From Halopelagius longus (GTDB lineage: Archaea; Halobacteriota; Halobacteria; Halobacteriales; Haloferacaceae): a DNA stretch of 64,000 bases. This document shows, in pieces, positions 1 through 64,000 of the stretch (the first letter of the stretch is position 1; each line of letters opens with the position of its first letter). Below the pieces are notes generated by a model. The model saw only the letters and a program-made list of their open reading frames with translations. It had not been told where the DNA came from and did no database searches. Position numbers and translations under genes: made by a program. The DNA lies in contig NZ_FNKQ01000005.1 of the NCBI RefSeq assembly GCF_900100875.1, forward strand, positions 1 through 64,000, written 5' to 3'.

Positions 1-364
1 TCTCGGGGTCGTGTTCGTCGGCGGCGTTGTACATCCCCACGGCGTGGTTCGAACTCGCGAACACCATCCGGTCGACGCCGTTCTCGACCATCGCGTCGAG
101 GACGTTCTTCGTCCCCTCGATGTTGGTCTGAGAGACCGCCTCCCACTCCGAATCCGGCGAGGACGCTCCCGCGAGGTGAACCACGACGTCGACGTCGTCT
201 ATCTTCTCTCGGACGTCGTCGGAGTCGGTCACGTCGAGGAGTTCGCTCTCTATCTCCTCGGTCTCCGAGTGGGTGAACGGGACGACGGTGTGGTCGTCGC
301 CGAACGCGTCGAGCACTTCCCGGCCCACGTTCCCGGCCGCCCCCGTGAGTGCGATGCGTGCCAT
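1..364 (-). CDS. NAD-dependent epimerase/dehydratase (extended SDR), C-terminus outside window
   Basis: This is the first 121 residues of an extended short-chain dehydrogenase; the rest runs off the left edge. The protein starts MARIALTGAAGNVGRE, which contains the Rossmann TGxxGxxG NAD-binding motif, and later has VVHLAGASS and the segment FASSNHAVGMY. The SSNHxVG segment is characteristic of the haloarchaeal Azf glucose-6-phosphate dehydrogenase and uronate dehydrogenase branch, where the serine belongs to the catalytic triad. The catalytic YxxxK lies beyond the window, so substrate cannot be assigned. An NAD-dependent sugar or sugar-acid dehydrogenase is the best guess; a plain nucleotide-sugar epimerase is the alternative. 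The start is the ATG at 364, with no competing upstream start evident. Confidence 0.8.
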   Translation of the reverse strand, partial: MARIALTGAAGNVGREVLDAFGDDHTVVPFTHSETEEIESELLDVTDSDDVREKIDDVDVVVHLAGASSPDSEWEAVSQTNIEGTKNVLDAMVENGVDRMVFASSNHAVGMYNAADEHDPE

Positions 365-447
365 CTCTCGTCCGAAGACGGTTCGCGCGCGAAAAGTCGT
401 TGTGGCCCTCCTATCCCTCTTTTACGGGAACATCACAACAGGGTACG

Positions 448-1851
448 TCAGATCCCGGACGCGGCGACGCCTGTCACGTCGCGGAACGCCCCTTGGACCA
501 CCTCCGAAAGCGCCGGGTGGACGTGGATGGTCTCGGCGAGGGTGGTCGCGTCCGCCCCCGCGGCGACGGCGGTGCTGACCTCGTGAATGAGCGACGACGC
601 CTCCGGGCCGACGACGTGGACGCCGAGAATCTCCCCGTCGTCGGCGACGATGGCCTTCGCGAACCCGCCCTTGTTGTCGATTCCGCCGCCCAACGCCTGC
701 TCCTCGTAGGAGTACGTCCCGACGTCGTACTCGACGTCCTCGCCTATCTCGGCCTCCGTCTTCCCCAGACTCCCCACCTCCGGCGACCCGAATATCGCGT
801 GGGCCATCCCCGGGTAGGACACCTCCCGTTCGTTGCCCCGCACGGCGTTTTCGACGGCGTACTCGGCCTCCTTGTCGCCGGAGTGTTTGAACATGTAGTT
901 GCCGGCGACGTCGCCGATGGCCCACACCCCCTCGACGGACGTTCGGAGGTACTCGTCCGTCTCCACGAACCCCTTCTCGTCCGTCTCGATGCCGGCGGCC
1001 GAGACGTTCCACAGGTCCGAGTTCGGCCGTCGTCCGGTCGCGACGAGGAGTTCGTCGCCCGCGACGGTTATCTCCTCGCCGCCCTCGGACTCGGCGGTGA
1101 CGCGCTTTTCGCCGCCCTCGTCGGCCATCTCCGTCACCGTGTACCCCAACCGGAGTTCGTGTTCCTCCCGGTAGGCGTCGGTGACCTGTTCGGCGATATC
1201 CGCGTCTTCCCGGTCGACGAGTGTCTCGCCGTGGCCGACGATGGTCACGTCCGACCCCATCTGCGAGAAGAAGTGACCCATCTCGACGGCGATGTACCCG
1301 CCGCCGACGATTACGAGTCGGTCGGGGAGTCCGTCGATTTCGCCGGTCAACACCTCGGCGCTGGTGAGGTAGTCCACCCGGTCGGTCCCGTCGATGGAGT
1401 CGGGTACCGTCGGCCGAGAGCCACCGGCGAGGACGATTCTGTCGGCTGATAGCCGCCCGCCGCCGGTGTCGTCGTCGCCGCTCACCTCGACGGTGTGTTC
1501 GTCGACGAAGCGTCCCTCAGCCCGATAGAGCGTCAGCCGGTCGTTCTTTCGGGCGCGTTCGGCCTTCGACTCGGCCTTTTCGGCCATCGTCTGCGCGACG
1601 CCGTCGACGACGTCCGCGAACGCGACGCCGTCGAGAGACGCCTCGACGCCGAACTGCTCGGCGTTGCGCACCGTTTCGGCGACGTTCGCGCTGTGAATCA
1701 GCCGCTTCGAGGGGTTACAGCCCCGGTTGAGACAGGTTCCGCCGAGCCTCCCTCGTTCGACCAACGCCACGTCCAATCCCTCCGCTGTGGCCTCCGAGGC
1801 GACGATGTTCCCCGTGCCGCCGCCCAGAACAATTAGGTCGTACTCCTCCAT
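448..1851 (-). CDS. FAD-dependent pyridine nucleotide-disulfide oxidoreductase (dihydrolipoyl dehydrogenase / low-molecular-weight disulfide reductase type)
   Basis: Encodes 467 residues, the usual length of this family. The N-terminus has the FAD-binding GGGTGN motif, followed by the redox-active disulfide in GGTCLNRGCNPSK (CxxxxC, about residues 36-50). A second GGGYIAVEMG motif binds NAD(P)H, AIGDVAGN is the late FAD motif, and the C-terminus carries the catalytic His-Glu pair in HVHPALSE. These give an enzyme that transfers electrons from NAD(P)H through FAD to a disulfide. The RGCNPSK form, rather than the VGCIPSK usual in lipoamide dehydrogenases, and the absence of neighbouring 2-oxoacid dehydrogenase genes make a bis-gamma-glutamylcystine or mycothione-like reductase plausible. 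That choice is inference; dihydrolipoyl dehydrogenase remains possible. Confidence 0.88.
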   Translation of the reverse strand: MEEYDLIVLGGGTGNIVASEATAEGLDVALVERGRLGGTCLNRGCNPSKRLIHSANVAETVRNAEQFGVEASLDGVAFADVVDGVAQTMAEKAESKAERARKNDRLTLYRAEGRFVDEHTVEVSGDDDTGGGRLSADRIVLAGGSRPTVPDSIDGTDRVDYLTSAEVLTGEIDGLPDRLVIVGGGYIAVEMGHFFSQMGSDVTIVGHGETLVDREDADIAEQVTDAYREEHELRLGYTVTEMADEGGEKRVTAESEGGEEITVAGDELLVATGRRPNSDLWNVSAAGIETDEKGFVETDEYLRTSVEGVWAIGDVAGNYMFKHSGDKEAEYAVENAVRGNEREVSYPGMAHAIFGSPEVGSLGKTEAEIGEDVEYDVGTYSYEEQALGGGIDNKGGFAKAIVADDGEILGVHVVGPEASSLIHEVSTAVAAGADATTLAETIHVHPALSEVVQGAFRDVTGVAASGI

Positions 1852-1923
1852 AGGTGTCTGTGTGAATTCCTCCCATCGTCACTTCTGCATTTGGGCAGCG
1901 CGAACGACGGGACGCGCGTACCG

Positions 1924-3786
1924 ATGACCGACGGGCGGTTCACGCCGATAGAGGAGTACGGATTCGTCGGGAATCTGGAGACGTGCGCGCTCGTCGCGCC
2001 AAACGGCTCCGTCGACTGGTTCCCGTTCCCCCACGTCGAGGGTCCGAGCATCCTCGCGGCGGTTCTCGACCCCGACAGAGGCGGCCGCTTTCGGGTGAGT
2101 CCGACCGGGCCGTTCGAGGGGAGCCAACGGTACGTCGAGCGGACGAACGTCCTCGAAACGACGTTCGACGCCGCGGGCGGAACGGCGACGGTGACCGACT
2201 TCTTCCCGCCCGCGGGGAAGGTCGACCACCCGAAGAAGGTGCTCTACCGTAAAGTCGACTGCACCGAGGGGAGTGTCGACCTCCAAGTCGAGTACGAACC
2301 GAAGTTCGACTACGGACGCGCCGACACCGCGTTCGTTCGGACCGAGAAGGGAGTCCGCGCCGAGGGTGCCGACGAACGGACGCTCTTGGAGGTTCCGACC
2401 GACCTCGACGTCGCCGACGACCGCGTGACCGGCACGCTCGCCGTCGAGGAGGGAGACACGGAGTGGGTGTTGCTCCGCTGTACCGGCGCCGAGGACGCCG
2501 ACACGGACCCGGAGGGAGCGCTCGCGGACACGATACGCTACTGGAGAGAGTGGGTGGAGACCTGTCGCGACGAGGGGTCGGGCTGCATCTTCGAGGGACC
2601 GTGGCACGACCTCGCGGTACGGTCGGGACTCGCGCTCAAACTCCTCACGCACGAGGAGACGGGGGCCATCGCGGCCGCACCCACGACGTCGCTCCCGGAG
2701 GATATCGGCGGCGTCAGAAACTGGGACTACCGGTTCAACTGGCTCCGCGACGCCGGGTTCACCGTACAGGCGCTGTCGAGTCTCGGAAACGCCGAGGGAG
2801 CGACCGAGTACTTCGAGTGGTTCGTGGACCTCTGTCGGGCGGACGACCCGGAGGCGATTCAACCGCTGTACGGTCTCCACGGCGATTCGGACCTCGACGA
2901 GACCGAACTCGACCACCTCGACGGCTATCGGAACTCCCGCCCGGTGCGAATCGGCAACGACGCGGCCGACCAGACGCAACTCGACATCTACGGCGAACTG
3001 CTTCTCGCGGTCGACGAGGTGCTCCAACTCGGCCGCGAGTTGGACGACGAGGAGTGGGAGACCGTTCGAAACATCGTCGAGTACGTCCGCGACGTCTGGG
3101 ACGAACCAGACGCCGGAATCTGGGAAGTTCGGGGCGCGGAGAGACAGTTCGTCTACTCGAAGGTGATGTGTTGGGTCGCGCTCGACCGGGGTATCGACGT
3201 CGCGACGACCTACGGCTACGAGGCTCCCGTCGACGAGTGGCGGGACACCCGCGAGACTATCGAGGAGGACGTACTCGAAAACGGGTACGACGAGGACGTC
3301 GGCGCGTTCGTGCAAGCGTACGACACCGACGCTCTGGACGCGACCGGGCTGCTGATACCTATCGTCGGCTTTCTGCCGTTCGACGACGAGCGAGTGCAGA
3401 ATACGATCGAGGCGATAGAAGACCGGCTCTTGGAGGGGGAGGTCCTCGTACGACGGTACGACGGAGACGACGGCCTGCCGGGCGACGAGGGGGCGTTCGT
3501 CCTCTGCTCGTGTTGGCTGATCGACGCGCTCGCGCTCTCCGGACGCATCGAGGAGGCCGCCGACCGGTTCGAATCGCTCACCGAGTACGTCAGTTCGCTC
3601 GGTCTCCTCGCCGAGGAGGTAGACGCGGACGCCGGCGCGCAGCTCGGGAACTATCCCCAAGCGTTCAGTCACATCGGACTCGTCAACAGCACACTCTATC
3701 TGGGTCACGTGCGCGGGTACGAGTCGCCGGGGGCGGAGCCGATGGGAGTCCGCCTCGGCGACCCAGTAGATCCGGAGGACGGATAG
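1924..3786 (+). CDS. Glycoside hydrolase family 15 (glucoamylase/trehalase-like)
   Basis: Encodes about 620 residues. An N-terminal beta-sandwich of about 250 residues precedes the (alpha/alpha)6 barrel, as in archaeal GH15 glucoamylases and trehalases. The barrel opens with the signature RNWDYRFNWLRDAGFT (about residues 264-279); GIWEVRG holds the likely general acid Glu401, and the C-terminal QLGNYPQAFSH block is typical. The enzyme would release glucose from alpha-glucans, isomaltose-type oligosaccharides or trehalose in the cytoplasm, since no signal peptide is seen. The frame is open from a TTG at 1891, but the ATG at 1924 gives the family-typical N-terminus (FTPIEEYGFVGN). It diverges from the reductase at 1851 with a short shared promoter region. 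Confidence 0.92.
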   Translation: MTDGRFTPIEEYGFVGNLETCALVAPNGSVDWFPFPHVEGPSILAAVLDPDRGGRFRVSPTGPFEGSQRYVERTNVLETTFDAAGGTATVTDFFPPAGKVDHPKKVLYRKVDCTEGSVDLQVEYEPKFDYGRADTAFVRTEKGVRAEGADERTLLEVPTDLDVADDRVTGTLAVEEGDTEWVLLRCTGAEDADTDPEGALADTIRYWREWVETCRDEGSGCIFEGPWHDLAVRSGLALKLLTHEETGAIAAAPTTSLPEDIGGVRNWDYRFNWLRDAGFTVQALSSLGNAEGATEYFEWFVDLCRADDPEAIQPLYGLHGDSDLDETELDHLDGYRNSRPVRIGNDAADQTQLDIYGELLLAVDEVLQLGRELDDEEWETVRNIVEYVRDVWDEPDAGIWEVRGAERQFVYSKVMCWVALDRGIDVATTYGYEAPVDEWRDTRETIEEDVLENGYDEDVGAFVQAYDTDALDATGLLIPIVGFLPFDDERVQNTIEAIEDRLLEGEVLVRRYDGDDGLPGDEGAFVLCSCWLIDALALSGRIEEAADRFESLTEYVSSLGLLAEEVDADAGAQLGNYPQAFSHIGLVNSTLYLGHVRGYESPGAEPMGVRLGDPVDPEDG

Positions 3787-3929
3787 CGACGCTCTGCCTC
3801 CGCGCCGACGGTGAACTCGCGCTGCTGCCGGTGACCCCGTCCCGTCGTGCCGCGCCGCGACACCTGTGTCACTCGGTGGCCGAGGTGACCGGCGGTGACG
3901 TAATACCCACCGGCGTCCTATCGAGTAGT

Positions 3930-4868
3930 ATGAACGTTCTCGTCGTCGGCGGGTCGGGATTCGTCGGCACCGAACTCCGCCGCGAACTGGTCGAACGCGG
4001 ACACGCCGTCACCGTCCTCTCCCGCGACCCGGACGTAGACTCCGACGCCGGAGGCGACGTTCGAGCGGTGAGCGGTGACGTGACCGACTACGACTCCATC
4101 GAGTCGGCGTTCGAAGGACAGGACGCAGTCGTCAACCTCGTCGCCCTCTCGCCGTTGTTCAAACCGAACGGCGGCGACGAGATGCACGACAGGGTCCACC
4201 GCGGCGGCACCGAGAACGTCGTCGCCGCGGCGGAAGCCCACGGCGTCGAACGACTCGTGCAGATGAGCGCACTCGGGGCCGACCCCGACGGGCCGACCGC
4301 CTACATCCGCGCGAAAGGGGCCGCAGAACGCGTCGTCCGCGAGTCGTCGCTGGAGTGGGCCGTCGTCCGCCCCTCGGTCGTCTTCGGCGACGGCGGCGAG
4401 TTCGTCTCCTTCACGAAGACGCTCACGACGCCGTACGTGACGGGGTTGCCCGGCGGCGGGAAGACGCGCTTCCAACCCATCTGGCTCGGTGACCTCGCGC
4501 CGATGCTGGCCGACTGCGTCGAACGCGACGAACACGTCGGGGAGACGTACGAACTCGGCGGCCCGGAGGTGCTCACCCTCGCTGAGGTGGCGAAACTCGC
4601 CTACCGCGCGGAGGGGAAGTCGCTCCGCGTCCTCCCCGTCCCGATGGTGCTGGCTCGAATCGGACTCACCCTCGGCGGGATGATTCCGGGATTCCCGATG
4701 GGCGCGGACCAGTACCGGTCGCTCCGGTTCGACAACACCGTCGCGGAGAACGACGTTCGCGCGTTCGGCGTCGGCCCCGGTGACCTCCGGACGCTCTCGG
4801 ACTACCTCGGCGTCGGCGACGGAGCGTCCGAGTCGGAGTCGTCGCACTCCGCCGAGAGCGTGGCGTGA
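3930..4868 (+). CDS. NAD(P)-binding atypical SDR, complex I NDUFA9-like
   Basis: Encodes 312 residues beginning MNVLVVGGSGFVGTEL, a GxxGxxG dinucleotide-binding motif at the very N-terminus. It has the body of an atypical extended SDR: VNLVALSPLF, then VERLVQMSALGAD and a YIRAKGAAE segment in place of a classical YxxxK. This organisation matches the NDUFA9-like and NAD(P)H-binding group, whose members are often non-catalytic or act in electron transfer or quinone metabolism. The C-terminus is acidic and serine-rich. The stop overlaps the start of the next gene (TGATG at 4866-4870), so the two are likely co-translated. No specific substrate can be named. Confidence 0.85.
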   Translation: MNVLVVGGSGFVGTELRRELVERGHAVTVLSRDPDVDSDAGGDVRAVSGDVTDYDSIESAFEGQDAVVNLVALSPLFKPNGGDEMHDRVHRGGTENVVAAAEAHGVERLVQMSALGADPDGPTAYIRAKGAAERVVRESSLEWAVVRPSVVFGDGGEFVSFTKTLTTPYVTGLPGGGKTRFQPIWLGDLAPMLADCVERDEHVGETYELGGPEVLTLAEVAKLAYRAEGKSLRVLPVPMVLARIGLTLGGMIPGFPMGADQYRSLRFDNTVAENDVRAFGVGPGDLRTLSDYLGVGDGASESESSHSAESVA

Positions 4869-5326
4869 TGGTCGCCGTTCCGTCGCTTCGGCGGGTCGCC
4901 CGCGTCGCCGCCGTCGCCGCAGGTCTGTCCGGCGGACTCGGCTTCCTCTCTCTGATGGGCGCGTTCGGTCCCATCTCCTGTTGGACCTCACAGTCGAGCA
5001 CTGACGGCGGCGAAACCACCGTCTCACGGGGGTGTTCGGCCGGAATCGACTACCTGCTGAGCGGTGCCGGCGGCAACGCCCCGGTGTTGTTCTTCTGGGC
5101 GATGGTTCTTCTCGTCGTCGTCGCGGTGGGCGTCTCCGCCGCGTGGACCGGCCGCCGCCGCGTCGTCTGGCTGACGGTCCTCGTCGGCGTCGTCGTCTCG
5201 ATTATCGGCCTCATGAGCATCGGGTGGTACTTCGTCCTCCCGACGCTGTCTCTCTCGGTCGCCGCGGTGGCTCTCACCGTCGCGGCGCGTCGCGGCGACG
5301 ACGGCGGACCGCGGACGGCGACGTAG
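4868..5326 (+). CDS. Small four-helix membrane protein, paralogue of the protein at 12479
   Basis: Encodes 152 residues of unknown function. Hydrophobic stretches near residues 12-38, 72-92, 98-118 and 120-142 predict four membrane helices. A loop after the first helix carries a cysteine pair (GPISCW and SRGCSAG). Residues from about 62 onward (YLLSGAGGNAPVLFFW, AAWTGRRR, PTLSLSV) align with the protein encoded at 12479-12958, which has the same cysteine pair and helix order, so the two are paralogues. The ATG at 4868 shares one base with the preceding stop codon. A GTG at 4865 would add one residue, but the ATG fits the overlap. Confidence 0.72.
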   Translation: MVAVPSLRRVARVAAVAAGLSGGLGFLSLMGAFGPISCWTSQSSTDGGETTVSRGCSAGIDYLLSGAGGNAPVLFFWAMVLLVVVAVGVSAAWTGRRRVVWLTVLVGVVVSIIGLMSIGWYFVLPTLSLSVAAVALTVAARRGDDGGPRTAT

Positions 5327-5451
5327 CGTAGAGTCCCTCTCCTCCTCTCCCCCCCATACCCCCTCCCCTCACCACCTCACCCTCGCGTCGCCTCCGACCG
5401 CCACGCCGCGCCTCTCTTCCTCTCTCCCCGACCGCCGCGCCTCTCTCCTCG
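5327..5451. other. Pyrimidine-rich intergenic spacer between convergent genes
   Basis: After the stop at 5326 the plus strand is almost purely C and T for about 100 bases, with repeated short runs of ctcc, cccc and cctctc, up to the stop of the convergent RNA ligase gene at 5452. The tract contains T-runs only up to two or three bases, so it is not a classical archaeal oligo-T terminator. No ORF or RNA gene is apparent. Confidence 0.5.
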
Positions 5452-6579
5452 TCACTCGTCGTACGTTCCCCCTTCGAGGTAGTACTGAACGCGGTCCGTC
5501 GTCGACTCGGCGACCTTGACGAACTCTACGACCCGTTCTCCGTCCTCGCGGCAGTCATCCTCCACTTCGAGCGTCATCGACAGGTCGCTCAGGTGATCGA
5601 AGAGTGCGTCGATGGCCTCCGGGTCGCCCCGGACCGTGTGCCGTTCGCCGGCCGCCTCTCCGTCCCTCACGTCCTCGATGGTCTCGACCATGGGGAGAAG
5701 GATAGACTCTCCGAGGTCGCGGGCCCGTTCCCGGAGACGAGCGTCGTCCTCGTCGAACTCTGCGGCCTGAAACGCCTCTCGGACGACGCGCGAGAAGACG
5801 AAGTCGCGTCCGCGTTCGAAAGGGAGCGAGAACGCGTAGGCGAGGTCATCGTGGTGTTGCGACTCGGTCGTGTACTTGACCATCGACTCGCAGTCGGGCG
5901 ATTTCAGCACCACGCCCTCCCGGTCGGCCGCGTCGAGTTCTTCGATCACCGACCGAACTTCCTCCGCCGCCGCCGCCGTCTCGTACGGCCCGAAGAGGCG
6001 CGGCTGGGGGAACTCGTACTCTTCGCAGAGCGCGCGCCGCTCCTCGACCGAGAGCGGCGCTCCCGACTCGCGGTCCCGGATGCCGAACACCCGCACTGAG
6101 TTGGTGTCGACCCCCGCGTAGTCGTGCGTCGTGTACGGCGTCTCCGGCCCGATCAGTTCCGCACAGAGCATCTTCTCGGGGTGGTCGGCGAAGAACGCCG
6201 ACAGGTCGAGCAGTTCCCGCACCCGCGCGGTCGTGTACGGGCAGACGTATCCGCCCCGCGTGAACGCGAGGGGTTCGCCGACGTCGGCCACCCGGACGTT
6301 GAACCCGTCGAGTTTCTCCTCGGCGAAGACCGTCTCTTCCTCCTCGAAGAACGACGAGACGCCGGTGTCGAGCACGAGGATACGAGGGGTACTGGGGTAG
6401 CCGCGAACGACGGCGTCGGCGTCCTCGAAGAGGACGGTCCCTCGCTCGACGCCGTGGCGGGCGTCGGACATGACGTAGTACGTCCGGCCGTCGACGCACC
6501 GCTGTTCGAGGTGTTCGAACAGTTCCGACGGATTCTCGGCGGTCGTCTCCAACCGCTCGTAGTACTCCCGTTCGTCCAT
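5452..6579 (-). CDS. ATP-dependent RNA ligase, archaeal Rnl3 (Pab1020-type) family
   Basis: Encodes 375 residues with the nucleotidyltransferase motifs in order. Motif I is EEKLDGFNV, giving the adenylated Lys89; a motif III/IIIa region is seen around AELIGPET (Glu141); motif IV is EGVVLK (221-226); motif V is MVKYT (Lys235). About 130 C-terminal residues follow, consistent with the dimerisation domain of Pab1020-type enzymes, which join or circularise RNA ends. It starts at the ATG at 6579 and diverges from an RNA ligase partner protein at 6699, a conserved pairing. The biological substrate (tRNA or rRNA introns, circular RNAs or broken RNA) is not shown by the sequence. Confidence 0.9.
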   Translation of the reverse strand: MDEREYYERLETTAENPSELFEHLEQRCVDGRTYYVMSDARHGVERGTVLFEDADAVVRGYPSTPRILVLDTGVSSFFEEEETVFAEEKLDGFNVRVADVGEPLAFTRGGYVCPYTTARVRELLDLSAFFADHPEKMLCAELIGPETPYTTHDYAGVDTNSVRVFGIRDRESGAPLSVEERRALCEEYEFPQPRLFGPYETAAAAEEVRSVIEELDAADREGVVLKSPDCESMVKYTTESQHHDDLAYAFSLPFERGRDFVFSRVVREAFQAAEFDEDDARLRERARDLGESILLPMVETIEDVRDGEAAGERHTVRGDPEAIDALFDHLSDLSMTLEVEDDCREDGERVVEFVKVAESTTDRVQYYLEGGTYDE

Positions 6580-6698
6580 ACAGTAGCGGAGGGTCTTGCC
6601 GGTGAAAAGAATCGGGATGGTCGCTTCGAACTCCGACGCTCGCCGTTCTGCGTCGGCGGAGGATGACGCCTTTACCCCTCAGGTGCGAACTGGCGACT

Positions 6699-7388
6699 AT
6701 GCCGACCGACCTCCCGCGCCAACAGTTCGTGCTCGACACGTCCCTGTTCATCACGGAGGAGATTCGCGAAGACGGGGAGACGCTCGAAGAGGCGGTGCTC
6801 CGCCTGTTAGACCTCGTCGCGACCGCGAGGCTGGAACTCAACATCTCCTGTCACATGCCGCCGTCCATCCACGACGAACTCGGGACGATGCTGCGCGACA
6901 GGGACGTCGACGACGAGGTGTTCTCGCGGCTCGATACGTGGGTCGTCCGGAAGAGTCCGGACCGCTACGGCGTCAGCATCCCCGCCAACGTCGTCTACAA
7001 CTTCATCGACGAGATGAGCGACCGGGTCGATCGAGGGTTGCGAGTCTCCGAACAAGCGCTCCGGGAGGTGGAGCGACTCGACCCGGAGGATATGAAGCGA
7101 CAGGTGGACGACGACGGGGAGAACGAGTACATGACGGAGGCCGACCGCGTCCTCTCGCGGATGCGGGACAAGTACCGACGGGCGCTCCGACAGGGCGTTC
7201 TCGACTCCCGAGAGGACTTCGACCTCCTCGTCCTCGCGCGGGAACTGGAGGCCGGCGTCGTCACCGAAGACAGGGGCATCATCTCCTGGGCGGACGAGTT
7301 CGGCCTTCGGTACGTCCGAGGCGGGCGCTTTCCGACGCTCTTGGAGGAGTACCTGCGCGCGACCGGCGCCGAGGGCTACGAACGGTGA
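6699..7388 (+). CDS. RNA ligase partner protein, PIN-domain fold
   Basis: Encodes 229 residues. The N-terminus [12 protein letters not shown] carries the first PIN-domain aspartate (Asp13), and the C-terminal half has [19 protein letters not shown] with the later acidic residues of a PIN nuclease site, followed by an [12 protein letters not shown] end. This arrangement matches the archaeal RNA ligase partner family, found next to Rnl3 ligases. It may process or hold RNA ends for the ligase encoded divergently at 5452-6579. The frame is open from an ATG at 6663, but the ATG at 6699 lies 20-30 bases after a TTTACC element and gives the family-like N-terminus. Nuclease activity is inferred from the fold only. 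Confidence 0.87.
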
Positions 7389-7577
7389 CGCGAGAACCGT
7401 CGACGGCCGTCGACCGGTGAGCGGCCTTCGCCGACTCCCGTGCCGACGCTCGGTCGAACAGCGCTACGGCTTCCGGACGTCGGAGTCGCCGTTCGATCGA
7501 TCCGACGAACGGTCCGTTCGTGTTCTGTTTCCCGACGGAAGAAGTACCGATTAGTAGCTCTCGTCCGTTGTCGCGTT

Positions 7578-7973
7578 ATGGAGTATCCGGTGTTCGTCTT
7601 CGACGACGACTGCGGGTTCTGTACGTGGTGGGCGGAAGCTTTCGAAGGCTACGCGACGGTTCGGACCGTCGGCTTCTCCGAGTTGAATCCGGAACTCCGG
7701 GAGCGCTTGCCCGACGATTACCGCGAGTGTTCGCACCTGGTGACCGAGGGAACGGTGTACTCGTGCGGCGCGTCGACCGAGGAGGCGTTACTCCGCACCG
7801 GTCCGGGGTCGTTCGTTCGACCCGTCGTCGAACGCCTCCGCGAGTTCGAGGTCTACAGGGGTCTCCGCGAGTGGGGGTATCGGCAAGGAGCGGACAACCG
7901 TGTTTTCTGGGGAAAGGTGCTGTCGAGGACGCCGCCGGCGAGGACGGCGCACGAGACGGAAACCGACGAGTGA
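7578..7973 (+). CDS. DCC-family (DUF393) thiol-disulfide oxidoreductase-like protein
   Basis: Encodes 131 residues starting MEYPVFVFDDDCGFC, with the DxDCxxC motif (Cys12 and Cys15) that defines the DCC family, followed by WW. The remainder (SELNPELRERLP, SSGA-like VYSCGASTEEAL, VVERLREFEVYRGL) follows the pattern of a thioredoxin-like fold with a C-terminal helical part. Members are small cytosolic proteins presumed to exchange disulfides or assist redox reactions, with little biochemical data. The frame is open further upstream to 7440, but the ATG at 7578 follows an AT-rich GATTAGTAG box by about 25 bases, fitting a leaderless transcript. Confidence 0.83.
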   Translation: MEYPVFVFDDDCGFCTWWAEAFEGYATVRTVGFSELNPELRERLPDDYRECSHLVTEGTVYSCGASTEEALLRTGPGSFVRPVVERLREFEVYRGLREWGYRQGADNRVFWGKVLSRTPPARTAHETETDE

Positions 7974-8041
7974 GCGCTGGTCGCTAAACTATCGGGAGTC
8001 GTCGGCGAACGCGGGAGAACGAGTAGGGTACGTCTGTCAGC

Positions 8042-8170
8042 CTACGCGAGGTCTTTTGCTTCCGATTCGCAGACCGGCGAGCAGTACGGTCCCGCCGTCG
8101 CGTTCGCGTCGGGGTACGCGCTGAACGCTTCGGCGCACGTCGCGCATTCGTACTCCTCGTATGCGGACAT
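8042..8170 (-). CDS. 42-residue four-cysteine zinc-ribbon-like protein
   Basis: A 42-residue ORF with two CxxC-type pairs: ECATC near residues 9-12 and YCSPVC near residues 30-34. Spaced cysteine pairs in so short a protein suggest a single zinc-binding knuckle pair. Haloarchaea encode many such small zinc-finger proteins, some affecting growth or biofilm formation, but no role can be assigned here. It is convergent with the DCC gene and divergent from the FKBP gene at 8277. The start is the ATG at 8170. Confidence 0.62.
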   Translation of the reverse strand: MSAYEEYECATCAEAFSAYPDANATAGPYCSPVCESEAKDLA

Positions 8171-8276
8171 ACACGAACGACTAGATTCGGGACGGTCAAA
8201 AATCCTCCTGACGAGACCGAGGACGGGGATGACGAAGATGGCGGAGTTTATGCCGTTGCTCGCCCGACGGCCGACT

Positions 8277-8750
8277 ATGGCTATCGAACCGGGCGACCGC
8301 GTCACCGTCGAGTACGTGGGTCGCTTCGAGGACGGCAGCGTTTTCGACACGTCGGACTACGAAGTCGCCGAGGACTCCGGCCTGTTGGGGGCGCGCGGCG
8401 AAGACCGGACCGACTACTCGCCGCTCTCCTTTACGGTCGGGGAGGGCGAGGTCATCGAGGGTCTCGAAACGGGCGTCGTCGGGATGGAAGCCGGCGAGGA
8501 GGCCACCCTGACGGTCCCGCCGGAGGAGGCGTACGGCGAGTTCGACGCAGACAGGGTGCGGGAGTACGACGCGGAGTCGTTCGAGGGGATGGTCGGCCGG
8601 TCGCCGGAGGTTGGCCTGCACGTCCACGCCCAGAACGGCCTGCACGGCGACGTGACCGCCGTCAGAGACGACACCGTGGAGGTGGACTTCAACCACGAAC
8701 TCGCCGGTAAGACGCTCGTCTTCGAGGTGGAAGTCGTGGACGTCGAGTGA
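8277..8750 (+). CDS. FKBP-type peptidyl-prolyl cis-trans isomerase, SlyD-like
   Basis: Encodes 157 residues. The N-terminus DRVTVEYVGRFEDGSVFDTS and the block EVIEGLETGVVGMEAGEE are the classical FKBP strands and loop, followed by the AYGEF hinge, an inserted flap domain (about residues 85-140) and the returning strand FEVEVVDVE. This is the archaeal SlyD-like architecture: an isomerase domain interrupted by a chaperone flap. It would assist protein folding in the cytoplasm. The frame is open from 8229, but the ATG at 8277 gives the family N-terminus and sits about 25 bases after a TTTATG box. Confidence 0.92.
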   Translation: MAIEPGDRVTVEYVGRFEDGSVFDTSDYEVAEDSGLLGARGEDRTDYSPLSFTVGEGEVIEGLETGVVGMEAGEEATLTVPPEEAYGEFDADRVREYDAESFEGMVGRSPEVGLHVHAQNGLHGDVTAVRDDTVEVDFNHELAGKTLVFEVEVVDVE

Positions 8751-8805
8751 GACGCGGGCGGAGAGACGCACCCTCCGGACCGGTTACGAACCGAGTATCA
8801 CCGCC

Positions 8806-8814
8806 GATATTTTA
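8806..8814 (+). promoter_or_regulatory. TATA-like box of the DrrAB-type operon
   Basis: The element gatatttta lies about 23-25 bases before the ATG at 8833, the spacing of a haloarchaeal leaderless promoter. It is the only clear AT-rich box between 8750 and the ATPase start at 9134, so transcription of the ABC operon probably begins here and runs through two micro-ORFs. Confidence 0.5.
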
Positions 8815-8832
8815 GGCGCTGATTCTGGCTCT

Positions 8833-8988
8833 ATGGGGCCTGAAAGACACGAAAACAGTGGTTTAGGTAAACGGTTTAGTAGGTACGGAGCGTATAAACT
8901 AGTGGATGGTCGAACCCCCCACGACGCCCTGAATTCCCACGCGATATTCGATGCGCTGGCCGACCGTCCGGAGAGTGACTACCAGTGA
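8833..8988 (+). CDS. Micro-ORF 1 upstream of DrrAB-type exporter (51 residues)
   Basis: A 51-codon ORF begins at the ATG placed for leaderless translation from the TATA-like box at 8806. Its product starts MGPERHENSGLGKRF and ends RPESDYQ. It is not recognised as any known family and may be a leader peptide, a degenerate regulator or a small functional protein. Its TGA at 8986-8988 overlaps a GTG at 8985-8987 opening the next micro-ORF (GTGA overlap). Confidence 0.35.
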   Translation: MGPERHENSGLGKRFSRYGAYKLVDGRTPHDALNSHAIFDALADRPESDYQ

Positions 8989-9137
8989 TAGACGACGGTA
9001 CCAGCCGACGAGAGAGGACGGAGAACGAGACGACCGACCTGCGGAGCACGACGATGCGCCGCACCATCGGGACGGACGCGACTACGAGGTGCAACGAGTT
9101 CCTCGGTAAACTCGGCGCTCCGGCGGTGGCGGCATGA
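8985..9137 (+). CDS. Micro-ORF 2 bridging to the ABC ATPase (50 residues)
   Basis: A GTG-initiated 50-codon ORF whose TGA (9135-9137) overlaps the ATG (9134-9136) of the ABC ATPase by the typical ATGA arrangement. The peptide is rich in Arg and Thr ([14 protein letters not shown] at its start) and matches no known family. Its value may lie in carrying ribosomes to the ATPase start rather than in the peptide. A chance open frame in GC-rich DNA is a real alternative. Confidence 0.3.
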
Positions 9138-10192
9138 ACGGAAGCGAACTCGGCGAGACGACGGTCGGAACGGCGACGAACTCCGAGGCGAACGACTCGG
9201 AACGCCTCGCCATCGAAACCATCGGTCTGCGGAAGTCCTTCGGAGACGTCGTCGCCGTAGACGGCGTCGACTTGCGGATTCCGCGCGGTACCGTCTACGG
9301 CCTCCTCGGCCCGAACGGGGCCGGAAAGACCACGACGATCCGGCTGCTCACGACGCTGCTCCGCCCGGACTCGGGCACCGCGACCGTCCTCGGCCACGAC
9401 GTCGTGACCGAGGCGGCCGAGGTCCGATCGAAGGTGGCTCTCACGGGTCAGTACGCCTCGGTCGACGAGGACCTCACCGGTCGGGAGAACCTCGTCCTCG
9501 TGGCCCGACTTCTCGGACTCTCGTGGCGGGCCGCGCGGAGTCGGGCCGACGAACTGCTCACGACCTTCGGTCTCGCGGACGCCGCAGACCGTCAGGTGCG
9601 GACGTACTCCGGCGGCATGCGACGCCGTCTCGACGTCGCGGCGAGCCTCGTCGTCACGCCAGAGGTCCTGTTCTTGGACGAACCGACGACCGGTCTCGAC
9701 CCGCGGAGCCGGAATCAGGTCTGGGACATCGTGCGCGCCATCGCCGCCCACGGGACCACCGTACTCCTGACGACGCAGTACCTCGACGAGGCTGACCGAC
9801 TGGCCGACCGACTCGCCGTCGTCGACGAGGGGCGCGTCATCGCCGAGGGGACGAGTCGCGAACTGAAGGCGGCGGTGGGCGCGAACCGATTGGACGTTCG
9901 CCTCCGGGACGCCGGTCAGAGAATCGAGGCGGAGACCATCCTGACCGACGTCCTCGGCGTCGAACTCCTCGACGGAGCGGACCGGGACACGCTCTCTGTG
10001 AGCGTCCCGACCGAGGAGCGCGCCGCGGAAGCGCTGACCGCACTCGCCGACGCCGGCGTTCGCGCCGCCGAGTTCTCGCTCGGACAGGCGAGTCTCGACG
10101 AGGTGTTCTTGGCGCTCACCGGACGCCCCGCGCGAGAAGGGGGCGAACGCGGCGATGCGGCGGACGCCGAGGCGGCGGAGGTGCGGCCGTGA
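9134..10192 (+). CDS. ABC exporter ATP-binding protein, DrrA family
   Basis: Encodes 352 residues with Walker A GPNGAGKT at 59-66, the ABC signature [10 protein letters not shown] near residue 158, Walker [13 protein letters not shown] near 178 and the switch histidine region [14 protein letters not shown]. The C-terminal accessory domain (about residues 240-320) and the overall length match the daunorubicin-resistance DrrA group of ABC-2 type exporters. It would energise the membrane partner encoded at 10189, whose GTG overlaps this stop by four bases. The exported substrate cannot be deduced; lipids, drugs or surface compounds are all possible. Confidence 0.92.
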
Positions 10193-11028
10193 GCGCCGGG
10201 ACGGAGGACTCTCTGCTCCCCGCCGAGGACGGGTTCGACGGCGCCCTCTCGCGGAGCGAACGCCCGCCCCGCGCGGGGGCCGTCTCCGCGTCGCTCACCC
10301 TCGGGTGGCGTGCGCTCCTGAAAATCAAGCACGTCCCGTTCCAACTGTTCGACGTCACGGCGTTCCCCATCATGTTCACGCTGTCGTTTACCTACCTCTT
10401 CGGGGGCGCTCTGGCGGGGTCGCCGCAGGAGTACATCCAGTTCCTCCTGCCGGGAATCTTGGTGCAGACCATCGTCTTCATCACCGTCTACACGGGCTTC
10501 GGACTCAACACGGACCTCGACAACGGGCTCTTCGACCGCTTCCAGTCGCTCCCGATATGGCAACCCGCGCCCATCGTCGGCGCACTCTTGGGCGACGTCG
10601 TCCGGTACTGCATCGCCGCGTTCGTGGTGGTCGGACTCGGCGTCGCGCTCGGATTCCGCCCGGGGGCGGGCGTCCTCGGGATACTCCTCGGACTCGCGCT
10701 GGTGCTCGTCTTCGCGTTCAGCCTGTCGTGGATATGGATTCTCGTCGGGCTGTCGGTCGAGAAGCCGGAGTCGGTCATGACGATGAGCTTCGTGCTTCTG
10801 TTCCCGCTCACGTTCGTGAGCAACATCTTCGTCGACCCGGCGACGATGCCCCCGTGGCTTCAGACCGTCGTAGCCCTCAATCCCGTCACGCACCTCGTCG
10901 ACGCCACCCGGGGCTTCATGCACGGCGGCGTCGCGTTCGCGGACGTCGTGTGGGTCTTCGCCGCCTCTGCCATCATCGTCGCCGTGTTCGCGCCGCTCTC
11001 GATGCGGAAGTACCGGCAGGAGCGGTGA
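10189..11028 (+). CDS. ABC-2 type exporter permease, DrrB family
   Basis: Encodes 279 residues. After about 40 residues of cytoplasmic N-terminus there are six hydrophobic segments, starting [16 protein letters not shown] and [15 protein letters not shown], with the ABC-2 signature region around [14 protein letters not shown] and the closing [14 protein letters not shown] motif typical of DrrB and NodJ-type permeases. It forms the membrane channel for the ATPase encoded at 9134. The GTG start at 10189 gives a GTGA overlap with the upstream stop, so the two subunits are translationally coupled. Confidence 0.9.
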
Positions 11029-11046
11029 AACACGGCGAAGTAACCT

Positions 11047-11054
11047 CGTTTTTC
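11047..11054 (+). terminator. Possible oligo-T terminator
   Basis: A run of five T residues about 20 bases after the permease stop is the first T-rich stretch downstream of the exporter operon. Archaeal transcription often ends at such runs. The remaining spacer to 11240 has no recognisable gene. Confidence 0.3.
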
Positions 11055-11240
11055 GATGCGAGCCGTCGTCTCCGAGGCCGGTTTCCGGTCGCGGTGACGG
11101 ACGAACGAATCGCGTTCGGGTTCGTCGGCGCGCTTCTCCCGTTCAGGCGGGTGGATAGGCAGATTCGACAGGAACTCCCTGACTGGGAGGTTCGCGTCCG
11201 GTTTCCGCGGACGCGCGGAGGACGTCCGTCCCGCCTGCCG

Positions 11241-11819
11241 TCACGGAAGGTCCTCCGCGCAGTCTATCAGGTCCTCCTCCGTCTCCCACCGACACAACCG
11301 CCCGGCGTCGGCCAGCATCTCGAAGATGGCCGTCTGCATCCCGCTGTACGGGCGGTCGACGTCCGCGTCGGTGTCCACCGACTCGGCGTCCAGGCCCTCG
11401 TACTCCCGCTTGAGGACGTGAGTCTTCCGGAAGTATTCCTCCAGTGCGGTGAAGTAGCCCTGTTCGACGAGGAACCCGCCGTGTGCGTGTTCCGCGACGC
11501 CGACGATGGCGTCGGCGTAGTCCGCGAGAATCCGGAACTTCAGGTAGGTGTTGGTCCACTCGCTCCGAACGTCGACCATCAGGAAGGCGTACGCGCCCGG
11601 ACGGCGGTTCAAGCGGTCCTTCACCAGTTGGAGGCGGCGAATCTCCGGTTGCCCGTAACTCCCGAGGACGAAGTACGCCCGGTCGGCGGAGAAAATCGGC
11701 GCGAGTTCCGCGACGCTGTGTTTGAGGGCCTCGTACTCCTCCGGCGTGAGCGACGCGTCCCGCAGATATCGGTCGGCTCTCTCGGCGAGTTCCTCGACGG
11801 TGACCGACTCCTCGCTCAT
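11241..11819 (-). CDS. Haloarchaeal conserved protein of unknown function with a nucleosidase/TIR-like sequence pattern
   Basis: Encodes 192 residues from the ATG at 11819; the frame stays open to a GTG at 11885, so a longer form of 214 residues is possible. A helical N-terminus (TVEELAERADRYL) is followed by AYFVLGSYG, LQLVKDRLN, AYAFLMVDVR, FRILADYADAIVGVAE and GGFLVEQGYF. Alternating strands and helices with a late acidic VEQG resembles the fold of nucleoside 2-deoxyribosyltransferases and TIR-like domains, where that Glu is catalytic. That similarity is my reading of the pattern, not a proven homology. It diverges from a winged-helix regulator at 11954. Confidence 0.6.
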   Translation of the reverse strand: MSEESVTVEELAERADRYLRDASLTPEEYEALKHSVAELAPIFSADRAYFVLGSYGQPEIRRLQLVKDRLNRRPGAYAFLMVDVRSEWTNTYLKFRILADYADAIVGVAEHAHGGFLVEQGYFTALEEYFRKTHVLKREYEGLDAESVDTDADVDRPYSGMQTAIFEMLADAGRLCRWETEEDLIDCAEDLP

Positions 11820-11953
11820 CGTCTCGAACTCCCGTTCGCCGCGCTTCAATGTACCGACTGAGTCGCCGACTACATCGCTCCACACCGTATCGCTTCTAAC
11901 TAATTCGCGTTTGAGCGAAACGCTTTTGGACGAACTGCCCGAACGCAGACGTA

Positions 11954-12364
11954 ATGAGCACTCCCGACCGACCGCCGAGCGACTTAGACTCCGTGCGAGA
12001 GCGACTCAACGTCGTGACGCAGGAGACGCGCTTCTCGCTCGTACAGGACATCCTCGGTCACCCGTCGGGGTTGCCGACGCTGAAAGAACTCGACTACGTG
12101 AACCCCAGCAGGAGTCGGACGACGATTCGCCAACACCTCCGGAAACTCGTCGACGCGGGCGTCGTCGAGGAGGTGTCGCTCCCCGAGGACCGCCGGCGCA
12201 ACGACCTGCCGTACAAGTTCTACGGCATCAGCGACGCGGGTCGCCGGTTCCTCGAAGAACACAAACTGCTCCGGGCCGAGGAGACGCTTCAGACGGTGTA
12301 CGAACGGGTCGAGAAGACCGACGAAATCGAGCGGTACGAGAACGCGCCCCGACCCGAGCGCTGA
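11954..12364 (+). CDS. Winged-helix DNA-binding transcriptional regulator
   Basis: Encodes 136 residues. Residues 15-95 form a winged helix: LVQDILGHPSGLPTLKELDY, then the recognition helix SRTTIRQHLRKLVDAGVVE, then the wing YKFYGISDAGRRFL. A charged C-terminal helix (LLRAEETLQTVYERVEK) could mediate dimerisation. This is the common haloarchaeal ArsR/PadR-like single-domain regulator. It is divergent from the unknown protein gene ending at 11241 and lies two genes from the membrane protein at 12479; it may regulate either, but no operator is obvious. Confidence 0.78.
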   Translation: MSTPDRPPSDLDSVRERLNVVTQETRFSLVQDILGHPSGLPTLKELDYVNPSRSRTTIRQHLRKLVDAGVVEEVSLPEDRRRNDLPYKFYGISDAGRRFLEEHKLLRAEETLQTVYERVEKTDEIERYENAPRPER

Positions 12365-12478
12365 ATCGCTCGCCGCTCTCTCTTCCTTCGGACTTCCGAC
12401 GGTCGCCGGCGGCGACGCCACTCGCTGTCTCCTCCGCCGACGGGTGTCGTAAAGACCGAGCTTTCCCTACTACTCGCC

Positions 12479-12958
12479 GTGTCTCCGTCCGACTTCTCCG
12501 CCCTACGCGTCGCCCGAATCGCCGCGGGGGCCGCCGCGGCGACCGGGCTGTACGGCGTTCTCGCTCTGAGCGGCGTCGTCGGGGCCGTCGCCTGCCCGGC
12601 GGACTCCGCCGCCGGCGAGGGAACGAACGGTCGGGGCGGCGAGGTGGCTGCGGCCGCGGCCGCCGCGCGGACCTGTCCCGGCGGACTGGCGTACGTCCTC
12701 GACGGCGCGGGCGGCAGAGCCCCGGAACTGTTCGTCTGGCCGGCGGTGCTCCTCGGACTCGTCGCCGTCGGTGCCGTCGCGGTGTGGACCGGTCGCCGTC
12801 GCCTCGCGTGGACGACGGTTTTCGCCGGTCTCGCCGCCTCCGGCGTCGGATTTCTGAGCGTCGGGCGGTACTTCCTGCCCCCGACGCTGTTCCTTCTCGT
12901 CGGTGCGGTAGCCCTCTCCGTGGAGGCGAGTCGCGGACCCGACGGTTCGGGGGAGTGA
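12479..12958 (+). CDS. Small four-helix membrane protein, paralogue of the protein at 4868
   Basis: Encodes 159 residues with a GTG start. Four hydrophobic segments are seen, with an Ala/Gly-rich loop between helices 1 and 2 that contains two cysteines (VVGAVACPAD and ARTCPGG). The second half (YVLDGAGGRAPELFVW, VWTGRRRLAW, FLPPTLFLL) aligns position by position with the protein encoded at 4868-5326. The loop here is longer, with an unusual run of alanines. Function is unknown. It is convergent with the MATE gene, whose stop is at 12983. Confidence 0.7.
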   Translation: MSPSDFSALRVARIAAGAAAATGLYGVLALSGVVGAVACPADSAAGEGTNGRGGEVAAAAAAARTCPGGLAYVLDGAGGRAPELFVWPAVLLGLVAVGAVAVWTGRRRLAWTTVFAGLAASGVGFLSVGRYFLPPTLFLLVGAVALSVEASRGPDGSGE

Positions 12959-12982
12959 AGAGTCGGAAAAGAGGTTCGAGAC

Positions 12983-14455
12983 TCAGTCGGCGGGTTCCGG
13001 CCGGTACGACCGGCTGATGGCCTTCCAGTGGCCGGCGGCGTAGCGGTGGTAGGTGACGACGGCGGGGACGAACGTCTCCAAGACGAGGCCGGCGTACAGC
13101 GCGCCGATTCCCAGCGGCGTCACGGCGCTCAGGTAGGGAAGCGGCACCGAGGCGGCGCCGAGGTAGATGACGGGCAGCGCGAACACGTACAGTCCGAGCA
13201 CCTGCCCGTAGAACGGCCAACTCGTGTCGCCGCTTGCGCGGAGCGGTCCGGTCGCACCGCCGGAGACGCCGCGGAACACGACGCTGACGCAGGCGACGAC
13301 GATGAACGTCGTCACCATCGGGAGGATGGTGGGGTCGTTGACGTAGACGCTCCCCACCTGTTCGGCGAAGAGGAGGACGGACGCCGCCACGAGGAGGTAG
13401 ACGGCGGTGCCGAACACGATGACGTCGCGCCCGTACGCGTCCGCGCCCTTCTCGTCACCGATGCCGAGTTCTTGACCGACGAGACTGCTGGACGCTATCG
13501 AGAAGCCCCACCCGGGGGTGTCCATCAGGTCGCGGACGCGGCGGGCGATGACGTACGCGGCGACGACGTTCGGGCCGAACATGGCGATAAGGGCGAGCAT
13601 CGGGAACTGCGCCGCCCGTCGAGCGACGTTCGTGAACACGAGGGGCGCGCCGATGTCGAGGACGTCGCGCACCTCGTCGGCCGTCGCGTACGGCCGTCCG
13701 ATATCGACGGAGATGGGGAACTCGCCGAGCACCGGGAGTCGGTACCCGGCCAGTCCGACCGCGAACACGGCGAGAGCGAGGACGTTCGCGACCACCGTTC
13801 CGATTGCCGCGCCGACGACGCCCATCCCGAGGCCGAATATCAACGCCGCGTTTATGCCGATGTTGACGACGGCGCCGCCCCCGCGGACCATCATGGGCGT
13901 CCACGCGTCGTCCGCGCCGACGAGCGTCCGACTCGCGATGAGGTTGAGACCGGCGAAGGGGACGCCGAGAGCGACGACTCGGAGGTAGTCCGCGCCGTAC
14001 GCCAGCGACGCGCCCTCGCCGCCGACGAGTCCGACGAGCGTCTCGGGAACCGCCGCGTAGAGGGCGGCGAGGGGGAGCGTCACGGCGACGGCGATGAGCG
14101 CGCTCGTCGTCACCGCAAGCGAGAGCCTGTCGCTCGCGCCGGCGCCGAACCGCTGTGAGACGAGGCTGATAGTCGCGCCGGCGATGCCGCTCCCGGCGGC
14201 GAACACGACGCCCCAGAACGGCGTCGCGAACCCGACGCCCGCGATGGCGGCCGGACCGAGGGCGATGCCGACCATCGCCACGTCCGCCGCGGACTTCGAC
14301 ATCCGGGTGATTCCGGTGACGATTCGCGGCCACGCCAAGTCTGTCGTCTGCTCGACGCGCCGGGAGCTAATCAGCCCGAACCGCGCGAGCAGATAACCGA
14401 CCGAGAGGAGAACCCAACGAAACGGATTCGGCAATCGCCTTCCTAGAACTGCCAC
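12983..14455 (-). CDS. MATE-family multidrug/cation efflux transporter
   Basis: Encodes 490 residues with about twelve hydrophobic segments in two related halves. The start of the first half, WPRIVTGITRMSKSAADVAMVG, and GIAGATISLVSQRFGAG match MATE helices 1 and 2; the second half repeats the pattern at LVFTNVARRAAQFPM and SIASSSLVGQELGIGD. It would export organic cations or metabolites in exchange for Na+ or H+. The large extracellular-free topology and length are normal. Substrate cannot be stated. Confidence 0.9.
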   Translation of the reverse strand: MAVLGRRLPNPFRWVLLSVGYLLARFGLISSRRVEQTTDLAWPRIVTGITRMSKSAADVAMVGIALGPAAIAGVGFATPFWGVVFAAGSGIAGATISLVSQRFGAGASDRLSLAVTTSALIAVAVTLPLAALYAAVPETLVGLVGGEGASLAYGADYLRVVALGVPFAGLNLIASRTLVGADDAWTPMMVRGGGAVVNIGINAALIFGLGMGVVGAAIGTVVANVLALAVFAVGLAGYRLPVLGEFPISVDIGRPYATADEVRDVLDIGAPLVFTNVARRAAQFPMLALIAMFGPNVVAAYVIARRVRDLMDTPGWGFSIASSSLVGQELGIGDEKGADAYGRDVIVFGTAVYLLVAASVLLFAEQVGSVYVNDPTILPMVTTFIVVACVSVVFRGVSGGATGPLRASGDTSWPFYGQVLGLYVFALPVIYLGAASVPLPYLSAVTPLGIGALYAGLVLETFVPAVVTYHRYAAGHWKAISRSYRPEPAD

Positions 14456-14636
14456 AGCGAGTGTTTCGATTCGAGGCCCTAAAGCGCTTCATATCTGGGG
14501 TGTATTTCAGGATTTATTCGCACGTTATCGCTTGTCTCAGGGATTCTACTTCGAATATCGGGAACGGCAACCGTGGCACCGACGGCCACGGTACGGACGC
14601 TCGGACGGCCGCCGATTGTGCCCCGACGTTCGACGC

Positions 14637-15515
14637 TCACTCCGACAGCGACACTCGCTCCACCGACCCGTCGGACCCCCGGACCAGCGCCTCGATGGCG
14701 GATTCGGTCGCCACCGTCACCGACTCGCCGCCCGGCGTGCCCTCGTTCACGCGGATGGTGTTCGCGTTGACGACCGCTCCCTTTCGGGTGGGACGGTCGG
14801 TCTTCGTGTGGCCGACGACCTGCGGCGGGGCGTCCTCGGCCATGTGCTGGAAGTCCATCCAGACGAGGCCGGCGTCGGCCCCTCTGACGCTCTCCGAACC
14901 CATTCCGACGACGCTCTCGGCGTCGCCGTACGCCTCCTCCTGTGCGTCGACCCACCCCTCGGTGCCGGATTCGAGCCCGCGCTTCAGTTTCTCGCCGGCC
15001 CCGCGGAGCGTCTCGTTCACCGCCGCGACGGAGAACGGCCGGTTCGACCCGGCGTGGACGTACGTCCGCCCGTACGCCTCGAACGCGACGGCGAGTCGTC
15101 CGGCGGCGACGTCTTCGAGTATCCGCTTCCGTATCTCCGCCGGCGGGTCGGCGGAGTACCAGTACTCCCAGTGGTAGACGTGGGGAAAGAGCACGTTCGC
15201 CTCGTGGTTCCCGAGGAGGTGGACGACGTGGCCCGGCGGGGCCTCCTCGCGGAGTCGCCACACCGTCTCCAACGTCTCGGTGTTCGACGGGCCGCGGTCT
15301 ACGGTGTCGCCGAGGAAGACGAGGACGTACTCGTCGCCGCCGGCCCAGTGGAGTCGCCCCTCCTCGTCGGCGTCCACGAGGGGCCGGTCGAACGCCTCGC
15401 CGACCAGTTCGAGCGCCGACTTCGCGTCCGAGAGGTAGCCGTGGATGTCGGAGACGGACACCACCGTCGGCGCGTCCGCGTCGATATCCGAGAGCGATTC
15501 GGGGGCGAGCGTCAT
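14637..15515 (-). CDS. Calcineurin-like metallophosphoesterase (PPP-type phosphatase)
   Basis: Encodes about 292 residues. The metal-binding signatures appear in order: VSVSDIHGYL (DxH), VFLGDTVDRGPSN (GDxxDRG), LLGNHEANVL (GNHE), and later VVGHTKT (GHT). This is the PPP-family active site with a dimetal centre that hydrolyses phosphomonoesters; archaeal members can act on phosphoserine/threonine or on small phosphoesters such as diadenosine tetraphosphate. The frame is open from an ATG at 15563, but the ATG at 15515 omits an Arg-rich extension and lies downstream of an AT-rich stretch, so I prefer it. Confidence 0.87.
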   Translation of the reverse strand: MTLAPESLSDIDADAPTVVSVSDIHGYLSDAKSALELVGEAFDRPLVDADEEGRLHWAGGDEYVLVFLGDTVDRGPSNTETLETVWRLREEAPPGHVVHLLGNHEANVLFPHVYHWEYWYSADPPAEIRKRILEDVAAGRLAVAFEAYGRTYVHAGSNRPFSVAAVNETLRGAGEKLKRGLESGTEGWVDAQEEAYGDAESVVGMGSESVRGADAGLVWMDFQHMAEDAPPQVVGHTKTDRPTRKGAVVNANTIRVNEGTPGGESVTVATESAIEALVRGSDGSVERVSLSE

Positions 15516-15674
15516 CGCATCACCGGCCCGGCGACGGAAACGCTGTTTACGAGTTTCATACACCGACCGTCCGAGAGCGGAACCATAATCGCTCGGGTCG
15601 TCGCAGTCTCGGCCGACGCTGCCTCCGGACGGCGTGTCTCGAACGGTCTCGCCGCGACGCCCCGCCGACGCGCT

Positions 15675-16334
15675 TCACTCGACGTACGCCGTGACGAGTC
15701 GGCGCTCGATTCGCTGGAGTCTGTCGCTCACCGTGCCCGCAGAGAGGCCGAGTTCCGACGCGAGTTCCCGGTGAGTCGTCTCGCGCGGCACCTCGTAGTA
15801 CCCCTCCCGAACGGCGAGTTCCAGAAGTTCCGCCTGCCCGTCCGTCAGTACCTCGGCGAACTCCCCGGCGGTCGGTCGGTACGTCCCTATCTCTTCGAGT
15901 TCCAGTTCGACCGCCGCTGGCAGTTCCGAGACGGCCCGTCGGATGCCGGCCCCCGTGCCGATGAGCGTGAACCGGTAGCCCCGTCGCCCGTCGACCTCCC
16001 GGTGCGCTATCGGCCAGTCGAGGACGATGTCGTGCGCGTAGAGAAGCGAGAGGAGGTCGCCTATCAGCCCGACGCTCCGACACCGGAGGTACGCGACGCC
16101 GCTTCCGTCCGTCCCCGTCACGTCGTACCCGAGAACCTCGTCGGCGGCGTCCAACAACCGCTCCGCCGCCGAGAGGTCGCCCCGCAAGTCGACGAGGACG
16201 ACGTACCGGCCGTCCTCGATGGGTCCCATGTGGCGAGTCGATTCGATGGCCACCGACTCCGACCGGCCGAAGCGGTCCAGAACCGGCGCTATCTGTACGT
16301 CCGTCTCCGTCAGTACGAGCGTCGCGTATCTCAT
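15675..16334 (-). CDS. Bacterioopsin-activator-type HTH_10 transcriptional regulator
   Basis: Encodes 219 residues. The C-terminal 55 residues are the HTH_10 (Bat-type) domain: LTDGQAELLELAVREGYYEV, then THRELASELGLSAGTVSDRL with the recognition helix. The N-terminal 150 residues form the haloarchaeal partner domain preceding many HTH_10 modules and probably sense a ligand. It is transcribed away from the cytochrome P450 gene at 16462, with an imperfect palindrome at 16407-16426 in the shared spacer, so P450 control is the natural inference. Confidence 0.85.
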   Translation of the reverse strand: MRYATLVLTETDVQIAPVLDRFGRSESVAIESTRHMGPIEDGRYVVLVDLRGDLSAAERLLDAADEVLGYDVTGTDGSGVAYLRCRSVGLIGDLLSLLYAHDIVLDWPIAHREVDGRRGYRFTLIGTGAGIRRAVSELPAAVELELEEIGTYRPTAGEFAEVLTDGQAELLELAVREGYYEVPRETTHRELASELGLSAGTVSDRLQRIERRLVTAYVE

Positions 16335-16406
16335 CGGTTCGTCTCCGCGGGCGTCGTCGGCGCCTCGCGGCCTCGATAGGCGTTGCTCGCTCCGTTACCT
16401 AAAAGG

Positions 16407-16426
16407 ATTTCTAGCATCCTAGGAAT
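16407..16426. promoter_or_regulatory. Imperfect 8-4-8 palindrome in the regulator/P450 divergent promoter
   Basis: ATTTCTAG, a 4-base spacer, then CTAGGAAT; the arms are inverted copies with one mismatch. It lies 36 bases before the P450 ATG and 73 bases before the regulator ATG, a suitable place for an operator controlling both genes. Confidence 0.45.
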
Positions 16427-16461
16427 CAGCCCCAAACGGCTCCCCGCCATAGGGACAGTCG

Positions 16462-17793
16462 ATGCAACACGAGATGCCGCCGGGCCCACGCGGACTTCCG
16501 GTTCTCGGGGCCGACCCCGCGATGATTCGCGGCGGTCTGGAGTTCACTTCGCGCATGGCCCGGGAGTACGGCGACGTCGTCCACTGGGACGGCGTTCGGG
16601 GAGACGTCTACCAGATCAACCACCCCGACGACATCGAACGCGTCCTCGTGCAGAACAACCAGAACTACGTGAAGGGCGAGAGCTTCCAGAAGATTCTCGG
16701 CCCCCTCACCGGGAACGGCATCCTCAACAGCGAAGGCGAGGAGTGGCGGCGCAACCGCCACCTCGTCCAACCGGCGTTCCACCCGGACCGCATCGAGGAG
16801 TACGCCGAGATGATGACCGCCTTCACCGAAGAGATGTGCGGTCGGTGGTCGGACGGCGAACGGCGACTGATTCACGACGACATGATGGAGTTGACGCTCC
16901 GAATCGTCGCGAAGGCGCTGTTCGGCGTGGACGTCGAGGACCGCTTCGAGGAGATAAGCGACGCCATCGATACGTTCCTCCCCGCCACGTCGAGTCTTCC
17001 GAACATCCTCCTCCCGGAGGAGGTGCCCCTCCCCTCGCGCCGGAAGATGCGCGAGGCGCGACAGACGCTCGACGACGTGGTGACGGAGATCATCCGGGAA
17101 CGCCGCGCGGACCCGGGTAACGACGTCGTCTCGATGCTGCTGTCGGCGGCCGACGAGGAGGGCAACTCCCTCAGCGACGACCAGATTCGCGACGAGATAA
17201 TCACGCTCCTCACGGCCGGTCACGAGACGACGGCAGTCTCGCTGACGTACACTACCTACCTCCTCTCGCAACACCCGAAAGTGGAGCAACGACTCGTGGC
17301 AGAACTCGACGAGGTGCTCGACGGCCGGACGCCGACGATGGCCGACGTTCCCCAGTTGACGTACACCGAACAGGTGGTCAAAGAGTCGATGCGCCTCTAC
17401 CCGCCGGTACCGAGAGTCGTCCGCGAGGCGGTCGAACCCGACACGCTCGGCGGGTACGAGATTCCCGCCGGCGCGACGATCCAGATGAGTCAGTGGGTCG
17501 TCCACCGCGACTCCCGGTGGTACGACGACGCCCTCTCGTTCGAGCCCGAACGCTGGACCGACGAGTTAGAGCAGTCGCTCCCCCGGTTGGCGTACTTCCC
17601 GTTCGCGGCGGGGCCGCGCCGGTGCATCGGCGACCGGTTCGCCATGCTCGAAGCGCGCCTCCTCTTGGCGACCATCTACCAGAACTACCACCTCGAACTG
17701 GTCTCGGACCGCAACCTCGAAGTGATACCGACGGTCACCTCCCGGCCCAAGGAGGAAGTCGTGATGGTCGCCCGCGAGCGTTCGGCCGACTGA
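16462..17793 (+). CDS. Cytochrome P450
   Basis: Encodes 443 residues with all P450 hallmarks: a PPGPRGLPVLG N-terminus, the I-helix oxygen-binding segment AGHETTAVSL near residue 251, the K-helix ExxR in KESMRLYPP near residue 306, the PERF-like FEPERW, and the heme loop FPFAAGPRRCIGDRF with the thiolate ligand Cys388. It is soluble, with no N-terminal membrane anchor. Haloarchaeal P450s of this type are orphan monooxygenases; substrate and reductase are unknown. The 2Fe-2S ferredoxin encoded at 19328 could supply electrons, but that is speculation from proximity. Control by the divergent HTH_10 regulator is likely. Confidence 0.94.
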   Translation: MQHEMPPGPRGLPVLGADPAMIRGGLEFTSRMAREYGDVVHWDGVRGDVYQINHPDDIERVLVQNNQNYVKGESFQKILGPLTGNGILNSEGEEWRRNRHLVQPAFHPDRIEEYAEMMTAFTEEMCGRWSDGERRLIHDDMMELTLRIVAKALFGVDVEDRFEEISDAIDTFLPATSSLPNILLPEEVPLPSRRKMREARQTLDDVVTEIIRERRADPGNDVVSMLLSAADEEGNSLSDDQIRDEIITLLTAGHETTAVSLTYTTYLLSQHPKVEQRLVAELDEVLDGRTPTMADVPQLTYTEQVVKESMRLYPPVPRVVREAVEPDTLGGYEIPAGATIQMSQWVVHRDSRWYDDALSFEPERWTDELEQSLPRLAYFPFAAGPRRCIGDRFAMLEARLLLATIYQNYHLELVSDRNLEVIPTVTSRPKEEVVMVARERSAD

Positions 17794-17837
17794 GTCCGGG
17801 CCGCACAGTATATCCGTCTCTGCGCCCGCTTGTCGGT

Positions 17838-19298
17838 ATGGCCGCCTACCAGTGCTCCGCGTGCGGAGAGACGGTTCCGAGGGCGAGACGATGCGTCGAG
17901 TGCGGTGCCGAGACTGACGTCGACTGCGCGCCGTCGGAGGACGCGTACCTGGACGGGCTGACGAGACGACTCAGCGAGCAGGCGGCCGCGGCGGACCACG
18001 ATAGCGTCTCGTTCGACGCCGTCCGCTCGGATTACGACGTGTACGACCGGCCGCTCGGCGGGTACCTCTACCCCGAGGAACGGCCGATGGCCGTCTTCGG
18101 ACTAGGCGAGACCGTAATCACGAGTTTCACGGAGGACTCCTGGACGGTGAAGGCGGGACTCCTGAAGTCGGGCCATCTCCTCGTGACCGAGGACCGCCTC
18201 CTGTCCGTGACGCCGGACGCACCGACTACGCAGCTCGTCCCCGTCGATTTCGCCGACGTGGTGGCTATCGAACGAGAGTCGTCGTGGTTGGACTCCGTGC
18301 TCTCCGTCGAACTCGCCGACGGGTACACCTACGAGTACCATCTCGAACGGACGCCCGACGAGGAGATGGACGCCGCGCTGGCGTTGCTTCGGGAGCTGAG
18401 CGACGGACGGAGCTCCGCGGAGACGGAGGCCGCCCGGTTCGTCCGAGACGTGGACGACGTCGTCGCGGCCGGCAACTCCGCCGAGACGGTCCTCCGCGAC
18501 GTCGCGGACCTGTTCGCCGAACGGGACGAGGAGACGGTGTTCGACCACCTCGTCGCCGAAGCGGACTCCGTAGACGAACTGTTCGTCGCGCTCTCGAACG
18601 CGCCGAACGTGGGTCCGCCGGCCGGCGAGGCGACGAGCGAAGACGAACGTGAAGGCGAAGACGGCGGTGCGTTGCCCGTTCGCCGGTCCCGGTTCTCGAA
18701 CCTGCGACACCGAGTCGCGTACACCGCACAGAACGCGGATCCCGCCGAAGTGGGGAAGTACACCCTCGCCGCCGGATTCGGGTTCGGGGCGGCCGCCGTC
18801 TCGGCCCCCATCTCCACGCCGGTCGGTCTCGCGGCCATCGCCGCGGGTGGGGCGGCGACGGGCGCGTACGCGAGCGCTCACCCGGACTCGCTGGCTGCCC
18901 GAATCGACCCTATCGCGCTCGCACTCAGCGCGAAGACCGCTGGTCGGCGCTTGGACGCTAGCCCCGTTCCCGCCGGTGCGGGTACCGGCGCCGCCTTGGG
19001 TGCGATTGAACATCTCGGAGACGAGGCGGTCCCGGCCGAGTACGCGCACTGGTTCGCGGAGGCGGACTTCGACGCCATCGTCGAGGGTGCCGAGTTGGCG
19101 GCGCGCGAAGCCGCTCGGTCCGAAGCGTACGGAGACCGGAACCGCGCGGCGATAGTCGGTGGCGGTGTCGGACTCGCGTCCGGGTACGTAGACGACGCTA
19201 CGTTGGACGAACTCGAAGGACTCCTCGACGACGACCTGTACGAAGCGTTACTGCCCGCAGACGAGAGCGAGGAGACGGAGCCCGACGGGCGAGACTGA
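17838..19298 (+). CDS. Zinc-ribbon protein with PH-like domain and hydrophobic hairpin, unknown function
   Basis: Encodes 486 residues. Residues 4-22 form a zinc ribbon (YQCSACGETV and RRCVECGAE, two CxxC pairs). Around residues 75-160 the pattern MAVFGLGETVITSF, SGHLLVTEDRLLSV, VVAIERESSWLDSV and YEYHLERTPDEEM is that of a bacterial PH-like (bPH) domain. An acidic linker follows, then a Gly/Ala-rich hydrophobic stretch (about 306-350) that could insert in or lie on a membrane, and a further Ala-rich C-terminal domain. No enzymatic motif is visible. The start at 17838 places the ribbon at the N-terminus. The gene is convergent with the ferredoxin gene. Confidence 0.65.
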   Translation: MAAYQCSACGETVPRARRCVECGAETDVDCAPSEDAYLDGLTRRLSEQAAAADHDSVSFDAVRSDYDVYDRPLGGYLYPEERPMAVFGLGETVITSFTEDSWTVKAGLLKSGHLLVTEDRLLSVTPDAPTTQLVPVDFADVVAIERESSWLDSVLSVELADGYTYEYHLERTPDEEMDAALALLRELSDGRSSAETEAARFVRDVDDVVAAGNSAETVLRDVADLFAERDEETVFDHLVAEADSVDELFVALSNAPNVGPPAGEATSEDEREGEDGGALPVRRSRFSNLRHRVAYTAQNADPAEVGKYTLAAGFGFGAAAVSAPISTPVGLAAIAAGGAATGAYASAHPDSLAARIDPIALALSAKTAGRRLDASPVPAGAGTGAALGAIEHLGDEAVPAEYAHWFAEADFDAIVEGAELAAREAARSEAYGDRNRAAIVGGGVGLASGYVDDATLDELEGLLDDDLYEALLPADESEETEPDGRD

Positions 19299-19327
19299 GA
19301 GGGTTCGCTCGGTAGTCCGGTCCACGC

Positions 19328-20017
19328 TCAGTCGTTGAGATGCGCCCGCTCGAACCGGTCGGGCGGGAGTTTGAGTTCGTCGAGGTTCGGGAGGTGTTTG
19401 ACGTTGTAGACGACCTTCATCTCGTCGGTGACGGGACCGTTGAGACAGGAGAGCCTGATTCCGTCCGCTATCATCTCGGAGGGGAGGATGTTGCTCGAAT
19501 CCATCTCCATCTCCCCGTCGATGACCGCGACGGCGCAGTTCGCACACGCCCCGCCCCGGCAGGCGTACGGCCACGCGAACCCCTGTTCCTCGGCCGCCTC
19601 CAGGAGCGACTGGTTCGGTTCGACCGTTATCTCGCCGTAGTCCGCCGGGTCCAACCCCGCGGCGGACGCCTTCTCGAACAGGTCGTCGTCGTCCAGTTTC
19701 CACCCGTGGTCGTCGAGGACTTCGTAGTTGAGGAACTCGACGCGCGACTCCTCGGACTCCTCCTCGCCGCCCTCGTCGCCTCCGGTTTCGTCCGCGTTTC
19801 CCCTCCGCCACGGACGGTCCGCGTCCGCGCCGTCGTCCGTACCGGTCTCCTCGTATCCGTCGAGAATCTCCCTGTACGCCGCGTAGACCGCTTTAAACTC
19901 CTCGGCGGACCCGCCGTGGTCCGGGTGGGACTCTTTCACCCGGCGCCTGTACGCTCGCTCGATTTCCGCGTCGTCCGCATCCGAATCGACTCCTAAAATC
20001 TCGAACGGGGACTCCAC
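19328..20017 (-). CDS. J-domain/2Fe-2S ferredoxin fusion protein
   Basis: Encodes about 229 residues. Residues 1-55 are a J domain (SPFEILGVDSDADDAEIERA, then HPDHGG and AAYREIL) with the HPD tripeptide that stimulates Hsp70. An acidic linker leads to a plant-type 2Fe-2S ferredoxin domain with cluster ligands in YACRGGACANC plus a final Cys 30 residues later (C-x4-C-x2-C-x29-C). The halophilic ferredoxin would carry electrons, while the J domain may recruit DnaK or act only as a fold. A GTG at 20017 lies about 27 bases after a TTTATG box on this strand; an ATG at 20044 would add nine residues. Confidence 0.85.
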   Translation of the reverse strand: MESPFEILGVDSDADDAEIERAYRRRVKESHPDHGGSAEEFKAVYAAYREILDGYEETGTDDGADADRPWRRGNADETGGDEGGEEESEESRVEFLNYEVLDDHGWKLDDDDLFEKASAAGLDPADYGEITVEPNQSLLEAAEEQGFAWPYACRGGACANCAVAVIDGEMEMDSSNILPSEMIADGIRLSCLNGPVTDEMKVVYNVKHLPNLDELKLPPDRFERAHLND

Positions 20018-20103
20018 GCCTAGGGGTGGGGCGATGAGAATCATAAATCCTCTCCCTGCCGCCCCGTCGCGGGAATTTGCGCACCGCCGAGGGAGTTCGG
20101 ACC

Positions 20104-20270
20104 CTTCGTTCAGAGTGAAAACGGCGCGGGAGGCGTCGGCGACGCCGAACGCGGACTCGACGCGGCCGAGACCGTTAAATAGCATAGAAGAGGGACTCTA
20201 CCGACAGAATCACTTCGTCGGTTCACCGTGAACTCGCGTCTCGCCGGTCGCGTTTTCACCCTGAACGAGG
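20104..20270. repeat. Inverted repeat with 20-base arms flanking a 127-base core
   Basis: The arm at 20104-20123 reads CTTCGTTCAGAGTGAAAACG. The arm at 20251-20270 is its inverse with 18 of 20 positions conserved (reverse complement CCTCGTTCAGGGTGAAAACG). The 127-base core contains a TTAAAT box near 20175 and two short hairpins. No protein gene lies between the arms. It could be a MITE-like remnant or the ends of a structured transcript. Confidence 0.5.
20200..20270 (+). ncRNA. Candidate structured small RNA
   Basis: The box TTAAAT (20175-20180) would direct a start near 20200-20205. The sequence that follows can form ACCGAC/GTCGGT (20200-20205 with 20217-20222) or the alternative GTTCA-CCG-TGAAC hairpin (20221-20233), which share two bases and so could be mutually exclusive, then reaches the right repeat arm. 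There is no convincing ORF. This is a structural guess only. Confidence 0.25.
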
Positions 20271-20466
20271 GGTGTCCCGGTTCGACGCGCCTCCGGTACG
20301 GGCGTGCGACTGAAACGGCGGCGACTCTCGGAGCGCCGACCGAGACGCCTCGGGCCTTCCTTCGTCCGCGTCTCTTCTCTCGCCCCCTTTCGGGACAACC
20401 TGACCGGACGGTCCGCCGGGTAGTCGGAAGACAGATATATATCAATGGAAATTCAATTGTCTGCTA

Positions 20467-20748
20467 ATGGAGTTCGTCGGCATCGTAGCGGTGGCGACCA
20501 TTCTCGGCGTGTCCGGATACAACGTGAGAACCGCGTACGGGAGTCGTTCGTGGGCGAATCTGGCGGTACATATTCTGGGACTGTTCGCCGCGAGTCTGGG
20601 GGCCGTCGAGTTTTTCGGGCTCCGAGTACCTCTCGGAGTCGCCCCCGCCAGCGGAATCAAGATAATTGCTCTCCTGATGGCTCTGATACTGCTGGCTAAC
20701 TATCTGCTGCAGCGATTCGCTCCGCGCGCGCGGCGCAGTTCCGGCTAA
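20467..20748 (+). CDS. Small three-helix membrane protein, unknown
   Basis: Encodes 93 residues. Three hydrophobic segments (EFVGIVAVATILGVSGY, LAVHILGLFAASLGAVEFF, IIALLMALILLANYLL) are followed by a basic tail (QRFAPRARRSSG), predicting an inner membrane protein with a cytoplasmic C-terminus. No family is recognised. A strong TATA element (gatatatatc near 20429) precedes the ATG by about 35 bases, supporting expression. Confidence 0.6.
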   Translation: MEFVGIVAVATILGVSGYNVRTAYGSRSWANLAVHILGLFAASLGAVEFFGLRVPLGVAPASGIKIIALLMALILLANYLLQRFAPRARRSSG

Positions 20749-21300
20749 TTCGGCGTCGTGTCCCGATACTCCCCGCGAGTAGAACACCCCCGCCTCCCCG
20801 ACGATATCGGCTGTCGGAAGCGACCGGGTGAGAATCGTCGTGCCCCGGTCGACGAACACGACGTGCGGTTCTCTCTCGTTAGGAGAACAAATGTAATTGG
20901 ACGAACGTGGCTGCGAACGTTCGGTGGTACTCGAGGAGGCAACCGTCCGGAGGGAGCTCGCGAATTCTTTAGGCTACTGCCTCCTGACTCGGCTATGTAG
21001 GATATCCCACGAGACGAGGACTACACTCGACAGCGAACGGAGTCAAAGTTCGGGATCCGTTCGATAGACTGCTCGATAATCGACGGATGTGCTATTCCTA
21101 CGGGTAGGAGGCAGATATCGTCCATCGATAGGCGAACGCACACACGCACATCCACTTTACTGGACGTAGATTTGTCTAATTATTTCCGTCGAAGGACTAC
21201 CGATCGAACTCGGTGAACGGGTTCACTGCGGCGTCGTACTATCCTGAGGGGAAGTTTCTCTTCCCGTTCTCGGGACCGGTCCGGTCGAAATGAAAATGTA
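20749..21300. other. Intergenic stretch without recognised gene
   Basis: About 550 bases between the small membrane protein gene and the first iron box. No ORF with a plausible haloarchaeal protein composition is seen on either strand, and base composition is lower in GC than in flanking genes. It may include the 5' control region of the iron transporter or remnants of older sequence. Confidence 0.4.
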
Positions 21301-21314
21301 TTAGGCCAACCTAA
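21301..21314. promoter_or_regulatory. Iron box 1 (DtxR/SirR-type operator)
   Basis: TTAGGCCAACCTAA is a 5-4-5 palindrome (TTAGG/CCTAA) of the form bound by DtxR-family metal repressors. It lies 211 bases before the siderophore-binding protein gene, farther than boxes 2 and 3, so it may act by looping or belong to another transcript. Confidence 0.6.
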
Positions 21315-21469
21315 AACAAACTCTTCGAGAGGTGCCGGAACCGAATCTGGATGCTGGGGATCGTACGTTCCGTAATCGACGCGGAGACGTCTCTCACCAG
21401 CCGATTCGGTGCCGTCTCCGGGAGAGCGGTACTCCCGAAACTCGCCTCGTTTCGGATGACCTCTCTGTT

Positions 21470-21483
21470 TTAGGCCATCCTAA
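21470..21483. promoter_or_regulatory. Iron box 2 (DtxR/SirR-type operator)
   Basis: TTAGGCCATCCTAA, flanked by extra T and A residues that extend the palindrome. It lies just upstream of the TATA-like gttaat segment of the iron transporter promoter. Confidence 0.65.
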
Positions 21484-21505
21484 AAATCGGAACTGTTAAT
21501 GTGTT

Positions 21506-21519
21506 TTAGGCGAGCCTAA
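21506..21519. promoter_or_regulatory. Iron box 3 (DtxR/SirR-type operator) at the transcription start
   Basis: TTAGGCGAGCCTAA is a perfect palindrome immediately before the ATG at 21525. Boxes 2 and 3 are 36 bases apart and bracket the probable TATA region (gttaat near 21495), so an iron-loaded repressor bound here would block a leaderless transcript. Confidence 0.7.
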
Positions 21520-21524
21520 ACTAT

Positions 21525-22736
21525 ATGGCACGTAGACGCCAGGTACTCGCAGGAAGCGCAGGACTGCTAGCTGCTCTCGCGGGGTGCTCCGGCGGCACCG
21601 GAGGCGGTTCCGAAAGCGAGACCGAAGCGCAGACGACGGCGGCGGAGACGCGGACCGAACAACCGACGGAGGGCGAGGAGACGACCACGGAGAGCGCCAC
21701 TCCGTACACGGTCGAGATCGCCCCCCACGGCGAGTTCACGTTCGAGGAAGTCCCCGAGACGTACTCGGTCATCCCCAGCGTCTTTCTGGACATCGGGATG
21801 GCGCTCGGCAAGCAGCCCGTGGCGGCGACGGACATGGCTCGCGCGCCGCGGAAGATGTACGACATCCTCCCGGACGTCACCTTCAACGAGGACGACATCA
21901 TGGCGCTGGCGTCCGGTTCCGAGTCGGGGTACGACAAGGAGAACTTCTACGCCGCCGACCCCGACGTCAACCTCATCGACCCCCGGGGGCTGAGTCGCTT
22001 CACCGACTGGGACGACTCCGACATCCAGGAGATCGAGGACGCGACCGGCCCGTTCGTCGGGTCGTCCATCCGGTTCGGACCGACCCATCCGTTCGGAAAC
22101 CAACAGGACACCTACTACGGACTCTACGATGTCTTCGAGAAGGTCGCGCAGGTCTTCCAGCGCCAAGAGCGGTATCGGGCCTGGAAGTCGCTGCACGACG
22201 AGTTCGTGGAGAACATCGAGTCCCAACTGCCGCCGGAGGACGAGCGTCCCTCGGTCATCGCACTGTGGCGCGGCGTCGACCCCTCCTCCGGGCAGTTCTA
22301 CCCCTCGCCCCTTCACCAGTACCACAACCAGACTAAGCCGCTCTACCGCCTCGGCCTGAAGGACGGGTTCGACGAGGAGATTCCCGGCGGCGGCACTATC
22401 GGCTACGAGGAACTGCTCGACCACGACCCCGACTACATCGCCGCCGTCGGTTCGCTGACGTCCGACACGCACGAGGAGTTCGTCAGTAACATCGTCGAAC
22501 CCTTCGAGAACAATCCGAACGGGCAGGACCTCACCGCCGTTCAGGAAGGGAACTTCATCCGTATCGGCGGCCAGTATCAGGGTCCCATCGTCGACCTCTT
22601 CGCCACGGAGGCGGCCGCAAAGCAGGTCTGGCCCGACCGGTTCGGCGAGTGGCCGGGTCCGGTCAGCGACGTACCCGAGGACGAACAGTTGTTCGACCGT
22701 CAGGAAGTCAGCGACATCATCAACGGAAACTTCTAG
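21525..22736 (+). CDS. Iron-siderophore ABC transporter substrate-binding lipoprotein
   Basis: Encodes 403 residues. MARRRQVLAGSAGLLAALAG is a twin-arginine signal followed by the lipobox LAGC, then a Thr/Glu-rich linker as in haloarchaeal lipoproteins. The mature part has the periplasmic-binding FepB/BtuF-like order: VPETYSVIPSVFLDIGMALG, ADPDVNLIDP, SVIALWRGVDP and a C-terminal helix before the end. It would capture a ferric chelate outside the membrane and deliver it to the permease encoded three bases downstream. The three iron boxes upstream support iron repression. The ligand (siderophore, cobalamin or other) is inferred, not shown. Confidence 0.88.
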   Translation: MARRRQVLAGSAGLLAALAGCSGGTGGGSESETEAQTTAAETRTEQPTEGEETTTESATPYTVEIAPHGEFTFEEVPETYSVIPSVFLDIGMALGKQPVAATDMARAPRKMYDILPDVTFNEDDIMALASGSESGYDKENFYAADPDVNLIDPRGLSRFTDWDDSDIQEIEDATGPFVGSSIRFGPTHPFGNQQDTYYGLYDVFEKVAQVFQRQERYRAWKSLHDEFVENIESQLPPEDERPSVIALWRGVDPSSGQFYPSPLHQYHNQTKPLYRLGLKDGFDEEIPGGGTIGYEELLDHDPDYIAAVGSLTSDTHEEFVSNIVEPFENNPNGQDLTAVQEGNFIRIGGQYQGPIVDLFATEAAAKQVWPDRFGEWPGPVSDVPEDEQLFDRQEVSDIINGNF

Positions 22737-22739
22737 GAG

Positions 22740-23852
22740 ATGGCGAAGGTATTCGACCGACTCGCGCAGCTCCGCGTCAGGGGACGCGACTGGTACGCCA
22801 CCTCGAAGCTCGGTCTCATCGTCGTCGGCAGCCTCGGAATCCTGCTGGCGTCGACGATTCTGCAGGTGAGCTTCGGCGCGTACCCGCTGACGCTGGGCGA
22901 GGCGTGGCACACGGTGTTCGATACGGAGGTGCTGTTCAGCACCGACGTCTGGCGGTGGGCGCTGTTGGGCGCGAACGTCCCGGAGTGGCTGACCCGCCAG
23001 CAGCTCGTCGTGTGGAACCTCCGACTGCCGCGCATCCTCGTCGGCGTCATCGTCGGCGCGAACCTCGCGGTTTCGGGCGCTATCTTCCAGATACTCACGC
23101 GCAACGAACTCGCGAGCCCCTACATCCTCGGCGTCAGCGACGGCGCCGGACTGGTCGTGCTCGTCACGCTCACCGCGTTCTTCAGCCTCAAGCCGCTGCT
23201 GCCAGTGCTCGCGGCGATAGGCGGCGGGCTCGCGTTCCTGCTCGTGTACGCCATCGCGTGGAAGAACGGCACCAGTCCCGTGCGACTCGTGCTCGCGGGC
23301 GTCGTGGTCGGCACCGTCTTCGGGTCCGTCCAACGGGCGCTGTTTTTCTTCATCGACGACCTCGCCATCGCCATGTCCGCGCAGGCGTGGCTCTCGGGCA
23401 CTCTCCTGAACGCAGGGTGGGAGGAAGTCCGAATCGCGCTCCCGTTTACGGTCGTAGCCCTGGCGCTGGCGTTCGCCGTGACACAGGAGTTAGACGTTCT
23501 ACTGCTGGGCGAGGACAGGGCCGACTCGCTGGGGATGCCCGTCGAGAAGGTGCGGTTCGCGGTCGCCGGCATCGGCGTCCTCTCGACGGCGGCCGCGATC
23601 GCCGTCGCGGGCCTCATCGGCTTCGTCGGACTCATCGTCCCGCACATGGTGCGCAACATCGTCGGCAGCGATTCGAAGACGCTGCTTTTGGGCTGTCTGT
23701 TCCTGGGCCCGGCGCTGTTGGTCGGCGCGGACGTCGGCGCTCGACTCGCGTTGAGCCCGGTCCAGCTCCCGGTCGGCGTCATCACCGGCATCGTCGGCGG
23801 TCCGTACTTCCTCTATCTCATGCGGAAGAAGGCGAACTTGGGTGGTGTCTGA
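22740..23852 (+). CDS. FecCD-family iron-siderophore ABC permease
   Basis: Encodes 370 residues with about ten hydrophobic segments. The FecCD signatures are present: VWNLRLPRILVGVIVGANLA, SGAIFQILTRNELASPYILG, LLGEDRADSLGMPVEKVRF and FVGLIVPHMVRNIVG, which contacts the ATPase. It forms the transmembrane path for the ferric chelate and probably dimerises. The gene starts three bases after the binding-protein stop, and its TGA shares a base with the ATPase ATG (TGATG at 23850). Confidence 0.93.
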   Translation: MAKVFDRLAQLRVRGRDWYATSKLGLIVVGSLGILLASTILQVSFGAYPLTLGEAWHTVFDTEVLFSTDVWRWALLGANVPEWLTRQQLVVWNLRLPRILVGVIVGANLAVSGAIFQILTRNELASPYILGVSDGAGLVVLVTLTAFFSLKPLLPVLAAIGGGLAFLLVYAIAWKNGTSPVRLVLAGVVVGTVFGSVQRALFFFIDDLAIAMSAQAWLSGTLLNAGWEEVRIALPFTVVALALAFAVTQELDVLLLGEDRADSLGMPVEKVRFAVAGIGVLSTAAAIAVAGLIGFVGLIVPHMVRNIVGSDSKTLLLGCLFLGPALLVGADVGARLALSPVQLPVGVITGIVGGPYFLYLMRKKANLGGV

Positions 23853-24781
23853 TGACCGAGGGACGCCCACCCCGAGTCGAACGGGAGTCGGCCGACGGGG
23901 AATCCACGGAACGACCCGCAGACGGCGGCGGTACGGCTCCGCCGGATACGACGGACACCGCCTTCAGCGGAACGGACCTCGTCGTCGGCTATCCCGGACT
24001 GGACGAACCGGTCATCGACGGGGAGTCGATCGCCGTCCCGCCGGACGAGGTGACCGCGCTCATCGGCCCGAACGGAAGCGGCAAAAGCACGCTGCTCAAA
24101 GGTCTCGCGAACAAGATTTCGCCCGACGACGGGACGGTCCTGCTCGACGGGCGAGCTGTCGACTCGTACGGGTCGAAAGAGCTCGCCCGCAAGCTCGGGT
24201 TGCTCTCCCAAGAGAACGCCGTCCCCGCGGGAATCTCGGTCGGGGACCTCGTCGAGCGCGGGCGCTACCCCCACACAGGGTTCTTCGAGTCGCTGTCGGA
24301 CGAGGACCGGGCGGCCGTCGACGACGCCATCCGACTCGCCGGCATCGAGCACCTCCGCGAACGCGACGTCGATAGCCTCAGCGGCGGCCAAAAGCAGTTG
24401 GTGTGGATAGCGATGGCGCTCGCACAGGACACCGACGTGTTACTGCTCGACGAACCGACCACGTTCCTCGACCCGCACCACCAACTCGAGGTGATGCAGA
24501 TCGTGGAGACGCTCCGCGACGAGAGCGAGATGACCGTCGTGCTCGTCCTCCACGACATCGGGCAAGCGGCGCGGTACGCCGACAACGTCGTCGCGCTCAA
24601 GGACGGCTCGGTGTACGCCCGCGGGCCGCCCGAGGAAGTCGTCACGAGACGGCTCCTCGCCGACGTCTTCGACATCGACGCGGCGGTCGTGGACACGGAG
24701 TACGGTCCGCAGATAGTGCCGTTAGAACCCCTCGACGACGACGTTCGGAGCGAGGACGGTGCCGCCGGCGGCGGCGACTGA
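23852..24781 (+). CDS. Iron-siderophore ABC transporter ATP-binding protein
   Basis: Encodes 309 residues. After an unusual 40-residue polar N-terminal extension come Walker A GPNGSGKSTL, the signature LSGGQKQL, Walker B LLLDEPTTFLDPHH and the switch HDIGQAARYAD. The overall order is that of FecE/BtuD-type ATPases. It powers the FecCD permease encoded upstream, with overlapping stop and start codons. The frame is open far upstream, but the ATG at 23852 fits the operon layout. Confidence 0.93.
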   Translation: MTEGRPPRVERESADGESTERPADGGGTAPPDTTDTAFSGTDLVVGYPGLDEPVIDGESIAVPPDEVTALIGPNGSGKSTLLKGLANKISPDDGTVLLDGRAVDSYGSKELARKLGLLSQENAVPAGISVGDLVERGRYPHTGFFESLSDEDRAAVDDAIRLAGIEHLRERDVDSLSGGQKQLVWIAMALAQDTDVLLLDEPTTFLDPHHQLEVMQIVETLRDESEMTVVLVLHDIGQAARYADNVVALKDGSVYARGPPEEVVTRRLLADVFDIDAAVVDTEYGPQIVPLEPLDDDVRSEDGAAGGGD

Positions 24782-24792
24782 CTAACGCCGCC

Positions 24793-25191
24793 TCAAATCG
24801 CACTTCCCGACGGCTCGGCGGTCGTATAGAGGTACGCGGCGGCGAGTGCGACGACGGCCTCGGCGGCTTTGGAGACGAAGGCCATCGCGTTCGCCGGGCC
24901 GCCCATGACGAAGTACGCGACTATCTGAGCGAGGGCGAGGAGGACCATGAAGACGTAGAACTCGCGACGCCAGTATCGAGTCACGTAGACCGCCACCCCT
25001 GCGATGAAGCCGACGGCGGCGAGGACGAACAGGACGGCTTGCGTGGTGTCGAACGCCACCACGACGGGAACGAGCCAGAGGTGGATTCCCGCCGAAACGA
25101 GCGCTGCAGCGATCATCACGTACGGTACGACTCCCGACGGTACGCCCGTGATCAACGAGTTGCCGGGCGTGTTAGTTGTTGCCTCGGACAT
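24793..25191 (-). CDS. Small four-helix membrane protein convergent with the iron operon
   Basis: Encodes 132 residues with four hydrophobic helices (PYVMIAAALVSAGIHLWLV, VLFVLAAVGFIAGVAVYV, FYVFMVLLALAQIVAYFVM, and VSKAAEAVVALAAAYLY). From memory it resembles a haloarchaeal DUF7475-type family that lies beside iron-uptake genes; I cannot verify the number. A degenerate iron box (25239-25252) about 48 bases upstream of its start suggests co-regulation with the transporter. Function unknown. Confidence 0.7.
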   Translation of the reverse strand: MSEATTNTPGNSLITGVPSGVVPYVMIAAALVSAGIHLWLVPVVVAFDTTQAVLFVLAAVGFIAGVAVYVTRYWRREFYVFMVLLALAQIVAYFVMGGPANAMAFVSKAAEAVVALAAAYLYTTAEPSGSAI

Positions 25192-25238
25192 CGGTAGTAA
25201 TATGGGTGTTTTGAATGATATGTTTTTCCACGTTCAGG

Positions 25239-25252
25239 TTGGGCTAACCTAT
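25239..25252. promoter_or_regulatory. Degenerate iron box upstream of the small membrane protein
   Basis: TTGGGCTAACCTAT matches 12 of 14 positions of the palindrome TTAGGCTAACCTAA. It lies 48 bases upstream of the divergent-reading start at 25191, suitable for an operator of that gene. Confidence 0.45.
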
Positions 25253-25601
25253 CGAATTTGTAAGGAGTCGAGAACCGTCCGTAGTCGCGTGAAAGAAACG
25301 TTAGACCGCCGTAGGCGCGCCGACGGCTCGGATACGACCGAACAGACGGAATGTATGACAGGTATCAGTACGACCCGTCGGGTGTCTCGGCGAGTTCGCC
25401 TCTTGGCGACAGGGATTTCCGATTCACGTCGGCCGGTCGACGTTCCGTAACGGAGCATACCGTAAGGATATCTCTAACGCCTGCCGGTCTCCTTCGGAGA
25501 TACCGTTACAGAAGTAGCGCTGTAACAGGTGTTTTGTCTTGCGCGTTACGGGGTTGAACTATGGTATCCGTGAACGCGAGAGACGATTCAGAGTGGATTC
25601 G
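25253..25601. other. Intergenic stretch without recognised gene
   Basis: About 350 bases between the iron-linked promoter and the 3' end of the IclR gene. No ORF resembling a haloarchaeal protein is seen on either strand. Confidence 0.4.
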
Positions 25602-26399
25602 TCAGATATTCTCGAACGAATCTGTAGGGAGGGGAGACCGTCGATTCAGTAACTGCCGGTAGGTAACAGAGATGTCGTCCGCCGCCGCCTCTAACTTCCG
25701 GACGAGCGTTTCGCGGTACTCCTCACGCTGAAATTTACTGGTCGGGCCTCCGATCGAGATGCTCCCTACCGTCTCGTTATCGACGGTGAGTGGGCACGCG
25801 ACGAATCCGACTCCGACGGCCTGTTCGTCCCAATCGACGGCGTATCCGTCGTCCGCGATCCGGTCGAGTTCCCGCCGAAGCGTCGCGGGGTCAGTTGTCG
25901 TCTGTTCGGTTACTGCAGGAAGCGAATCTCCGTCCAGTAACTCGTTCCGGCGTTCCTCCGAGAACTCCGCCAGTATCACCTTCCCGGCGGCGTGGGTGTG
26001 AAGCGGCGTCCGAAAACCGCTGTACGGACTGGGGCCGACCCGCCCCCGGTCGGTTTCCGCGTGGAGAAGCACCCACTCTCCCTGTTCTTCGACGCCGAGT
26101 TGGACGAGTTCGCCCGTTTCTCTGTAGAGGTCTACCAGGGAGCGAATCGAAGCGCGAAACAACCGACCGCGGTACTTCTTTCGGTTCCCCAACTGCAGGA
26201 ACCGGTAGCCGAGTTCGTACAGTCCATCGTTCCGGGAGACGAATCCGACCTCCGCTAACGAGGCGAGGTAATCGTGCGCCGTCGCCCTCGTGACCCCGAG
26301 TTCGGCGGCGACTTCGGACGGACGCGCCCCCTCCTGTTCGTCGAGAACCTGCAGCACTCTAAACGCCCGCGCGACCGTTTTGAGAGGTGGGGAGCCCAT
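25602..26399 (-). CDS. IclR-family transcriptional regulator
   Basis: Encodes 265 residues. Residues 8-70 form the IclR winged helix (LKTVARAFRVLQVLDEQEGA, then the recognition helix VTRATAHDYLASLAEVGFV), and residues 85-250 the ligand-binding effector domain (GVEEQGEWVLLHAE, TPLHTHAAGKVILAE, CPLTVDNETVGSISIGGP). Haloarchaeal IclR proteins control sugar-acid and sugar catabolism. It stands at the left edge of the carbohydrate island, and a second IclR lies at 37640; which one senses rhamnose-derived metabolites is unknown. The ATG at 26399 follows an AT-rich promoter on this strand. Confidence 0.9.
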   Translation of the reverse strand: MGSPPLKTVARAFRVLQVLDEQEGARPSEVAAELGVTRATAHDYLASLAEVGFVSRNDGLYELGYRFLQLGNRKKYRGRLFRASIRSLVDLYRETGELVQLGVEEQGEWVLLHAETDRGRVGPSPYSGFRTPLHTHAAGKVILAEFSEERRNELLDGDSLPAVTEQTTTDPATLRRELDRIADDGYAVDWDEQAVGVGFVACPLTVDNETVGSISIGGPTSKFQREEYRETLVRKLEAAADDISVTYRQLLNRRSPLPTDSFENI

Positions 26400-27289
26400 A
26401 CACCGGCCTCTCGTTAGACCCGTATAAATCGTCGGAAAACGACAAACTCGCTCCCTAACGGTACGTCCGTCTCCGGTCTCCCGGTGATGTCAGCGAGAGT
26501 CTCTCGATCCGTTCGACGGACGAGAGCGTCCCTCTTTCCCCGTGAAGCGTCGCTTCGAGTCCCACCGCCGACGCTCTCGTCGCCGCGGTTCGTCCGTTCT
26601 CGGTGCCTCTCGAAGGAATCGCCCTCCGGAAAGCGATTCTCCTCGGCTCAATTACAGTACTATGCTCGTAATGCGCCCACTTACGCGTCTACTGATGGGC
26701 CACGAGACGCTACGAAGGTGGTTGGACCCGAATCGCTCCGCGAGGAGCGCACTCCGACACCTCCGGAACGGCATCCGCTATTGTCGGAACGCTTCCCGAC
26801 GGAATTCCTTCGAAAGAGACGGAACTGCTATTCCGTTCTTCGAGCTAGAGCGCCCGAAGCGAACGTCTCTCTCCGGTGTCCGACACCTGCGAAATGAACG
26901 TGGTTCGTTCGGGCCGAGCCTTCGAAGAATTTGCCCGTGGTATCGGTACCCTCGGTGCGACGTACGAGGTTTTCCCCGCGTTCTCGGGCGCGAGCCGGTT
27001 TGCGAGGCGAACTCGGGTCGGACACCTTTATTCGATATTATCGGATGATTTTCGTCGAGTACGTTTTAACGGGGCCGCTTCTCGCAGGTAATCACGGAAT
27101 TTTCTCCCTTCCCCGACGGACGTATGAATATTGAAGGAGGGGATTCGACGCCCAGTTCCGGTATGATCGGACGCCCACGTTGCCGTCGGAGCCATCTTCG
27201 GACCGAAGATGGCGTACGCCGGGGGCCCGCGGACCCGTGGACGGCCTCGCCATCTCTCTCGTCCTCGCGTTTCGTAGTCTCCTCGAAAG
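26400..27289. other. Gene-poor 890-base interval
   Basis: No convincing gene between the IclR start and the LutB-type stop. Open frames here have Arg/Ser-rich translations typical of non-coding GC-rich DNA. An AT-rich patch (26,650-27,120) is unlike the flanking genes, so this may hold promoter sequence or the eroded remains of a gene or mobile element. Nothing can be identified. Confidence 0.4.
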
Positions 27290-29527
27290 CTATCGAGGCA
27301 ACTCCTCTACGAGTAGTTCGACCGGGTGACGTGGCTGTCGTTCGAGCAGGGCGCCTATCTGTTCGAGACAGGAGGTACCGCTGGCGACGACCCGTCGGTC
27401 GTCGACGCCGTCGGCCTCCAGTTGGCCCCTGAGTCGGTCGCCGACGTCCATGCTGAGTTCGTAGTACTCGGACTTGTAGCCGAAACTCCCCGCCATCCCG
27501 CAGCACTCCACGTCCGAGGTGACGACGTCGTAGCCGCACGCGTTCAGGACGGCGACGGTGTACGTCTCCAAGCCGAGGGTTCGCTGTTGACAGTGGCTGT
27601 GGTAGGCGATACCCTCGCCGTCGCCGGTGGCGAGTGCGTCGGCGTCGGCACCGTTCTCCAGGAGGCCGTAGACGTACTCCAGAACCTCGTAGCTGTTCTC
27701 AGAGAGTAGCGCGAAGGCGTCGCCGTCGACGAGTCGTTCGTACTCCCGCGTGAACATGGCGTGGTCGCTCGGTTCGACGACGACGACGTCGTAGCCGTCA
27801 TCGACGTACGGCGTGAGCGTCTCGGTGACGCGCTCTGCGTGGTCGGCCGCGGTATCGACCATCCCCTGCGAGAAGGGGGCGCGACCGCTGGAGGCCACCG
27901 ACGGAACGACCACCGCCACGCCGAGTGCTTCGAGGGCGCGGACGGCGGCCTTCCCGCGTTCGACCTGCACGTGGTTCGTGTAGAGGTCGGGGTAGAGGAC
28001 GGCGCGTCGTTCGGGACTCGTCGCGCGGGAGTCGCGCTCTGCTCGCGCCGCCCGCTCCTTCGAGGCGGCCGCGCCGCCTCGCTTCTCGAACCACTCGACC
28101 AACGTCTCCCGTTCGAACTCCGGCAGGTCGCGCCGGGGATCGATACCGAGCACCTTCTCCATCGCCCACCGGGACGCGTCGGTGTCGGCGAGCCAGTTCG
28201 AGAGCGGCGCCGTCGCGCTTCCGAGTTTCGCCACCGTCTCGAAGTTGCCGAAGAACCGCTTTTGGACGTCGACGCCGCCGGGTTCCTCGTCCGGCGTCAA
28301 CCCCTCGACCAACCAGTCGAACTCCGTCTCGTCTCCGCGGTTGATCCGGTCGCGAACGACCGTGTTTATCCACGGGATGTCTATCTTCACCGGGCAGGCG
28401 TTGACGCACCGCGTACAGCCGGTACAGAGGTCGTTGAACTCCGCGGCGGTGTCGGATCCCTCGATCCCCGCCTCCCATCCCGTCGCGATGCCGCCCGAGT
28501 AGGTTTCGCCGCCGAAGGCGTGCCCGCCGACGCTCTGGAAGTTCGCACAGGAGTTCGAACACGCCGAGCATCGAATGCAGTACAGCGTCTCCTCGAGGTG
28601 TTCGTCCTCGCGCATCTCCATGCGGCCGTTGTCGATGAGAACGAGGTGGAACTCCCGGTCGGCGTCGAACTCCGACAGCGGTGTGGTGTCGTCGTCGAAG
28701 TCGACGACCGGGGTGTCCACGGGCGGCGTGAGAAGCGAGACGTAGGAGGTGATGTCCTGTCCCGTCCCGGACCGACCGATGAGTTCGACGAACGGTTGGA
28801 GGTCCTCGACGGACGGAATCACCTTCTCGACACCCGCGACGGTTATCTGCGTGTCCGTCGCGGCGACGGTCTTTCGCGCGTTACCCTCACTCGTGACGAG
28901 TGCCATCGTCCCGGTGTCGGCGGTGATGAAGTTCGCGCCCGTCATCCCCACCTCCGCGTCGACTATCTGCTCGCCGAGTCTCTCTCGCGCGAAGTACGTG
29001 AGGTCTTCCGCGGTTTCGAGGGGTTCTTGGGGGTCGAACCGTTCGTCGAACAGGTCGGCGATGGCCTCCCTCGATTTGTGGATGGCCGGTGCGACGATGT
29101 GCGAGGGCGCTTCCTCCGCGAGTTGGAGCACCCACTCGCCGAGGTCGGTCTCCACCACGTCCACGCCGTCGGCTTCGAGCACGTCGTTGACCTCTATCTC
29201 CTCGGTGGTCATCGACTTCGACTTCACGACGCGGTCGGCGTCTCGGTCCGAGACGACCGAGCGGATGTAGTCGTTGGCGTCCTCGGCGTCGTCGGCGATG
29301 TACACCGTCCCGCCGTTGGCCTCGACGCTCTCCCGGAGTTCCTCGACGAGTTCCGGAAGGCGTTCGATGGCGTCCTCCTTGACGGCGCGGGCCTCGTCCT
29401 TCAGCGACTCGTAGTCTTCGAGGTCGGCGACCGACCGGTACCGACCCTCGTTGAACGCCCGCGTGTTCTCCGCCACCGCCGCGCCCTCGGTCCGCATCAG
29501 CCTGCGGATGTCGTCGGCCTTGGACAT
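27290..29527 (-). CDS. LutB/LutA-type fusion: LUD domain, two 4Fe-4S sites and cysteine-rich CCG domain
   Basis: Encodes 745 residues. The N-terminal 330 residues are a LUD (LutB) domain (KSKSMTTEEIEVN, GMTGANFITADTGTMAL). A ferredoxin module follows with two clusters (CIRCSACSNSC and CTGCTRCVNACP), then a LutA/GlpC-like CCG region in the last 250 residues. The second CCG motif is intact (ECCGMAGSFGYK), but at the first the expected CCG reads SSG (ASSGRAPFSQG). It should form an electron-transfer complex oxidising L-lactate to pyruvate with the LUD protein encoded two bases upstream. L-lactate is the expected end product of the rhamnose genes nearby. Glycolate or another hydroxy acid is an alternative. 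Confidence 0.86.
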   Translation of the reverse strand: MSKADDIRRLMRTEGAAVAENTRAFNEGRYRSVADLEDYESLKDEARAVKEDAIERLPELVEELRESVEANGGTVYIADDAEDANDYIRSVVSDRDADRVVKSKSMTTEEIEVNDVLEADGVDVVETDLGEWVLQLAEEAPSHIVAPAIHKSREAIADLFDERFDPQEPLETAEDLTYFARERLGEQIVDAEVGMTGANFITADTGTMALVTSEGNARKTVAATDTQITVAGVEKVIPSVEDLQPFVELIGRSGTGQDITSYVSLLTPPVDTPVVDFDDDTTPLSEFDADREFHLVLIDNGRMEMREDEHLEETLYCIRCSACSNSCANFQSVGGHAFGGETYSGGIATGWEAGIEGSDTAAEFNDLCTGCTRCVNACPVKIDIPWINTVVRDRINRGDETEFDWLVEGLTPDEEPGGVDVQKRFFGNFETVAKLGSATAPLSNWLADTDASRWAMEKVLGIDPRRDLPEFERETLVEWFEKRGGAAASKERAARAERDSRATSPERRAVLYPDLYTNHVQVERGKAAVRALEALGVAVVVPSVASSGRAPFSQGMVDTAADHAERVTETLTPYVDDGYDVVVVEPSDHAMFTREYERLVDGDAFALLSENSYEVLEYVYGLLENGADADALATGDGEGIAYHSHCQQRTLGLETYTVAVLNACGYDVVTSDVECCGMAGSFGYKSEYYELSMDVGDRLRGQLEADGVDDRRVVASGTSCLEQIGALLERQPRHPVELLVEELPR

Positions 29528-29529
29528 CG

Positions 29530-30054
29530 TCACTCGCCCCCCGTGAGAACGACGACGCGGACCTCCCGCGGTCCGTGCGCTCCCTTCACCAACGCCCCCA
29601 TGTCGGCCGTCGCGCTCGGTCCGGTCGCGAGGACGGCGCTTCCCTTCGTCCGACGGAACTCCGATCCGACCGACCGAATCGCCGACTCCATGTCTCGCTC
29701 GACGTCTCCCTCTCGGACGACGGCAACGTGACGGTCCACGAACAGACTCACGAGTTCGCTGGCGCGGTCGGTGACCGAGAGGACGAGCGACCCGTAGTCG
29801 GCGATTCCGAGGCTCGCCCCGGTCACACCTGTTTTCGCCGCTCGAAGCGTCGCGGGCGTCGGGTCGACTTCGACGGACGTCCCGGACAGGGCGAGTTCGG
29901 GGTCGTCGAACGTCTCCTCGAGGGCGACGCCGACGGCGGGTGAGTCGACGAGTTCGTCGACGCGGCTCCGGAACTCCGTTCCGTCGACGCGCGTTACGGA
30001 CACGCCCAACTCGTCCAGTACGGACTCGAACCGCGAGAGTGCGGATGACGACAT
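29530..30054 (-). CDS. LUD-domain protein, LutC-type
   Basis: Encodes 174 residues with the compact LUD fold: VGVALEETF, GVTGASLGIADYGSLVLSV, FVDRHVAVVREGDV and ATGPSATADMGALVKGAHGP, the end motif typical of LutC. It is the small partner of the LutB/LutA-type fusion encoded two bases downstream, forming an L-lactate utilisation unit on the minus strand. It diverges from the zinc alcohol dehydrogenase at 30242, so the spacer 30055-30241 holds both promoters, including TATTAG near 30178. Confidence 0.88.
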   Translation of the reverse strand: MSSSALSRFESVLDELGVSVTRVDGTEFRSRVDELVDSPAVGVALEETFDDPELALSGTSVEVDPTPATLRAAKTGVTGASLGIADYGSLVLSVTDRASELVSLFVDRHVAVVREGDVERDMESAIRSVGSEFRRTKGSAVLATGPSATADMGALVKGAHGPREVRVVVLTGGE

Positions 30055-30241
30055 CAGTATGCGAACGCGAGCGCCGCACCACTATTTAGTTTCGGTTGTA
30101 ACACCGCCCAGCGCCGCGGTCTCCGTCGGCGACCCGCCCGATTTACCGTTATCCGGACGCACCCCCGCTGTACCCAAAATTATTAGCCCGCCTACCCGTA
30201 TGGCTTTACTGAGTCGACTACCCCGACCATTACCAGCAACT

Positions 30242-31276
30242 ATGAAAGCAATCGTTCAGACCGGGCCTCGCTCCGTAGAGACGCAGGAGCGTCAAGCCCC
30301 CTCTCCAGACGCAGACGAAGTGCTCGTGAAAGTCCACACGGCCGGACTATGCGGGAGCGACGCTCACGCGTACAAGTACGACGGCGGATACGAGTGGATA
30401 CCCATCCCGCGCATCATGGGCCACGAGTACTCCGGTGAAGTCGTCGAGGTCGGTTCCGACGTGGAGGAGTTCGCGGAGGGCGACAAAGTCGTCGAGGAAC
30501 CGATTCACGACTGCGGCCACTGCTTCCAGTGTAAGAACGGACAGCCGAACGTCTGTCAGAACTTCTCCATCACCGGGATGCACCGGGACGGAGCGTACAC
30601 CGAGTACGTCGCCGTCGCGCCCGAACATCTCCACGCCGTCCCCGAGAGCGTTCCGCTCAGACACGCGGCCATCACGGAACCGACGAGCATCGCGGCGCGT
30701 GCGGTCCTCAGTCAGTCGAACGCGACGCCGGGAGACAACGTTCTCGTCGAAGGGCCGGGGCCGATAGGCGTCCTCGTCGCCGCCGTCGCGGACTCCCTCG
30801 GCGCGAACGTCGTCGTCTCCGGCCTCGAACAGGACACCAAGTACCGACTGCCGCTACTCGAAGATATGGGCATCGAGACGGTCAACGTCCAGTCGGACTC
30901 CGGAATCGACGACTACGTCGATTCGCTCACCGACGGCGTCGGGTTCGACGTGGTGTTCGACGCGACGGGTCACCACACCGGCGTCGGGACGGCGACCCAG
31001 CACACCCGGAAGGGCGGGCAGGTGGTCGTCGTGGGCATCCCCAACGACACCAGCGAAGTCAGCCTCACGCCGGTCGTCCGCGGCGAAATCGAGGTCAACA
31101 CCTCGTACGGGTCGACGTGGACGAACTTCGAACAGGCGCTCAGGCTGATGGAACGCGGCGACATCGCCGTCGACAAAATCCTCGACACGTCGTACGACAC
31201 CGACGACCCCGCGTCGGCGTTCGAGGCGTTCCTCAGTTCCGAGACCTGCAAGCCGGTGTTCCAGTTCGACCGCTGA
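30242..31276 (+). CDS. Zinc-dependent medium-chain alcohol/polyol dehydrogenase
   Basis: Encodes 344 residues of the MDR superfamily. Catalytic zinc ligands are Cys37 (GLCGSD), His61 and Glu62 (MGHEYSGEV); four structural zinc cysteines lie at 91, 94, 97 and 105 (CGHCFQCKNGQPNVC). The Rossmann motif is EGPGPIGVL. It resembles threonine- and sorbitol-dehydrogenase-like enzymes. Its place beside the rhamnonate dehydratase makes oxidation of 2-keto-3-deoxy-L-rhamnonate at C4, or of L-rhamnose or lactaldehyde, reasonable candidates; the sequence cannot choose. The frame opens at 30059, but the ATG at 30242 gives a standard MKAIVQTGP start. Confidence 0.9.
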   Translation: MKAIVQTGPRSVETQERQAPSPDADEVLVKVHTAGLCGSDAHAYKYDGGYEWIPIPRIMGHEYSGEVVEVGSDVEEFAEGDKVVEEPIHDCGHCFQCKNGQPNVCQNFSITGMHRDGAYTEYVAVAPEHLHAVPESVPLRHAAITEPTSIAARAVLSQSNATPGDNVLVEGPGPIGVLVAAVADSLGANVVVSGLEQDTKYRLPLLEDMGIETVNVQSDSGIDDYVDSLTDGVGFDVVFDATGHHTGVGTATQHTRKGGQVVVVGIPNDTSEVSLTPVVRGEIEVNTSYGSTWTNFEQALRLMERGDIAVDKILDTSYDTDDPASAFEAFLSSETCKPVFQFDR

Positions 31277-31401
31277 CCCACCGTCTCAGTCGTGCGCGCC
31301 GTCGGCCCCGAGTCGAGAGCGCACGCACTGCACCGCCCAGCGGAGTCTGCGATGGAAAATTCTTTAGGTTACCGCGTGGTGGTGCCGATACGAAACTACC
31401 G

Positions 31402-32607
31402 ATGGAGATTACAGACATTTCGGCGACGAAAGTGAGTACCGAGTCGTGGGGCGAGTTCGTCGAGTTCCCCCTCGTGACGGTCATGAGCAAGTACGACGAG
31501 TACAACAACGCCGACGGCGACAACCCGCAGGCCCGCCGCAAGTGGATGGGCCCCGTCGGCGACGTGGTGGTCGAAGTCGAGACTGACGCCGGCATCACGG
31601 GCGTCGGCCACGGCAACTGGGCGACCGGTGCCATCGCAACCATCGTCGAGGAGACGCTCTCGAAACTCGTCGTCGGCGAGGACCCCCGAGAACGGGAGAA
31701 GCTCTGGGACATGATGTACCGCGCGACCATCCCGTTCGGGCGGAAGGGCGCGGCCATCGAAGCCATCAGCGCCGTCGACCTCGCTCTGTGGGACATCGCC
31801 GGGAAAGAGGCCGACAAGCCCGTCTACGAACTCCTCGGCGGTCCCGTGCAGGACGAAATCCCCGCCTACGCGAGCAACCTCCACCCCGTCGACCTCGAAA
31901 CGCTGGAACGAGAGGCGCTCGAGTACGTCGAGCAGGGCTTCGACGCGATGAAACTCCGCTTCCAGTACGGTCCGGAGGCGGGACGGGCGGGTATGGAGAA
32001 GAACGAGGAGATCGTGAAGACGGTGCGGGACGCCGTCGGCCACGACATCAAGGTCGCCGGCGACGCGTACATGGGCTGGACCGTCCGCTACGCGAAGAAG
32101 ATGCTGAAGCGACTGGAGAAGTACGACATGGAGTGGGTCGAAGAGCCCGTCATCCCCGACGACTTAGACGGCTACGCCGAGGTCCGCGCGTCGACGGACG
32201 TGCCCATCTCCGGCGGCGAACACGAGTTCACCCGCTGGGGGTACAAGGAGATGCTGGAGAAGGAGACTGTCGACATCCTCCAACCCGACGTCCACCGCAT
32301 GGGCGGACTGACCGAACTGCTGCGGGTCGACGCGATGGCCAGTGCGCGCGACGTGCCCGTAATCCCGCACTCGGGGACGAACCCGCACCTGCACTTCATC
32401 GCCGCCTCCGCGAACTCCCCGATGGCGGAGTACTTCCCCATCCCCGAGTGGTACAAAGAACAGCAGGGCGACAAAGAGTCGACGTACGCCGACGCCATCT
32501 ACCAGCACCCGCCGAACGCGGAGGACGGCGTCATCCCCCTCCCGGACGGCGTCGGCCTGAGCGCCGAACTCAACCGCGAGGCGTTGGACCACTTCGCCGT
32601 GGAGTGA
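31402..32607 (+). CDS. Enolase-superfamily dehydratase, probable L-rhamnonate dehydratase
   Basis: Encodes 401 residues of the mandelate racemase/muconate lactonising family. Metal and catalytic residues can be placed: Lys in MKLRF (184), Asp221 (VAGDAYMGW), Glu247 (WVEEP), Glu273 in ISGGEHEFTRWG, and His323 in VIPHSGTNPHLHF. The GEHEFTRxG segment and the late SPMAEYFPIPE region are those of L-rhamnonate dehydratases, which convert L-rhamnonate to 2-keto-3-deoxy-L-rhamnonate. The nearby alpha-L-rhamnosidase supports that substrate over other sugar acids. An ATG at 31402 gives the standard MEITDISATKV start. The luciferase-like gene follows after two bases. Confidence 0.87.
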   Translation: MEITDISATKVSTESWGEFVEFPLVTVMSKYDEYNNADGDNPQARRKWMGPVGDVVVEVETDAGITGVGHGNWATGAIATIVEETLSKLVVGEDPREREKLWDMMYRATIPFGRKGAAIEAISAVDLALWDIAGKEADKPVYELLGGPVQDEIPAYASNLHPVDLETLEREALEYVEQGFDAMKLRFQYGPEAGRAGMEKNEEIVKTVRDAVGHDIKVAGDAYMGWTVRYAKKMLKRLEKYDMEWVEEPVIPDDLDGYAEVRASTDVPISGGEHEFTRWGYKEMLEKETVDILQPDVHRMGGLTELLRVDAMASARDVPVIPHSGTNPHLHFIAASANSPMAEYFPIPEWYKEQQGDKESTYADAIYQHPPNAEDGVIPLPDGVGLSAELNREALDHFAVE

Positions 32608-32609
32608 CC

Positions 32610-33638
32610 ATGCCGGACATCAGCTTCGAGTACAACGTGCCGGTGTTCGCGGGCGCGCCGGAGTCGGGCACCGACCCCGTCCACCGGGACACGCCGTCCT
32701 ACGAGTCCCTCGATTGGGAGACGACGAAGATGGGCGTCGAGACGGCGGAGGAACTCGGCTTCGACGCGGTGTGGGCGCCGGACCACCTGATGCTCGGCCG
32801 CGACCACGCCGAGTACGAGTGTTGGACGCTGTTGAGCGCGATTGCGGGATTCACCGACGACGTCAACGTGGGGTCGCTGGTGCTCTGTAACGACTACCGC
32901 AACCCCGCCTTGGTGGCGAAGATGGCCGCCACGCTCGACGTCATCTCCGAGGGCCGACTCGAACTCGGACTCGGTGCGGGGTGGCACGAACCCGAGTACG
33001 ACGCCTACGGCTGGGAGTACCGCGACGGGTTCGAGCGCTTGATGCGGTTAGACGAGTCCATCCGTCTGATGAAGCGGATGTGGGAGGCCGGGAGCGACGG
33101 CGCGAGTTTCGACGGCGAGCGCTACCAAATCGACGACGCGTACTGCTCGCCGCCGCCGGTACAGGACCCCCACCCGCCCATACTCGTCGGCGGACAGGGC
33201 GAGGAGGTGACGCTGAAGTTGGTCGCAAAGCACGCCGACGTGTGGAACACGGACGTGTTCAACGGCGACGTGGAGACGTTAGAGCACAAGATTAGCGTCA
33301 TCGAGGACCACTGCGAGACGGTCGGCAGGGACCCCGACGAGATAGAGTACTCTTGGGACGGACACGTCATCTGCACCCGCGACGAGGAGAAACTCGACCG
33401 GATGCTCGACCTGATGCTCCCCATCCAGTTCGAAGAGGAGTATCAGGACCAAGCGAACATCGAGACGGAGGAAGACGCCCGGGAGTTCTTCGTCATGGGG
33501 ACGCCCGAGGAGTGCGCCGAAGCCATCGAGAGGCGCATCGACGCGGGCGTGACGAAGTTCCAAGGGTGGTTCATCGATTTCCCCGACACCGAGGGGATGG
33601 AACTGTTCGCCGACGAAGTGATTCCGCAGTTCGCCTGA
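32610..33638 (+). CDS. Luciferase-like (LLM) flavin/F420-dependent oxidoreductase
   Basis: Encodes 342 residues with the bacterial luciferase-like TIM barrel: VETAEELGFDAVWAPDHL, then NVGSLVLCNDYRNPALVAK, ISEGRLELGLGAGWHEPEY, PPILVGGQGEEVTLKLVA and the closing GTPEECAEAIERRIDAG. Haloarchaea make coenzyme F420, so an F420- or FMN-dependent hydride transfer or monooxygenation is expected. It sits two bases after the rhamnonate dehydratase and is surely co-transcribed, implying an oxidoreductive step on a sugar-acid intermediate. No signal peptide; cytoplasmic. Confidence 0.88.
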   Translation: MPDISFEYNVPVFAGAPESGTDPVHRDTPSYESLDWETTKMGVETAEELGFDAVWAPDHLMLGRDHAEYECWTLLSAIAGFTDDVNVGSLVLCNDYRNPALVAKMAATLDVISEGRLELGLGAGWHEPEYDAYGWEYRDGFERLMRLDESIRLMKRMWEAGSDGASFDGERYQIDDAYCSPPPVQDPHPPILVGGQGEEVTLKLVAKHADVWNTDVFNGDVETLEHKISVIEDHCETVGRDPDEIEYSWDGHVICTRDEEKLDRMLDLMLPIQFEEEYQDQANIETEEDAREFFVMGTPEECAEAIERRIDAGVTKFQGWFIDFPDTEGMELFADEVIPQFA

Positions 33639-33649
33639 GGCGTCGGGCG

Positions 33650-33656
33650 ATTTTTC
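33650..33656 (+). terminator. Possible oligo-T terminator
   Basis: A run of five T residues 12 bases after the stop of the luciferase-like gene; the first T-run downstream of the ADH-dehydratase-LLM gene group. Confidence 0.35.
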
Positions 33657-33715
33657 GTTGCGTTCGCCTCGGCGTCAACCACAGGAGTATTACCGATGCC
33701 TGATGGAGAGGGGGT

Positions 33716-33904
33716 ATGAAATACGCCGACACGGTGGTTCGGGTCACGTGACTGACGGTACGCAACCCGTTCGCGGTCCTACTGATGAGTCTCGCCGTCA
33801 CGGTGTCGATGCTGCCGTTCTTCACCGGGTTCGTCCTCGCCGGGGCCGTCGGCGACGATGCGTTCTCCGCCCTCCTCTCCGAACTCTTTCGTCAGATGCT
33901 CTAA
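33716..33904 (+). pseudogene. Small membrane-protein ORF interrupted by an in-frame TGA
   Basis: An ATG at 33716 lies about 26 bases after a GTATTA box, as in a leaderless gene, but after eleven codons (MKYADTVVRVT) the frame meets TGA at 33749-33751. The same frame then stays open for 50 codons, with NPFAVLLMSLAVTVSMLPFF and a second apolar stretch, ending at TAA 33902-33904. Read through, it is a 62-codon membrane protein. Either this is a nonsense-mutated pseudogene, or the real protein starts at the internal ATG at 33785 (39 residues). No family is recognised. Confidence 0.45.
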
Positions 33905-34077
33905 GTTAAGCTCGCCCATGCGATACGTAGTCATCCCACTTGTAGACATTAAGACTTTCCCATTAAATCATTACCCGCGCGACGAACCGACCGCTTCGGT
34001 ACCGTCGGTTCTCCCGGAGAATCGGTGTTCCGGGCCTGAGTGCAAAGATTTACCTTATCATATACACAGTTCCATCT

Positions 34078-37000
34078 ATGTCAACGTCTGCCGACCAGGA
34101 GAGGCTCCACCGACCGACAGACTTGCGCGTCGAGTTCGAGGCCGCGCCCGAGAACGTCGACCCGACCGAGTCGCCGCGGTTCTCGTGGCGCCTCGCGACC
34201 GACGACCGGGGCGCCACGCAACGAGCCTACCGACTCGTCGTCGGCCGGGACCGCGACGCCGTCGCCGCCGGTCGCGGAACGCTCTGGGACTCCGGCCGCG
34301 TCGAGTCGGGGCGCGCGACCAACGTCGACTACGACGGTCCGACCCTCGGCGCCGACGAGACCTACTACTGGTCGGTGAAGGTGTGGACCGCCGACCGCGA
34401 GACGGAGTGGGCCGAACCGGCGCGGTTCGCGACGGCGTTGGACCCCGAGAGTTGGCGGGGCGAGTGGATCGCCCACCAACCCGGCGAAGGCGACACGAAC
34501 GGCTGGCGGAGCCAGTGGCGCAGTCCGGACGAGAACGGCGACGAGTGGGTGGAGGTTGACTTGGGCGAGTCCCGCGATATCTCCGCTATTTCCCTCTACG
34601 GGACCGAACCCGTCGACATCGTCAGGACGCCGGACGACACCGCGGTTACGATCTCGTGGTCGGAGAACCCCATCGAGGGGTTCGGATTCCCCGACGCTTA
34701 CCGAGTCGAGGTGGCCGACGACCCCGACTTCGGCGACGCGACGGTCGTCGCAGAAGTCGAGTTCGAAGACGACGACACGGAGGAGGAACCGGAGGGCGTC
34801 CCCGACGAGAGCGTTCCCGTCGAGACCCACGACGGCCTCGACGTCAGCGGTCGATACGTCCGGGTCACGGCGACCGACCTCTTCGAGGTCACCCCCTCGA
34901 CGTGGGACACGTCTCACATCCGCAGCGACGACCGGCGCGTCGTGGCGGCCAGCGCGTGGGAGTGCTTCGCGCTCGCCGCCCTCTCAGTGGAAGGTCCCGA
35001 CGGAGCCGAACTCGCGACCGACAGCTTCGTCGAGGCGTCCTCGTCGTTCGAAACCGACACGTGGGGCCGCGACCACTTGGTGAACGGACGGACGGAGTCA
35101 CAGACCGGCTCCACGTCGCCGCTCCTCCGGACGGAGTTCGACCTCGACAAACCCGTCCGTTCGGCGCGGATGCACGTCGCCGCCGTCGGCTACGGCGAAC
35201 TGCACGTCAACGGCGACCGGGTCGGCGACCGAAAACTCGACCCGGCGTGGACGGACTACGAACAGCGCGTCCTCTACACGAGTCACGACCTCACCGACCG
35301 ACTCCGCGAGGGTTCGAACGCCGTCGGCCTCTGGCTCGGTCGCGGGTGGTTCGCAAAGAGCAGTTCCTACTGGGTCAACGACGGTTCACCGCGCGCCCGC
35401 GCGGTACTCACAGTGGAGTTCGAAGACGGGACGACGCGGCGTATCGCGACCAACGCGGACTGGAAGGCGGCGGACAGCCCGATTCTCGCGAACGACATCT
35501 ACGACGGCGAGACGTACGACGCCCGACGGGAGGAGGACGGCTGGCGTACCCCCGAGTACGACGCGTCGTCGTGGGAGAACGCGACCGTCGTCGATGCCCC
35601 CGGCGGGACGCTTCGCCCGGAACGCATCGAACCGATGCGGGTCGTCGACACCTTCGACGTCGAGGCGGTCCACGACCGTCCGGAGGGTCCGATTCTCGAC
35701 TTCGGCCAGAATCTCACCGGGTGGGTGGAACTGCGTATCGACGACCCCGACGCGGGCGACGAGGTGACCGTCCGCCACGCGGAGGCACTCACCGAGGACG
35801 GCGACCTCTCTACGACCGACCTCCGGACGGCCGACGCGACGGACACGTACGTCGCCCGCGGCGAGGCGACGGAGACGTACGAACCGCGCTTCACGTACCA
35901 CGGCTTCCGGTACGCGCAGGTGACGGGCTACCCCGGCGAGTTCGACCCGGAGGCGGTGACCGCGAAGGCCGTTCACACGGCGATGGACCGACGGGGGGAG
36001 TTCGCCTGCTCGAACGAGGAACTGAACCAACTCCAGCACAACGCCGTCTGGGGGCTCCGCAGCAACACGCACTCGATTCCGGAGGACTGCCCCCAACGCG
36101 ACGAGCGCTTCGGGTGGACGGGAGACGCCCACATCTCCACCCGGTCGCTGCTCTTCAACTTCGACGCCGTCCGCTTCGACGAGAAGTGGGCCCGCGACCA
36201 CGACGACGTCGCCACGGAGATGGGCTACGTCCCCGACGTCATCCCCAACAAGGCCGTCGAGGACCCCGCGGACCCCACGTGGTCCATCACGCGCGTGGTG
36301 GTCCCGTGGTACCTCTACCTGCACGACGGCGACGAGGGAATCCTCCGCGAGCAGTACGAGGGGATGCGCGAGTACGTCGATTACTGGTACGAGAACACCG
36401 AGGACGGCATCCTCCCCGACGACTACGGGAAGTTCGGCGACTGGCTGGCCTTCGAGAACACCGACGGGCGCCGCGGACTGCCTCACCACCTGTACAACAC
36501 CGCCTTCCTCTATCAGGTCGTGGACACCTTCGCCAAGGTCGCCCGTGTGCTCGGTAACGAGACGGACGCCGAGAGCTACCGCGAACGCGCCGAGCACGTC
36601 GCAGACGCCTTCAACGACCGCTACTTCGACCCCGAATCGGGGACGTACGGTCCGGGGACCCAGTCCTCGTACGCCGTCCCGTTGTTCCTCGGGATGGTGC
36701 CCGACGACCACGTCGACCGCGTCGCCGAGAACCTCGCCGAGAAGGTTCGCTCCGACGGCGGGAAGCTCAGAACCGGCTTCCTCGGGACGCGACCGCTGAT
36801 ACACACGCTGGCGACCCACGGCTACGCCGACCTGGCGTATCGGGTCGTCAGCCAACCCGAACAGCCCGGGTGGGTGTACATGGTCCGCAACGACGCGACG
36901 ACGATGTGGGAGCGGTGGAACTCTGACGAGAGCGTCGGGTCCGGCATGAACTCGCTGAACCACTCGCCGTTCACGCACGTCTCGGAGTTCTTCTACGAGG

Positions 37001-37347
37001 TGCTCGCCGGGATTCGACTCGGCGACCGGCCGATCACCGACCACGTGACTATCGCGCCGTCGATGGTCGAGGACCTCGATTGGGTGTCGGCGAGCGTCGA
37101 GGCGCAAACCGGCGAACTGTCGGTCGATTGGGAGCGCGACGGCGAAGGCGAGTACGAACTGTCGGTGACCGTCCCGTGGAACGGCCGAGCGACGGTCCGA
37201 CTCCCCGACGCGGCCGAGAGCACGGTGACCGAATCGGACGTCCGACTGTCCGAGGGCGCGCCCGACGGCATCCTCTCGGTCGAACGCGACGGCGACGACG
37301 TCGTCGTCGAAGTCGGCGCGGGGGAGTACGGGTTCGTCGTCGAATAA
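34078..37347 (+). CDS. Alpha-L-rhamnosidase, glycoside hydrolase family 78
   Basis: Encodes 1089 residues. N-terminal beta domains (HRPTDLRVEFEAAPENVD; YYWSVKVWTAD) are typical of bacterial-type GH78 enzymes; residues about 150-330 hold an inserted sandwich (WVEVDLGESRDISAISLYGT) resembling an F5/8 carbohydrate-binding fold. The catalytic (alpha/alpha)6 barrel carries EDCPQRDERFGWTGDAH with the probable acid Glu676, and TMWERW with the probable base Glu945, then the C-terminal sandwich. There is no signal peptide, so rhamnose would be released inside the cell from imported rhamnosides. A TTACCTTATCATA promoter element precedes the ATG by about 25 bases. Confidence 0.93.
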   Translation: MSTSADQERLHRPTDLRVEFEAAPENVDPTESPRFSWRLATDDRGATQRAYRLVVGRDRDAVAAGRGTLWDSGRVESGRATNVDYDGPTLGADETYYWSVKVWTADRETEWAEPARFATALDPESWRGEWIAHQPGEGDTNGWRSQWRSPDENGDEWVEVDLGESRDISAISLYGTEPVDIVRTPDDTAVTISWSENPIEGFGFPDAYRVEVADDPDFGDATVVAEVEFEDDDTEEEPEGVPDESVPVETHDGLDVSGRYVRVTATDLFEVTPSTWDTSHIRSDDRRVVAASAWECFALAALSVEGPDGAELATDSFVEASSSFETDTWGRDHLVNGRTESQTGSTSPLLRTEFDLDKPVRSARMHVAAVGYGELHVNGDRVGDRKLDPAWTDYEQRVLYTSHDLTDRLREGSNAVGLWLGRGWFAKSSSYWVNDGSPRARAVLTVEFEDGTTRRIATNADWKAADSPILANDIYDGETYDARREEDGWRTPEYDASSWENATVVDAPGGTLRPERIEPMRVVDTFDVEAVHDRPEGPILDFGQNLTGWVELRIDDPDAGDEVTVRHAEALTEDGDLSTTDLRTADATDTYVARGEATETYEPRFTYHGFRYAQVTGYPGEFDPEAVTAKAVHTAMDRRGEFACSNEELNQLQHNAVWGLRSNTHSIPEDCPQRDERFGWTGDAHISTRSLLFNFDAVRFDEKWARDHDDVATEMGYVPDVIPNKAVEDPADPTWSITRVVVPWYLYLHDGDEGILREQYEGMREYVDYWYENTEDGILPDDYGKFGDWLAFENTDGRRGLPHHLYNTAFLYQVVDTFAKVARVLGNETDAESYRERAEHVADAFNDRYFDPESGTYGPGTQSSYAVPLFLGMVPDDHVDRVAENLAEKVRSDGGKLRTGFLGTRPLIHTLATHGYADLAYRVVSQPEQPGWVYMVRNDATTMWERWNSDESVGSGMNSLNHSPFTHVSEFFYEVLAGIRLGDRPITDHVTIAPSMVEDLDWVSASVEAQTGELSVDWERDGEGEYELSVTVPWNGRATVRLPDAAESTVTESDVRLSEGAPDGILSVERDGDDVVVEVGAGEYGFVVE

Positions 37348-37639
37348 CCCCGCCGCCCCGGCGTTCGAAGTAAGAGAACCGAGACGTGACGGGACGCGGC
37401 TTTCTCCTCGGCGCGTAGCCGACTCGCGTTCGTCCGCACCTGACTGTCCTACTGGTTTCCGGTAATACCGAAGAGGTTTCCACACGCGCCGGTAACTCCC
37501 GTCATCGCCTCCTTCCGATCGCTCGTAGCCGATACACCGTAGAACAGTCTCGGGTGCTTCGACTCTCCCGTCGTTCGTTCCGTCGGAAGGGTCCGACGAT
37601 GCCGGAATACTTTTTGACTATAACCATCATGTGTTACGT

Positions 37640-38398
37640 ATGAGTGACACGGCGCCGATTAAGGCTGTGAAGATCGCCTTCGAGATAATCGACCTCCTCC
37701 GGGAACTCGACGGGGCGGGCGTCTCGGAGGTGGCCCAGCGGTTGGAGAAACCGACGAGTACCGTCCACGACCACCTCCGGACGCTCGAAGGCGAGGGATA
37801 CCTCGTCAAGGAGGGCAGTACGTACCACGTGAGCACTCGGTTCCTCCAACTCGGCGACCAAGCGCGGTCCAGAAAGAAGGTGTTCAACGTTGCCCGCCCC
37901 GAGATAGACGACCTCGCGCAGGCGACCGGCGAGCACGCGAATCTCATGATCGAGGAACACGGGCTCGGCGTCTTTCTGTACCGCTCTCGGGGACAAGACG
38001 CCGTCCAGTTGGACACCCACGACGGGATGCGCGTCCCCCTGCAGACGACTGCGCTCGGAAAGACCATCATGGCCCATCGGCCGCGCGAGGAGGTCGAAGC
38101 CATACTGGACCGACACGGCCTCCCGGAGGTGACGTCCAGTACCATCTCGGACCGAGCGGAGCTTTTCGACACCCTCGAACAAGTACGAGAGCGAGGGTAC
38201 GCCTACGACGACGAGGAACGCGTCAAGGGGATGCGGTGCGTCGCAGCGCCGATACTGGACGAGGAGGACTACGCTATCGCGGCCGTGAGCGTCTCCGGCC
38301 CGAAGAGCCGAATGCGAAAGGAGCGGTTCACGACAGAGGTCCCCGAGCAGATTCTCCGGAGTGCGAACGTCATCGAGGTGAACCTCACGTACTCCTGA
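37640..38398 (+). CDS. IclR-family transcriptional regulator
   Basis: Encodes 252 residues. Winged helix: VKIAFEIIDLLRELDGAG, then VAQRLEKPTSTVHDHLRTLE; effector domain from about residue 80 (GEHANLMIEEHGLGVFLY, VPLQTTALGKTIMAHRP, APILDEEDYAIAAVSVSGP). It differs in sequence from the IclR at 25602. It lies between the rhamnosidase and the FAH hydrolase, so it is the likelier direct regulator of the rhamnose genes, responding to a sugar-acid intermediate; that is inference from place. A GACTATAACC promoter element precedes the ATG at 37640. Confidence 0.9.
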   Translation: MSDTAPIKAVKIAFEIIDLLRELDGAGVSEVAQRLEKPTSTVHDHLRTLEGEGYLVKEGSTYHVSTRFLQLGDQARSRKKVFNVARPEIDDLAQATGEHANLMIEEHGLGVFLYRSRGQDAVQLDTHDGMRVPLQTTALGKTIMAHRPREEVEAILDRHGLPEVTSSTISDRAELFDTLEQVRERGYAYDDEERVKGMRCVAAPILDEEDYAIAAVSVSGPKSRMRKERFTTEVPEQILRSANVIEVNLTYS

Positions 38399-38448
38399 CT
38401 CCCGCCGAAGCACAACAATTAGGTACCGTCCCCCGTCACTGACAGTCG

Positions 38449-39297
38449 ATGCAGCTCGTTCGATACACGACCGGCGGAGCCCCCCAGTGGGGAGTTCGCC
38501 GCGACGACGAGGTAGTACCGCTGACCGGCCTCCGCGAAGACGTCTCCTACCAGCAGTTGACCAGCCCCGGCTTCCTCCGCGTCGTCGAAGACGCCGTGGA
38601 CGCCGCCGAGGACAGGGCGATTCCGGAGTCGGAGGCGAAACTGCTCGCGCCCGTCCCCCGTCCGGGGAAGATAGTCTGCGTCGGGCTCAACTACCACGAC
38701 CACGCGGAGGAACAGGACAAAGAGGTCCCGGAGCGACCGCTCCTGTTCGGGAAGGCGGGCGCGGCGGTCACCAACCCCGGCGACCCCATCGTCCACCCCG
38801 ACGCCGTCGAACAGGTGGACTACGAGGTGGAACTCGGCGTCGTCATCGGGAAGACGGCGAAGAAGGTGTCCGCCGACGAGGCACTGGAGTACGTCGCCGG
38901 CTACACGGCGGTAAACGACGTCAGCGCGCGCGACGCCCAGTTCGAGGACGAGCAGTTCTTCCGCGGGAAGAGCTACGACACGTTCGCCCCGATGGGGCCG
39001 ACGCTCGTTCCCCAACGCGACCTGAACCCGAACGAGTTGGACGTCGCCTGCCGCGTCAACGGCGAGACGAAGCAGGAGTCGTCCACCGAGGAGTTCATCT
39101 TCGACGTCGAGGAACTCGTCGAGTACATCAGCGGAATCACCACCCTCCGACCGGGCGACGTCATCTCGACGGGGACGCCGGGCGGCGTCGGTATCTTCCG
39201 CGACCCGCCGGAACTCCTCGAACCCGGCGACACCGTCGACGTCGAAATCGAGGGCATCGGAACGCTGACGAACTCCGTCGCCGCGGAGCAGCGGTAG
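38449..39297 (+). CDS. FAH-family hydrolase, probable 2,4-diketo-3-deoxy-L-rhamnonate hydrolase
   Basis: Encodes 282 residues of the fumarylacetoacetate hydrolase family. Conserved blocks: KIVCVGLNYHDHAEE, VDYEVELGVVIGKTAKKVS with metal-binding acids, NDVSARDAQ, KSYDTFAPMGPTLV and STGTPGGVGIFRDPP. Family members cleave C-C bonds of diketo acids or act on keto acids. In the diketo-hydrolase rhamnose pathway such an enzyme splits 2,4-diketo-3-deoxy-L-rhamnonate to pyruvate and L-lactate, which fits the rhamnosidase, dehydratase and lactate-oxidising genes nearby. Acylpyruvase or another keto-acid role cannot be excluded. Confidence 0.86.
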   Translation: MQLVRYTTGGAPQWGVRRDDEVVPLTGLREDVSYQQLTSPGFLRVVEDAVDAAEDRAIPESEAKLLAPVPRPGKIVCVGLNYHDHAEEQDKEVPERPLLFGKAGAAVTNPGDPIVHPDAVEQVDYEVELGVVIGKTAKKVSADEALEYVAGYTAVNDVSARDAQFEDEQFFRGKSYDTFAPMGPTLVPQRDLNPNELDVACRVNGETKQESSTEEFIFDVEELVEYISGITTLRPGDVISTGTPGGVGIFRDPPELLEPGDTVDVEIEGIGTLTNSVAAEQR

Positions 39298-39366
39298 CCC
39301 GCGGTTCGCGGCCGGCGGGCGGCCGTTCATGCATCTATTTGTGGGAGAGGTCGCTACCGTTCGTCC

Positions 39367-40164
39367 ATGACGACGCAGTCAGACGACCGTTTAGCGGGAC
39401 AGCACATCGTCGTTACCGGCGGTGCGCGGGGAATCGGCCGAGGTATCGCCGTCAGATGTGCGCGGGCGGGTGCCGACGTCTCTCTCTTCGATACGAAACC
39501 GGACGTCGCCGCCGAGACTGCGGCGCAGGTTCGTCAAACGGGGAACGAAGCGGCGGTGTACGACGTCGACGTGACGGACCGCTCGTCCGTCGAAACCGCC
39601 GTCGAAGCGGCGTCGAACGAACTCGGACGGATAACCGGACTGGTGAACAACGCGGGTGTCCAGCAGGCGGTTCCCCTGTTGGAGACGACGGAGGAGGCGT
39701 GGGACGCCCACTTCGACGTGAACGCCAAGGGAACGTTTCTCGTCTCGAAGACCGTCGCGCGAGCGATGGTCGAGGCGGACACCGCCGGGAGCATCGTAAA
39801 CGTCTCCTCGGTGGGCGCGGAGCGACCGTTCGAGGGTCAGGGAGCGTACGGTGCCTCGAAGGCGGCGGTCCTCGCGTTCACCACCGTCCTCGCGAAGGAA
39901 CTGAGCGACCACGGAATCACGGTCAACGCCATCAAGCCCGGAACCGTCGAGACGCCGATGGTGGAGGAGTGGCTCGCGGAGCACGCCGACCAGTCGGCGA
40001 AGTCGCCCGACGAGGTTCTCTCGGAGGCGCTCGACGACCACATCCTCGACCGAATCGGGCAACCCGAGGAAGTCGGTCACGTCGCCGTCCTTCTGCTCTC
40101 CGAGGAGGGCGACTGGATTACGGGGGAGTCCATCGCCGTCGACGGGGGCTACCTCAAAGGCTAA
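39367..40164 (+). CDS. Short-chain dehydrogenase/reductase, candidate L-rhamnose pathway dehydrogenase
   Basis: Encodes 265 residues, a classical SDR. TGGARGIGRG binds the cofactor, NNAG stabilises the central sheet, NVSSVG carries the catalytic serine and YGASKAAV the Tyr/Lys pair. An aspartate after the second strand (FDTKPD) favours NAD over NADP. SDRs act in the rhamnose pathway both as L-rhamnose 1-dehydrogenase and as 2-keto-3-deoxy-L-rhamnonate dehydrogenase; position just after the FAH hydrolase supports one of these. Which step it performs is not determinable here. Confidence 0.9.
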   Translation: MTTQSDDRLAGQHIVVTGGARGIGRGIAVRCARAGADVSLFDTKPDVAAETAAQVRQTGNEAAVYDVDVTDRSSVETAVEAASNELGRITGLVNNAGVQQAVPLLETTEEAWDAHFDVNAKGTFLVSKTVARAMVEADTAGSIVNVSSVGAERPFEGQGAYGASKAAVLAFTTVLAKELSDHGITVNAIKPGTVETPMVEEWLAEHADQSAKSPDEVLSEALDDHILDRIGQPEEVGHVAVLLLSEEGDWITGESIAVDGGYLKG

Positions 40165-40294
40165 CCGACCCCGACTCACGGGTTGCGCGTTCGAACGGCT
40201 GAATCCGACATTACCGGAACGGGTGTCTCACCGGCTACGGTCCGCGCGGACGGAACCGCCGTGGGTTAGAGACTCTCGCATCTCGGCGGTCAGA

Positions 40295-41263
40295 CTACTC
40301 GTCTCCTGAAGGCGTTACCGTGTGACTGAGCGTTCCGATTCCGTCGACCTCCAGTTCGATCGTATCGCCGGGTTCGATCCATCGGTCGAGGTCCAGACAG
40401 CACCCGCCGGGGACCGTTCCGCAACCGAGGATATCTCCCGGGTGCAGCGTTTCGTCTCTCGATGCGTACTCGATCATCTCCCCCCACGAGTGGTACATCT
40501 CAGAGAGACTCCCGGACATCCACCGGTCGCCGTTGACTCGCGCTCGGACCGCCGCACCGTCCGCCTCGAACGCGTCGGACGTGACGAGATACGGGCCGAA
40601 TCCGTTGGCGAAGTCCTTCCCTTTCGCCGGTCCGAGCGGCATCTCCATCTCTCGGAACTGCGTGTCCCGCGCGGTGAAATCGTTGAAAATCGTGAAGCCG
40701 GCGACGTGGTCCATGGCGTCCTCGGCGTCGATGTTCTCGCCGGGCGACCCGATGATCGCCGCGACTTCGAGCTCGAAGTCGAGCTTGTTCTCCCACGCGG
40801 GCCACGGTACGTCGGCGCCCGGACGGACGACGCTATCCGGATTCCCCTTGTAGTAGACGGGGATGTCGTACCATACGTCGGGCTTCTCGACGTGGTCGGC
40901 GTGCCCCTCGAAGACGGAGAAGTCCCGAATCGAGTTCGGCCGCGGAAGCGGACTGAGCAGTCGCACCTCGTCTTCGTCGTACCTGACCCGCGCTCCGTCG
41001 GGCGCCCGAACGTCGTCCCCTCGGGGGATATCCGCGTCGAGAACGGTTCGCGCGGCGTCGATAGCGTCGTCTCCCACCCGAAGGAGTTCGAGGGCGTCGG
41101 GCGGCACGATACTCCTCGCACGTTCGGTCGGTTTCGGGGTCCCCTCGGCGTCGAGGACGTACGAATAGCCGGCCGTAACGTCCAGCAACGACGCCTCGTC
41201 TACCACGCCGACGCGTCGGAACCGACCGACATCGGTCTCTACCTCGAAGGTTGCGAGTTTCAT
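40295..41263 (-). CDS. FAH-family hydrolase (fumarylacetoacetase-like), second copy type
   Basis: Encodes 322 residues, longer than and distinct from the FAH protein at 38449. It has an N-terminal domain of about 100 residues, then PLPRPNSIRDFSVFEGH, YYKGNPDSVVRPG, NKLDFELEVAAIIGSPGENI with metal-binding acids, NDFTARDTQF, and ILGCGTVPGGCC. That layout is shared with fumarylacetoacetases and 2-keto-acid hydrolases of aromatic or sugar-acid breakdown. Its ATG overlaps the cyclase stop by four bases (ATGA at 41260-41263), so the two act in one pathway. The substrate is unknown. Confidence 0.87.
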   Translation of the reverse strand: MKLATFEVETDVGRFRRVGVVDEASLLDVTAGYSYVLDAEGTPKPTERARSIVPPDALELLRVGDDAIDAARTVLDADIPRGDDVRAPDGARVRYDEDEVRLLSPLPRPNSIRDFSVFEGHADHVEKPDVWYDIPVYYKGNPDSVVRPGADVPWPAWENKLDFELEVAAIIGSPGENIDAEDAMDHVAGFTIFNDFTARDTQFREMEMPLGPAKGKDFANGFGPYLVTSDAFEADGAAVRARVNGDRWMSGSLSEMYHSWGEMIEYASRDETLHPGDILGCGTVPGGCCLDLDRWIEPGDTIELEVDGIGTLSHTVTPSGDE

Positions 41264-42066
41264 GGTTCCTCGATGACGGCGATCGGTCGAACCCATCCGC
41301 CGCTTCCGTTCTCGATGGACACCGGAATCGCGAGAAGCGGTATCTCGGTGCGTCGCGGGAGGGCGTCGAGGTTCGCCATCTTCTCGATCTGACAGTACTC
41401 CACCTCACGGCCCGCGAAGTGGGCCGGCCACAGTTCGTCGCTGTCCCCCGTCTCCTCGAATCGACGCCCCATCTCGACGAACGGCTTGTCGAACCCGTAG
41501 GCGTCGGTTCCGACCACTTTCACTCCCTGCTCGACGAGGAACTTCGTGCCCTCGGCGCTCATGCCGGGATACTCGGTGAGGTACTCGTGCGTCCCCCACA
41601 ATTCGTCTGCTCCCGTCTGTACGAGCACGATTTCGCCGGCCGAAAGCTCGTGGTCGAGTTCCTCGAGTTGAACTTCGATCTCTTCGGCGCTGATCTCGCT
41701 CCGCGGTTCCTTCCACGTGAAATCGAGGACGACGGCGTTCCCGATCCCCCACGACAACGGCACCTCGTCGATGGTCTTGGCGGGGTCGCCGTCTACCTCC
41801 GGGCCGTAGTGCCACGGTGCGTCCATGTGAGTCGCCGTGTGCGGCGTCGCGGTGAGAAACTCCGCCGCCAACCCGAGTCCGCCGGGGAAGTCTTCGGCGT
41901 CCACGTCGAACCCCTGCTGTCGAAGGGTGGCTGCGAGCGTTTCTGCGCCGTCTTCGTGGTCTTCGTAGTTTATCTCCGGCGGCCACGGTTCGCTCTCGAC
42001 GTCCGCTTCGATGGAGATGCTGAGGTCGAGTATCCGCGCATCTCCGCTTGCCAGTTGACTCCACAT
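41260..42066 (-). CDS. Cyclase-family (kynurenine formamidase-like) metal-dependent hydrolase
   Basis: Encodes 268 residues of the cyclase family. The metal-binding motif appears as ATPHTATHMDAPWHY (HxxTHxDxPxH), followed by VLDFTWKEPR and VLVQTGADELWG. Members hydrolyse formamides or lactone-like ring bonds in aromatic amino-acid and polyketide metabolism. Start: ATG at 42066, about 30 bases after an ACTATAT box on this strand; the frame opens further up at 42120. Coupled by a four-base overlap to the FAH hydrolase downstream, and preceded by the truncated amidohydrolase, it belongs to a partly decayed catabolic operon. Confidence 0.85.
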   Translation of the reverse strand: MWSQLASGDARILDLSISIEADVESEPWPPEINYEDHEDGAETLAATLRQQGFDVDAEDFPGGLGLAAEFLTATPHTATHMDAPWHYGPEVDGDPAKTIDEVPLSWGIGNAVVLDFTWKEPRSEISAEEIEVQLEELDHELSAGEIVLVQTGADELWGTHEYLTEYPGMSAEGTKFLVEQGVKVVGTDAYGFDKPFVEMGRRFEETGDSDELWPAHFAGREVEYCQIEKMANLDALPRRTEIPLLAIPVSIENGSGGWVRPIAVIEEP

Positions 42067-42126
42067 GTCATTTGGTAAACACCGCGGACGCATATAGTTA
42101 TTATTCTCCTCTCGGCGCATCGGGCG

Positions 42127-42699
42127 TTAGGTGAGGAGACTCCGCGCGTTCTCGCCGAGGATGCGCCGCGCTTCTGACTTCGATGCGACGTCGCTGACGG
42201 TAGAGGCGAACCGTCGCGCCTCGCCAGTCGAACGGGGTTCGTACGGCGTGTCCGTCCCGAAGAGTATCTGCGACGACGGGAACACTTCGAGGGCGGCGCG
42301 AAGCGGAGCGGCGTACCCGAAGAACCCCGAGGTGTCGACGTAGATTCGGTCCGTGAGCGTCTGCTCGAAGTCGTCGAAGTCGAGCACCGAGTCCTGTTGA
42401 GGCCACCGATTCGCGTCCAGTTGGACGTGTACCCGCCCGAACATACTCGCGATGTTCCCGCCCAAGTGGTGGTACACGAGGGTGAGGTTCGGATAGCGGT
42501 CCAGAACCCCGTGGTGAATCACCTTACAGAGGCTCTCGCAGAGGGCGACTTCCCGGCCGAAGATGGCGTTCAGCCGATACGCGTCGTCGAGTGCGTCCGG
42601 GTGGACGGAATCGTCGAGTTTCGGGTGGACTAACAGCGGTGCACCCGTTCGGTCCGCAACGTCGAGAACCGGTTCGACCTCCGGGTCGGTGAGGCGGGT
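42127..42699 (-). pseudogene. Amidohydrolase-2 family (ACMSD-like), 5'-truncated remnant
   Basis: The frame encodes about 190 residues matching the C-terminal two thirds of amidohydrolase-2 proteins: VLDVADRTGAPLLVHPKLDD, then VIHHGVLDRYPNLTLVYHH, GGNIASMFGR, YVDTSGFFG and LFGTDTPYEPR with the late catalytic Asp. The N-terminal metal-binding HxH is missing: reading upstream, the frame hits a stop at 42700-42702 with no start codon, where about 140 residues would be expected. An internal GTG at 42522 gives only 131 residues. It is upstream of the cyclase gene on the same strand, so it was probably the first gene of that operon before a deletion or rearrangement. Confidence 0.72.
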
Positions 42700-43046
42700 T
42701 CACCGGGGACGGTGCGTTACAGAGATAGGAGTGTAATCCCGGTGAGGGGCCTCCGATCCGACTCGGACGCGGGGAACGAGAAGGTCCGAGTTTGTCTGTT
42801 TCATCGTCCGGACTCGCGGCGGTAGAACGAGTGTGAGACCGTATCGCGCACTACTGTTCACGAGTTGAAAAGAGAGGAGTGATTTGCGGAAGCCTCGGAA
42901 CTTCGTCGATAGGATGCGGACCATGGCACGACTTCGGTGCGCGACGGCGGTAGAGGCGGTTCGGATCAATATATCAGTTAGACACACTACCTGTCGGACG
43001 GTGGACCACCTGCTATAACGGAACGTCTGTATTGAATTGAGGGGAA
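42700..43046. other. Intergenic stretch at a probable rearrangement point
   Basis: About 350 bases, AT-richer than the flanks, between the abrupt 5' end of the amidohydrolase remnant and the frameshifted regulator. Short open frames on the minus strand have no recognised similarity. It may contain eroded mobile-element sequence, but no inverted repeat or transposase motif is visible. Confidence 0.4.
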
Positions 43047-43882
43047 ATGACAATATTGTATGCGTTCAAATCATCACCCTTGCGTCCGGTAGTAGATGGT
43101 ACGCCGACCTCCCGTGATTCTTCGAAGCTAGTCGAGATTCTCGCCAAACGCTTCGAAGTGTTGAGGGCGTTGAAGGATAATCCGACGACTCAGACGGAAC
43201 TGAGCGAACGGATGGACATCTCGCGTCCGACCGTCCATCGGATTATCGAAACGTTCGAGGAGCAGCGGTTGGTGCAACGACGCGAGAGTGACTACGAACT
43301 GACGGAGTTCGGTCGAGAGGTCTGCGAGAGCCACAGCGAATACGTAGAGCGAATCGACAACCTCTCTCGACTGGAAACGATAAAACGCGAATTAGGCGAC
43401 GAACTCTCGTTCGACTCCCCGATCTTGGAGGGTGCGGAGGTGCGTTTGAACGACCCATACACGGTAGACTCTCCGGGATGCAAGAACCGGCAAGTCATCG
43501 AAAACGCGGTCAAAGTCTGCACCGTCCTCGATGGAGTCATGTTCGATTACCTCGACACGCACAGAACCGAGACGAACAACGAGGCGGTGATAATGGTCTT
43601 ATCAGACAATATTACGGATTCTGTTTTAAATACGTACGAGGAACCAGCGCGGGACCTCCTCCGGACCGATTATTTCGAGTTGTACCGAACCTCCGAACCG
43701 TTCCATTCTCGGTCACCCTCGCCGAGACGGCCGATTCGTCGGGGGCGATTCTGCTCAGCCACTCCGAAGGAAGCGCTGCGGAACAACTGTTCTCCGAGGT
43801 TTCGGCCGAGACGAGCAGTTGGACGACCGCCAGCGTCTCGCCGACGTTCGGAACGGAAGTCTCTGACCCTCTCGTGTCTTGA
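43047..43882 (+). pseudogene. Frameshifted winged-helix transcriptional regulator
   Basis: The first about 215 codons encode a haloarchaeal two-domain regulator: winged helix FEVLRALKDNPTTQTELSER with recognition helix SRPTVHRIIETFEEQ, then an effector region ending RDLLRTDYFELYRTSEP. At about 43695-43705 the frame degenerates into Arg/Ser-rich nonsense, while the +2 frame continues sensibly with VPFSVTLAETADSSGAILL to a TGA at 43880-43882. Inserting one G in GAACCGTTCC would restore a single 278-residue protein. This is a one-base deletion, either real or an assembly error. Confidence 0.7.
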
Positions 43883-44008
43883 AGCGACCGAGGCTCGGGT
43901 ACGCAATGGGTGTCGCCGTCTGGTGGATGCTCCTCGGTGTTCGATGTAAACTCCATCCGGGCGTCTGGGGCTTCGTTCGCCGAAGGCGGGGTGCCCCTAG
44001 TCGGGACC

Positions 44009-45181
44009 TCAACCGCTCAGAATCGGGACGAAGGCGAACGTCAGGTACGATAACACCGTCGCGGCGGACGGGCCGGCTATCCAGAACCCCACGAATCGTA
44101 TCACGGCTGAGGGGTCGAACAGTTCGCCCGCGTTTCGGGCATCACCGACCGCCTCCCGTCCGGCCGAGTTCGCTTCGTCGCTCGCCTCGACGGGCACCGC
44201 GTCGGTGGACGCCTCTCCGTCGGCATCCCCTCTCACAATCTCTCTGGCTGTCTCCGTCCGGGAGGCGCGTCCCCACCCCAGACCGACGATGGTCATGACC
44301 GTCGAGAGCGCCAGGCTGATCGGGTTCCCCAACCACGATGCGACGGCCGTGATGCTGGCGGCGATGAGCATCACGACCGTAGCCGCAAAGAGCGGGAGGT
44401 CGGTCAGCCCGTTCCCCACCGACTCCATCGTCCGGCGCGCGATGGTGAACGCGCCCACCCCGATAGCCGCCGTTCCGAGGAGTACGGCCCGACTCGAACC
44501 TATCACGCCCCCGCCGACCAACGGAGCGACGGCGTTCGCGACGTTGCTGGCACCGGCGCTAAACGACATATAACAGGCGATGACGAACGCGGTTCCCGTA
44601 CTCACGAACTCTCGACGCGAGGTACCGGGTCCGAACCTCGGGGTCGGGAGAGTTCCGTCCGTCTCCACCGTGAGTAACGGTCCGCCCGACCGGCGAACCT
44701 CGAAGGAACGGCTCAACCGCGGATACAGATACCGGCCGACGACGCCGCCGCACCAAAAGCCGATTATCGGCGCGAGGAGCCACCACATGATGATCTCCCG
44801 CATGATCGACCAATCGAGCGAGTTCGTGGCGAGTCCGAGTCCCGCGATGGCCCCGACCGCGGTCATCGACGTCGAGATAGGAACTCCGTAGAGGTTGGCG
44901 AACAACATCCCGAGGCCGATGAACGACAGAACGACGATGCTCGCCTCGATGGAGAACGCGGACTGCGGAACGATATCTTTCCCGAGCGTCGTCGTCACGT
45001 TCCGACCGACCGTCCATCCGCCGATCAGAACGAAGACCACCATGAACGCCGCGGCGGTGCTCTTCTCGATGATGTCCGCACCGATAGACGGCCCCCACGC
45101 GACGCCGGTGGAAGAGCCGCCTATGTTGAACCCGACGAACGCCGCGGCCGCGATGCCGAGAACTAATAGTGTCGAGATCAT
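44009..45181 (-). CDS. PitA-type inorganic phosphate permease
   Basis: Encodes 390 residues with about ten hydrophobic segments and two copies of the Pit signature: AFVGFNIGGSSTGVAWGP in the first half and FSAGASNVANAVAPL in the second (the GANDVANA motif). A hydrophilic acidic loop of about 50 residues lies in the second half (about residues 305-355). It would take up phosphate or metal phosphate with a cation. The gene stands alone between the regulator remnant and the AT-rich small genes, with no phosphate regulator nearby. Confidence 0.9.
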   Translation of the reverse strand: MISTLLVLGIAAAAFVGFNIGGSSTGVAWGPSIGADIIEKSTAAAFMVVFVLIGGWTVGRNVTTTLGKDIVPQSAFSIEASIVVLSFIGLGMLFANLYGVPISTSMTAVGAIAGLGLATNSLDWSIMREIIMWWLLAPIIGFWCGGVVGRYLYPRLSRSFEVRRSGGPLLTVETDGTLPTPRFGPGTSRREFVSTGTAFVIACYMSFSAGASNVANAVAPLVGGGVIGSSRAVLLGTAAIGVGAFTIARRTMESVGNGLTDLPLFAATVVMLIAASITAVASWLGNPISLALSTVMTIVGLGWGRASRTETAREIVRGDADGEASTDAVPVEASDEANSAGREAVGDARNAGELFDPSAVIRFVGFWIAGPSAATVLSYLTFAFVPILSG

Positions 45182-45376
45182 GTCAAAAAAGTCTGACGCA
45201 GTATTGAAAATAATTCGGGTCGTACTCTCGACGTACGCGCGTAGCGTTTCCTTTCGGGGTTAGAACGACCGCGATCGAACTTGCCGCTCAGTAGATTAAG
45301 TGACGAAGTGAGCGTATATCCTCAGCGTGAGATAGTTTACTTCTGTATGGTGTGTCTCATATAACTCCTCACACTT

Positions 45377-45667
45377 ATGCCGGGATACTATCATTACTCC
45401 GTTATGAATCGGTTTTACATATTTTACATATGTTTAGCAATCTACGGTGCAGCCTTCGCACTCAGATCAATTGCAGCTATCGTCGATGGGAGTACAAGCC
45501 TGCCAATCATCTTAGCTAGTATCGCCGGAGTCGGAATGATAATCGCGTCAGTATACGAGATACTCACAGGCTCTCCGTCTGACTTCGACATCGGAAAGAT
45601 AGGATTTTGGGCCGTGATTTTGAGCGTTGTGGGTTTTCTCTTGCTACAGATACCGGAGTTACTCTGA
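45377..45667 (+). CDS. Small AT-rich membrane protein, unknown
   Basis: Encodes 96 residues (or 87 from the ATG at 45404). Three hydrophobic helices: IFYICLAIYGAAFAL, LPIILASIAGVGMIIA and GFWAVILSVVGFLLLQI. The gene and its surroundings are markedly AT-richer than the rest of the window, and the protein has few acidic residues, unlike normal haloarchaeal proteins, which points to recent transfer. No family is recognised. Confidence 0.5.
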   Translation: MPGYYHYSVMNRFYIFYICLAIYGAAFALRSIAAIVDGSTSLPIILASIAGVGMIIASVYEILTGSPSDFDIGKIGFWAVILSVVGFLLLQIPELL

Positions 45668-45774
45668 CTGCAAAATAAAAACACTGAGCGGCTGCTTCAC
45701 TCTAAACCAGACTGGAAAGAGTTCGCCTCGATTTCGTGAGTAGCTTCTGAAAGTATTTCCTCGAAGGCTCCACA

Positions 45775-46059
45775 ATGACTGCTATGGAACTCACCATCGT
45801 TCTCACTCTCGTTCTCGTCGGACCCGCACCGTTCACAATTGTGTGGGTTTGGATACGTCGACCGGAGAGGAGCCGGATCAGAAAACTGCGGTTCACGTTT
45901 TCGATGCTGGCCTACGCATCCGGTCTGTGCCTATTCGGTCTCTTTCGCCGCTGGACAGTCTCCTCCCGGGTCAGCACGGCCGTCTTCTGGCTGATGGGTC
46001 TATCTCTCGCTTCGAGCCTCCTCTGCTCTCTTCGACTCAGAAGAACATCTTCTGTTTGA
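45775..46059 (+). CDS. Small basic membrane protein, unknown
   Basis: Encodes 94 residues (85 from the internal ATG at 45784 onward is also possible as start MELTIV). It has hydrophobic helices at ELTIVLTLVLVGPAPFTIV and in two C-terminal segments, with Arg-rich loops (RRPERSRIRKLR). The high Arg content and short length make it uncertain. It shares the AT-richer island with the gene at 45377. Confidence 0.42.
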   Translation: MTAMELTIVLTLVLVGPAPFTIVWVWIRRPERSRIRKLRFTFSMLAYASGLCLFGLFRRWTVSSRVSTAVFWLMGLSLASSLLCSLRLRRTSSV

Positions 46060-46195
46060 CTAGCCGTGATGGCTCTATTTGCTTGGTGACGAGCCGCTAC
46101 CTACAGAGGGTTCAATTCGTTCAGTACGGTAAAGTGCTTATCAGCCGATGGATCCTATCTCCGCTCGTGAGAGAACGGTTCGCGGGACTCCCCGT

Positions 46196-47266
46196 TCACA
46201 GATCGAGTTCGACGCGTCGTCCCTGCTCGGCGGAGTCGTAGAGGGCGCGGATAGCGCGCATGTCGACCATCCCGTGTTCGCCGTCGGGTTCGATGTCGAG
46301 ACCACGCTGGAGGCGGTTGGCGAAGTAATCGAACTCCTCGCGCATCTGGTCGACCGGTTCCGGCCGGTACTCGCCCTCGATGTCCGGTCCGGACACCCTG
46401 AGCACCTTCTGAGTGTTCGGGAAGAACAGCCCCTCGATGCTCAGTTCGCCTTCGGTACCGACGAATCGGAGGCTCGAGGTTACCGTCGCGCTGTGCGTAA
46501 CCGTACACGAGGCGAGTTTGCCGTCGGGGAACTCTAGCTGGAACGCCGCGTGCTCGTCGGTTCCCTCGTAGGCCGGTTGTTCGGACTCCGTCCGGGCGTA
46601 CACCGCCTGGGGGTCCTCCTCCAGAACGAACCGGATCGTATTCAGCGGGTAGATCCCGATATCGTTGAGCGTCGTCCCCCCGGCAAGGTCGGGGTCGAAC
46701 CGCCAACTCGTTTCGTCGACGGCGTCGAGGATCGTATCCGACATGTGCCCGAGTATCGAAACAACGTCTCCGATGGCGCCGTCTCGGATCAGTTCTCGCG
46801 CGCGGCGGACCGCCGGTTCGGTCTGGAGTCGGTAAGCGACCATCAGCGGAACATCTGCCTCCTGGCAGGTGTCGACAGACGCCCGGGCGTCCTCGACGGT
46901 CGCTTCCAAGGGCTTCTCGCAGAGAACCGCCTTGTCGTGCGTCGCTGCGGCTTCGACGTGGTCGCGATGGAGACCGTTCGGCGTACAGACGTACACCGCG
47001 TCGTAGGCGTCGGTCGCCGCGCCGTCGGCGTACGCTTCGTAGGTGAGAGTCTCCTCGATACCTTCGAGGTCAGCCGCGACCTCGTCGGCCTTTTCCGTAT
47101 CGGAACTGACCAAGACCGTCGTCGTGCAGTAGTCCGCGTTTTCGACGGCGGGGATCGCTTGCTCGCGCGTCCACCACCCGAGTCCGACCATGGCGAATCG
47201 AATCGGATCGGCGTCCGTGGGGCTTTCCCAGTCGCGAGCACTGAAGCTGTCGAGATCGAACTCCAT
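46196..47266 (-). CDS. Gfo/Idh/MocA oxidoreductase, D-xylose 1-dehydrogenase (NADP+) homologue
   Basis: Encodes 356 residues. An N-terminal polar extension (FDLDSFSARDWESP) precedes the Rossmann motif FAMVGLGWWTREQAIPAVE, then CEKPLEATVEDA with the catalytic Lys, and MVAYRLQTEPAVRRA. These long stretches match my memory of the Haloferax/Haloarcula D-xylose 1-dehydrogenase, which oxidises D-xylose with NADP as the first step of oxidative pentose degradation. Glucose or another aldose is an alternative substrate. No other xylose-pathway gene is adjacent. Confidence 0.85.
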   Translation of the reverse strand: MEFDLDSFSARDWESPTDADPIRFAMVGLGWWTREQAIPAVENADYCTTTVLVSSDTEKADEVAADLEGIEETLTYEAYADGAATDAYDAVYVCTPNGLHRDHVEAAATHDKAVLCEKPLEATVEDARASVDTCQEADVPLMVAYRLQTEPAVRRARELIRDGAIGDVVSILGHMSDTILDAVDETSWRFDPDLAGGTTLNDIGIYPLNTIRFVLEEDPQAVYARTESEQPAYEGTDEHAAFQLEFPDGKLASCTVTHSATVTSSLRFVGTEGELSIEGLFFPNTQKVLRVSGPDIEGEYRPEPVDQMREEFDYFANRLQRGLDIEPDGEHGMVDMRAIRALYDSAEQGRRVELDL

Positions 47267-47535
47267 GAACGAGGATTCGGTACTCGTAACAGATAATCTT
47301 CACGAACGAGGAACCACCCCAACCAGCCGATCGAATACTGCGTTACCAGTGGCGACTGCGTCGTCTCGCGCCGGTGCCTCTACCGTCGTGTGCACCGAGG
47401 AGATGACCGACGGTCCCGTCGGTGCCCGCGAACCCACGCACCTCCCGAAAAACGAGGCGACGGCGAGGACAGAGATACCGGTACTGAGGGAGGCGGAGAG
47501 CGGACCGACGGCTGAGCGGCCGACTCCCGGTCCCG

Positions 47536-48807
47536 CTACCCGCCGGAGAGGAGTTGGGAGATCTGAACCACCATCAGCACGAGGAAGATGAGCGCACTGA
47601 GGACGAGCATCGAGTTCGAGAGCCAGTGGTTCCACCGTCCCGGGCTGACCGCATCGGAGTTGAGGAGCAACAGGAGGACGACGGCGAGGAACGGCATGAT
47701 CACCGCCCCGAGGGCGCCGTACAGCACGATGAGGAACACCGGCCGTCCGAAGAAGTACAGGAGCATCGGCGGGAACGTCAGCCAGAGCACGTAGAGTTTG
47801 TACCACTTCGTCTCGCCGAGTTCCGACTCGTCCGTCGGCTTGATGGTGTCCTCGGTCACCGTCTCGACGAAGTCGGCGAACAGGTAGGAGACGCCGTGCC
47901 AGACGCCGAGCAGGGAGGTGAACGAGGCGGCCCAGAAGCCGACGAGGAACCCCGTTCGCAGGAGCGGGTGTAGCTCGTTGCCGAGGTTGCTCGCGAGGAC
48001 GATGAGTCCCTCCTCCCCGGAGACGGACGCGCTCGTCCCGTACAGGAGCGCCGCGCTCATCACGATCAGCGCGATGGAGAATATTCCCGTGATGACGTAC
48101 GCCGAGGAGGCGTCGAGCCGCATCGTGGTGATGTGGCGCGGACTGTTCCAGTCCTTCTCGGCGAGCCAGTAGCCGTACGACGCCATCGTGATGGTTCCGC
48201 CGGCACCGCCGACGAGTCCGAGGGCGTAGACGACCGACCCCTCCGGGAGCGCGGGGATTCCCGTGGCCACGATGTCGCCGAGTTGCGGGAGGACCAGCAC
48301 CGCCGAACCGATGACGCTCACGAACATGAGCGCGACGAAGGCGGTGATGATGCTCTCGAACGTCTCGTAGCGGTTCAACAGCACCAGCACGCACCCGGCG
48401 ATGGGGTGGGCGACGACGTACACCCAGAATGGGATGCTCGGAAACAGCGCGTTCGCAGCCAGCGAACAGGAGGCGGCGACGGCCGCGCCGTAAACGAACC
48501 CCCAGATGACCGTGTAGCCGCCGAAGAACCCCGTCGCCCACCGGCCCAACGAGTCGATACCCTCGAGGAGGGTCTCCCCGCTTACGAGGTGGTACCGCCC
48601 CACCCCTTCGTTCAGCGCGAACTTGACGGCCACGCCGAGCACGATGGCCCACACGAAGTTCAGTCCGTACCTGCTGCCGGCGACGAGGGCGGCGACCAAA
48701 TCGCCCGCGCCGACGCCGGTGGCAGCGACGAGCAGTCCCGGTCCGATAAGCGACCACTTCGGTTCGTCCCCTCCGTCGGTTCCGTCGTGCGTGTCGCTCG
48801 CTGCCAT
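47536..48807 (-). CDS. NRAMP-related transporter lacking the canonical metal-binding motifs
   Basis: Encodes 423 residues with about eleven hydrophobic helices and the NRAMP-like entry LIGPGLLVAATGVGAGDL. In true manganese/iron NRAMPs the first helix carries DPGN and the sixth MPH; here these places read GAGD and GGAGGTITMAS, so the usual metal ligands are absent. It belongs to the NRAMP-related group that includes magnesium or unidentified cation/solute transporters. Its position next to a sugar dehydrogenase is not informative about the substrate. Confidence 0.8.
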   Translation of the reverse strand: MAASDTHDGTDGGDEPKWSLIGPGLLVAATGVGAGDLVAALVAGSRYGLNFVWAIVLGVAVKFALNEGVGRYHLVSGETLLEGIDSLGRWATGFFGGYTVIWGFVYGAAVAASCSLAANALFPSIPFWVYVVAHPIAGCVLVLLNRYETFESIITAFVALMFVSVIGSAVLVLPQLGDIVATGIPALPEGSVVYALGLVGGAGGTITMASYGYWLAEKDWNSPRHITTMRLDASSAYVITGIFSIALIVMSAALLYGTSASVSGEEGLIVLASNLGNELHPLLRTGFLVGFWAASFTSLLGVWHGVSYLFADFVETVTEDTIKPTDESELGETKWYKLYVLWLTFPPMLLYFFGRPVFLIVLYGALGAVIMPFLAVVLLLLLNSDAVSPGRWNHWLSNSMLVLSALIFLVLMVVQISQLLSGG

Positions 48808-49062
48808 AATATTTCCTCAGATTCGCCGGTGAAAGTTCATTTGGCCGTCAGGAACGCACCCCGCACGCCGGATTCCCGCGCCTCCCGAAACGTATTCTGA
48901 ACACCGTCCCGCCGTCGCGTGGAGCGAATCGAGTTCGTCGGCGTCGGCTACACCGGCACAGAGTTCCTCGTCCGGTTCTCTGATTGGGTCCCCCATCTGC
49001 GTCGCTTCGATCTGTTCTGCTCCACTGTTGGCTCGTCCGTTCCGGTACTCGTCGACCCGGCT

Positions 49063-50340
49063 TCACGACGTCGGAAAGCGTGCGACCGCTCCGTCGTCGA
49101 GATAGGAGACGTAGAGCTGGCCGTCGGTCGCTGTCAGACTCAGACGACTGGCCGACTCGGGTTCGTGCGACCATCGCTCGGTCCCGGTGGCGCGGGCGAG
49201 TACCACCGCCTGTCGCCCGCCGGAGAGGACGACCGAGTCGCCGGTCACGACGAGTTCCCCCACCTCCGGGGCATCCGTCACGGAACTCCACCGACGCGTC
49301 CCGTCCAGATCGAAACGGTCGATACGGCCGAGTATCCCTCCGTCGGGGTCGTCGACGCGACTCCCGACGAACACCGCATCGTCGGTCGACTCGACGCGCT
49401 GGATATCGTATCCGGCGGTGTTTCGCCACGCGACCGAGCCGGTCTGTCGGTCGAGGGCGAGTAGCTCGTCGTCCGAGTCGGGCCGGCGGTTTCGGAGATA
49501 CGCGTGTCGGCCGAGCGTCGGTGCGCGGTACGACCGAACTCCGTCGACCGTCGACCGCCAGACGACCGCTCCGGTCCGGGTGTCGTACGCCCGTACGGTC
49601 GATTCGCGAGCCGACACCGCTATCCGTTCGTCGACGGCGAAGCTCGGATACTGGGCTCTCACCTCCGTCTGCCAACGGGGGCTCCCGTCGCCCGTCGCCA
49701 GTGCGACGAGGCGCGTCCGGTCGCCGCTCACCTCCTCTCGGAAGACGAACGTCCCTTCGAGCAGTCCGGTGAGTCGATACCCTGCGATGGCGCGTTCGAA
49801 CCGCCCGTCTCCGCTTCGTGCGTCGAACCCCCGGACGGTATCGGTGGCGGCGTCGAGGTGCGCGAGAAGCGACCCGTTACTCGCCACCGTCCCGCGCCTG
49901 TGGGGGCCCTCCTCCCGCCAGAGCAACTGTCCGTCCGTATCGACAGTGTAGACGTCGCCGTCGGTGCTGTGGACGTGGTACGGTCCGCCGTCGCCGGACG
50001 CCGCCGGGCGCGCTTCGATAGGACCGCCCGTTTCGTATCGGAGTGCGGTCGTCCCGTCCTCGGCGTCGAGGCCGTACAGCGCTTTGTCTTGGGCGCCGAC
50101 GAGCACGCGGTTCCCCGAGACTGTAAGCGGGCTTGCGGCGCTTGCGTCGGGGAACTCTCGTCGCCACTGCGGTTCGACGCCACCGATTCGGGGCACCGAG
50201 AGACAGCCGGCGACTGCGAGCGACCCGAGAGCCGCGATACCGCTCAGTGCGCGTCGACGGGAGACGGTTCTCCTCCGGCTACCCGAAGCGGACTCGGAAC
50301 CCGTCGTCTCGTCGGTTCGGTCGGCGGGGTTATGCCGCAT
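49063..50340 (-). CDS. PQQ-like beta-propeller Tat lipoprotein
   Basis: Encodes about 425 residues. A twin-arginine signal (SRRRALSGIAALGSLAVAGC) ends in a lipobox Cys. The mature part has repeated propeller blades with the pattern ALYGLDAEDGTTALRY, YTVDTDGQLLWREE, VRAYDTRTGAVVWRS, LLALDRQTGSVAWRN, as in BamB- and PQQ-binding-like proteins. Such surface propellers bind partners or ligands. The start at 50340 overlaps the end of the preceding propeller gene (stop 50330-50332) by 11 bases, so both are co-expressed. Confidence 0.83.
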   Translation of the reverse strand: MRHNPADRTDETTGSESASGSRRRTVSRRRALSGIAALGSLAVAGCLSVPRIGGVEPQWRREFPDASAASPLTVSGNRVLVGAQDKALYGLDAEDGTTALRYETGGPIEARPAASGDGGPYHVHSTDGDVYTVDTDGQLLWREEGPHRRGTVASNGSLLAHLDAATDTVRGFDARSGDGRFERAIAGYRLTGLLEGTFVFREEVSGDRTRLVALATGDGSPRWQTEVRAQYPSFAVDERIAVSARESTVRAYDTRTGAVVWRSTVDGVRSYRAPTLGRHAYLRNRRPDSDDELLALDRQTGSVAWRNTAGYDIQRVESTDDAVFVGSRVDDPDGGILGRIDRFDLDGTRRWSSVTDAPEVGELVVTGDSVVLSGGRQAVVLARATGTERWSHEPESASRLSLTATDGQLYVSYLDDGAVARFPTS

Positions 50341-51502
50341 CCAGTACCTCCGGAGCGAGTCGGGCGACCTGCCACTCCTGTCCCACGTAGACGCCGTCAC
50401 CGATGGCTGCGACCCACCCGAGCTGTCCGCCGTCCAAGTAGCCCTCGAACCGCCACTCGTCGAACTGCGTTCCGTCGATACCGTGAACGGACAACACCGT
50501 CGGAGCGAACGGTACGGTCCCGCTCGACCCGCGAACTCGAACGTCGCCGCCCGACAGCGTCACCAGCGTCTCGTCGACCACCGTCGGCCCCGTCGTGATT
50601 GCGTTCGGCGTCTCCCTCCGCCACAGTCGCTCTCCGGTCGCCGCGTCGAACGCGTAGAGGTAGTAGTCCGCCGCGCCGACGAACACCCGCCCGTCGGTGA
50701 CGAGCGGTCGAGTGAAGACGGTGTTCTCGATATCGCTCGTCCACCGCGTCTCGCCGGTCGCGAGGTCGACCGCCGACACGGATTCGGCTGCGCTCCCGAC
50801 GTAGGCGGCGTCGCCGTCGGTCGCCACGTCCGACATCGGTGCCCCGCGGTCGAGACGCCACGTCTCCGCCCCGTCGGTCGCGACGCGGCGGAGCGTCCCG
50901 TCCAGCAGCGGGACGACGACTCCGCGGTCGTCGCCCGCCGGGGCACCCGCAATCGAGGCGGGGAAGTCGACGCTGAACCGTCGGCTCCCGTCCGACCGCG
51001 CGAACCCGACGAGTCTGTCGGGAACGTCGTTTTCGGTCCCGGAGACGGGAACGACGACGCTCTCCCCGACTACGACCGGGGCGAACTGGACGACTCCCGG
51101 GTCGGCTCGGTTCACCGCTCGAATCGACGCCTCCCAGACGCGCTCACCCGTCCAGTGGTCGACTGCGAACACCGCTCCGGTCTTCGAGAGGATGTAAGCG
51201 TGGTCGTCGCCCGTTGCGACCGGCGAGCACCGCTCGCTCGGACCGGAGACCGTCCACCGCGTCTCGCCGGTGGTCGTATCGATAGCGCTCAGCATCGGGT
51301 CGCTCGAAAACGGACTTCGAGAGCCGAAGACGACCGTCTCGTCGGCCGTTCGGACGCCGACCGACGCACGCGGTAGTTCCGCGCTCCACGCCGTCGGAAC
51401 GGGCAGAGCGTGGTCGCTTCCCGCGAGGCTACTACATCCGGAGAGACCGAGCGCGAGCGCTGGGAGGGTCTTGAGGGCGTCTCGCCGCGTGTACGGGACC
51501 AT
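50330..51502 (-). CDS. PQQ-like beta-propeller Tat lipoprotein
   Basis: Encodes about 390 residues. PYTRRDALKTLPALALGLSG is a Tat signal ending in the lipobox SGCSS. Seven or eight propeller blades follow with repeats such as LSAIDTTTGETRWTV, FAVDHWTGERVWEA, VSAVDLATGETRWTS and LYAFDAATGERLWRR. It is a paralogue of the protein encoded immediately downstream (11-base overlap). An ATG at 51523 would lengthen the N-terminus by seven residues. Anchored outside the membrane, it could be part of a surface complex; no function is proven. Confidence 0.85.
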   Translation of the reverse strand: MVPYTRRDALKTLPALALGLSGCSSLAGSDHALPVPTAWSAELPRASVGVRTADETVVFGSRSPFSSDPMLSAIDTTTGETRWTVSGPSERCSPVATGDDHAYILSKTGAVFAVDHWTGERVWEASIRAVNRADPGVVQFAPVVVGESVVVPVSGTENDVPDRLVGFARSDGSRRFSVDFPASIAGAPAGDDRGVVVPLLDGTLRRVATDGAETWRLDRGAPMSDVATDGDAAYVGSAAESVSAVDLATGETRWTSDIENTVFTRPLVTDGRVFVGAADYYLYAFDAATGERLWRRETPNAITTGPTVVDETLVTLSGGDVRVRGSSGTVPFAPTVLSVHGIDGTQFDEWRFEGYLDGGQLGWVAAIGDGVYVGQEWQVARLAPEVLDAA

Positions 51503-51612
51503 CGGCCGCCGCTTTCGAGTCAACTGGTATCAGTCTTGTTAATTTCAAATACGCGAACGGACTTCGAACGTTACTCTGAAAGCGTCTCAACCACCACTCG
51601 TCGCTACGAATC

Positions 51613-52401
51613 ATGCCGCCGAATCCGTTCAAGGGGGTCGAATCCGCGTCGTTCCTCCCGACGCTTCTCGCGAACCTGTTTCCGCTGTTCGGAATTCTGC
51701 GACTGGATTGGCGTGTCGTCGAACTGTTTGCGATCTACTGGTTGGAGATCGGAACCGGATTTCTCGTGTACGGCGTCGCGGCGCTGTTCGCCCGACTTCC
51801 GGTCGTGCTCGACGGCCGAAGTTTCTATCTCCCGGGCGTCAGTCCCGACACCGAGCGCGATCAGAAGTGGACGCGCGACTCCCGCCCCATCGACCTCCCG
51901 GGTTCGCTCCCGCCGATCTACCCGCGGAACGTCCGCTTGATCCTGTGGACGCTCGCCACCGGCTTCGCTTTCCTCGGAATCTTCCTTGTCGAGTATCCGC
52001 AAGTCGTCGAGGTCCTCCGTTCGCCGTCGCTCGTGCTGACGGCGGTCGGGATGATTCTCTCCGATTGGTACCGGCTCTACCGCGAGTTCTTCCGGGAGGG
52101 GCAGTACGAGGAGATGTCCGCTCACATGGTGCTCGAAATTCCCGGTCGGGTTCTGTTCTTTTGGGTCGTCTACGTGCTACTGCTCGGCTCGGTCGGCGGT
52201 TTCACGCTCCTGTTCCTCGTCCTGTTCGTTCGAGAGACCGTCGGTGGTCTCGTCCCCGATATCGACCTCGTGGTCCTGTTCGCGGTGGCGCTAGTCGTCG
52301 GAAAGGTCGCAGTCGAGTGGTCGCGGTTCCGCGTCGAGAACGAGACGGAACCGACCGGATTCGCGACGTGGTTCCTCCCGGAGAATCCGCGAGAGCGGTG
52401 A
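51613..52401 (+). CDS. DUF6498-like integral membrane protein
   Basis: Encodes 262 residues with about six hydrophobic helices (SFLPTLLANLFPLFGIL, FAIYWLEIGTGFLVYGV, LILWTLATGFAFLGIFLV, VLFFWVVYVLLLGSVGGF, LVVLFAVALVVGKVAVEW) and a short soluble loop. The WRVVELFAIYWLEIG motif is that of the DUF6498 family, of unknown function, common in haloarchaea. It diverges from the PQQ lipoprotein pair, with both promoters in the spacer 51503-51612. Confidence 0.75.
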   Translation: MPPNPFKGVESASFLPTLLANLFPLFGILRLDWRVVELFAIYWLEIGTGFLVYGVAALFARLPVVLDGRSFYLPGVSPDTERDQKWTRDSRPIDLPGSLPPIYPRNVRLILWTLATGFAFLGIFLVEYPQVVEVLRSPSLVLTAVGMILSDWYRLYREFFREGQYEEMSAHMVLEIPGRVLFFWVVYVLLLGSVGGFTLLFLVLFVRETVGGLVPDIDLVVLFAVALVVGKVAVEWSRFRVENETEPTGFATWFLPENPRER

Positions 52402-52569
52402 GTCGGCGCCTCGTCGTCGCAGGCGAGTTCGCCGAGCGGTCGGCCGCCGCCGACGAGCTGTCCCGCCCAGTAACTGACACTAAGATGACGTGAATTTATG
52501 TAGAGTGAACGTATATGGCCCAAACGCTAATGACAGTCCCCGAACACAACCCCTCCCCTCAACTCGAAG

Positions 52570-53745
52570 ATGTCCTCCGAAGAGTCGAGTAACCGCGTTT
52601 CGTCCGTCGTCTCGTGGTTCTTGGTCGCGGCCCTCGTCCTCTCGTCCGCGGCTCTTCCCGTCGCGACGGGTTCGGCGAAAGCCGCAGACGCTCACCTCGC
52701 TATCGCGAACGTCGACGTCTCCCCGGAAGATCCCGCACCGGGTCAGCAGACGACGATCGAAACGACGATCACGAACGGAAGAAACAGCCCGAGTATCGTC
52801 GAGATAACCGACGTTTACGTCCGACAACCTGGAAGTTCGGATGATATCGCTCGGGTCGAAGACGTCGGAACCGTCACCGTCGGCGGCAACATCTCGGTTC
52901 CGCTGTCCGTCTCGTTCGAGGAGCCGGGCACGAAGAAACTGCGGGTCATCGTCACCGGAAAGCAGGCGAATGGTTCCACCGTCAGCGTCCGCTACCCGCT
53001 CACAGTCGACGTGAAGGAACCGGAGCGGCCCCAACTAGAGGTCTCGGCGGAGAAGGCTGTTCCGGGCGCTACTCGGTCGGTCAACGTGACGGTCGCGAAC
53101 GGCCTCGACCGCGACCTCAGACAGGTTCGAATCGTCTCGTCCTCCCCGGAGGTGAACTTCAGCGCGAACGAACGCGTGAGAGCGCAGTTAGCGGCGGGGA
53201 ACGCCACCACGTTCAGGCTCCCCGCGAGCGTCTCCGAGGAGGGGACGCATCCGGTGAACCTGACGCTCCACTACACGGATCGGGGCGTTCAACACTGCGT
53301 CACCCGGACGTACTCGACTAACTTCGCGGCGCCGTCGAACTCCGGCGAAATCGTCCTGACGGACCTCCAAGCGACCCAGAGCGGCGGTACGTTGGAGGTA
53401 TCCGCCACGGCGGGGAACGTCGGGTCCAGTTCCGTCGAGGGCGTCGTCGTCTCGGTCGCTAACTCGTCGAGCGTGGAGCAAAGCAAGTACTTCGTCGGCA
53501 GCATCGACGAGAGCGACTTCTCGTCGTTCACGCTCCGATCGGACGTCGAAGGGAACGTCTCGTCCGTCCCCGTGAAGGTTCGGTACACCGTCGGCGGCGT
53601 CGAGCGGTCGTTCACCACCGACGTCAGCGTCGACCGTCGAGCGGTGAGGCCGCAACCCTCCCAAGAAGGCGGACTTCCGCTGCTCCCGATCGGAGGCGCC
53701 GCGGTGCTTCTCGTCGGCGCAATCGTCTTCTTCTGGCGGAGATGA
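52570..53745 (+). CDS. Secreted CARDB/S-layer-like protein with C-terminal membrane anchor
   Basis: Encodes 391 residues. A Sec signal (SWFLVAALVLSSAALPVATG) is followed by three immunoglobulin-like CARDB modules (HLAIANVDVSPEDPAPGQQT; LEVSAEKAVPGATRSVNV; IVLTDLQATQSGGTLEVSAT) and one C-terminal membrane segment GGAAVLLVGAIVFFWRR. It is likely displayed on the cell surface. The gene is six bases upstream of the MacB-type ATPase, so it is an accessory subunit or substrate of the ABC system; haloarchaea often pair such proteins. Confidence 0.82.
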   Translation: MSSEESSNRVSSVVSWFLVAALVLSSAALPVATGSAKAADAHLAIANVDVSPEDPAPGQQTTIETTITNGRNSPSIVEITDVYVRQPGSSDDIARVEDVGTVTVGGNISVPLSVSFEEPGTKKLRVIVTGKQANGSTVSVRYPLTVDVKEPERPQLEVSAEKAVPGATRSVNVTVANGLDRDLRQVRIVSSSPEVNFSANERVRAQLAAGNATTFRLPASVSEEGTHPVNLTLHYTDRGVQHCVTRTYSTNFAAPSNSGEIVLTDLQATQSGGTLEVSATAGNVGSSSVEGVVVSVANSSSVEQSKYFVGSIDESDFSSFTLRSDVEGNVSSVPVKVRYTVGGVERSFTTDVSVDRRAVRPQPSQEGGLPLLPIGGAAVLLVGAIVFFWRR

Positions 53746-53751
53746 CGACAG

Positions 53752-54540
53752 ATGACACGGGACACCTCCGTCTCCGACGACGCGGAGCAAGCGAACGAAG
53801 GCCGCGAGAGAACTCCGCGCTCTCGGGGCGACTCTGACGACGTGATCATCCGCGGGGAGCGCGTCGTGAAGGAGTATCAGACGGGAAATCAGATCGTTCG
53901 AGCGCTGAAGGGCATCGACTTCAGCATCGGCCCCTCCGACTTCGTCGCTATCGTCGGACCGTCGGGTAGCGGGAAGTCGACGCTGCTCAACCTCCTCGGG
54001 TTGCTCGACGTCCCGACCGGCGGGACGGTTCGGCTCCGAGGGACGGACGTGTCGACGCTCTCCGACGGCGACCGGACGAGCAAGCGAAAGCAGACTATCG
54101 GGTTCGTCTTCCAGAGTTTCTACCTGATTCCGACGCTGACTGCGCTCGAGAACGTGGAGATGCCGCGGATGCTCGACAGAACCCCCGTCGCGACTCGCGA
54201 ACGTGCGACGGATCTGCTGCGCCGCGTCGGACTCGGTGACCGACTCGACCACTACCCCGACGAACTGTCCGGCGGGCAGAAACAGCGGGTCGCTATCGCG
54301 CGGTCGCTGATAAACGACCCGGCGATTCTGCTGGCCGACGAACCGACGGGGAACCTCGACCGAGACACCGGCGACCGAATCCTCGCCCTGTTCGACGAAC
54401 TCCGCGCCGAGGAAGACGTGGCCGTCGTCACGGTCACCCACGACGCGTACGTCGCCGAAGAGGCCGACCGCGTGGTGAATCTCGTAGACGGCGAAGTCCA
54501 GAACGCAACCGAAGGCGGCCGCGTGGAGAACGAACAGTGA
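53752..54540 (+). CDS. MacB/LolD-type ABC transporter ATP-binding protein
   Basis: Encodes 262 residues. Walker A GPSGSGKST, signature LSGGQKQR, Walker B LLADEPTGNLDR and switch VTVTHDAYVAEEA are all present, with an acidic 30-residue N-terminal extension. The YQTGNQIVRALKGIDFSI start is that of MacB/LolD ATPases, which drive mechanotransmission through FtsX-like permeases rather than transport across the membrane. It pairs with the two permeases encoded at 54629 and 55896. The stop TGA shares one base with an ATG (TGATG at 54538). Confidence 0.93.
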   Translation: MTRDTSVSDDAEQANEGRERTPRSRGDSDDVIIRGERVVKEYQTGNQIVRALKGIDFSIGPSDFVAIVGPSGSGKSTLLNLLGLLDVPTGGTVRLRGTDVSTLSDGDRTSKRKQTIGFVFQSFYLIPTLTALENVEMPRMLDRTPVATRERATDLLRRVGLGDRLDHYPDELSGGQKQRVAIARSLINDPAILLADEPTGNLDRDTGDRILALFDELRAEEDVAVVTVTHDAYVAEEADRVVNLVDGEVQNATEGGRVENEQ

Positions 54541-54632
54541 TGCCGGCGAGAACGACGCATCACCGCCCGTCCGAAGCGCCGTCCGCCCGAGACCGGCGGT
54601 CTCGCCCGTCGGTCGGAGGTGACGGCTCGTGA
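54540..54632 (+). CDS. Micro-ORF filling the ATPase-permease 1 gap (30 residues)
   Basis: It starts at the ATG sharing a base with the ATPase stop (TGATG) and ends at TGA 54630-54632, overlapping the GTG start of permease 1 at 54629 (GTGA). The peptide (MPARTTHHRPSEAPS at the start) is rich in Arg and Ser and matches nothing known. Its likely role, if any, is to carry ribosomes over the 88-base gap. Confidence 0.3.
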   Translation: MPARTTHHRPSEAPSARDRRSRPSVGGDGS

Positions 54633-55810
54633 GCCGATTCCGTCGCCTCGCGGCGCGGTTTCCGACCCTCGTACTCGCCCGGCGAAACCTGTCGCGCGCG
54701 TCCGCCCGGTCGACCCTCGCGGTGGTCGCAGTCGTCATCGGCGTCGTCGCCATCGGAACGATCGGTGCCGGCGGGGAAGCGTTCAAGCAGGACCAAATGG
54801 AGGCGTACGAGGGATTCGGCGGCACCGCGACCGTCGACCCCGTCTACTACGCGGACGGGAGCGGTTCCGTCGGGCGAAACTTCTCCGACGACGAAATCGA
54901 CCGGATGCGCCAAGCGACCGACGGAGCGACGGTTCTCCCCGTCGTGGAACGGTGGGACGCGGTCGTACAGACGCCGTCGGGGGGCGTCATCGCGACGGCA
55001 CAGATAAAGGGAATCGGCGACCCCGGGGCGTTCTACGAGGCGCAGTCGGGATCTATCCCGGACAACTGGCGGCGGAGCGTGGTCGTCGGCTCCCGGGTCG
55101 CGGAGAACAACGACATCCAACCGGGAGATCAGGTGACCGTGATGGTCAACGGGAGCTTCGACCGGTCGTTCCGAGTCGCGGCGGTCCTCGAACCGCAAGG
55201 GTTCGCCGACCAGTTACAGGCCGACCGCGCCGTGTTCGTCCCCATCGAACAGTTCGAGGAGTCCGCATACGACCAAGCCATCGTCAGGGTGAATCCGAGA
55301 ACCGGGTCGATAGACGAGGCGGCCGCGAGCCTCGAATCGGAGTTCAACACGCGGAAACGGAACGTCGACGTCGAGAAAGTCCAAGAGCAACGGGACCAGT
55401 TCGAGCAACTCTTCGGAGCCATCAACAAGTTCCTCATCGGCGTGGGGTCGATATCCCTGCTCGTCGCGGCGGTCACTATCGCCAACACGATGTTGATGTC
55501 GGCCATCGAGCGCGAACAGGAAATCGGCGTGATGCGTGCCGTCGGCTATCCGAAGACCGCAGTCGTCAGTCTCCTCATCGCCGAGTCGGCCATCCTCGGC
55601 CTGGTGGGGGCCGCGGTGGGCGTCCCGATCGCAGTCGGTCTCGGGATGGTACTCAATCAGGTGCTCGTGGGTGATCCGCTGGCGTTCACGGCCACCGGGA
55701 TACAGTACATCGCGGTCGGAGCCCTCTTCGGAATCGGAACGTCCGTGCTCGCGGGCGTCTACCCCGCGTGGAAGGCGGCGAACAAACGACCCGTGGAGGC
55801 GCTCGACTGA
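54629..55810 (+). CDS. FtsX/MacB-type ABC permease 1
   Basis: Encodes 393 residues. N-terminal helix (TLAVVAVVIGVVAIGTIG), a large extracellular core domain (about residues 50-260), then three C-terminal helices with the FtsX block FLIGVGSISLLVAAVTIANTMLMSAIEREQEIGVMRAVGY (given here only to locate it, residues about 268-310 in pieces) and the ending PAWKAANKRPVEALD. It is a paralogue of permease 2. With the ATPase it should form a MacB-like system moving lipoproteins, lipids or surface proteins. Start GTG at 54629. Confidence 0.92.
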   Translation: MSRFRRLAARFPTLVLARRNLSRASARSTLAVVAVVIGVVAIGTIGAGGEAFKQDQMEAYEGFGGTATVDPVYYADGSGSVGRNFSDDEIDRMRQATDGATVLPVVERWDAVVQTPSGGVIATAQIKGIGDPGAFYEAQSGSIPDNWRRSVVVGSRVAENNDIQPGDQVTVMVNGSFDRSFRVAAVLEPQGFADQLQADRAVFVPIEQFEESAYDQAIVRVNPRTGSIDEAAASLESEFNTRKRNVDVEKVQEQRDQFEQLFGAINKFLIGVGSISLLVAAVTIANTMLMSAIEREQEIGVMRAVGYPKTAVVSLLIAESAILGLVGAAVGVPIAVGLGMVLNQVLVGDPLAFTATGIQYIAVGALFGIGTSVLAGVYPAWKAANKRPVEALD

Positions 55811-55899
55811 TGCGGCGGAACTGCGACGCCTCTCGGCGGCGCGCCTCGGTCCGCCGCCGGGTGCCGGTCCCCGACGAGTCGCGGGGTGGACGACGATGA
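55810..55899 (+). CDS. Micro-ORF filling the permease 1-permease 2 gap (29 residues)
   Basis: It begins at the ATG sharing a base with the permease 1 stop (TGATG) and ends at TGA 55897-55899, overlapping the permease 2 ATG at 55896 (ATGA). The peptide is very rich in Arg (MRRNCDASRRRASVRRR). It tiles the 85-base gap exactly, as the other micro-ORF tiles the gap before permease 1. Confidence 0.3.
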   Translation: MRRNCDASRRRASVRRRVPVPDESRGGRR

Positions 55900-57068
55900 G
55901 TTGGCTCTACCGAATCGCGGGACGGTTCCCGAGGCTCGTCATCGCCCGCCGGAACATCTCGCGTGCGAAGGTTCGGTCGATACTCGCGGCCGCGTCCATC
56001 CTCATCGGCGTCGTCGCCATCGGAGCGATCGGTGCCGGCGGCGCGGCGTTCAAGCAGAGTCAACTCCAGACCATCCAGGATCAGGGGGCGACGAACGTCT
56101 TCGTCTCCCCCGGGTTCGACATGGAGCGGTCGCACTTCGACCGCGAGGACGTGAAGGCGATAAACGAGACGGTCGGTCCCGCCGGTGTCGTCGCGACGAG
56201 GGGCGGTGAGGTAGACGTCGTACAACGCGACGACACCCGCGATACGGTGTCGGTCACGTATCTCGAAGACCCTCGGACGATATCCGAGGTCGCTCGCGGC
56301 GGAGTACCGGACGATTGGCGGCGGAGCCTCGTCGTCTCCAACGAGTTCGCGACCGACCGAAACGTCGCGCCCGGTGACCGGGTCACCCTCGTTCGACAGG
56401 AGGGGAACTCGTCCGGGTCCGGCGCGACCGAACGGACGTATCGCGTCGCGGCCGTACTCGCGGAGACGCAGTCGGTCGGGTCCAGCGACGTGTACCTCCC
56501 GATCGAGGAACTCGAAGACAAGCGGTACAGCCAGATACGGATCACGACCCGGTCGACGGACAGAGCGGAGGACGTCGCGGAAGCCCTCCGCGAACGGTTC
56601 AACGACAGGAAGGACAGACTGCTGGTGCTCGAACTCACCTCCCTCGTCCGCCTCTTCAAGACCATCGTGAACGGGATCAACACGTTCCTCACCGGATTGG
56701 GGTCCATCTCGCTGCTCGTCGCCGGCGTCTCGATCACGAACACGATGCTGATGGCCGTCATCAAGCGACGCGAAGAGATCGGCGTCCTGCGGGCGGTGGG
56801 CTACACGAAACGAGACATCGTGTGGATACTCCTCCTCGAAGCGGCGCTGTTGGGGACGTTGGGTGCCGCAGTCGGGGTTACGATCGCCTTCGGAGTGGCC
56901 CTCGCGGCGAACTCGATATTCCTCGGCGACCCGTTCGCGTTCACCCGGTCCGCGCTCCTGTACTTGGTCGGGGCGGTGGCGTTCGGCATCGTGACGAGCG
57001 TACTCGCCGGGGTGTACCCCGCGTGGCGGGCGGCGAACGAACGGCCCGTCGACGCACTCCGGGGGTGA
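55896..57068 (+). CDS. FtsX/MacB-type ABC permease 2
   Basis: Encodes 390 residues, a paralogue of permease 1 with the same start (RRNISRAKVRSILAAASILI) and the same end (YPAWRAANERPVDALRG). The extracellular domain is more diverged, as expected for a heterodimer with differing surface contacts. It carries the FtsX C-terminal helices (LGSISLLVAGVSITNTMLM, REEIGVLRAVGY). The two permeases and ATPase make a complete MacB-like unit. Start ATG at 55896. Confidence 0.92.
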   Translation: MSWLYRIAGRFPRLVIARRNISRAKVRSILAAASILIGVVAIGAIGAGGAAFKQSQLQTIQDQGATNVFVSPGFDMERSHFDREDVKAINETVGPAGVVATRGGEVDVVQRDDTRDTVSVTYLEDPRTISEVARGGVPDDWRRSLVVSNEFATDRNVAPGDRVTLVRQEGNSSGSGATERTYRVAAVLAETQSVGSSDVYLPIEELEDKRYSQIRITTRSTDRAEDVAEALRERFNDRKDRLLVLELTSLVRLFKTIVNGINTFLTGLGSISLLVAGVSITNTMLMAVIKRREEIGVLRAVGYTKRDIVWILLLEAALLGTLGAAVGVTIAFGVALAANSIFLGDPFAFTRSALLYLVGAVAFGIVTSVLAGVYPAWRAANERPVDALRG

Positions 57069-57320
57069 CGGGGCGACCCGGGCATCGTCCCGGTTCGGTC
57101 GCTCGCGCCGAATCGAAGCCGCGAGACGATACTGTCCGATAGAGCTTCGAGAACTCCGAGAAGCATCGCGAGACCGTCTGACGAGCAACTCGGAGGCTTG
57201 CTCGACGAACCGGACGACAGCTACTTTGGGGTCCGATTACACTATCGGCTAAAATCGTGACCCTCCGACGATTTCCACGGAGCGTTCGAATCGAGTGCGG
57301 TTCCGGCCCCGTTCCGGCAA

Positions 57321-59660
57321 TCACGCCTCGTCCTCGACCGTCACGGTGACGCTGTCGTCGACTATCCCGTCTGCTTCGGCTTCGATCTCGACCGTCCCAC
57401 CCTCACGGTCAGCGCGGACGACCGTGATGCAGGTGCCGTGATACGCTGACCGAGTGTCGCCGACCCAAGACTCGTCGCTGTCGAGATTCCCGTTGTCGAC
57501 GCCGGCGATCTCACCTGCGCCCGAGACGCTGAATCGAACCTCGTTATCTGCGCGGGGGACACGTACTCCGTTACCGTCGGTGACGGTCGCCTCGACGTAC
57601 ACCAGATCACGCCCGTCCGCGGTGACAGTCTCTCGGTCCGCGTCGAGTTCGATTCGACCGGGAGCGCCCGCCGTTTCCAGTTCGTGTTCGGCGACCACTT
57701 CGCCGTCCTCTTCGGCCACCGCACGGAGCGTCCCGGCCTCGTAGGGGACGTACCACTCGATCGGGCGCGGGCCGAAGTCGTCCGCGCGCTGAGCGCCGAG
57801 CAGTTCACCGTTCTGATAGAGTGCGACTGATTCGGCGTTCGTAAACGTGAACACGTTCACGAATCCGCGGGAGTCCTCTCGGTCGGGGAAGTTCCAGTGA
57901 GCCGACACCGGCGGCCAACTCCAAGGTGAACGCGCGGCAGGACGATCGCGCCCGGGGTCGATCGGTGCGGCGAAGACCATCGGTTCCTCGGACCACGCGG
58001 CTTGATGGAACCTTCCGGACGGTTTGATTGCGCCGGTAGTGTCGATCAGTCCCGTGGGCCACCCCTTACTCGGCCACTCGCGCGATTCACCGAGGTAATC
58101 GATTCCGGGCCAGATAAACTGTCCACTCACGTACTCCTTCTCAGCTACGTCGTACCACGGGTTTCGCGGAACGAACGCGAGGGGATCGTCGCCGGATCCG
58201 CGGAAGAACGGCCGACACTCGGAACCGACGATAGGCAGATCGATGCCCTCCGCGCAGTAGTCGTCGTACCAGTGTTCCTGGTAGTTGCAACAGAGTACGT
58301 CAACGTGGTCCGCGACGCGCTTCGTCTTCTCAAGGACGCTTTGGGTGTCGTCGCCCCATCCCGGACTGCCGTAGGTGACGGGGCGGGTGGGGTCCATCTC
58401 CCGAGCGGCGTCCGCGAGCATTTCGAGGTCCTCGATCATCTCGTCTTCGCCGTGGTCGTAGCTCTCGTTCCCGACGCTCCAGCAGACGACCGACGGATGG
58501 TTCCGGTCGCGGTCGATCATCGCCGAGAGATCGCGGTACCACCACTCGTCGAACCACTCGTCAGCGCCCTCGTAGCGCCACTTGTCGAACGCCTCGTCGA
58601 TGACGAGGAACCCCATCCGGTCACACAAGTCGAGCAGTTCGGGCTGCGGCGGGTTGTGCGCGGTCCGAACGGCGTTACAACCCATCTCTCGGAGGGTTTC
58701 GAGGCGGCGCGTTAGCGCGCTCTCGGTGACTGCCGCGCCGAGACATCCGGCATCGTGGTGGAGGTTGACTCCTTTTATCGTGGTCGACTCGCCGTTGAGA
58801 AAGAAGCCGCTGTCGGCGGTCCACTCGAACGTGCGGACGCCGAAGGGAGTGACGTAGTCGTCTACGGGCGTTCCTCCGCGGTAAACGACGCTGTGAGCGA
58901 AATACCGGGTTGGATTCTGCAGTGTCCACCGCTCGGGGTCGGAGATCGAGACGCGCTGTTCGAACTCGCGTCTCTCGTTGGCTCCGACGGGTGATTCGCT
59001 CCGTGCAGTCGCAACCGCCTCTCCGTCCGGACCGACGATCTCGGTTTTGAGTTCGCAGTCGACCGCAGTCGACTCGGCGTTCCTCACGTCGGTTCGCAAC
59101 CGGACGTCGGCGCCTCGGCAATCGACGGAGGTCGTACGAACGTCAGTCCCGAATGGTGCCACGGCGACCGGATCGGTTTCGATCAGGTACACGTCGCGAT
59201 AGATACCCGACCCGGTGTACCAGCGACTGTGCGGGTACTCGTCGTTGTCGACGCGAACGGCGAGCGTCTCGCCACCGTCAACGCCGACCTCGGAGAGATC
59301 GTAGTTCACCGTCGAGTAACCGTACGGGCGATGACCGACGTGCTCACCGTCGATGTACACGTCGAAGTTTCGGTAGACTCCGCCGAATCGGATGGTTGCG
59401 TCCCGGTTTATGTCGTCCGGGAGTCCACGGCGGTACCAGCCCACACCACCGGGAGCGAAGCCCTGTTGTCGCCCGCCGGGATTCTCGGAATCGAACGGAC
59501 CGCTAATGCTCCAGTCGTGGGGGACTTCGACGACTTCCCAGCCGCTATCGTCGAACTCCGGGTCGGCACCGTCGTCGAGGTCGCCACGGTGGAAGCGCCA
59601 GTCTGTCTCTAAGCGACGAACGTGCCGATATTCCGGGGAAAGGTCTGCCTCTCTTGACAC
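57321..59660 (-). CDS. Glycoside hydrolase family 2 (beta-galactosidase-like)
   Basis: Encodes about 779 residues. N-terminal sugar-binding domain (DSGWEVVEVPHDWSI; RFGGVYRNFDVYIDGEHVG), an immunoglobulin-like domain, the TIM barrel with acid/base Glu399 in CWSVGNES and nucleophile Glu481 in IVGSEC, then C-terminal sandwich domains (DUF4982-like and Ig-like). No signal peptide, so intracellular. The natural substrate may be beta-galactosides or another beta-linked sugar. Start: GTG at 59660 is chosen because no ATG is in frame; a GTG at 59675 and a TTG at 59705 are alternatives. The AATAATAAT box lies 30-40 bases further up. Confidence 0.88.
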   Translation of the reverse strand: MSREADLSPEYRHVRRLETDWRFHRGDLDDGADPEFDDSGWEVVEVPHDWSISGPFDSENPGGRQQGFAPGGVGWYRRGLPDDINRDATIRFGGVYRNFDVYIDGEHVGHRPYGYSTVNYDLSEVGVDGGETLAVRVDNDEYPHSRWYTGSGIYRDVYLIETDPVAVAPFGTDVRTTSVDCRGADVRLRTDVRNAESTAVDCELKTEIVGPDGEAVATARSESPVGANERREFEQRVSISDPERWTLQNPTRYFAHSVVYRGGTPVDDYVTPFGVRTFEWTADSGFFLNGESTTIKGVNLHHDAGCLGAAVTESALTRRLETLREMGCNAVRTAHNPPQPELLDLCDRMGFLVIDEAFDKWRYEGADEWFDEWWYRDLSAMIDRDRNHPSVVCWSVGNESYDHGEDEMIEDLEMLADAAREMDPTRPVTYGSPGWGDDTQSVLEKTKRVADHVDVLCCNYQEHWYDDYCAEGIDLPIVGSECRPFFRGSGDDPLAFVPRNPWYDVAEKEYVSGQFIWPGIDYLGESREWPSKGWPTGLIDTTGAIKPSGRFHQAAWSEEPMVFAAPIDPGRDRPAARSPWSWPPVSAHWNFPDREDSRGFVNVFTFTNAESVALYQNGELLGAQRADDFGPRPIEWYVPYEAGTLRAVAEEDGEVVAEHELETAGAPGRIELDADRETVTADGRDLVYVEATVTDGNGVRVPRADNEVRFSVSGAGEIAGVDNGNLDSDESWVGDTRSAYHGTCITVVRADREGGTVEIEAEADGIVDDSVTVTVEDEA

Positions 59661-59873
59661 ATGATCACATTTCACAGGCGTCTCAATTAGCTTTCGATCA
59701 GTCAATTGCTTGATTATTATTCGCGTACGTTAATCAGTCCCCGAGCGAGTCGGTCGATCGGCTTCGTCAACGACTCGAATCGAGAGGACTCCGTCCGTCG
59801 AGCGTGAGATACTTTTCATCGGTGGGCGGCGGTAGAATGATATGAGTACGGTTCGAGTAGTTGGCACATTCGA

Positions 59874-60893
59874 ATGAGGGTCGAGAAGTACCCGTCTGTC
59901 ACCCTGCATAACGTCGCGGAGCTGGCACCGGCAGACTGGACCGCCGGCGGTGACCGGTTGTGCCGCGTCCCGGAGACTGTCGGAGCGGGCCTTAACGTCG
60001 ACGCCCGCGAACGCGTCCGACATCCGACGGGGAGCGAAATTCGGTTCGTCCCCGACCGGCCGGACGCTACTATCGATATCACCCTGTCCGCGGCCGATAA
60101 AGCGCAGATCCGTCCGTTCTGGGGGTCGTTTCAGCCGTGGAACCCAATCGAGATCGGTCCCGCCCCCGAGACGCTTACGTTCACCGTCCCGGATCGGTTA
60201 AGCGAACTCGACACTGGCGAAGAAACGGGCAGATTCGATCCTCGTGTCTGTCGGCTCGTATTCGAGCGTACTCCGGCGGTCGCTCTCCACGACGTTGCCG
60301 GTGACTGTCGGCCTCCCACGTGCGATGAAGTGCCTCCTCGGCGGTATCTCGCATACGGGACGTCCATTACTGAAGGCGCCGCAGCGTCGGCACCGCATCT
60401 AAACTACGTTGCGCGTGCCGCGCGAGAACTCGGATACGACGCGCTGAACTTCGGCTGTTCGGGATCAGCGTTCTGTGACCTGTCTCTGGCGGAGCACATC
60501 GCGGGTCGCGACGATTGGGACGTGGCGACGCTTTCGCTCTCGGTGAACATGGCGAACCGAGGGTTTACTCTCCCCCAGTTCCGGAAGCGGACTAGCCGAT
60601 TCATCGATGAGATAGCGAACTCCCACCCCCGCAAACCGATCGTGTGCGTGACTCTCTTCCCCTACTTCGCGGACACCGTCACCGGTGACGATTCCGAACG
60701 CGCCGCTAACTTCCGCGCGACGTTGCGCTCTATCGTTGCCGACTCTCACCACTCTAACCTGTCCCTCGTAGAAGGGACGGAACTGACGAACGTCTCCGAA
60801 CTGACCGCGGATCTCCTCCACCCGGGAGATGCCGGAATGGAAGCTATCGGGGAAGGGTTAGCGTCCCATCTTGAGAGGAGAGCCGAGCGGTAG
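59874..60893 (+). CDS. SGNH/GDSL-family hydrolase, carbohydrate-esterase-like
   Basis: Encodes 339 residues. A beta-sandwich of about 150 residues precedes the SGNH hydrolase fold: block I YGTSITEG with nucleophile Ser164, block II NFGCSGSAFCD, block III SVNMANRG, and block V DLLHPGDAG with Asp313 and His316. This two-domain plan resembles CE2/CE20-like acetyl-xylan or sialate esterases. It diverges from the GH2 gene, and could remove acetyl groups from sugars cleaved by it. No signal peptide; cytoplasmic. Confidence 0.85.
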   Translation: MRVEKYPSVTLHNVAELAPADWTAGGDRLCRVPETVGAGLNVDARERVRHPTGSEIRFVPDRPDATIDITLSAADKAQIRPFWGSFQPWNPIEIGPAPETLTFTVPDRLSELDTGEETGRFDPRVCRLVFERTPAVALHDVAGDCRPPTCDEVPPRRYLAYGTSITEGAAASAPHLNYVARAARELGYDALNFGCSGSAFCDLSLAEHIAGRDDWDVATLSLSVNMANRGFTLPQFRKRTSRFIDEIANSHPRKPIVCVTLFPYFADTVTGDDSERAANFRATLRSIVADSHHSNLSLVEGTELTNVSELTADLLHPGDAGMEAIGEGLASHLERRAER

Positions 60894-61098
60894 CCACGTC
60901 GGACGGTCTCCCAGCGATCCCTGAGACGGCCTCTCGGCGCGCTGGACCGATTCCAGCGGCGGTTTCAGGCCGGGCCGAACCGGCGTCGACTACCCCGTAC
61001 GTCTCGCTCGGGGATTCGCTCGCGAGCGTCACGCGATGACGCCTCACTGGAAACGGCGTACGGCGGAAGCGGGCCACGTAAGCGGGTCTCCCATCGTC

Positions 61099-62925
61099 TT
61101 ACTGTTGCTGGACCGGCGAGACCGCTCCGATACGCGGGAACCAGTAGCTACACCAGTCGACGAACTTTTTGTCCGTGTCGGCGGGAGGGATGTTCCAGTC
61201 CCGTCCGTTCCAGAAACTCGGATGGATCTTTTCGATCAACGGGAGCATCGGAAGATTCTGGTTGACGACCCAGGCGAGTTCTCGTACGTACTCCTGCGCT
61301 TCGGCCTCGTCGCTCGTCGTACTGAGGTTACGAAGGGTCTCTCGGACGTTGACCGGGGACACCTCACCGTTCGGCTCCCCGACCGGCGGCGCCTTCGGCT
61401 GTTCTCCGTAGTTTAGGTTAGACATCACCGTGTTACTCGTTAGTATCCACGAGAGACTGAAGAACGGCTTCGTTTTCCCGGAGTTGTTCCAGAACCACGG
61501 GATGACTTTGAAGTTCGAGGTTCCCCAGTACTGCCCGAAGAACGTCGTGTTTTCGACGGCTCTGTTCTCCGCCTCGATGCCGAAGTCGGACAGCATCTGT
61601 GCGAGAGTCGTCGTGAAGCTGGTAACGTCGCTCCAGCCCGACGGTGAGGGAATCGAGAGGGTGAGTTGCTCTCCGCTCGGCTTGTGCCACTGCCCGCCCG
61701 TCTTCGAATACCCTTCTTTCCGTAAGAGGGCCGCCGCTTTCTCCGTGTCCGTGTACGAATCGTACATCTTGACGTCACCCCCCAGATTCTCTTTCCACGT
61801 GTCCGTGATGAAGCTGCCGAGGCCGACCGGTTTCGTGACCGCGGTTTTTAGGGGGTCGGCGAGTTCCGCCATCCGCTGTCGGTTGACCACGTACGCGATC
61901 GCACGCCGAACGTTCCGCTTGCCGAAGTCCTCGTCGTCGTGGTTGAATCCGAGTCCGTACCCGTTGTAGGTCGGAACCTTGTACTCACGCACGTAATCGG
62001 GGAACGTCTTCACGATGCGAATCGGCGTGAAGCCGTCCACGATATCGATGTTCCTCCCGTTTTTCATCGCAGCCCATTTCTGCTGGCTCGACGCGAAGTA
62101 TTCGAGTTCGTACACCGGAAACGCTATCTGGCCCGCATCCGGATGGTCCTCGTACTTCGTTAACGTCAGTACTTGTTGGTTTGCGGATCTGTATTCGCAC
62201 GGCCCACATCCGAGCGGTTCGCTCGGCTGATAGTCCTGCACGTCGCCTTGAACCGCCTGTTTCTCTTCTTCGGAGGAGGCGTTACGGAACCGCTCAGCGA
62301 ACTCGCCGTACTTGCTTGCGGGAGTATTCATCCACTTCCCGGCAACCACGACTAAGATCGTCTTTTCTCCGTAGTCCTTCTTGAGCGTGTACGTTATCGT
62401 CGATTCGTCGACCGCCTCGACACTGTCGATGTAGTTCGTGATCTCGTAGCCGAACCCCTTGTCGATCGTAAACTTAGTGACGAAATCCTCCGCCGTAACG
62501 GGGTCTCCGTTGTGCCACGTCTGCCCCTCCCTGATGCTCATCGTGAGCGTCTTTCCGTCCTTCTGCCAGTCTCGGAGAACGTACGGAATAAGCTCCTCCG
62601 TTTTCTGATTGTACCTGAGGAAGGGATCGAACACCATCTTTCCGGCCACCTCAGCGTAATTACTCGGAGCGTACGGATTCCACTGTGTCTCGGCCGGGAT
62701 AAACCGAGACGGTATGGTCAAACTCTGCTCGTCCGAGGCGGCGGACCCACCCGAGTCGGTGGAAACAGAACCTTCGCCGCCGGTGAGAGTGCTCACGTTT
62801 CCGCCACCCTCGGCCGAGGGCTCCGACGAACATCCCGCGAGCGTAACTGCACCTGCCGTCCCGCTTAGTTTGAGGAAGTGCCTCCGCGCGAAGCCGCTTT
62901 TGTCAGTATTGGTACCACTACTCAT
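61099..62925 (-). CDS. ABC transporter family-5 solute-binding lipoprotein (oligopeptide/oligosaccharide type)
   Basis: Encodes 608 residues. A twin-arginine signal (FARRHFLKLSGTAGAVTLAG) ends in a lipobox Cys, then a Gly/Ser-rich linker. The mature part is of the SBP_bac_5 type: YVLRDWQKDGKTLTMSIREG, WHNGDPVTAEDFV and KRNVRRAIAYVVNRQRMAEL. Haloarchaea use this class for both peptides and oligosaccharides; position beside GH2 and SGNH genes suggests sugar import. Its permeases and ATPases are not in the window. The TTATAAATAATTATG promoter lies just upstream of the start. Confidence 0.86.
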   Translation of the reverse strand: MSSGTNTDKSGFARRHFLKLSGTAGAVTLAGCSSEPSAEGGGNVSTLTGGEGSVSTDSGGSAASDEQSLTIPSRFIPAETQWNPYAPSNYAEVAGKMVFDPFLRYNQKTEELIPYVLRDWQKDGKTLTMSIREGQTWHNGDPVTAEDFVTKFTIDKGFGYEITNYIDSVEAVDESTITYTLKKDYGEKTILVVVAGKWMNTPASKYGEFAERFRNASSEEEKQAVQGDVQDYQPSEPLGCGPCEYRSANQQVLTLTKYEDHPDAGQIAFPVYELEYFASSQQKWAAMKNGRNIDIVDGFTPIRIVKTFPDYVREYKVPTYNGYGLGFNHDDEDFGKRNVRRAIAYVVNRQRMAELADPLKTAVTKPVGLGSFITDTWKENLGGDVKMYDSYTDTEKAAALLRKEGYSKTGGQWHKPSGEQLTLSIPSPSGWSDVTSFTTTLAQMLSDFGIEAENRAVENTTFFGQYWGTSNFKVIPWFWNNSGKTKPFFSLSWILTSNTVMSNLNYGEQPKAPPVGEPNGEVSPVNVRETLRNLSTTSDEAEAQEYVRELAWVVNQNLPMLPLIEKIHPSFWNGRDWNIPPADTDKKFVDWCSYWFPRIGAVSPVQQQ

Positions 62926-63377
62926 GCGCTTCTGCAGTATACATCATAATTATTTATAATTTTTCATCTGTCAGACATGAAGAGGGAGCGAGGGTAGCTC
63001 GGTCCTCCTTTTGGGGCAGGCAAATTAACGAATCGCGCCCGCCACCGCCAAAATTCTACGATAGAGAACGGACACGTAGAACGGATACGTCGATTCACAC
63101 TTCTACGGTCCGTTACGTACGCTCTGCCGCCGAGAGATTCTCCTTTCGTTCTATATGTGAGAAAAACGCCGCTTCCGAACTGAATCGGATTGTGCCAGAT
63201 GAACCCGTTACGCTCAACATTACACTGATAGGCGTGTAATCAGTTCTCGGCGATTAATTCTGATATTGAGAACGCCGAGGAGATACAGACGACGGCGCAC
63301 ACGCCGAGAATCCGAGTAGTTATCCGCGGAATCGGTTTGGTCCCGGCTTCGTCGCCGAACCACGGCGTACGAATCCC
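62926..63377. other. Intergenic region with AT-rich promoter segment
   Basis: About 450 bases. The left end (62,940-62,970) is a strongly AT-rich block that serves as promoter of the solute-binding protein gene. The rest is without a recognised gene on either strand. Confidence 0.45.
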
Positions 63378-63488
63378 ATGACGGACAACGAGGACGGCGA
63401 TCCGGACGGCGAGTATCGCGAAGGCGAACTCGTCACTGACGACGACGGTGAGAGCTCCGTCCCGATAGGGGACTTCGCCGTCGAGTAG
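63378..63488 (+). CDS. Small acidic protein, 36 residues, unknown
   Basis: ATG at 63378 to TAG at 63486-63488. The peptide (MTDNEDGDPDGEYREGELV at its start, ending DFAVE) is very acidic, with codon use and amino-acid composition typical of haloarchaeal coding DNA. It is not recognised. The frame is open upstream without a start, so coding status is moderate. A stem-loop follows at 63519-63538. Confidence 0.42.
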   Translation: MTDNEDGDPDGEYREGELVTDDDGESSVPIGDFAVE

Positions 63489-63518
63489 CCGCCTTCTCTG
63501 TGGGACTTCTCGCCGGTG

Positions 63519-63538
63519 ACCCCCTCTTAAGCGGGGGT
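63519..63538. terminator. Stem-loop between convergent genes
   Basis: ACCCCC and GGGGGT form a perfect six-base stem around the loop TCTTAAGC, between the small acidic ORF and the stop of the DoxX gene. A bidirectional terminator is possible, though no T-run follows. Confidence 0.35.
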
Positions 63539-63546
63539 GGAACGCG

Positions 63547-63936
63547 TTACTTCCGCGCTTCCCGCAGGAAGACCAGCGCCGCCCCGAACAGCGAGAGGTT
63601 CTTCATGAACGCGATCTTCTGCGAACTGCGCTCGTCCTCGTCGGCGTTCCAGTAGTCGTGCATCACCGGCGTGACGCCCGCGAGGAACGTCGCCACCGCG
63701 CCCGCAGAGAGCGTCGGCAGTCGCCACAGGGCGATGCCGAGACTCCCGAACGCGAGCATCCCGCCGGTGAACGGCACCATCGTCTCCGCGTTCGGCACGT
63801 CCTTCGACTCGGCGTACGCTATCTGTCCTTCGAGGTTGCGGAACGTATCGACGGCGAGAGAGCCGACCCCCGCCGCGAACAGCAGGCGACCGAGCAAAGA
63901 GGGTGCGCCGTCGGTTTCGGTCGTCTCGGTGGTCAT
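63547..63936 (-). CDS. DoxX-family membrane protein
   Basis: Encodes 129 residues with four hydrophobic helices: LLGRLLFAAGVGSLAVDTF, VPFTGGMLAFGSLGIALW, LSAGAVATFLAGVTPVMH and the C-terminal FMKNLSLFGAALVFL. The order and the HDYWN and QKIAFMKNLSL motifs identify the DoxX family, membrane proteins linked to quinone or thiosulfate redox chemistry and stress response. No partner gene is adjacent. Start ATG at 63936. Confidence 0.87.
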   Translation of the reverse strand: MTTETTETDGAPSLLGRLLFAAGVGSLAVDTFRNLEGQIAYAESKDVPNAETMVPFTGGMLAFGSLGIALWRLPTLSAGAVATFLAGVTPVMHDYWNADEDERSSQKIAFMKNLSLFGAALVFLREARK

Positions 63937-64000
63937 GTGTCGGTTCTCGCGCCGTATTTGCTTGAATCCTGTGGCCCCAGAAACGCCGATACCCGGGGCT

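Follow-up and report, generated by a model that had tools for sequence, protein, structure and literature searches.

The window, by which we mean the whole 64,000-nucleotide stretch of Halopelagius longus DNA that was analysed, contains a cluster of putative genes for L-rhamnose, a plant sugar, centred on two neighbours, one encoding an RhcD-type L-rhamnonate dehydratase and the other a luciferase-like (LLM) oxidoreductase. We assigned the following features, from left to right:

25602-26399, minus strand: second IclR-family regulator (Pfam)
27290-29527, minus strand: large LUD-domain Fe-S protein, candidate for L-lactate oxidation (Pfam LUD_dom)
29530-30054, minus strand: small LUD-domain protein (54% to the small LUD protein of the related locus L007)
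30242-31276, plus strand: RhcE-type MDR dehydrogenase (Pfam ADH_N and ADH_zinc_N on a longer open reading frame)
31355-31401, plus strand: putative A+T-rich, promoter-like stretch 5' of rhcD (reading of the sequence)
31402-32607, plus strand: RhcD-type L-rhamnonate dehydratase of the enolase superfamily, 401 amino acids (Pfam; orthologues annotated rhcD)
32610-33638, plus strand: LLM oxidoreductase, 342 amino acids, proposed F420-dependent L-rhamnose 1-dehydrogenase (Pfam Bac_luciferase; adjacency)
34078-37347, plus strand: GH78 alpha-L-rhamnosidase, 1089 amino acids (Pfam Bac_rhamnosid domains)
37640-38398, plus strand: IclR-family regulator (Pfam IclR_C and HTH_IclR)
38449-39297, plus strand: FAH-family hydrolase, candidate 2,4-diketo-3-deoxy-L-rhamnonate hydrolase (78% to the L007 cluster protein)
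39367-40164, plus strand: SDR dehydrogenase, alternative candidate L-rhamnose dehydrogenase (Pfam; found in 12 of 31 genomes that bear the gene pair)

Within this cluster, the large LUD protein scores 434.1 bits against NCBIfam LdhH, below the cut-off of 800, and a minus-strand open reading frame that overlaps the FAH-family gene (38419-39330) has no family match. The lactonase orthologue of this genome lies outside the cluster (G000:C1:20466-21317, 63%). Beside the SDR gene, the minus strand carries another FAH-family gene, which overlaps a putative cyclase gene by 37 nt (40295-42120).

As the sequence-only reading had stated, the LLM gene starts two bases past the dehydratase stop, on the same strand, and the window sequence has no space for a promoter between the two genes. 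By this anatomy the pair looks like one unit, again in line with that reading, and it is conserved far outside the window. The dehydratase itself contains the Pfam domains MR_MLE_N and MR_MLE_C. Its best NCBIfam match is the bacterial L-rhamnonate dehydratase equivalog NF011968, whose cut-off of 393 bits it does not reach (257.9 bits). It is 73-77% identical to plasmid orthologues annotated as rhcD, L-rhamnonate dehydratase, which form one subgroup; plasmid orthologues closer to it, in its own subgroup, are annotated 'enolase C-terminal domain-like protein' or are unannotated. Residues D221, E247, E273 and H323, which we take to be catalytic, are invariant across 28 aligned sequences. Orthology to annotated rhcD, together with these intact residues, marks the first gene as a predicted haloarchaeal rhcD. 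The RhcD proteins of the window and of loci L007-L041 fall into two clades (linked at at least 81%) and one outlier, L038. Clade membership does not follow genus, yet the neighbouring LLM remains similar (77% for RhcD and 90% for LLM between the window and Halogeometricum pallidum, L025), so RhcD looks to have been replaced within the operon.

To define how far the two genes travel together, we used a class sample of 242 haloarchaeal genomes, the window's own included. RhcD matched at E 1e-80 in 28 of them, 27 at at least 74% identity and one (G032) at 46%; LLM matched at E 1e-60 in 43, of which 27 were at at least 81% and 16 had matches of at most 51% only. The 27 genomes with RhcD are the same 27 genomes that have LLM, and their coordinates place the two genes next to each other on one strand in every case; G032 has no LLM of at least 81%. 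Identical sets of 27 among 242 genomes, with the genes adjacent, argue that the pairing is not due to chance. Among 15 Haloferax genomes, eight carry both genes and seven carry neither, six of the eight being also in the class sample. The sequence-only reading had proposed looking for the same pair in other Halobacteria, and there it was.

At the level of loci, RhcD lies directly 5' of LLM in 30 of the 31 loci of our named collection. The exception is a second locus in Halocatena marina DFN5 (L039), an orphan LLM copy (about 9998-10930) with an interrupted frame and no RhcD adjoining it. In all 33 loci with RhcD (30 named plus three annotated plasmid loci), the LLM start lies between -4 and +10 nt from the RhcD stop. 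Gene clustering of 35 loci, in which L019, L034 and L039 had no predicted genes and were judged by tblastn only, recovered RhcD and LLM in 33 each, MDR in 24, IclR in 23, the hydrolase in 23, the mutarotase in 22, the lactonase in 18 and SDR in 11, and so tied LLM most tightly to RhcD. We are highly confident that LLM and RhcD are constant partners in the L-rhamnose pathway of haloarchaea.

Several of these loci have further neighbours of their own. In seven (L021, L027, L028, L030, L032, L033 and L041) the pair is accompanied, in varying combinations, by a peptide-type ABC transporter and genes of pectin type (GH28, oligogalacturonate lyase, GH88); L021, L028, L032, L033 and L041 encode another LLM besides, about 30% identical. 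On pHTUR01 of Haloterrigena turkmenica, a mycofactocin biosynthesis cluster (L008 23293-28098) lies about 7 kb downstream of the pair.

To ask which pathway step LLM might serve, we profiled the enzymes of 31 pair-bearing genomes (30 named and the window's own), a set in which LLM is universal by construction. An orthologue of RhcE, the MDR dehydrogenase, is present in 31 of 31 at at least 67% identity, within the cluster or elsewhere, and the lactonase in 31 of 31 at at least 57%. The hydrolase is found in 30 of 31 at E 1e-60, with G259 and G276 matching at only 53-54% over part of the protein; in the remaining genome, G262, locus L026 contains a 51% match. Since RhcE is present throughout, sugar-acid oxidation already has its own enzyme. 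The sequence-only reading had suggested that LLM replaces the NAD-linked oxidation of 2-keto-3-deoxy-L-rhamnonate, and it is true that LLM adjoins the dehydratase that makes this compound and that an MDR gene is missing within 10 kb at some loci. The universal MDR orthologue nevertheless makes the idea very improbable, and we dropped LLM as a replacement for RhcE.

The SDR behaves differently from these enzymes. It is found in 12 of the 31 genomes at E 1e-70, seven Haloferax and the window's own included (the G261 match covers residues 1-207 only). Among the 19 others, 18 show no SDR match even at E 1e-48, and G255 alone gives a signal at that threshold (a 47% match and a 71% fragment). Judged by gene content, it is the first step, from L-rhamnose to its lactone, that has no universal enzyme, and how haloarchaea carry out this step is unsettled in the 19 pair-bearing genomes that have no SDR. 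Two SDR-less linked clusters are instructive here: L071/L036 has the mutarotase, lactonase, RhcD, LLM, LUD, FAH and IclR genes, and L072/L021 also keeps the mutarotase, lactonase, RhcD and LLM. As far as our queries reached, LLM is the oxidoreductase left in both without an assigned step.

The distribution of the SDR is also the strongest objection to LLM as the step-1 enzyme, as LLM is not obviously needed for that step in the 12 genomes that have both. There, the SDR may be either an added isoenzyme or the real step-1 enzyme, with LLM acting otherwise on the same sugar. Extended to all genomes, the argument would make the SDR the true L-rhamnose dehydrogenase, with a different NAD(P) enzyme in that role in genomes that lack it, and LLM would have an auxiliary function in the pathway: it might oxidise the other anomer or ring form, or a related 6-deoxy sugar, or remove a by-product of RhcD. 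In the window and in Haloferax the SDR gene is indeed part of the cluster, and the L-rhamnose 1-dehydrogenase of the bacterium Azotobacter belongs to the SDR type (PMC9795676). The association of LLM is with RhcD rather than with the lactonase, which we counted against a step-1 role and in favour of an auxiliary one.

Other dehydrogenase genes also occur near several SDR-less clusters, and one of them could serve step 1 there. By tblastn, 9 of 19 fetched SDR-less regions contain SDR-, ALDH- or Gfo/Idh-like matches, among them a weak (29%) Gfo/Idh match near the lactonase in the Natronoglomus region L077, and the other ten have no SDR, Gfo/Idh, AKR or ALDH match. This negative is incomplete, because Pfam on a few open reading frames identified, in L029, a Gfo/Idh gene at a distance of 8 kb from the pair, and the genome of this locus is one of those ten. 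Against the SDR as the universal enzyme stands its absence from 19 of 31 genomes, including Natronoglomus mannanivorans AArc-m2/3/4 (L033), which is SDR-less by genome search and is reported as a rhamnose user (PMC10963439). The best solved relatives of the SDR are moreover SDRs of the acetoin-reductase and other types; the best 60 of 120 include no L-rhamnose dehydrogenase. Taken together, we regard a general SDR-type step 1 with an auxiliary LLM as rather unlikely.

We then considered what the LLM protein itself may use as cofactor. It belongs to Bac_luciferase (PF00296; 185.1 bits against a gathering threshold of 27.9, E 2.7e-54, residues 29-315), and its best curated model is TIGR03560 (F420_Rv1855c), at 228.1 bits, 3 below the cut-off of 231.4. 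Its orthologues straddle this cut-off, with L036 (228.2) and L007 (230.6) under it and L013 (237.3) and L019 (233.4) over it. The four best curated models are all F420 families (228, 179, 163 and 148 bits), and the best FMN model, SfnG, reaches 105 bits. The cut-offs of the FGD family models are missed (84.5 against 210.4 for TIGR03557 and 57.2 against 420 for TIGR03554). F420, one of two cofactors put forward by the sequence-only reading, is thus favoured by the closest curated models, and the F420 biosynthesis gene cofD is over cut-off in 31 of 31 pair-bearing genomes. A cofH gene (over the NF005609 cut-off) lies 7.6 kb from the pair in Halocatena pleomorpha (L036 18652-20016). We set it aside as a lead to F420, because cofH matches occur only in the two stretches of that genome (L036 and L071) among the loci examined, and treated its position as chance. 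Bacterial LLM relatives in Tsukamurella and Streptomyces (37%) have unrelated gene contexts.

Structure comparison was less selective. An AlphaFold2 model built from 30 sequences had a mean pLDDT of 82.5, with residues 14-25 and 62-68, which lie beside the active site, below 50. Foldseek ranked FMN-type monooxygenases at the top, listing 3rao, SfnG and MsuD first, and VIA-align placed Mer first (Z 33.6, 299 residues, 2.0 Å), ahead of SfnG (33.1) and Adf (32.5), so that FMN enzymes come within 1 Z of the F420-dependent Mer. We therefore rejected the fold as a basis for choosing the cofactor, as the model matches F420 and FMN enzymes about equally.

The active site gives a mixed picture. His59 is invariant in alignments of 30 and 21 rows and aligns with the His of the DH motif in Adf, fHMAD and Mer, and 3rao and 8vw6 have no His there. 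In the structure alignment, the active-site Glu of Adf and fHMAD corresponds to Trp125 of LLM, and their Trp to Leu62/Gly63. The catalytic residues of FGD1 are His40, Trp44 and Glu109. As the Glu and Trp of the Adf/fHMAD site are not conserved, the chemistry of LLM cannot equal unchanged FGD chemistry, and we did not place LLM in the FGD/FSD/Adf group of F420 dehydrogenases. F420 is more likely than FMN to be the cofactor.

The same data bear on two other roles for LLM. It could be an FMNH2-dependent monooxygenase of a substituted or 6-deoxy sugar or sugar acid, like sulfoquinovose monooxygenase, as FMN monooxygenases (3rao, SfnG, MsuD and sulfoquinovose monooxygenase 7oh2, Z 29.7) match the modelled fold as closely as F420 enzymes do. 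We consider this distinctly unlikely: the best curated family is an F420 family more than 100 bits above the best FMN model, the recurring neighbour families that could be identified (some could not) include no flavin reductase, and the described rhamnose route needs no oxygenation. Alternatively, LLM could run in reverse as an F420H2-dependent reductase, for example of lactaldehyde or a keto-acid side product, given that F420-dependent LLM families include reductases such as Mer (PMC6279831). With no aldolase among the identified neighbour families and no clear need for a reduction in the catabolic route, this role seems most improbable.

The window's genome also encodes a 48% paralogue of LLM, LLM2 (L045 7967-8965), inside a likely L-fucose cluster (L045 56-9399; G000:C4, about 12.0-21.4 kb). 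The genes of this locus include an enolase-superfamily gene, Gfo/Idh, an amidohydrolase, a ribose-type ABC transporter, an alpha-L-fucosidase, LLM2 and a RhaM-family mutarotase; the amidohydrolase (2034-2960, Pfam Amidohydro_2) is 32% identical to the lactonase of the L007 rhamnose cluster. We compared nine LLM2 loci (L007, L009, L045 and L047-L052, with L064 duplicating L051). Five of the nine have a RhaM mutarotase, four an SMP-30 lactonase, two a GH29 fucosidase and four an Amidohydro_2 amidohydrolase, and neither mutarotase nor lactonase was seen in four (L049-L052). LLM and LLM2 share an N-terminal HRD[TA]P motif and the motif G....E[YF]E.WTLL, which more distant paralogues do not have. 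With the queries used, neither RhcD nor a mutarotase or lactonase was matched near the LLM paralogues of about 40% (L046, L053-L062), and the annotation of a further paralogue locus, L065, includes none of these either. The occurrence of both LLM and LLM2 with mutarotases and lactonases would fit an aldose 1-dehydrogenase.

The reading that we favour, tentatively, is that LLM is an F420-dependent L-rhamnose 1-dehydrogenase, where substrate, cofactor and direction are all things we infer. LLM would abstract hydride from C1 of the sugar ring and so convert L-rhamnose and F420 to L-rhamnono-lactone and F420H2. The following steps would be those of the described route, carried over by orthology: the lactonase would open the lactone to L-rhamnonate, RhcD would dehydrate L-rhamnonate, RhcE would oxidise the product, the FAH-family hydrolase would cleave to pyruvate and L-lactate, and the LUD proteins would oxidise the lactate. 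LLM2 would perform the same first step for L-fucose in the second cluster. With a little more reserve, we suggest that haloarchaea may possess an F420-dependent dehydrogenase family that acts on unphosphorylated 6-deoxyhexoses, with an L-rhamnose member paired with RhcD and an L-fucose paralogue.

Haloarchaea make the rare cofactor F420, and its role in them has been called undetermined (PMC8498797) and enigmatic (PMC8305020); the authors of the latter knew of only one reported F420-dependent reaction. If the proposal is true, a 6-deoxyhexose dehydrogenase family would assign F420 to a specific catabolic task in Halobacteria, and non-phosphorylative sugar breakdown would turn out to have an entry step that uses a deazaflavin. 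The occurrence of LLM next to rhcD in 27 of 27 RhcD-bearing genomes (242 sampled) makes the haloarchaeal role of F420 experimentally tractable, in a pathway already worked on in Haloferax.

The closest known system is the L-rhamnose (rhc) pathway of Haloferax volcanii, reportedly described by Reinhardt et al. in 2019, in work that may already assign step 1 in Haloferax. The window cluster resembles it in its RhcD- and RhcE-type enzymes (names from plasmid annotation) and IclR regulator; the CUT1 ABC transporter of rhc-type loci is present in the related locus L007 but not in the window cluster. LUD-type lactate oxidation, predicted for the window cluster, is a further point of resemblance (PMC8305020, PMC11519228). 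The difference is LLM, since no LLM member is named where the accessible excerpts of those two papers describe the pathway. In the same way, the literature excerpts returned by our search contained no link of LLM or F420 to archaeal rhamnose breakdown, which agrees with the remark of the sequence-only reading that the described archaeal pathway has no known LLM enzyme.

Among F420 systems, the TIGR03560 (Rv1855c type) family is the best curated match, and the orthologues L013 and L019 pass its cut-off. The window LLM differs in falling 3 bits under, and the two bacterial relatives examined sit in unrelated contexts. F420 use of this family is itself a prediction. Adf (1rhc), an F420-dependent secondary alcohol dehydrogenase, is similar over 304 residues at 2.6 Å and has the DH motif conserved, but is described for linear alcohols, not sugars (PMC6279831). 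FGD and FSD, the F420-dependent glucose-6-phosphate and sugar-6-phosphate dehydrogenases, are only 19-23% identical to the window LLM in structure alignments, and the proposed LLM substrate, unlike theirs, is unphosphorylated. They nevertheless share the LLM fold, and FGD oxidises a sugar ring to a lactone (PMC12750041).
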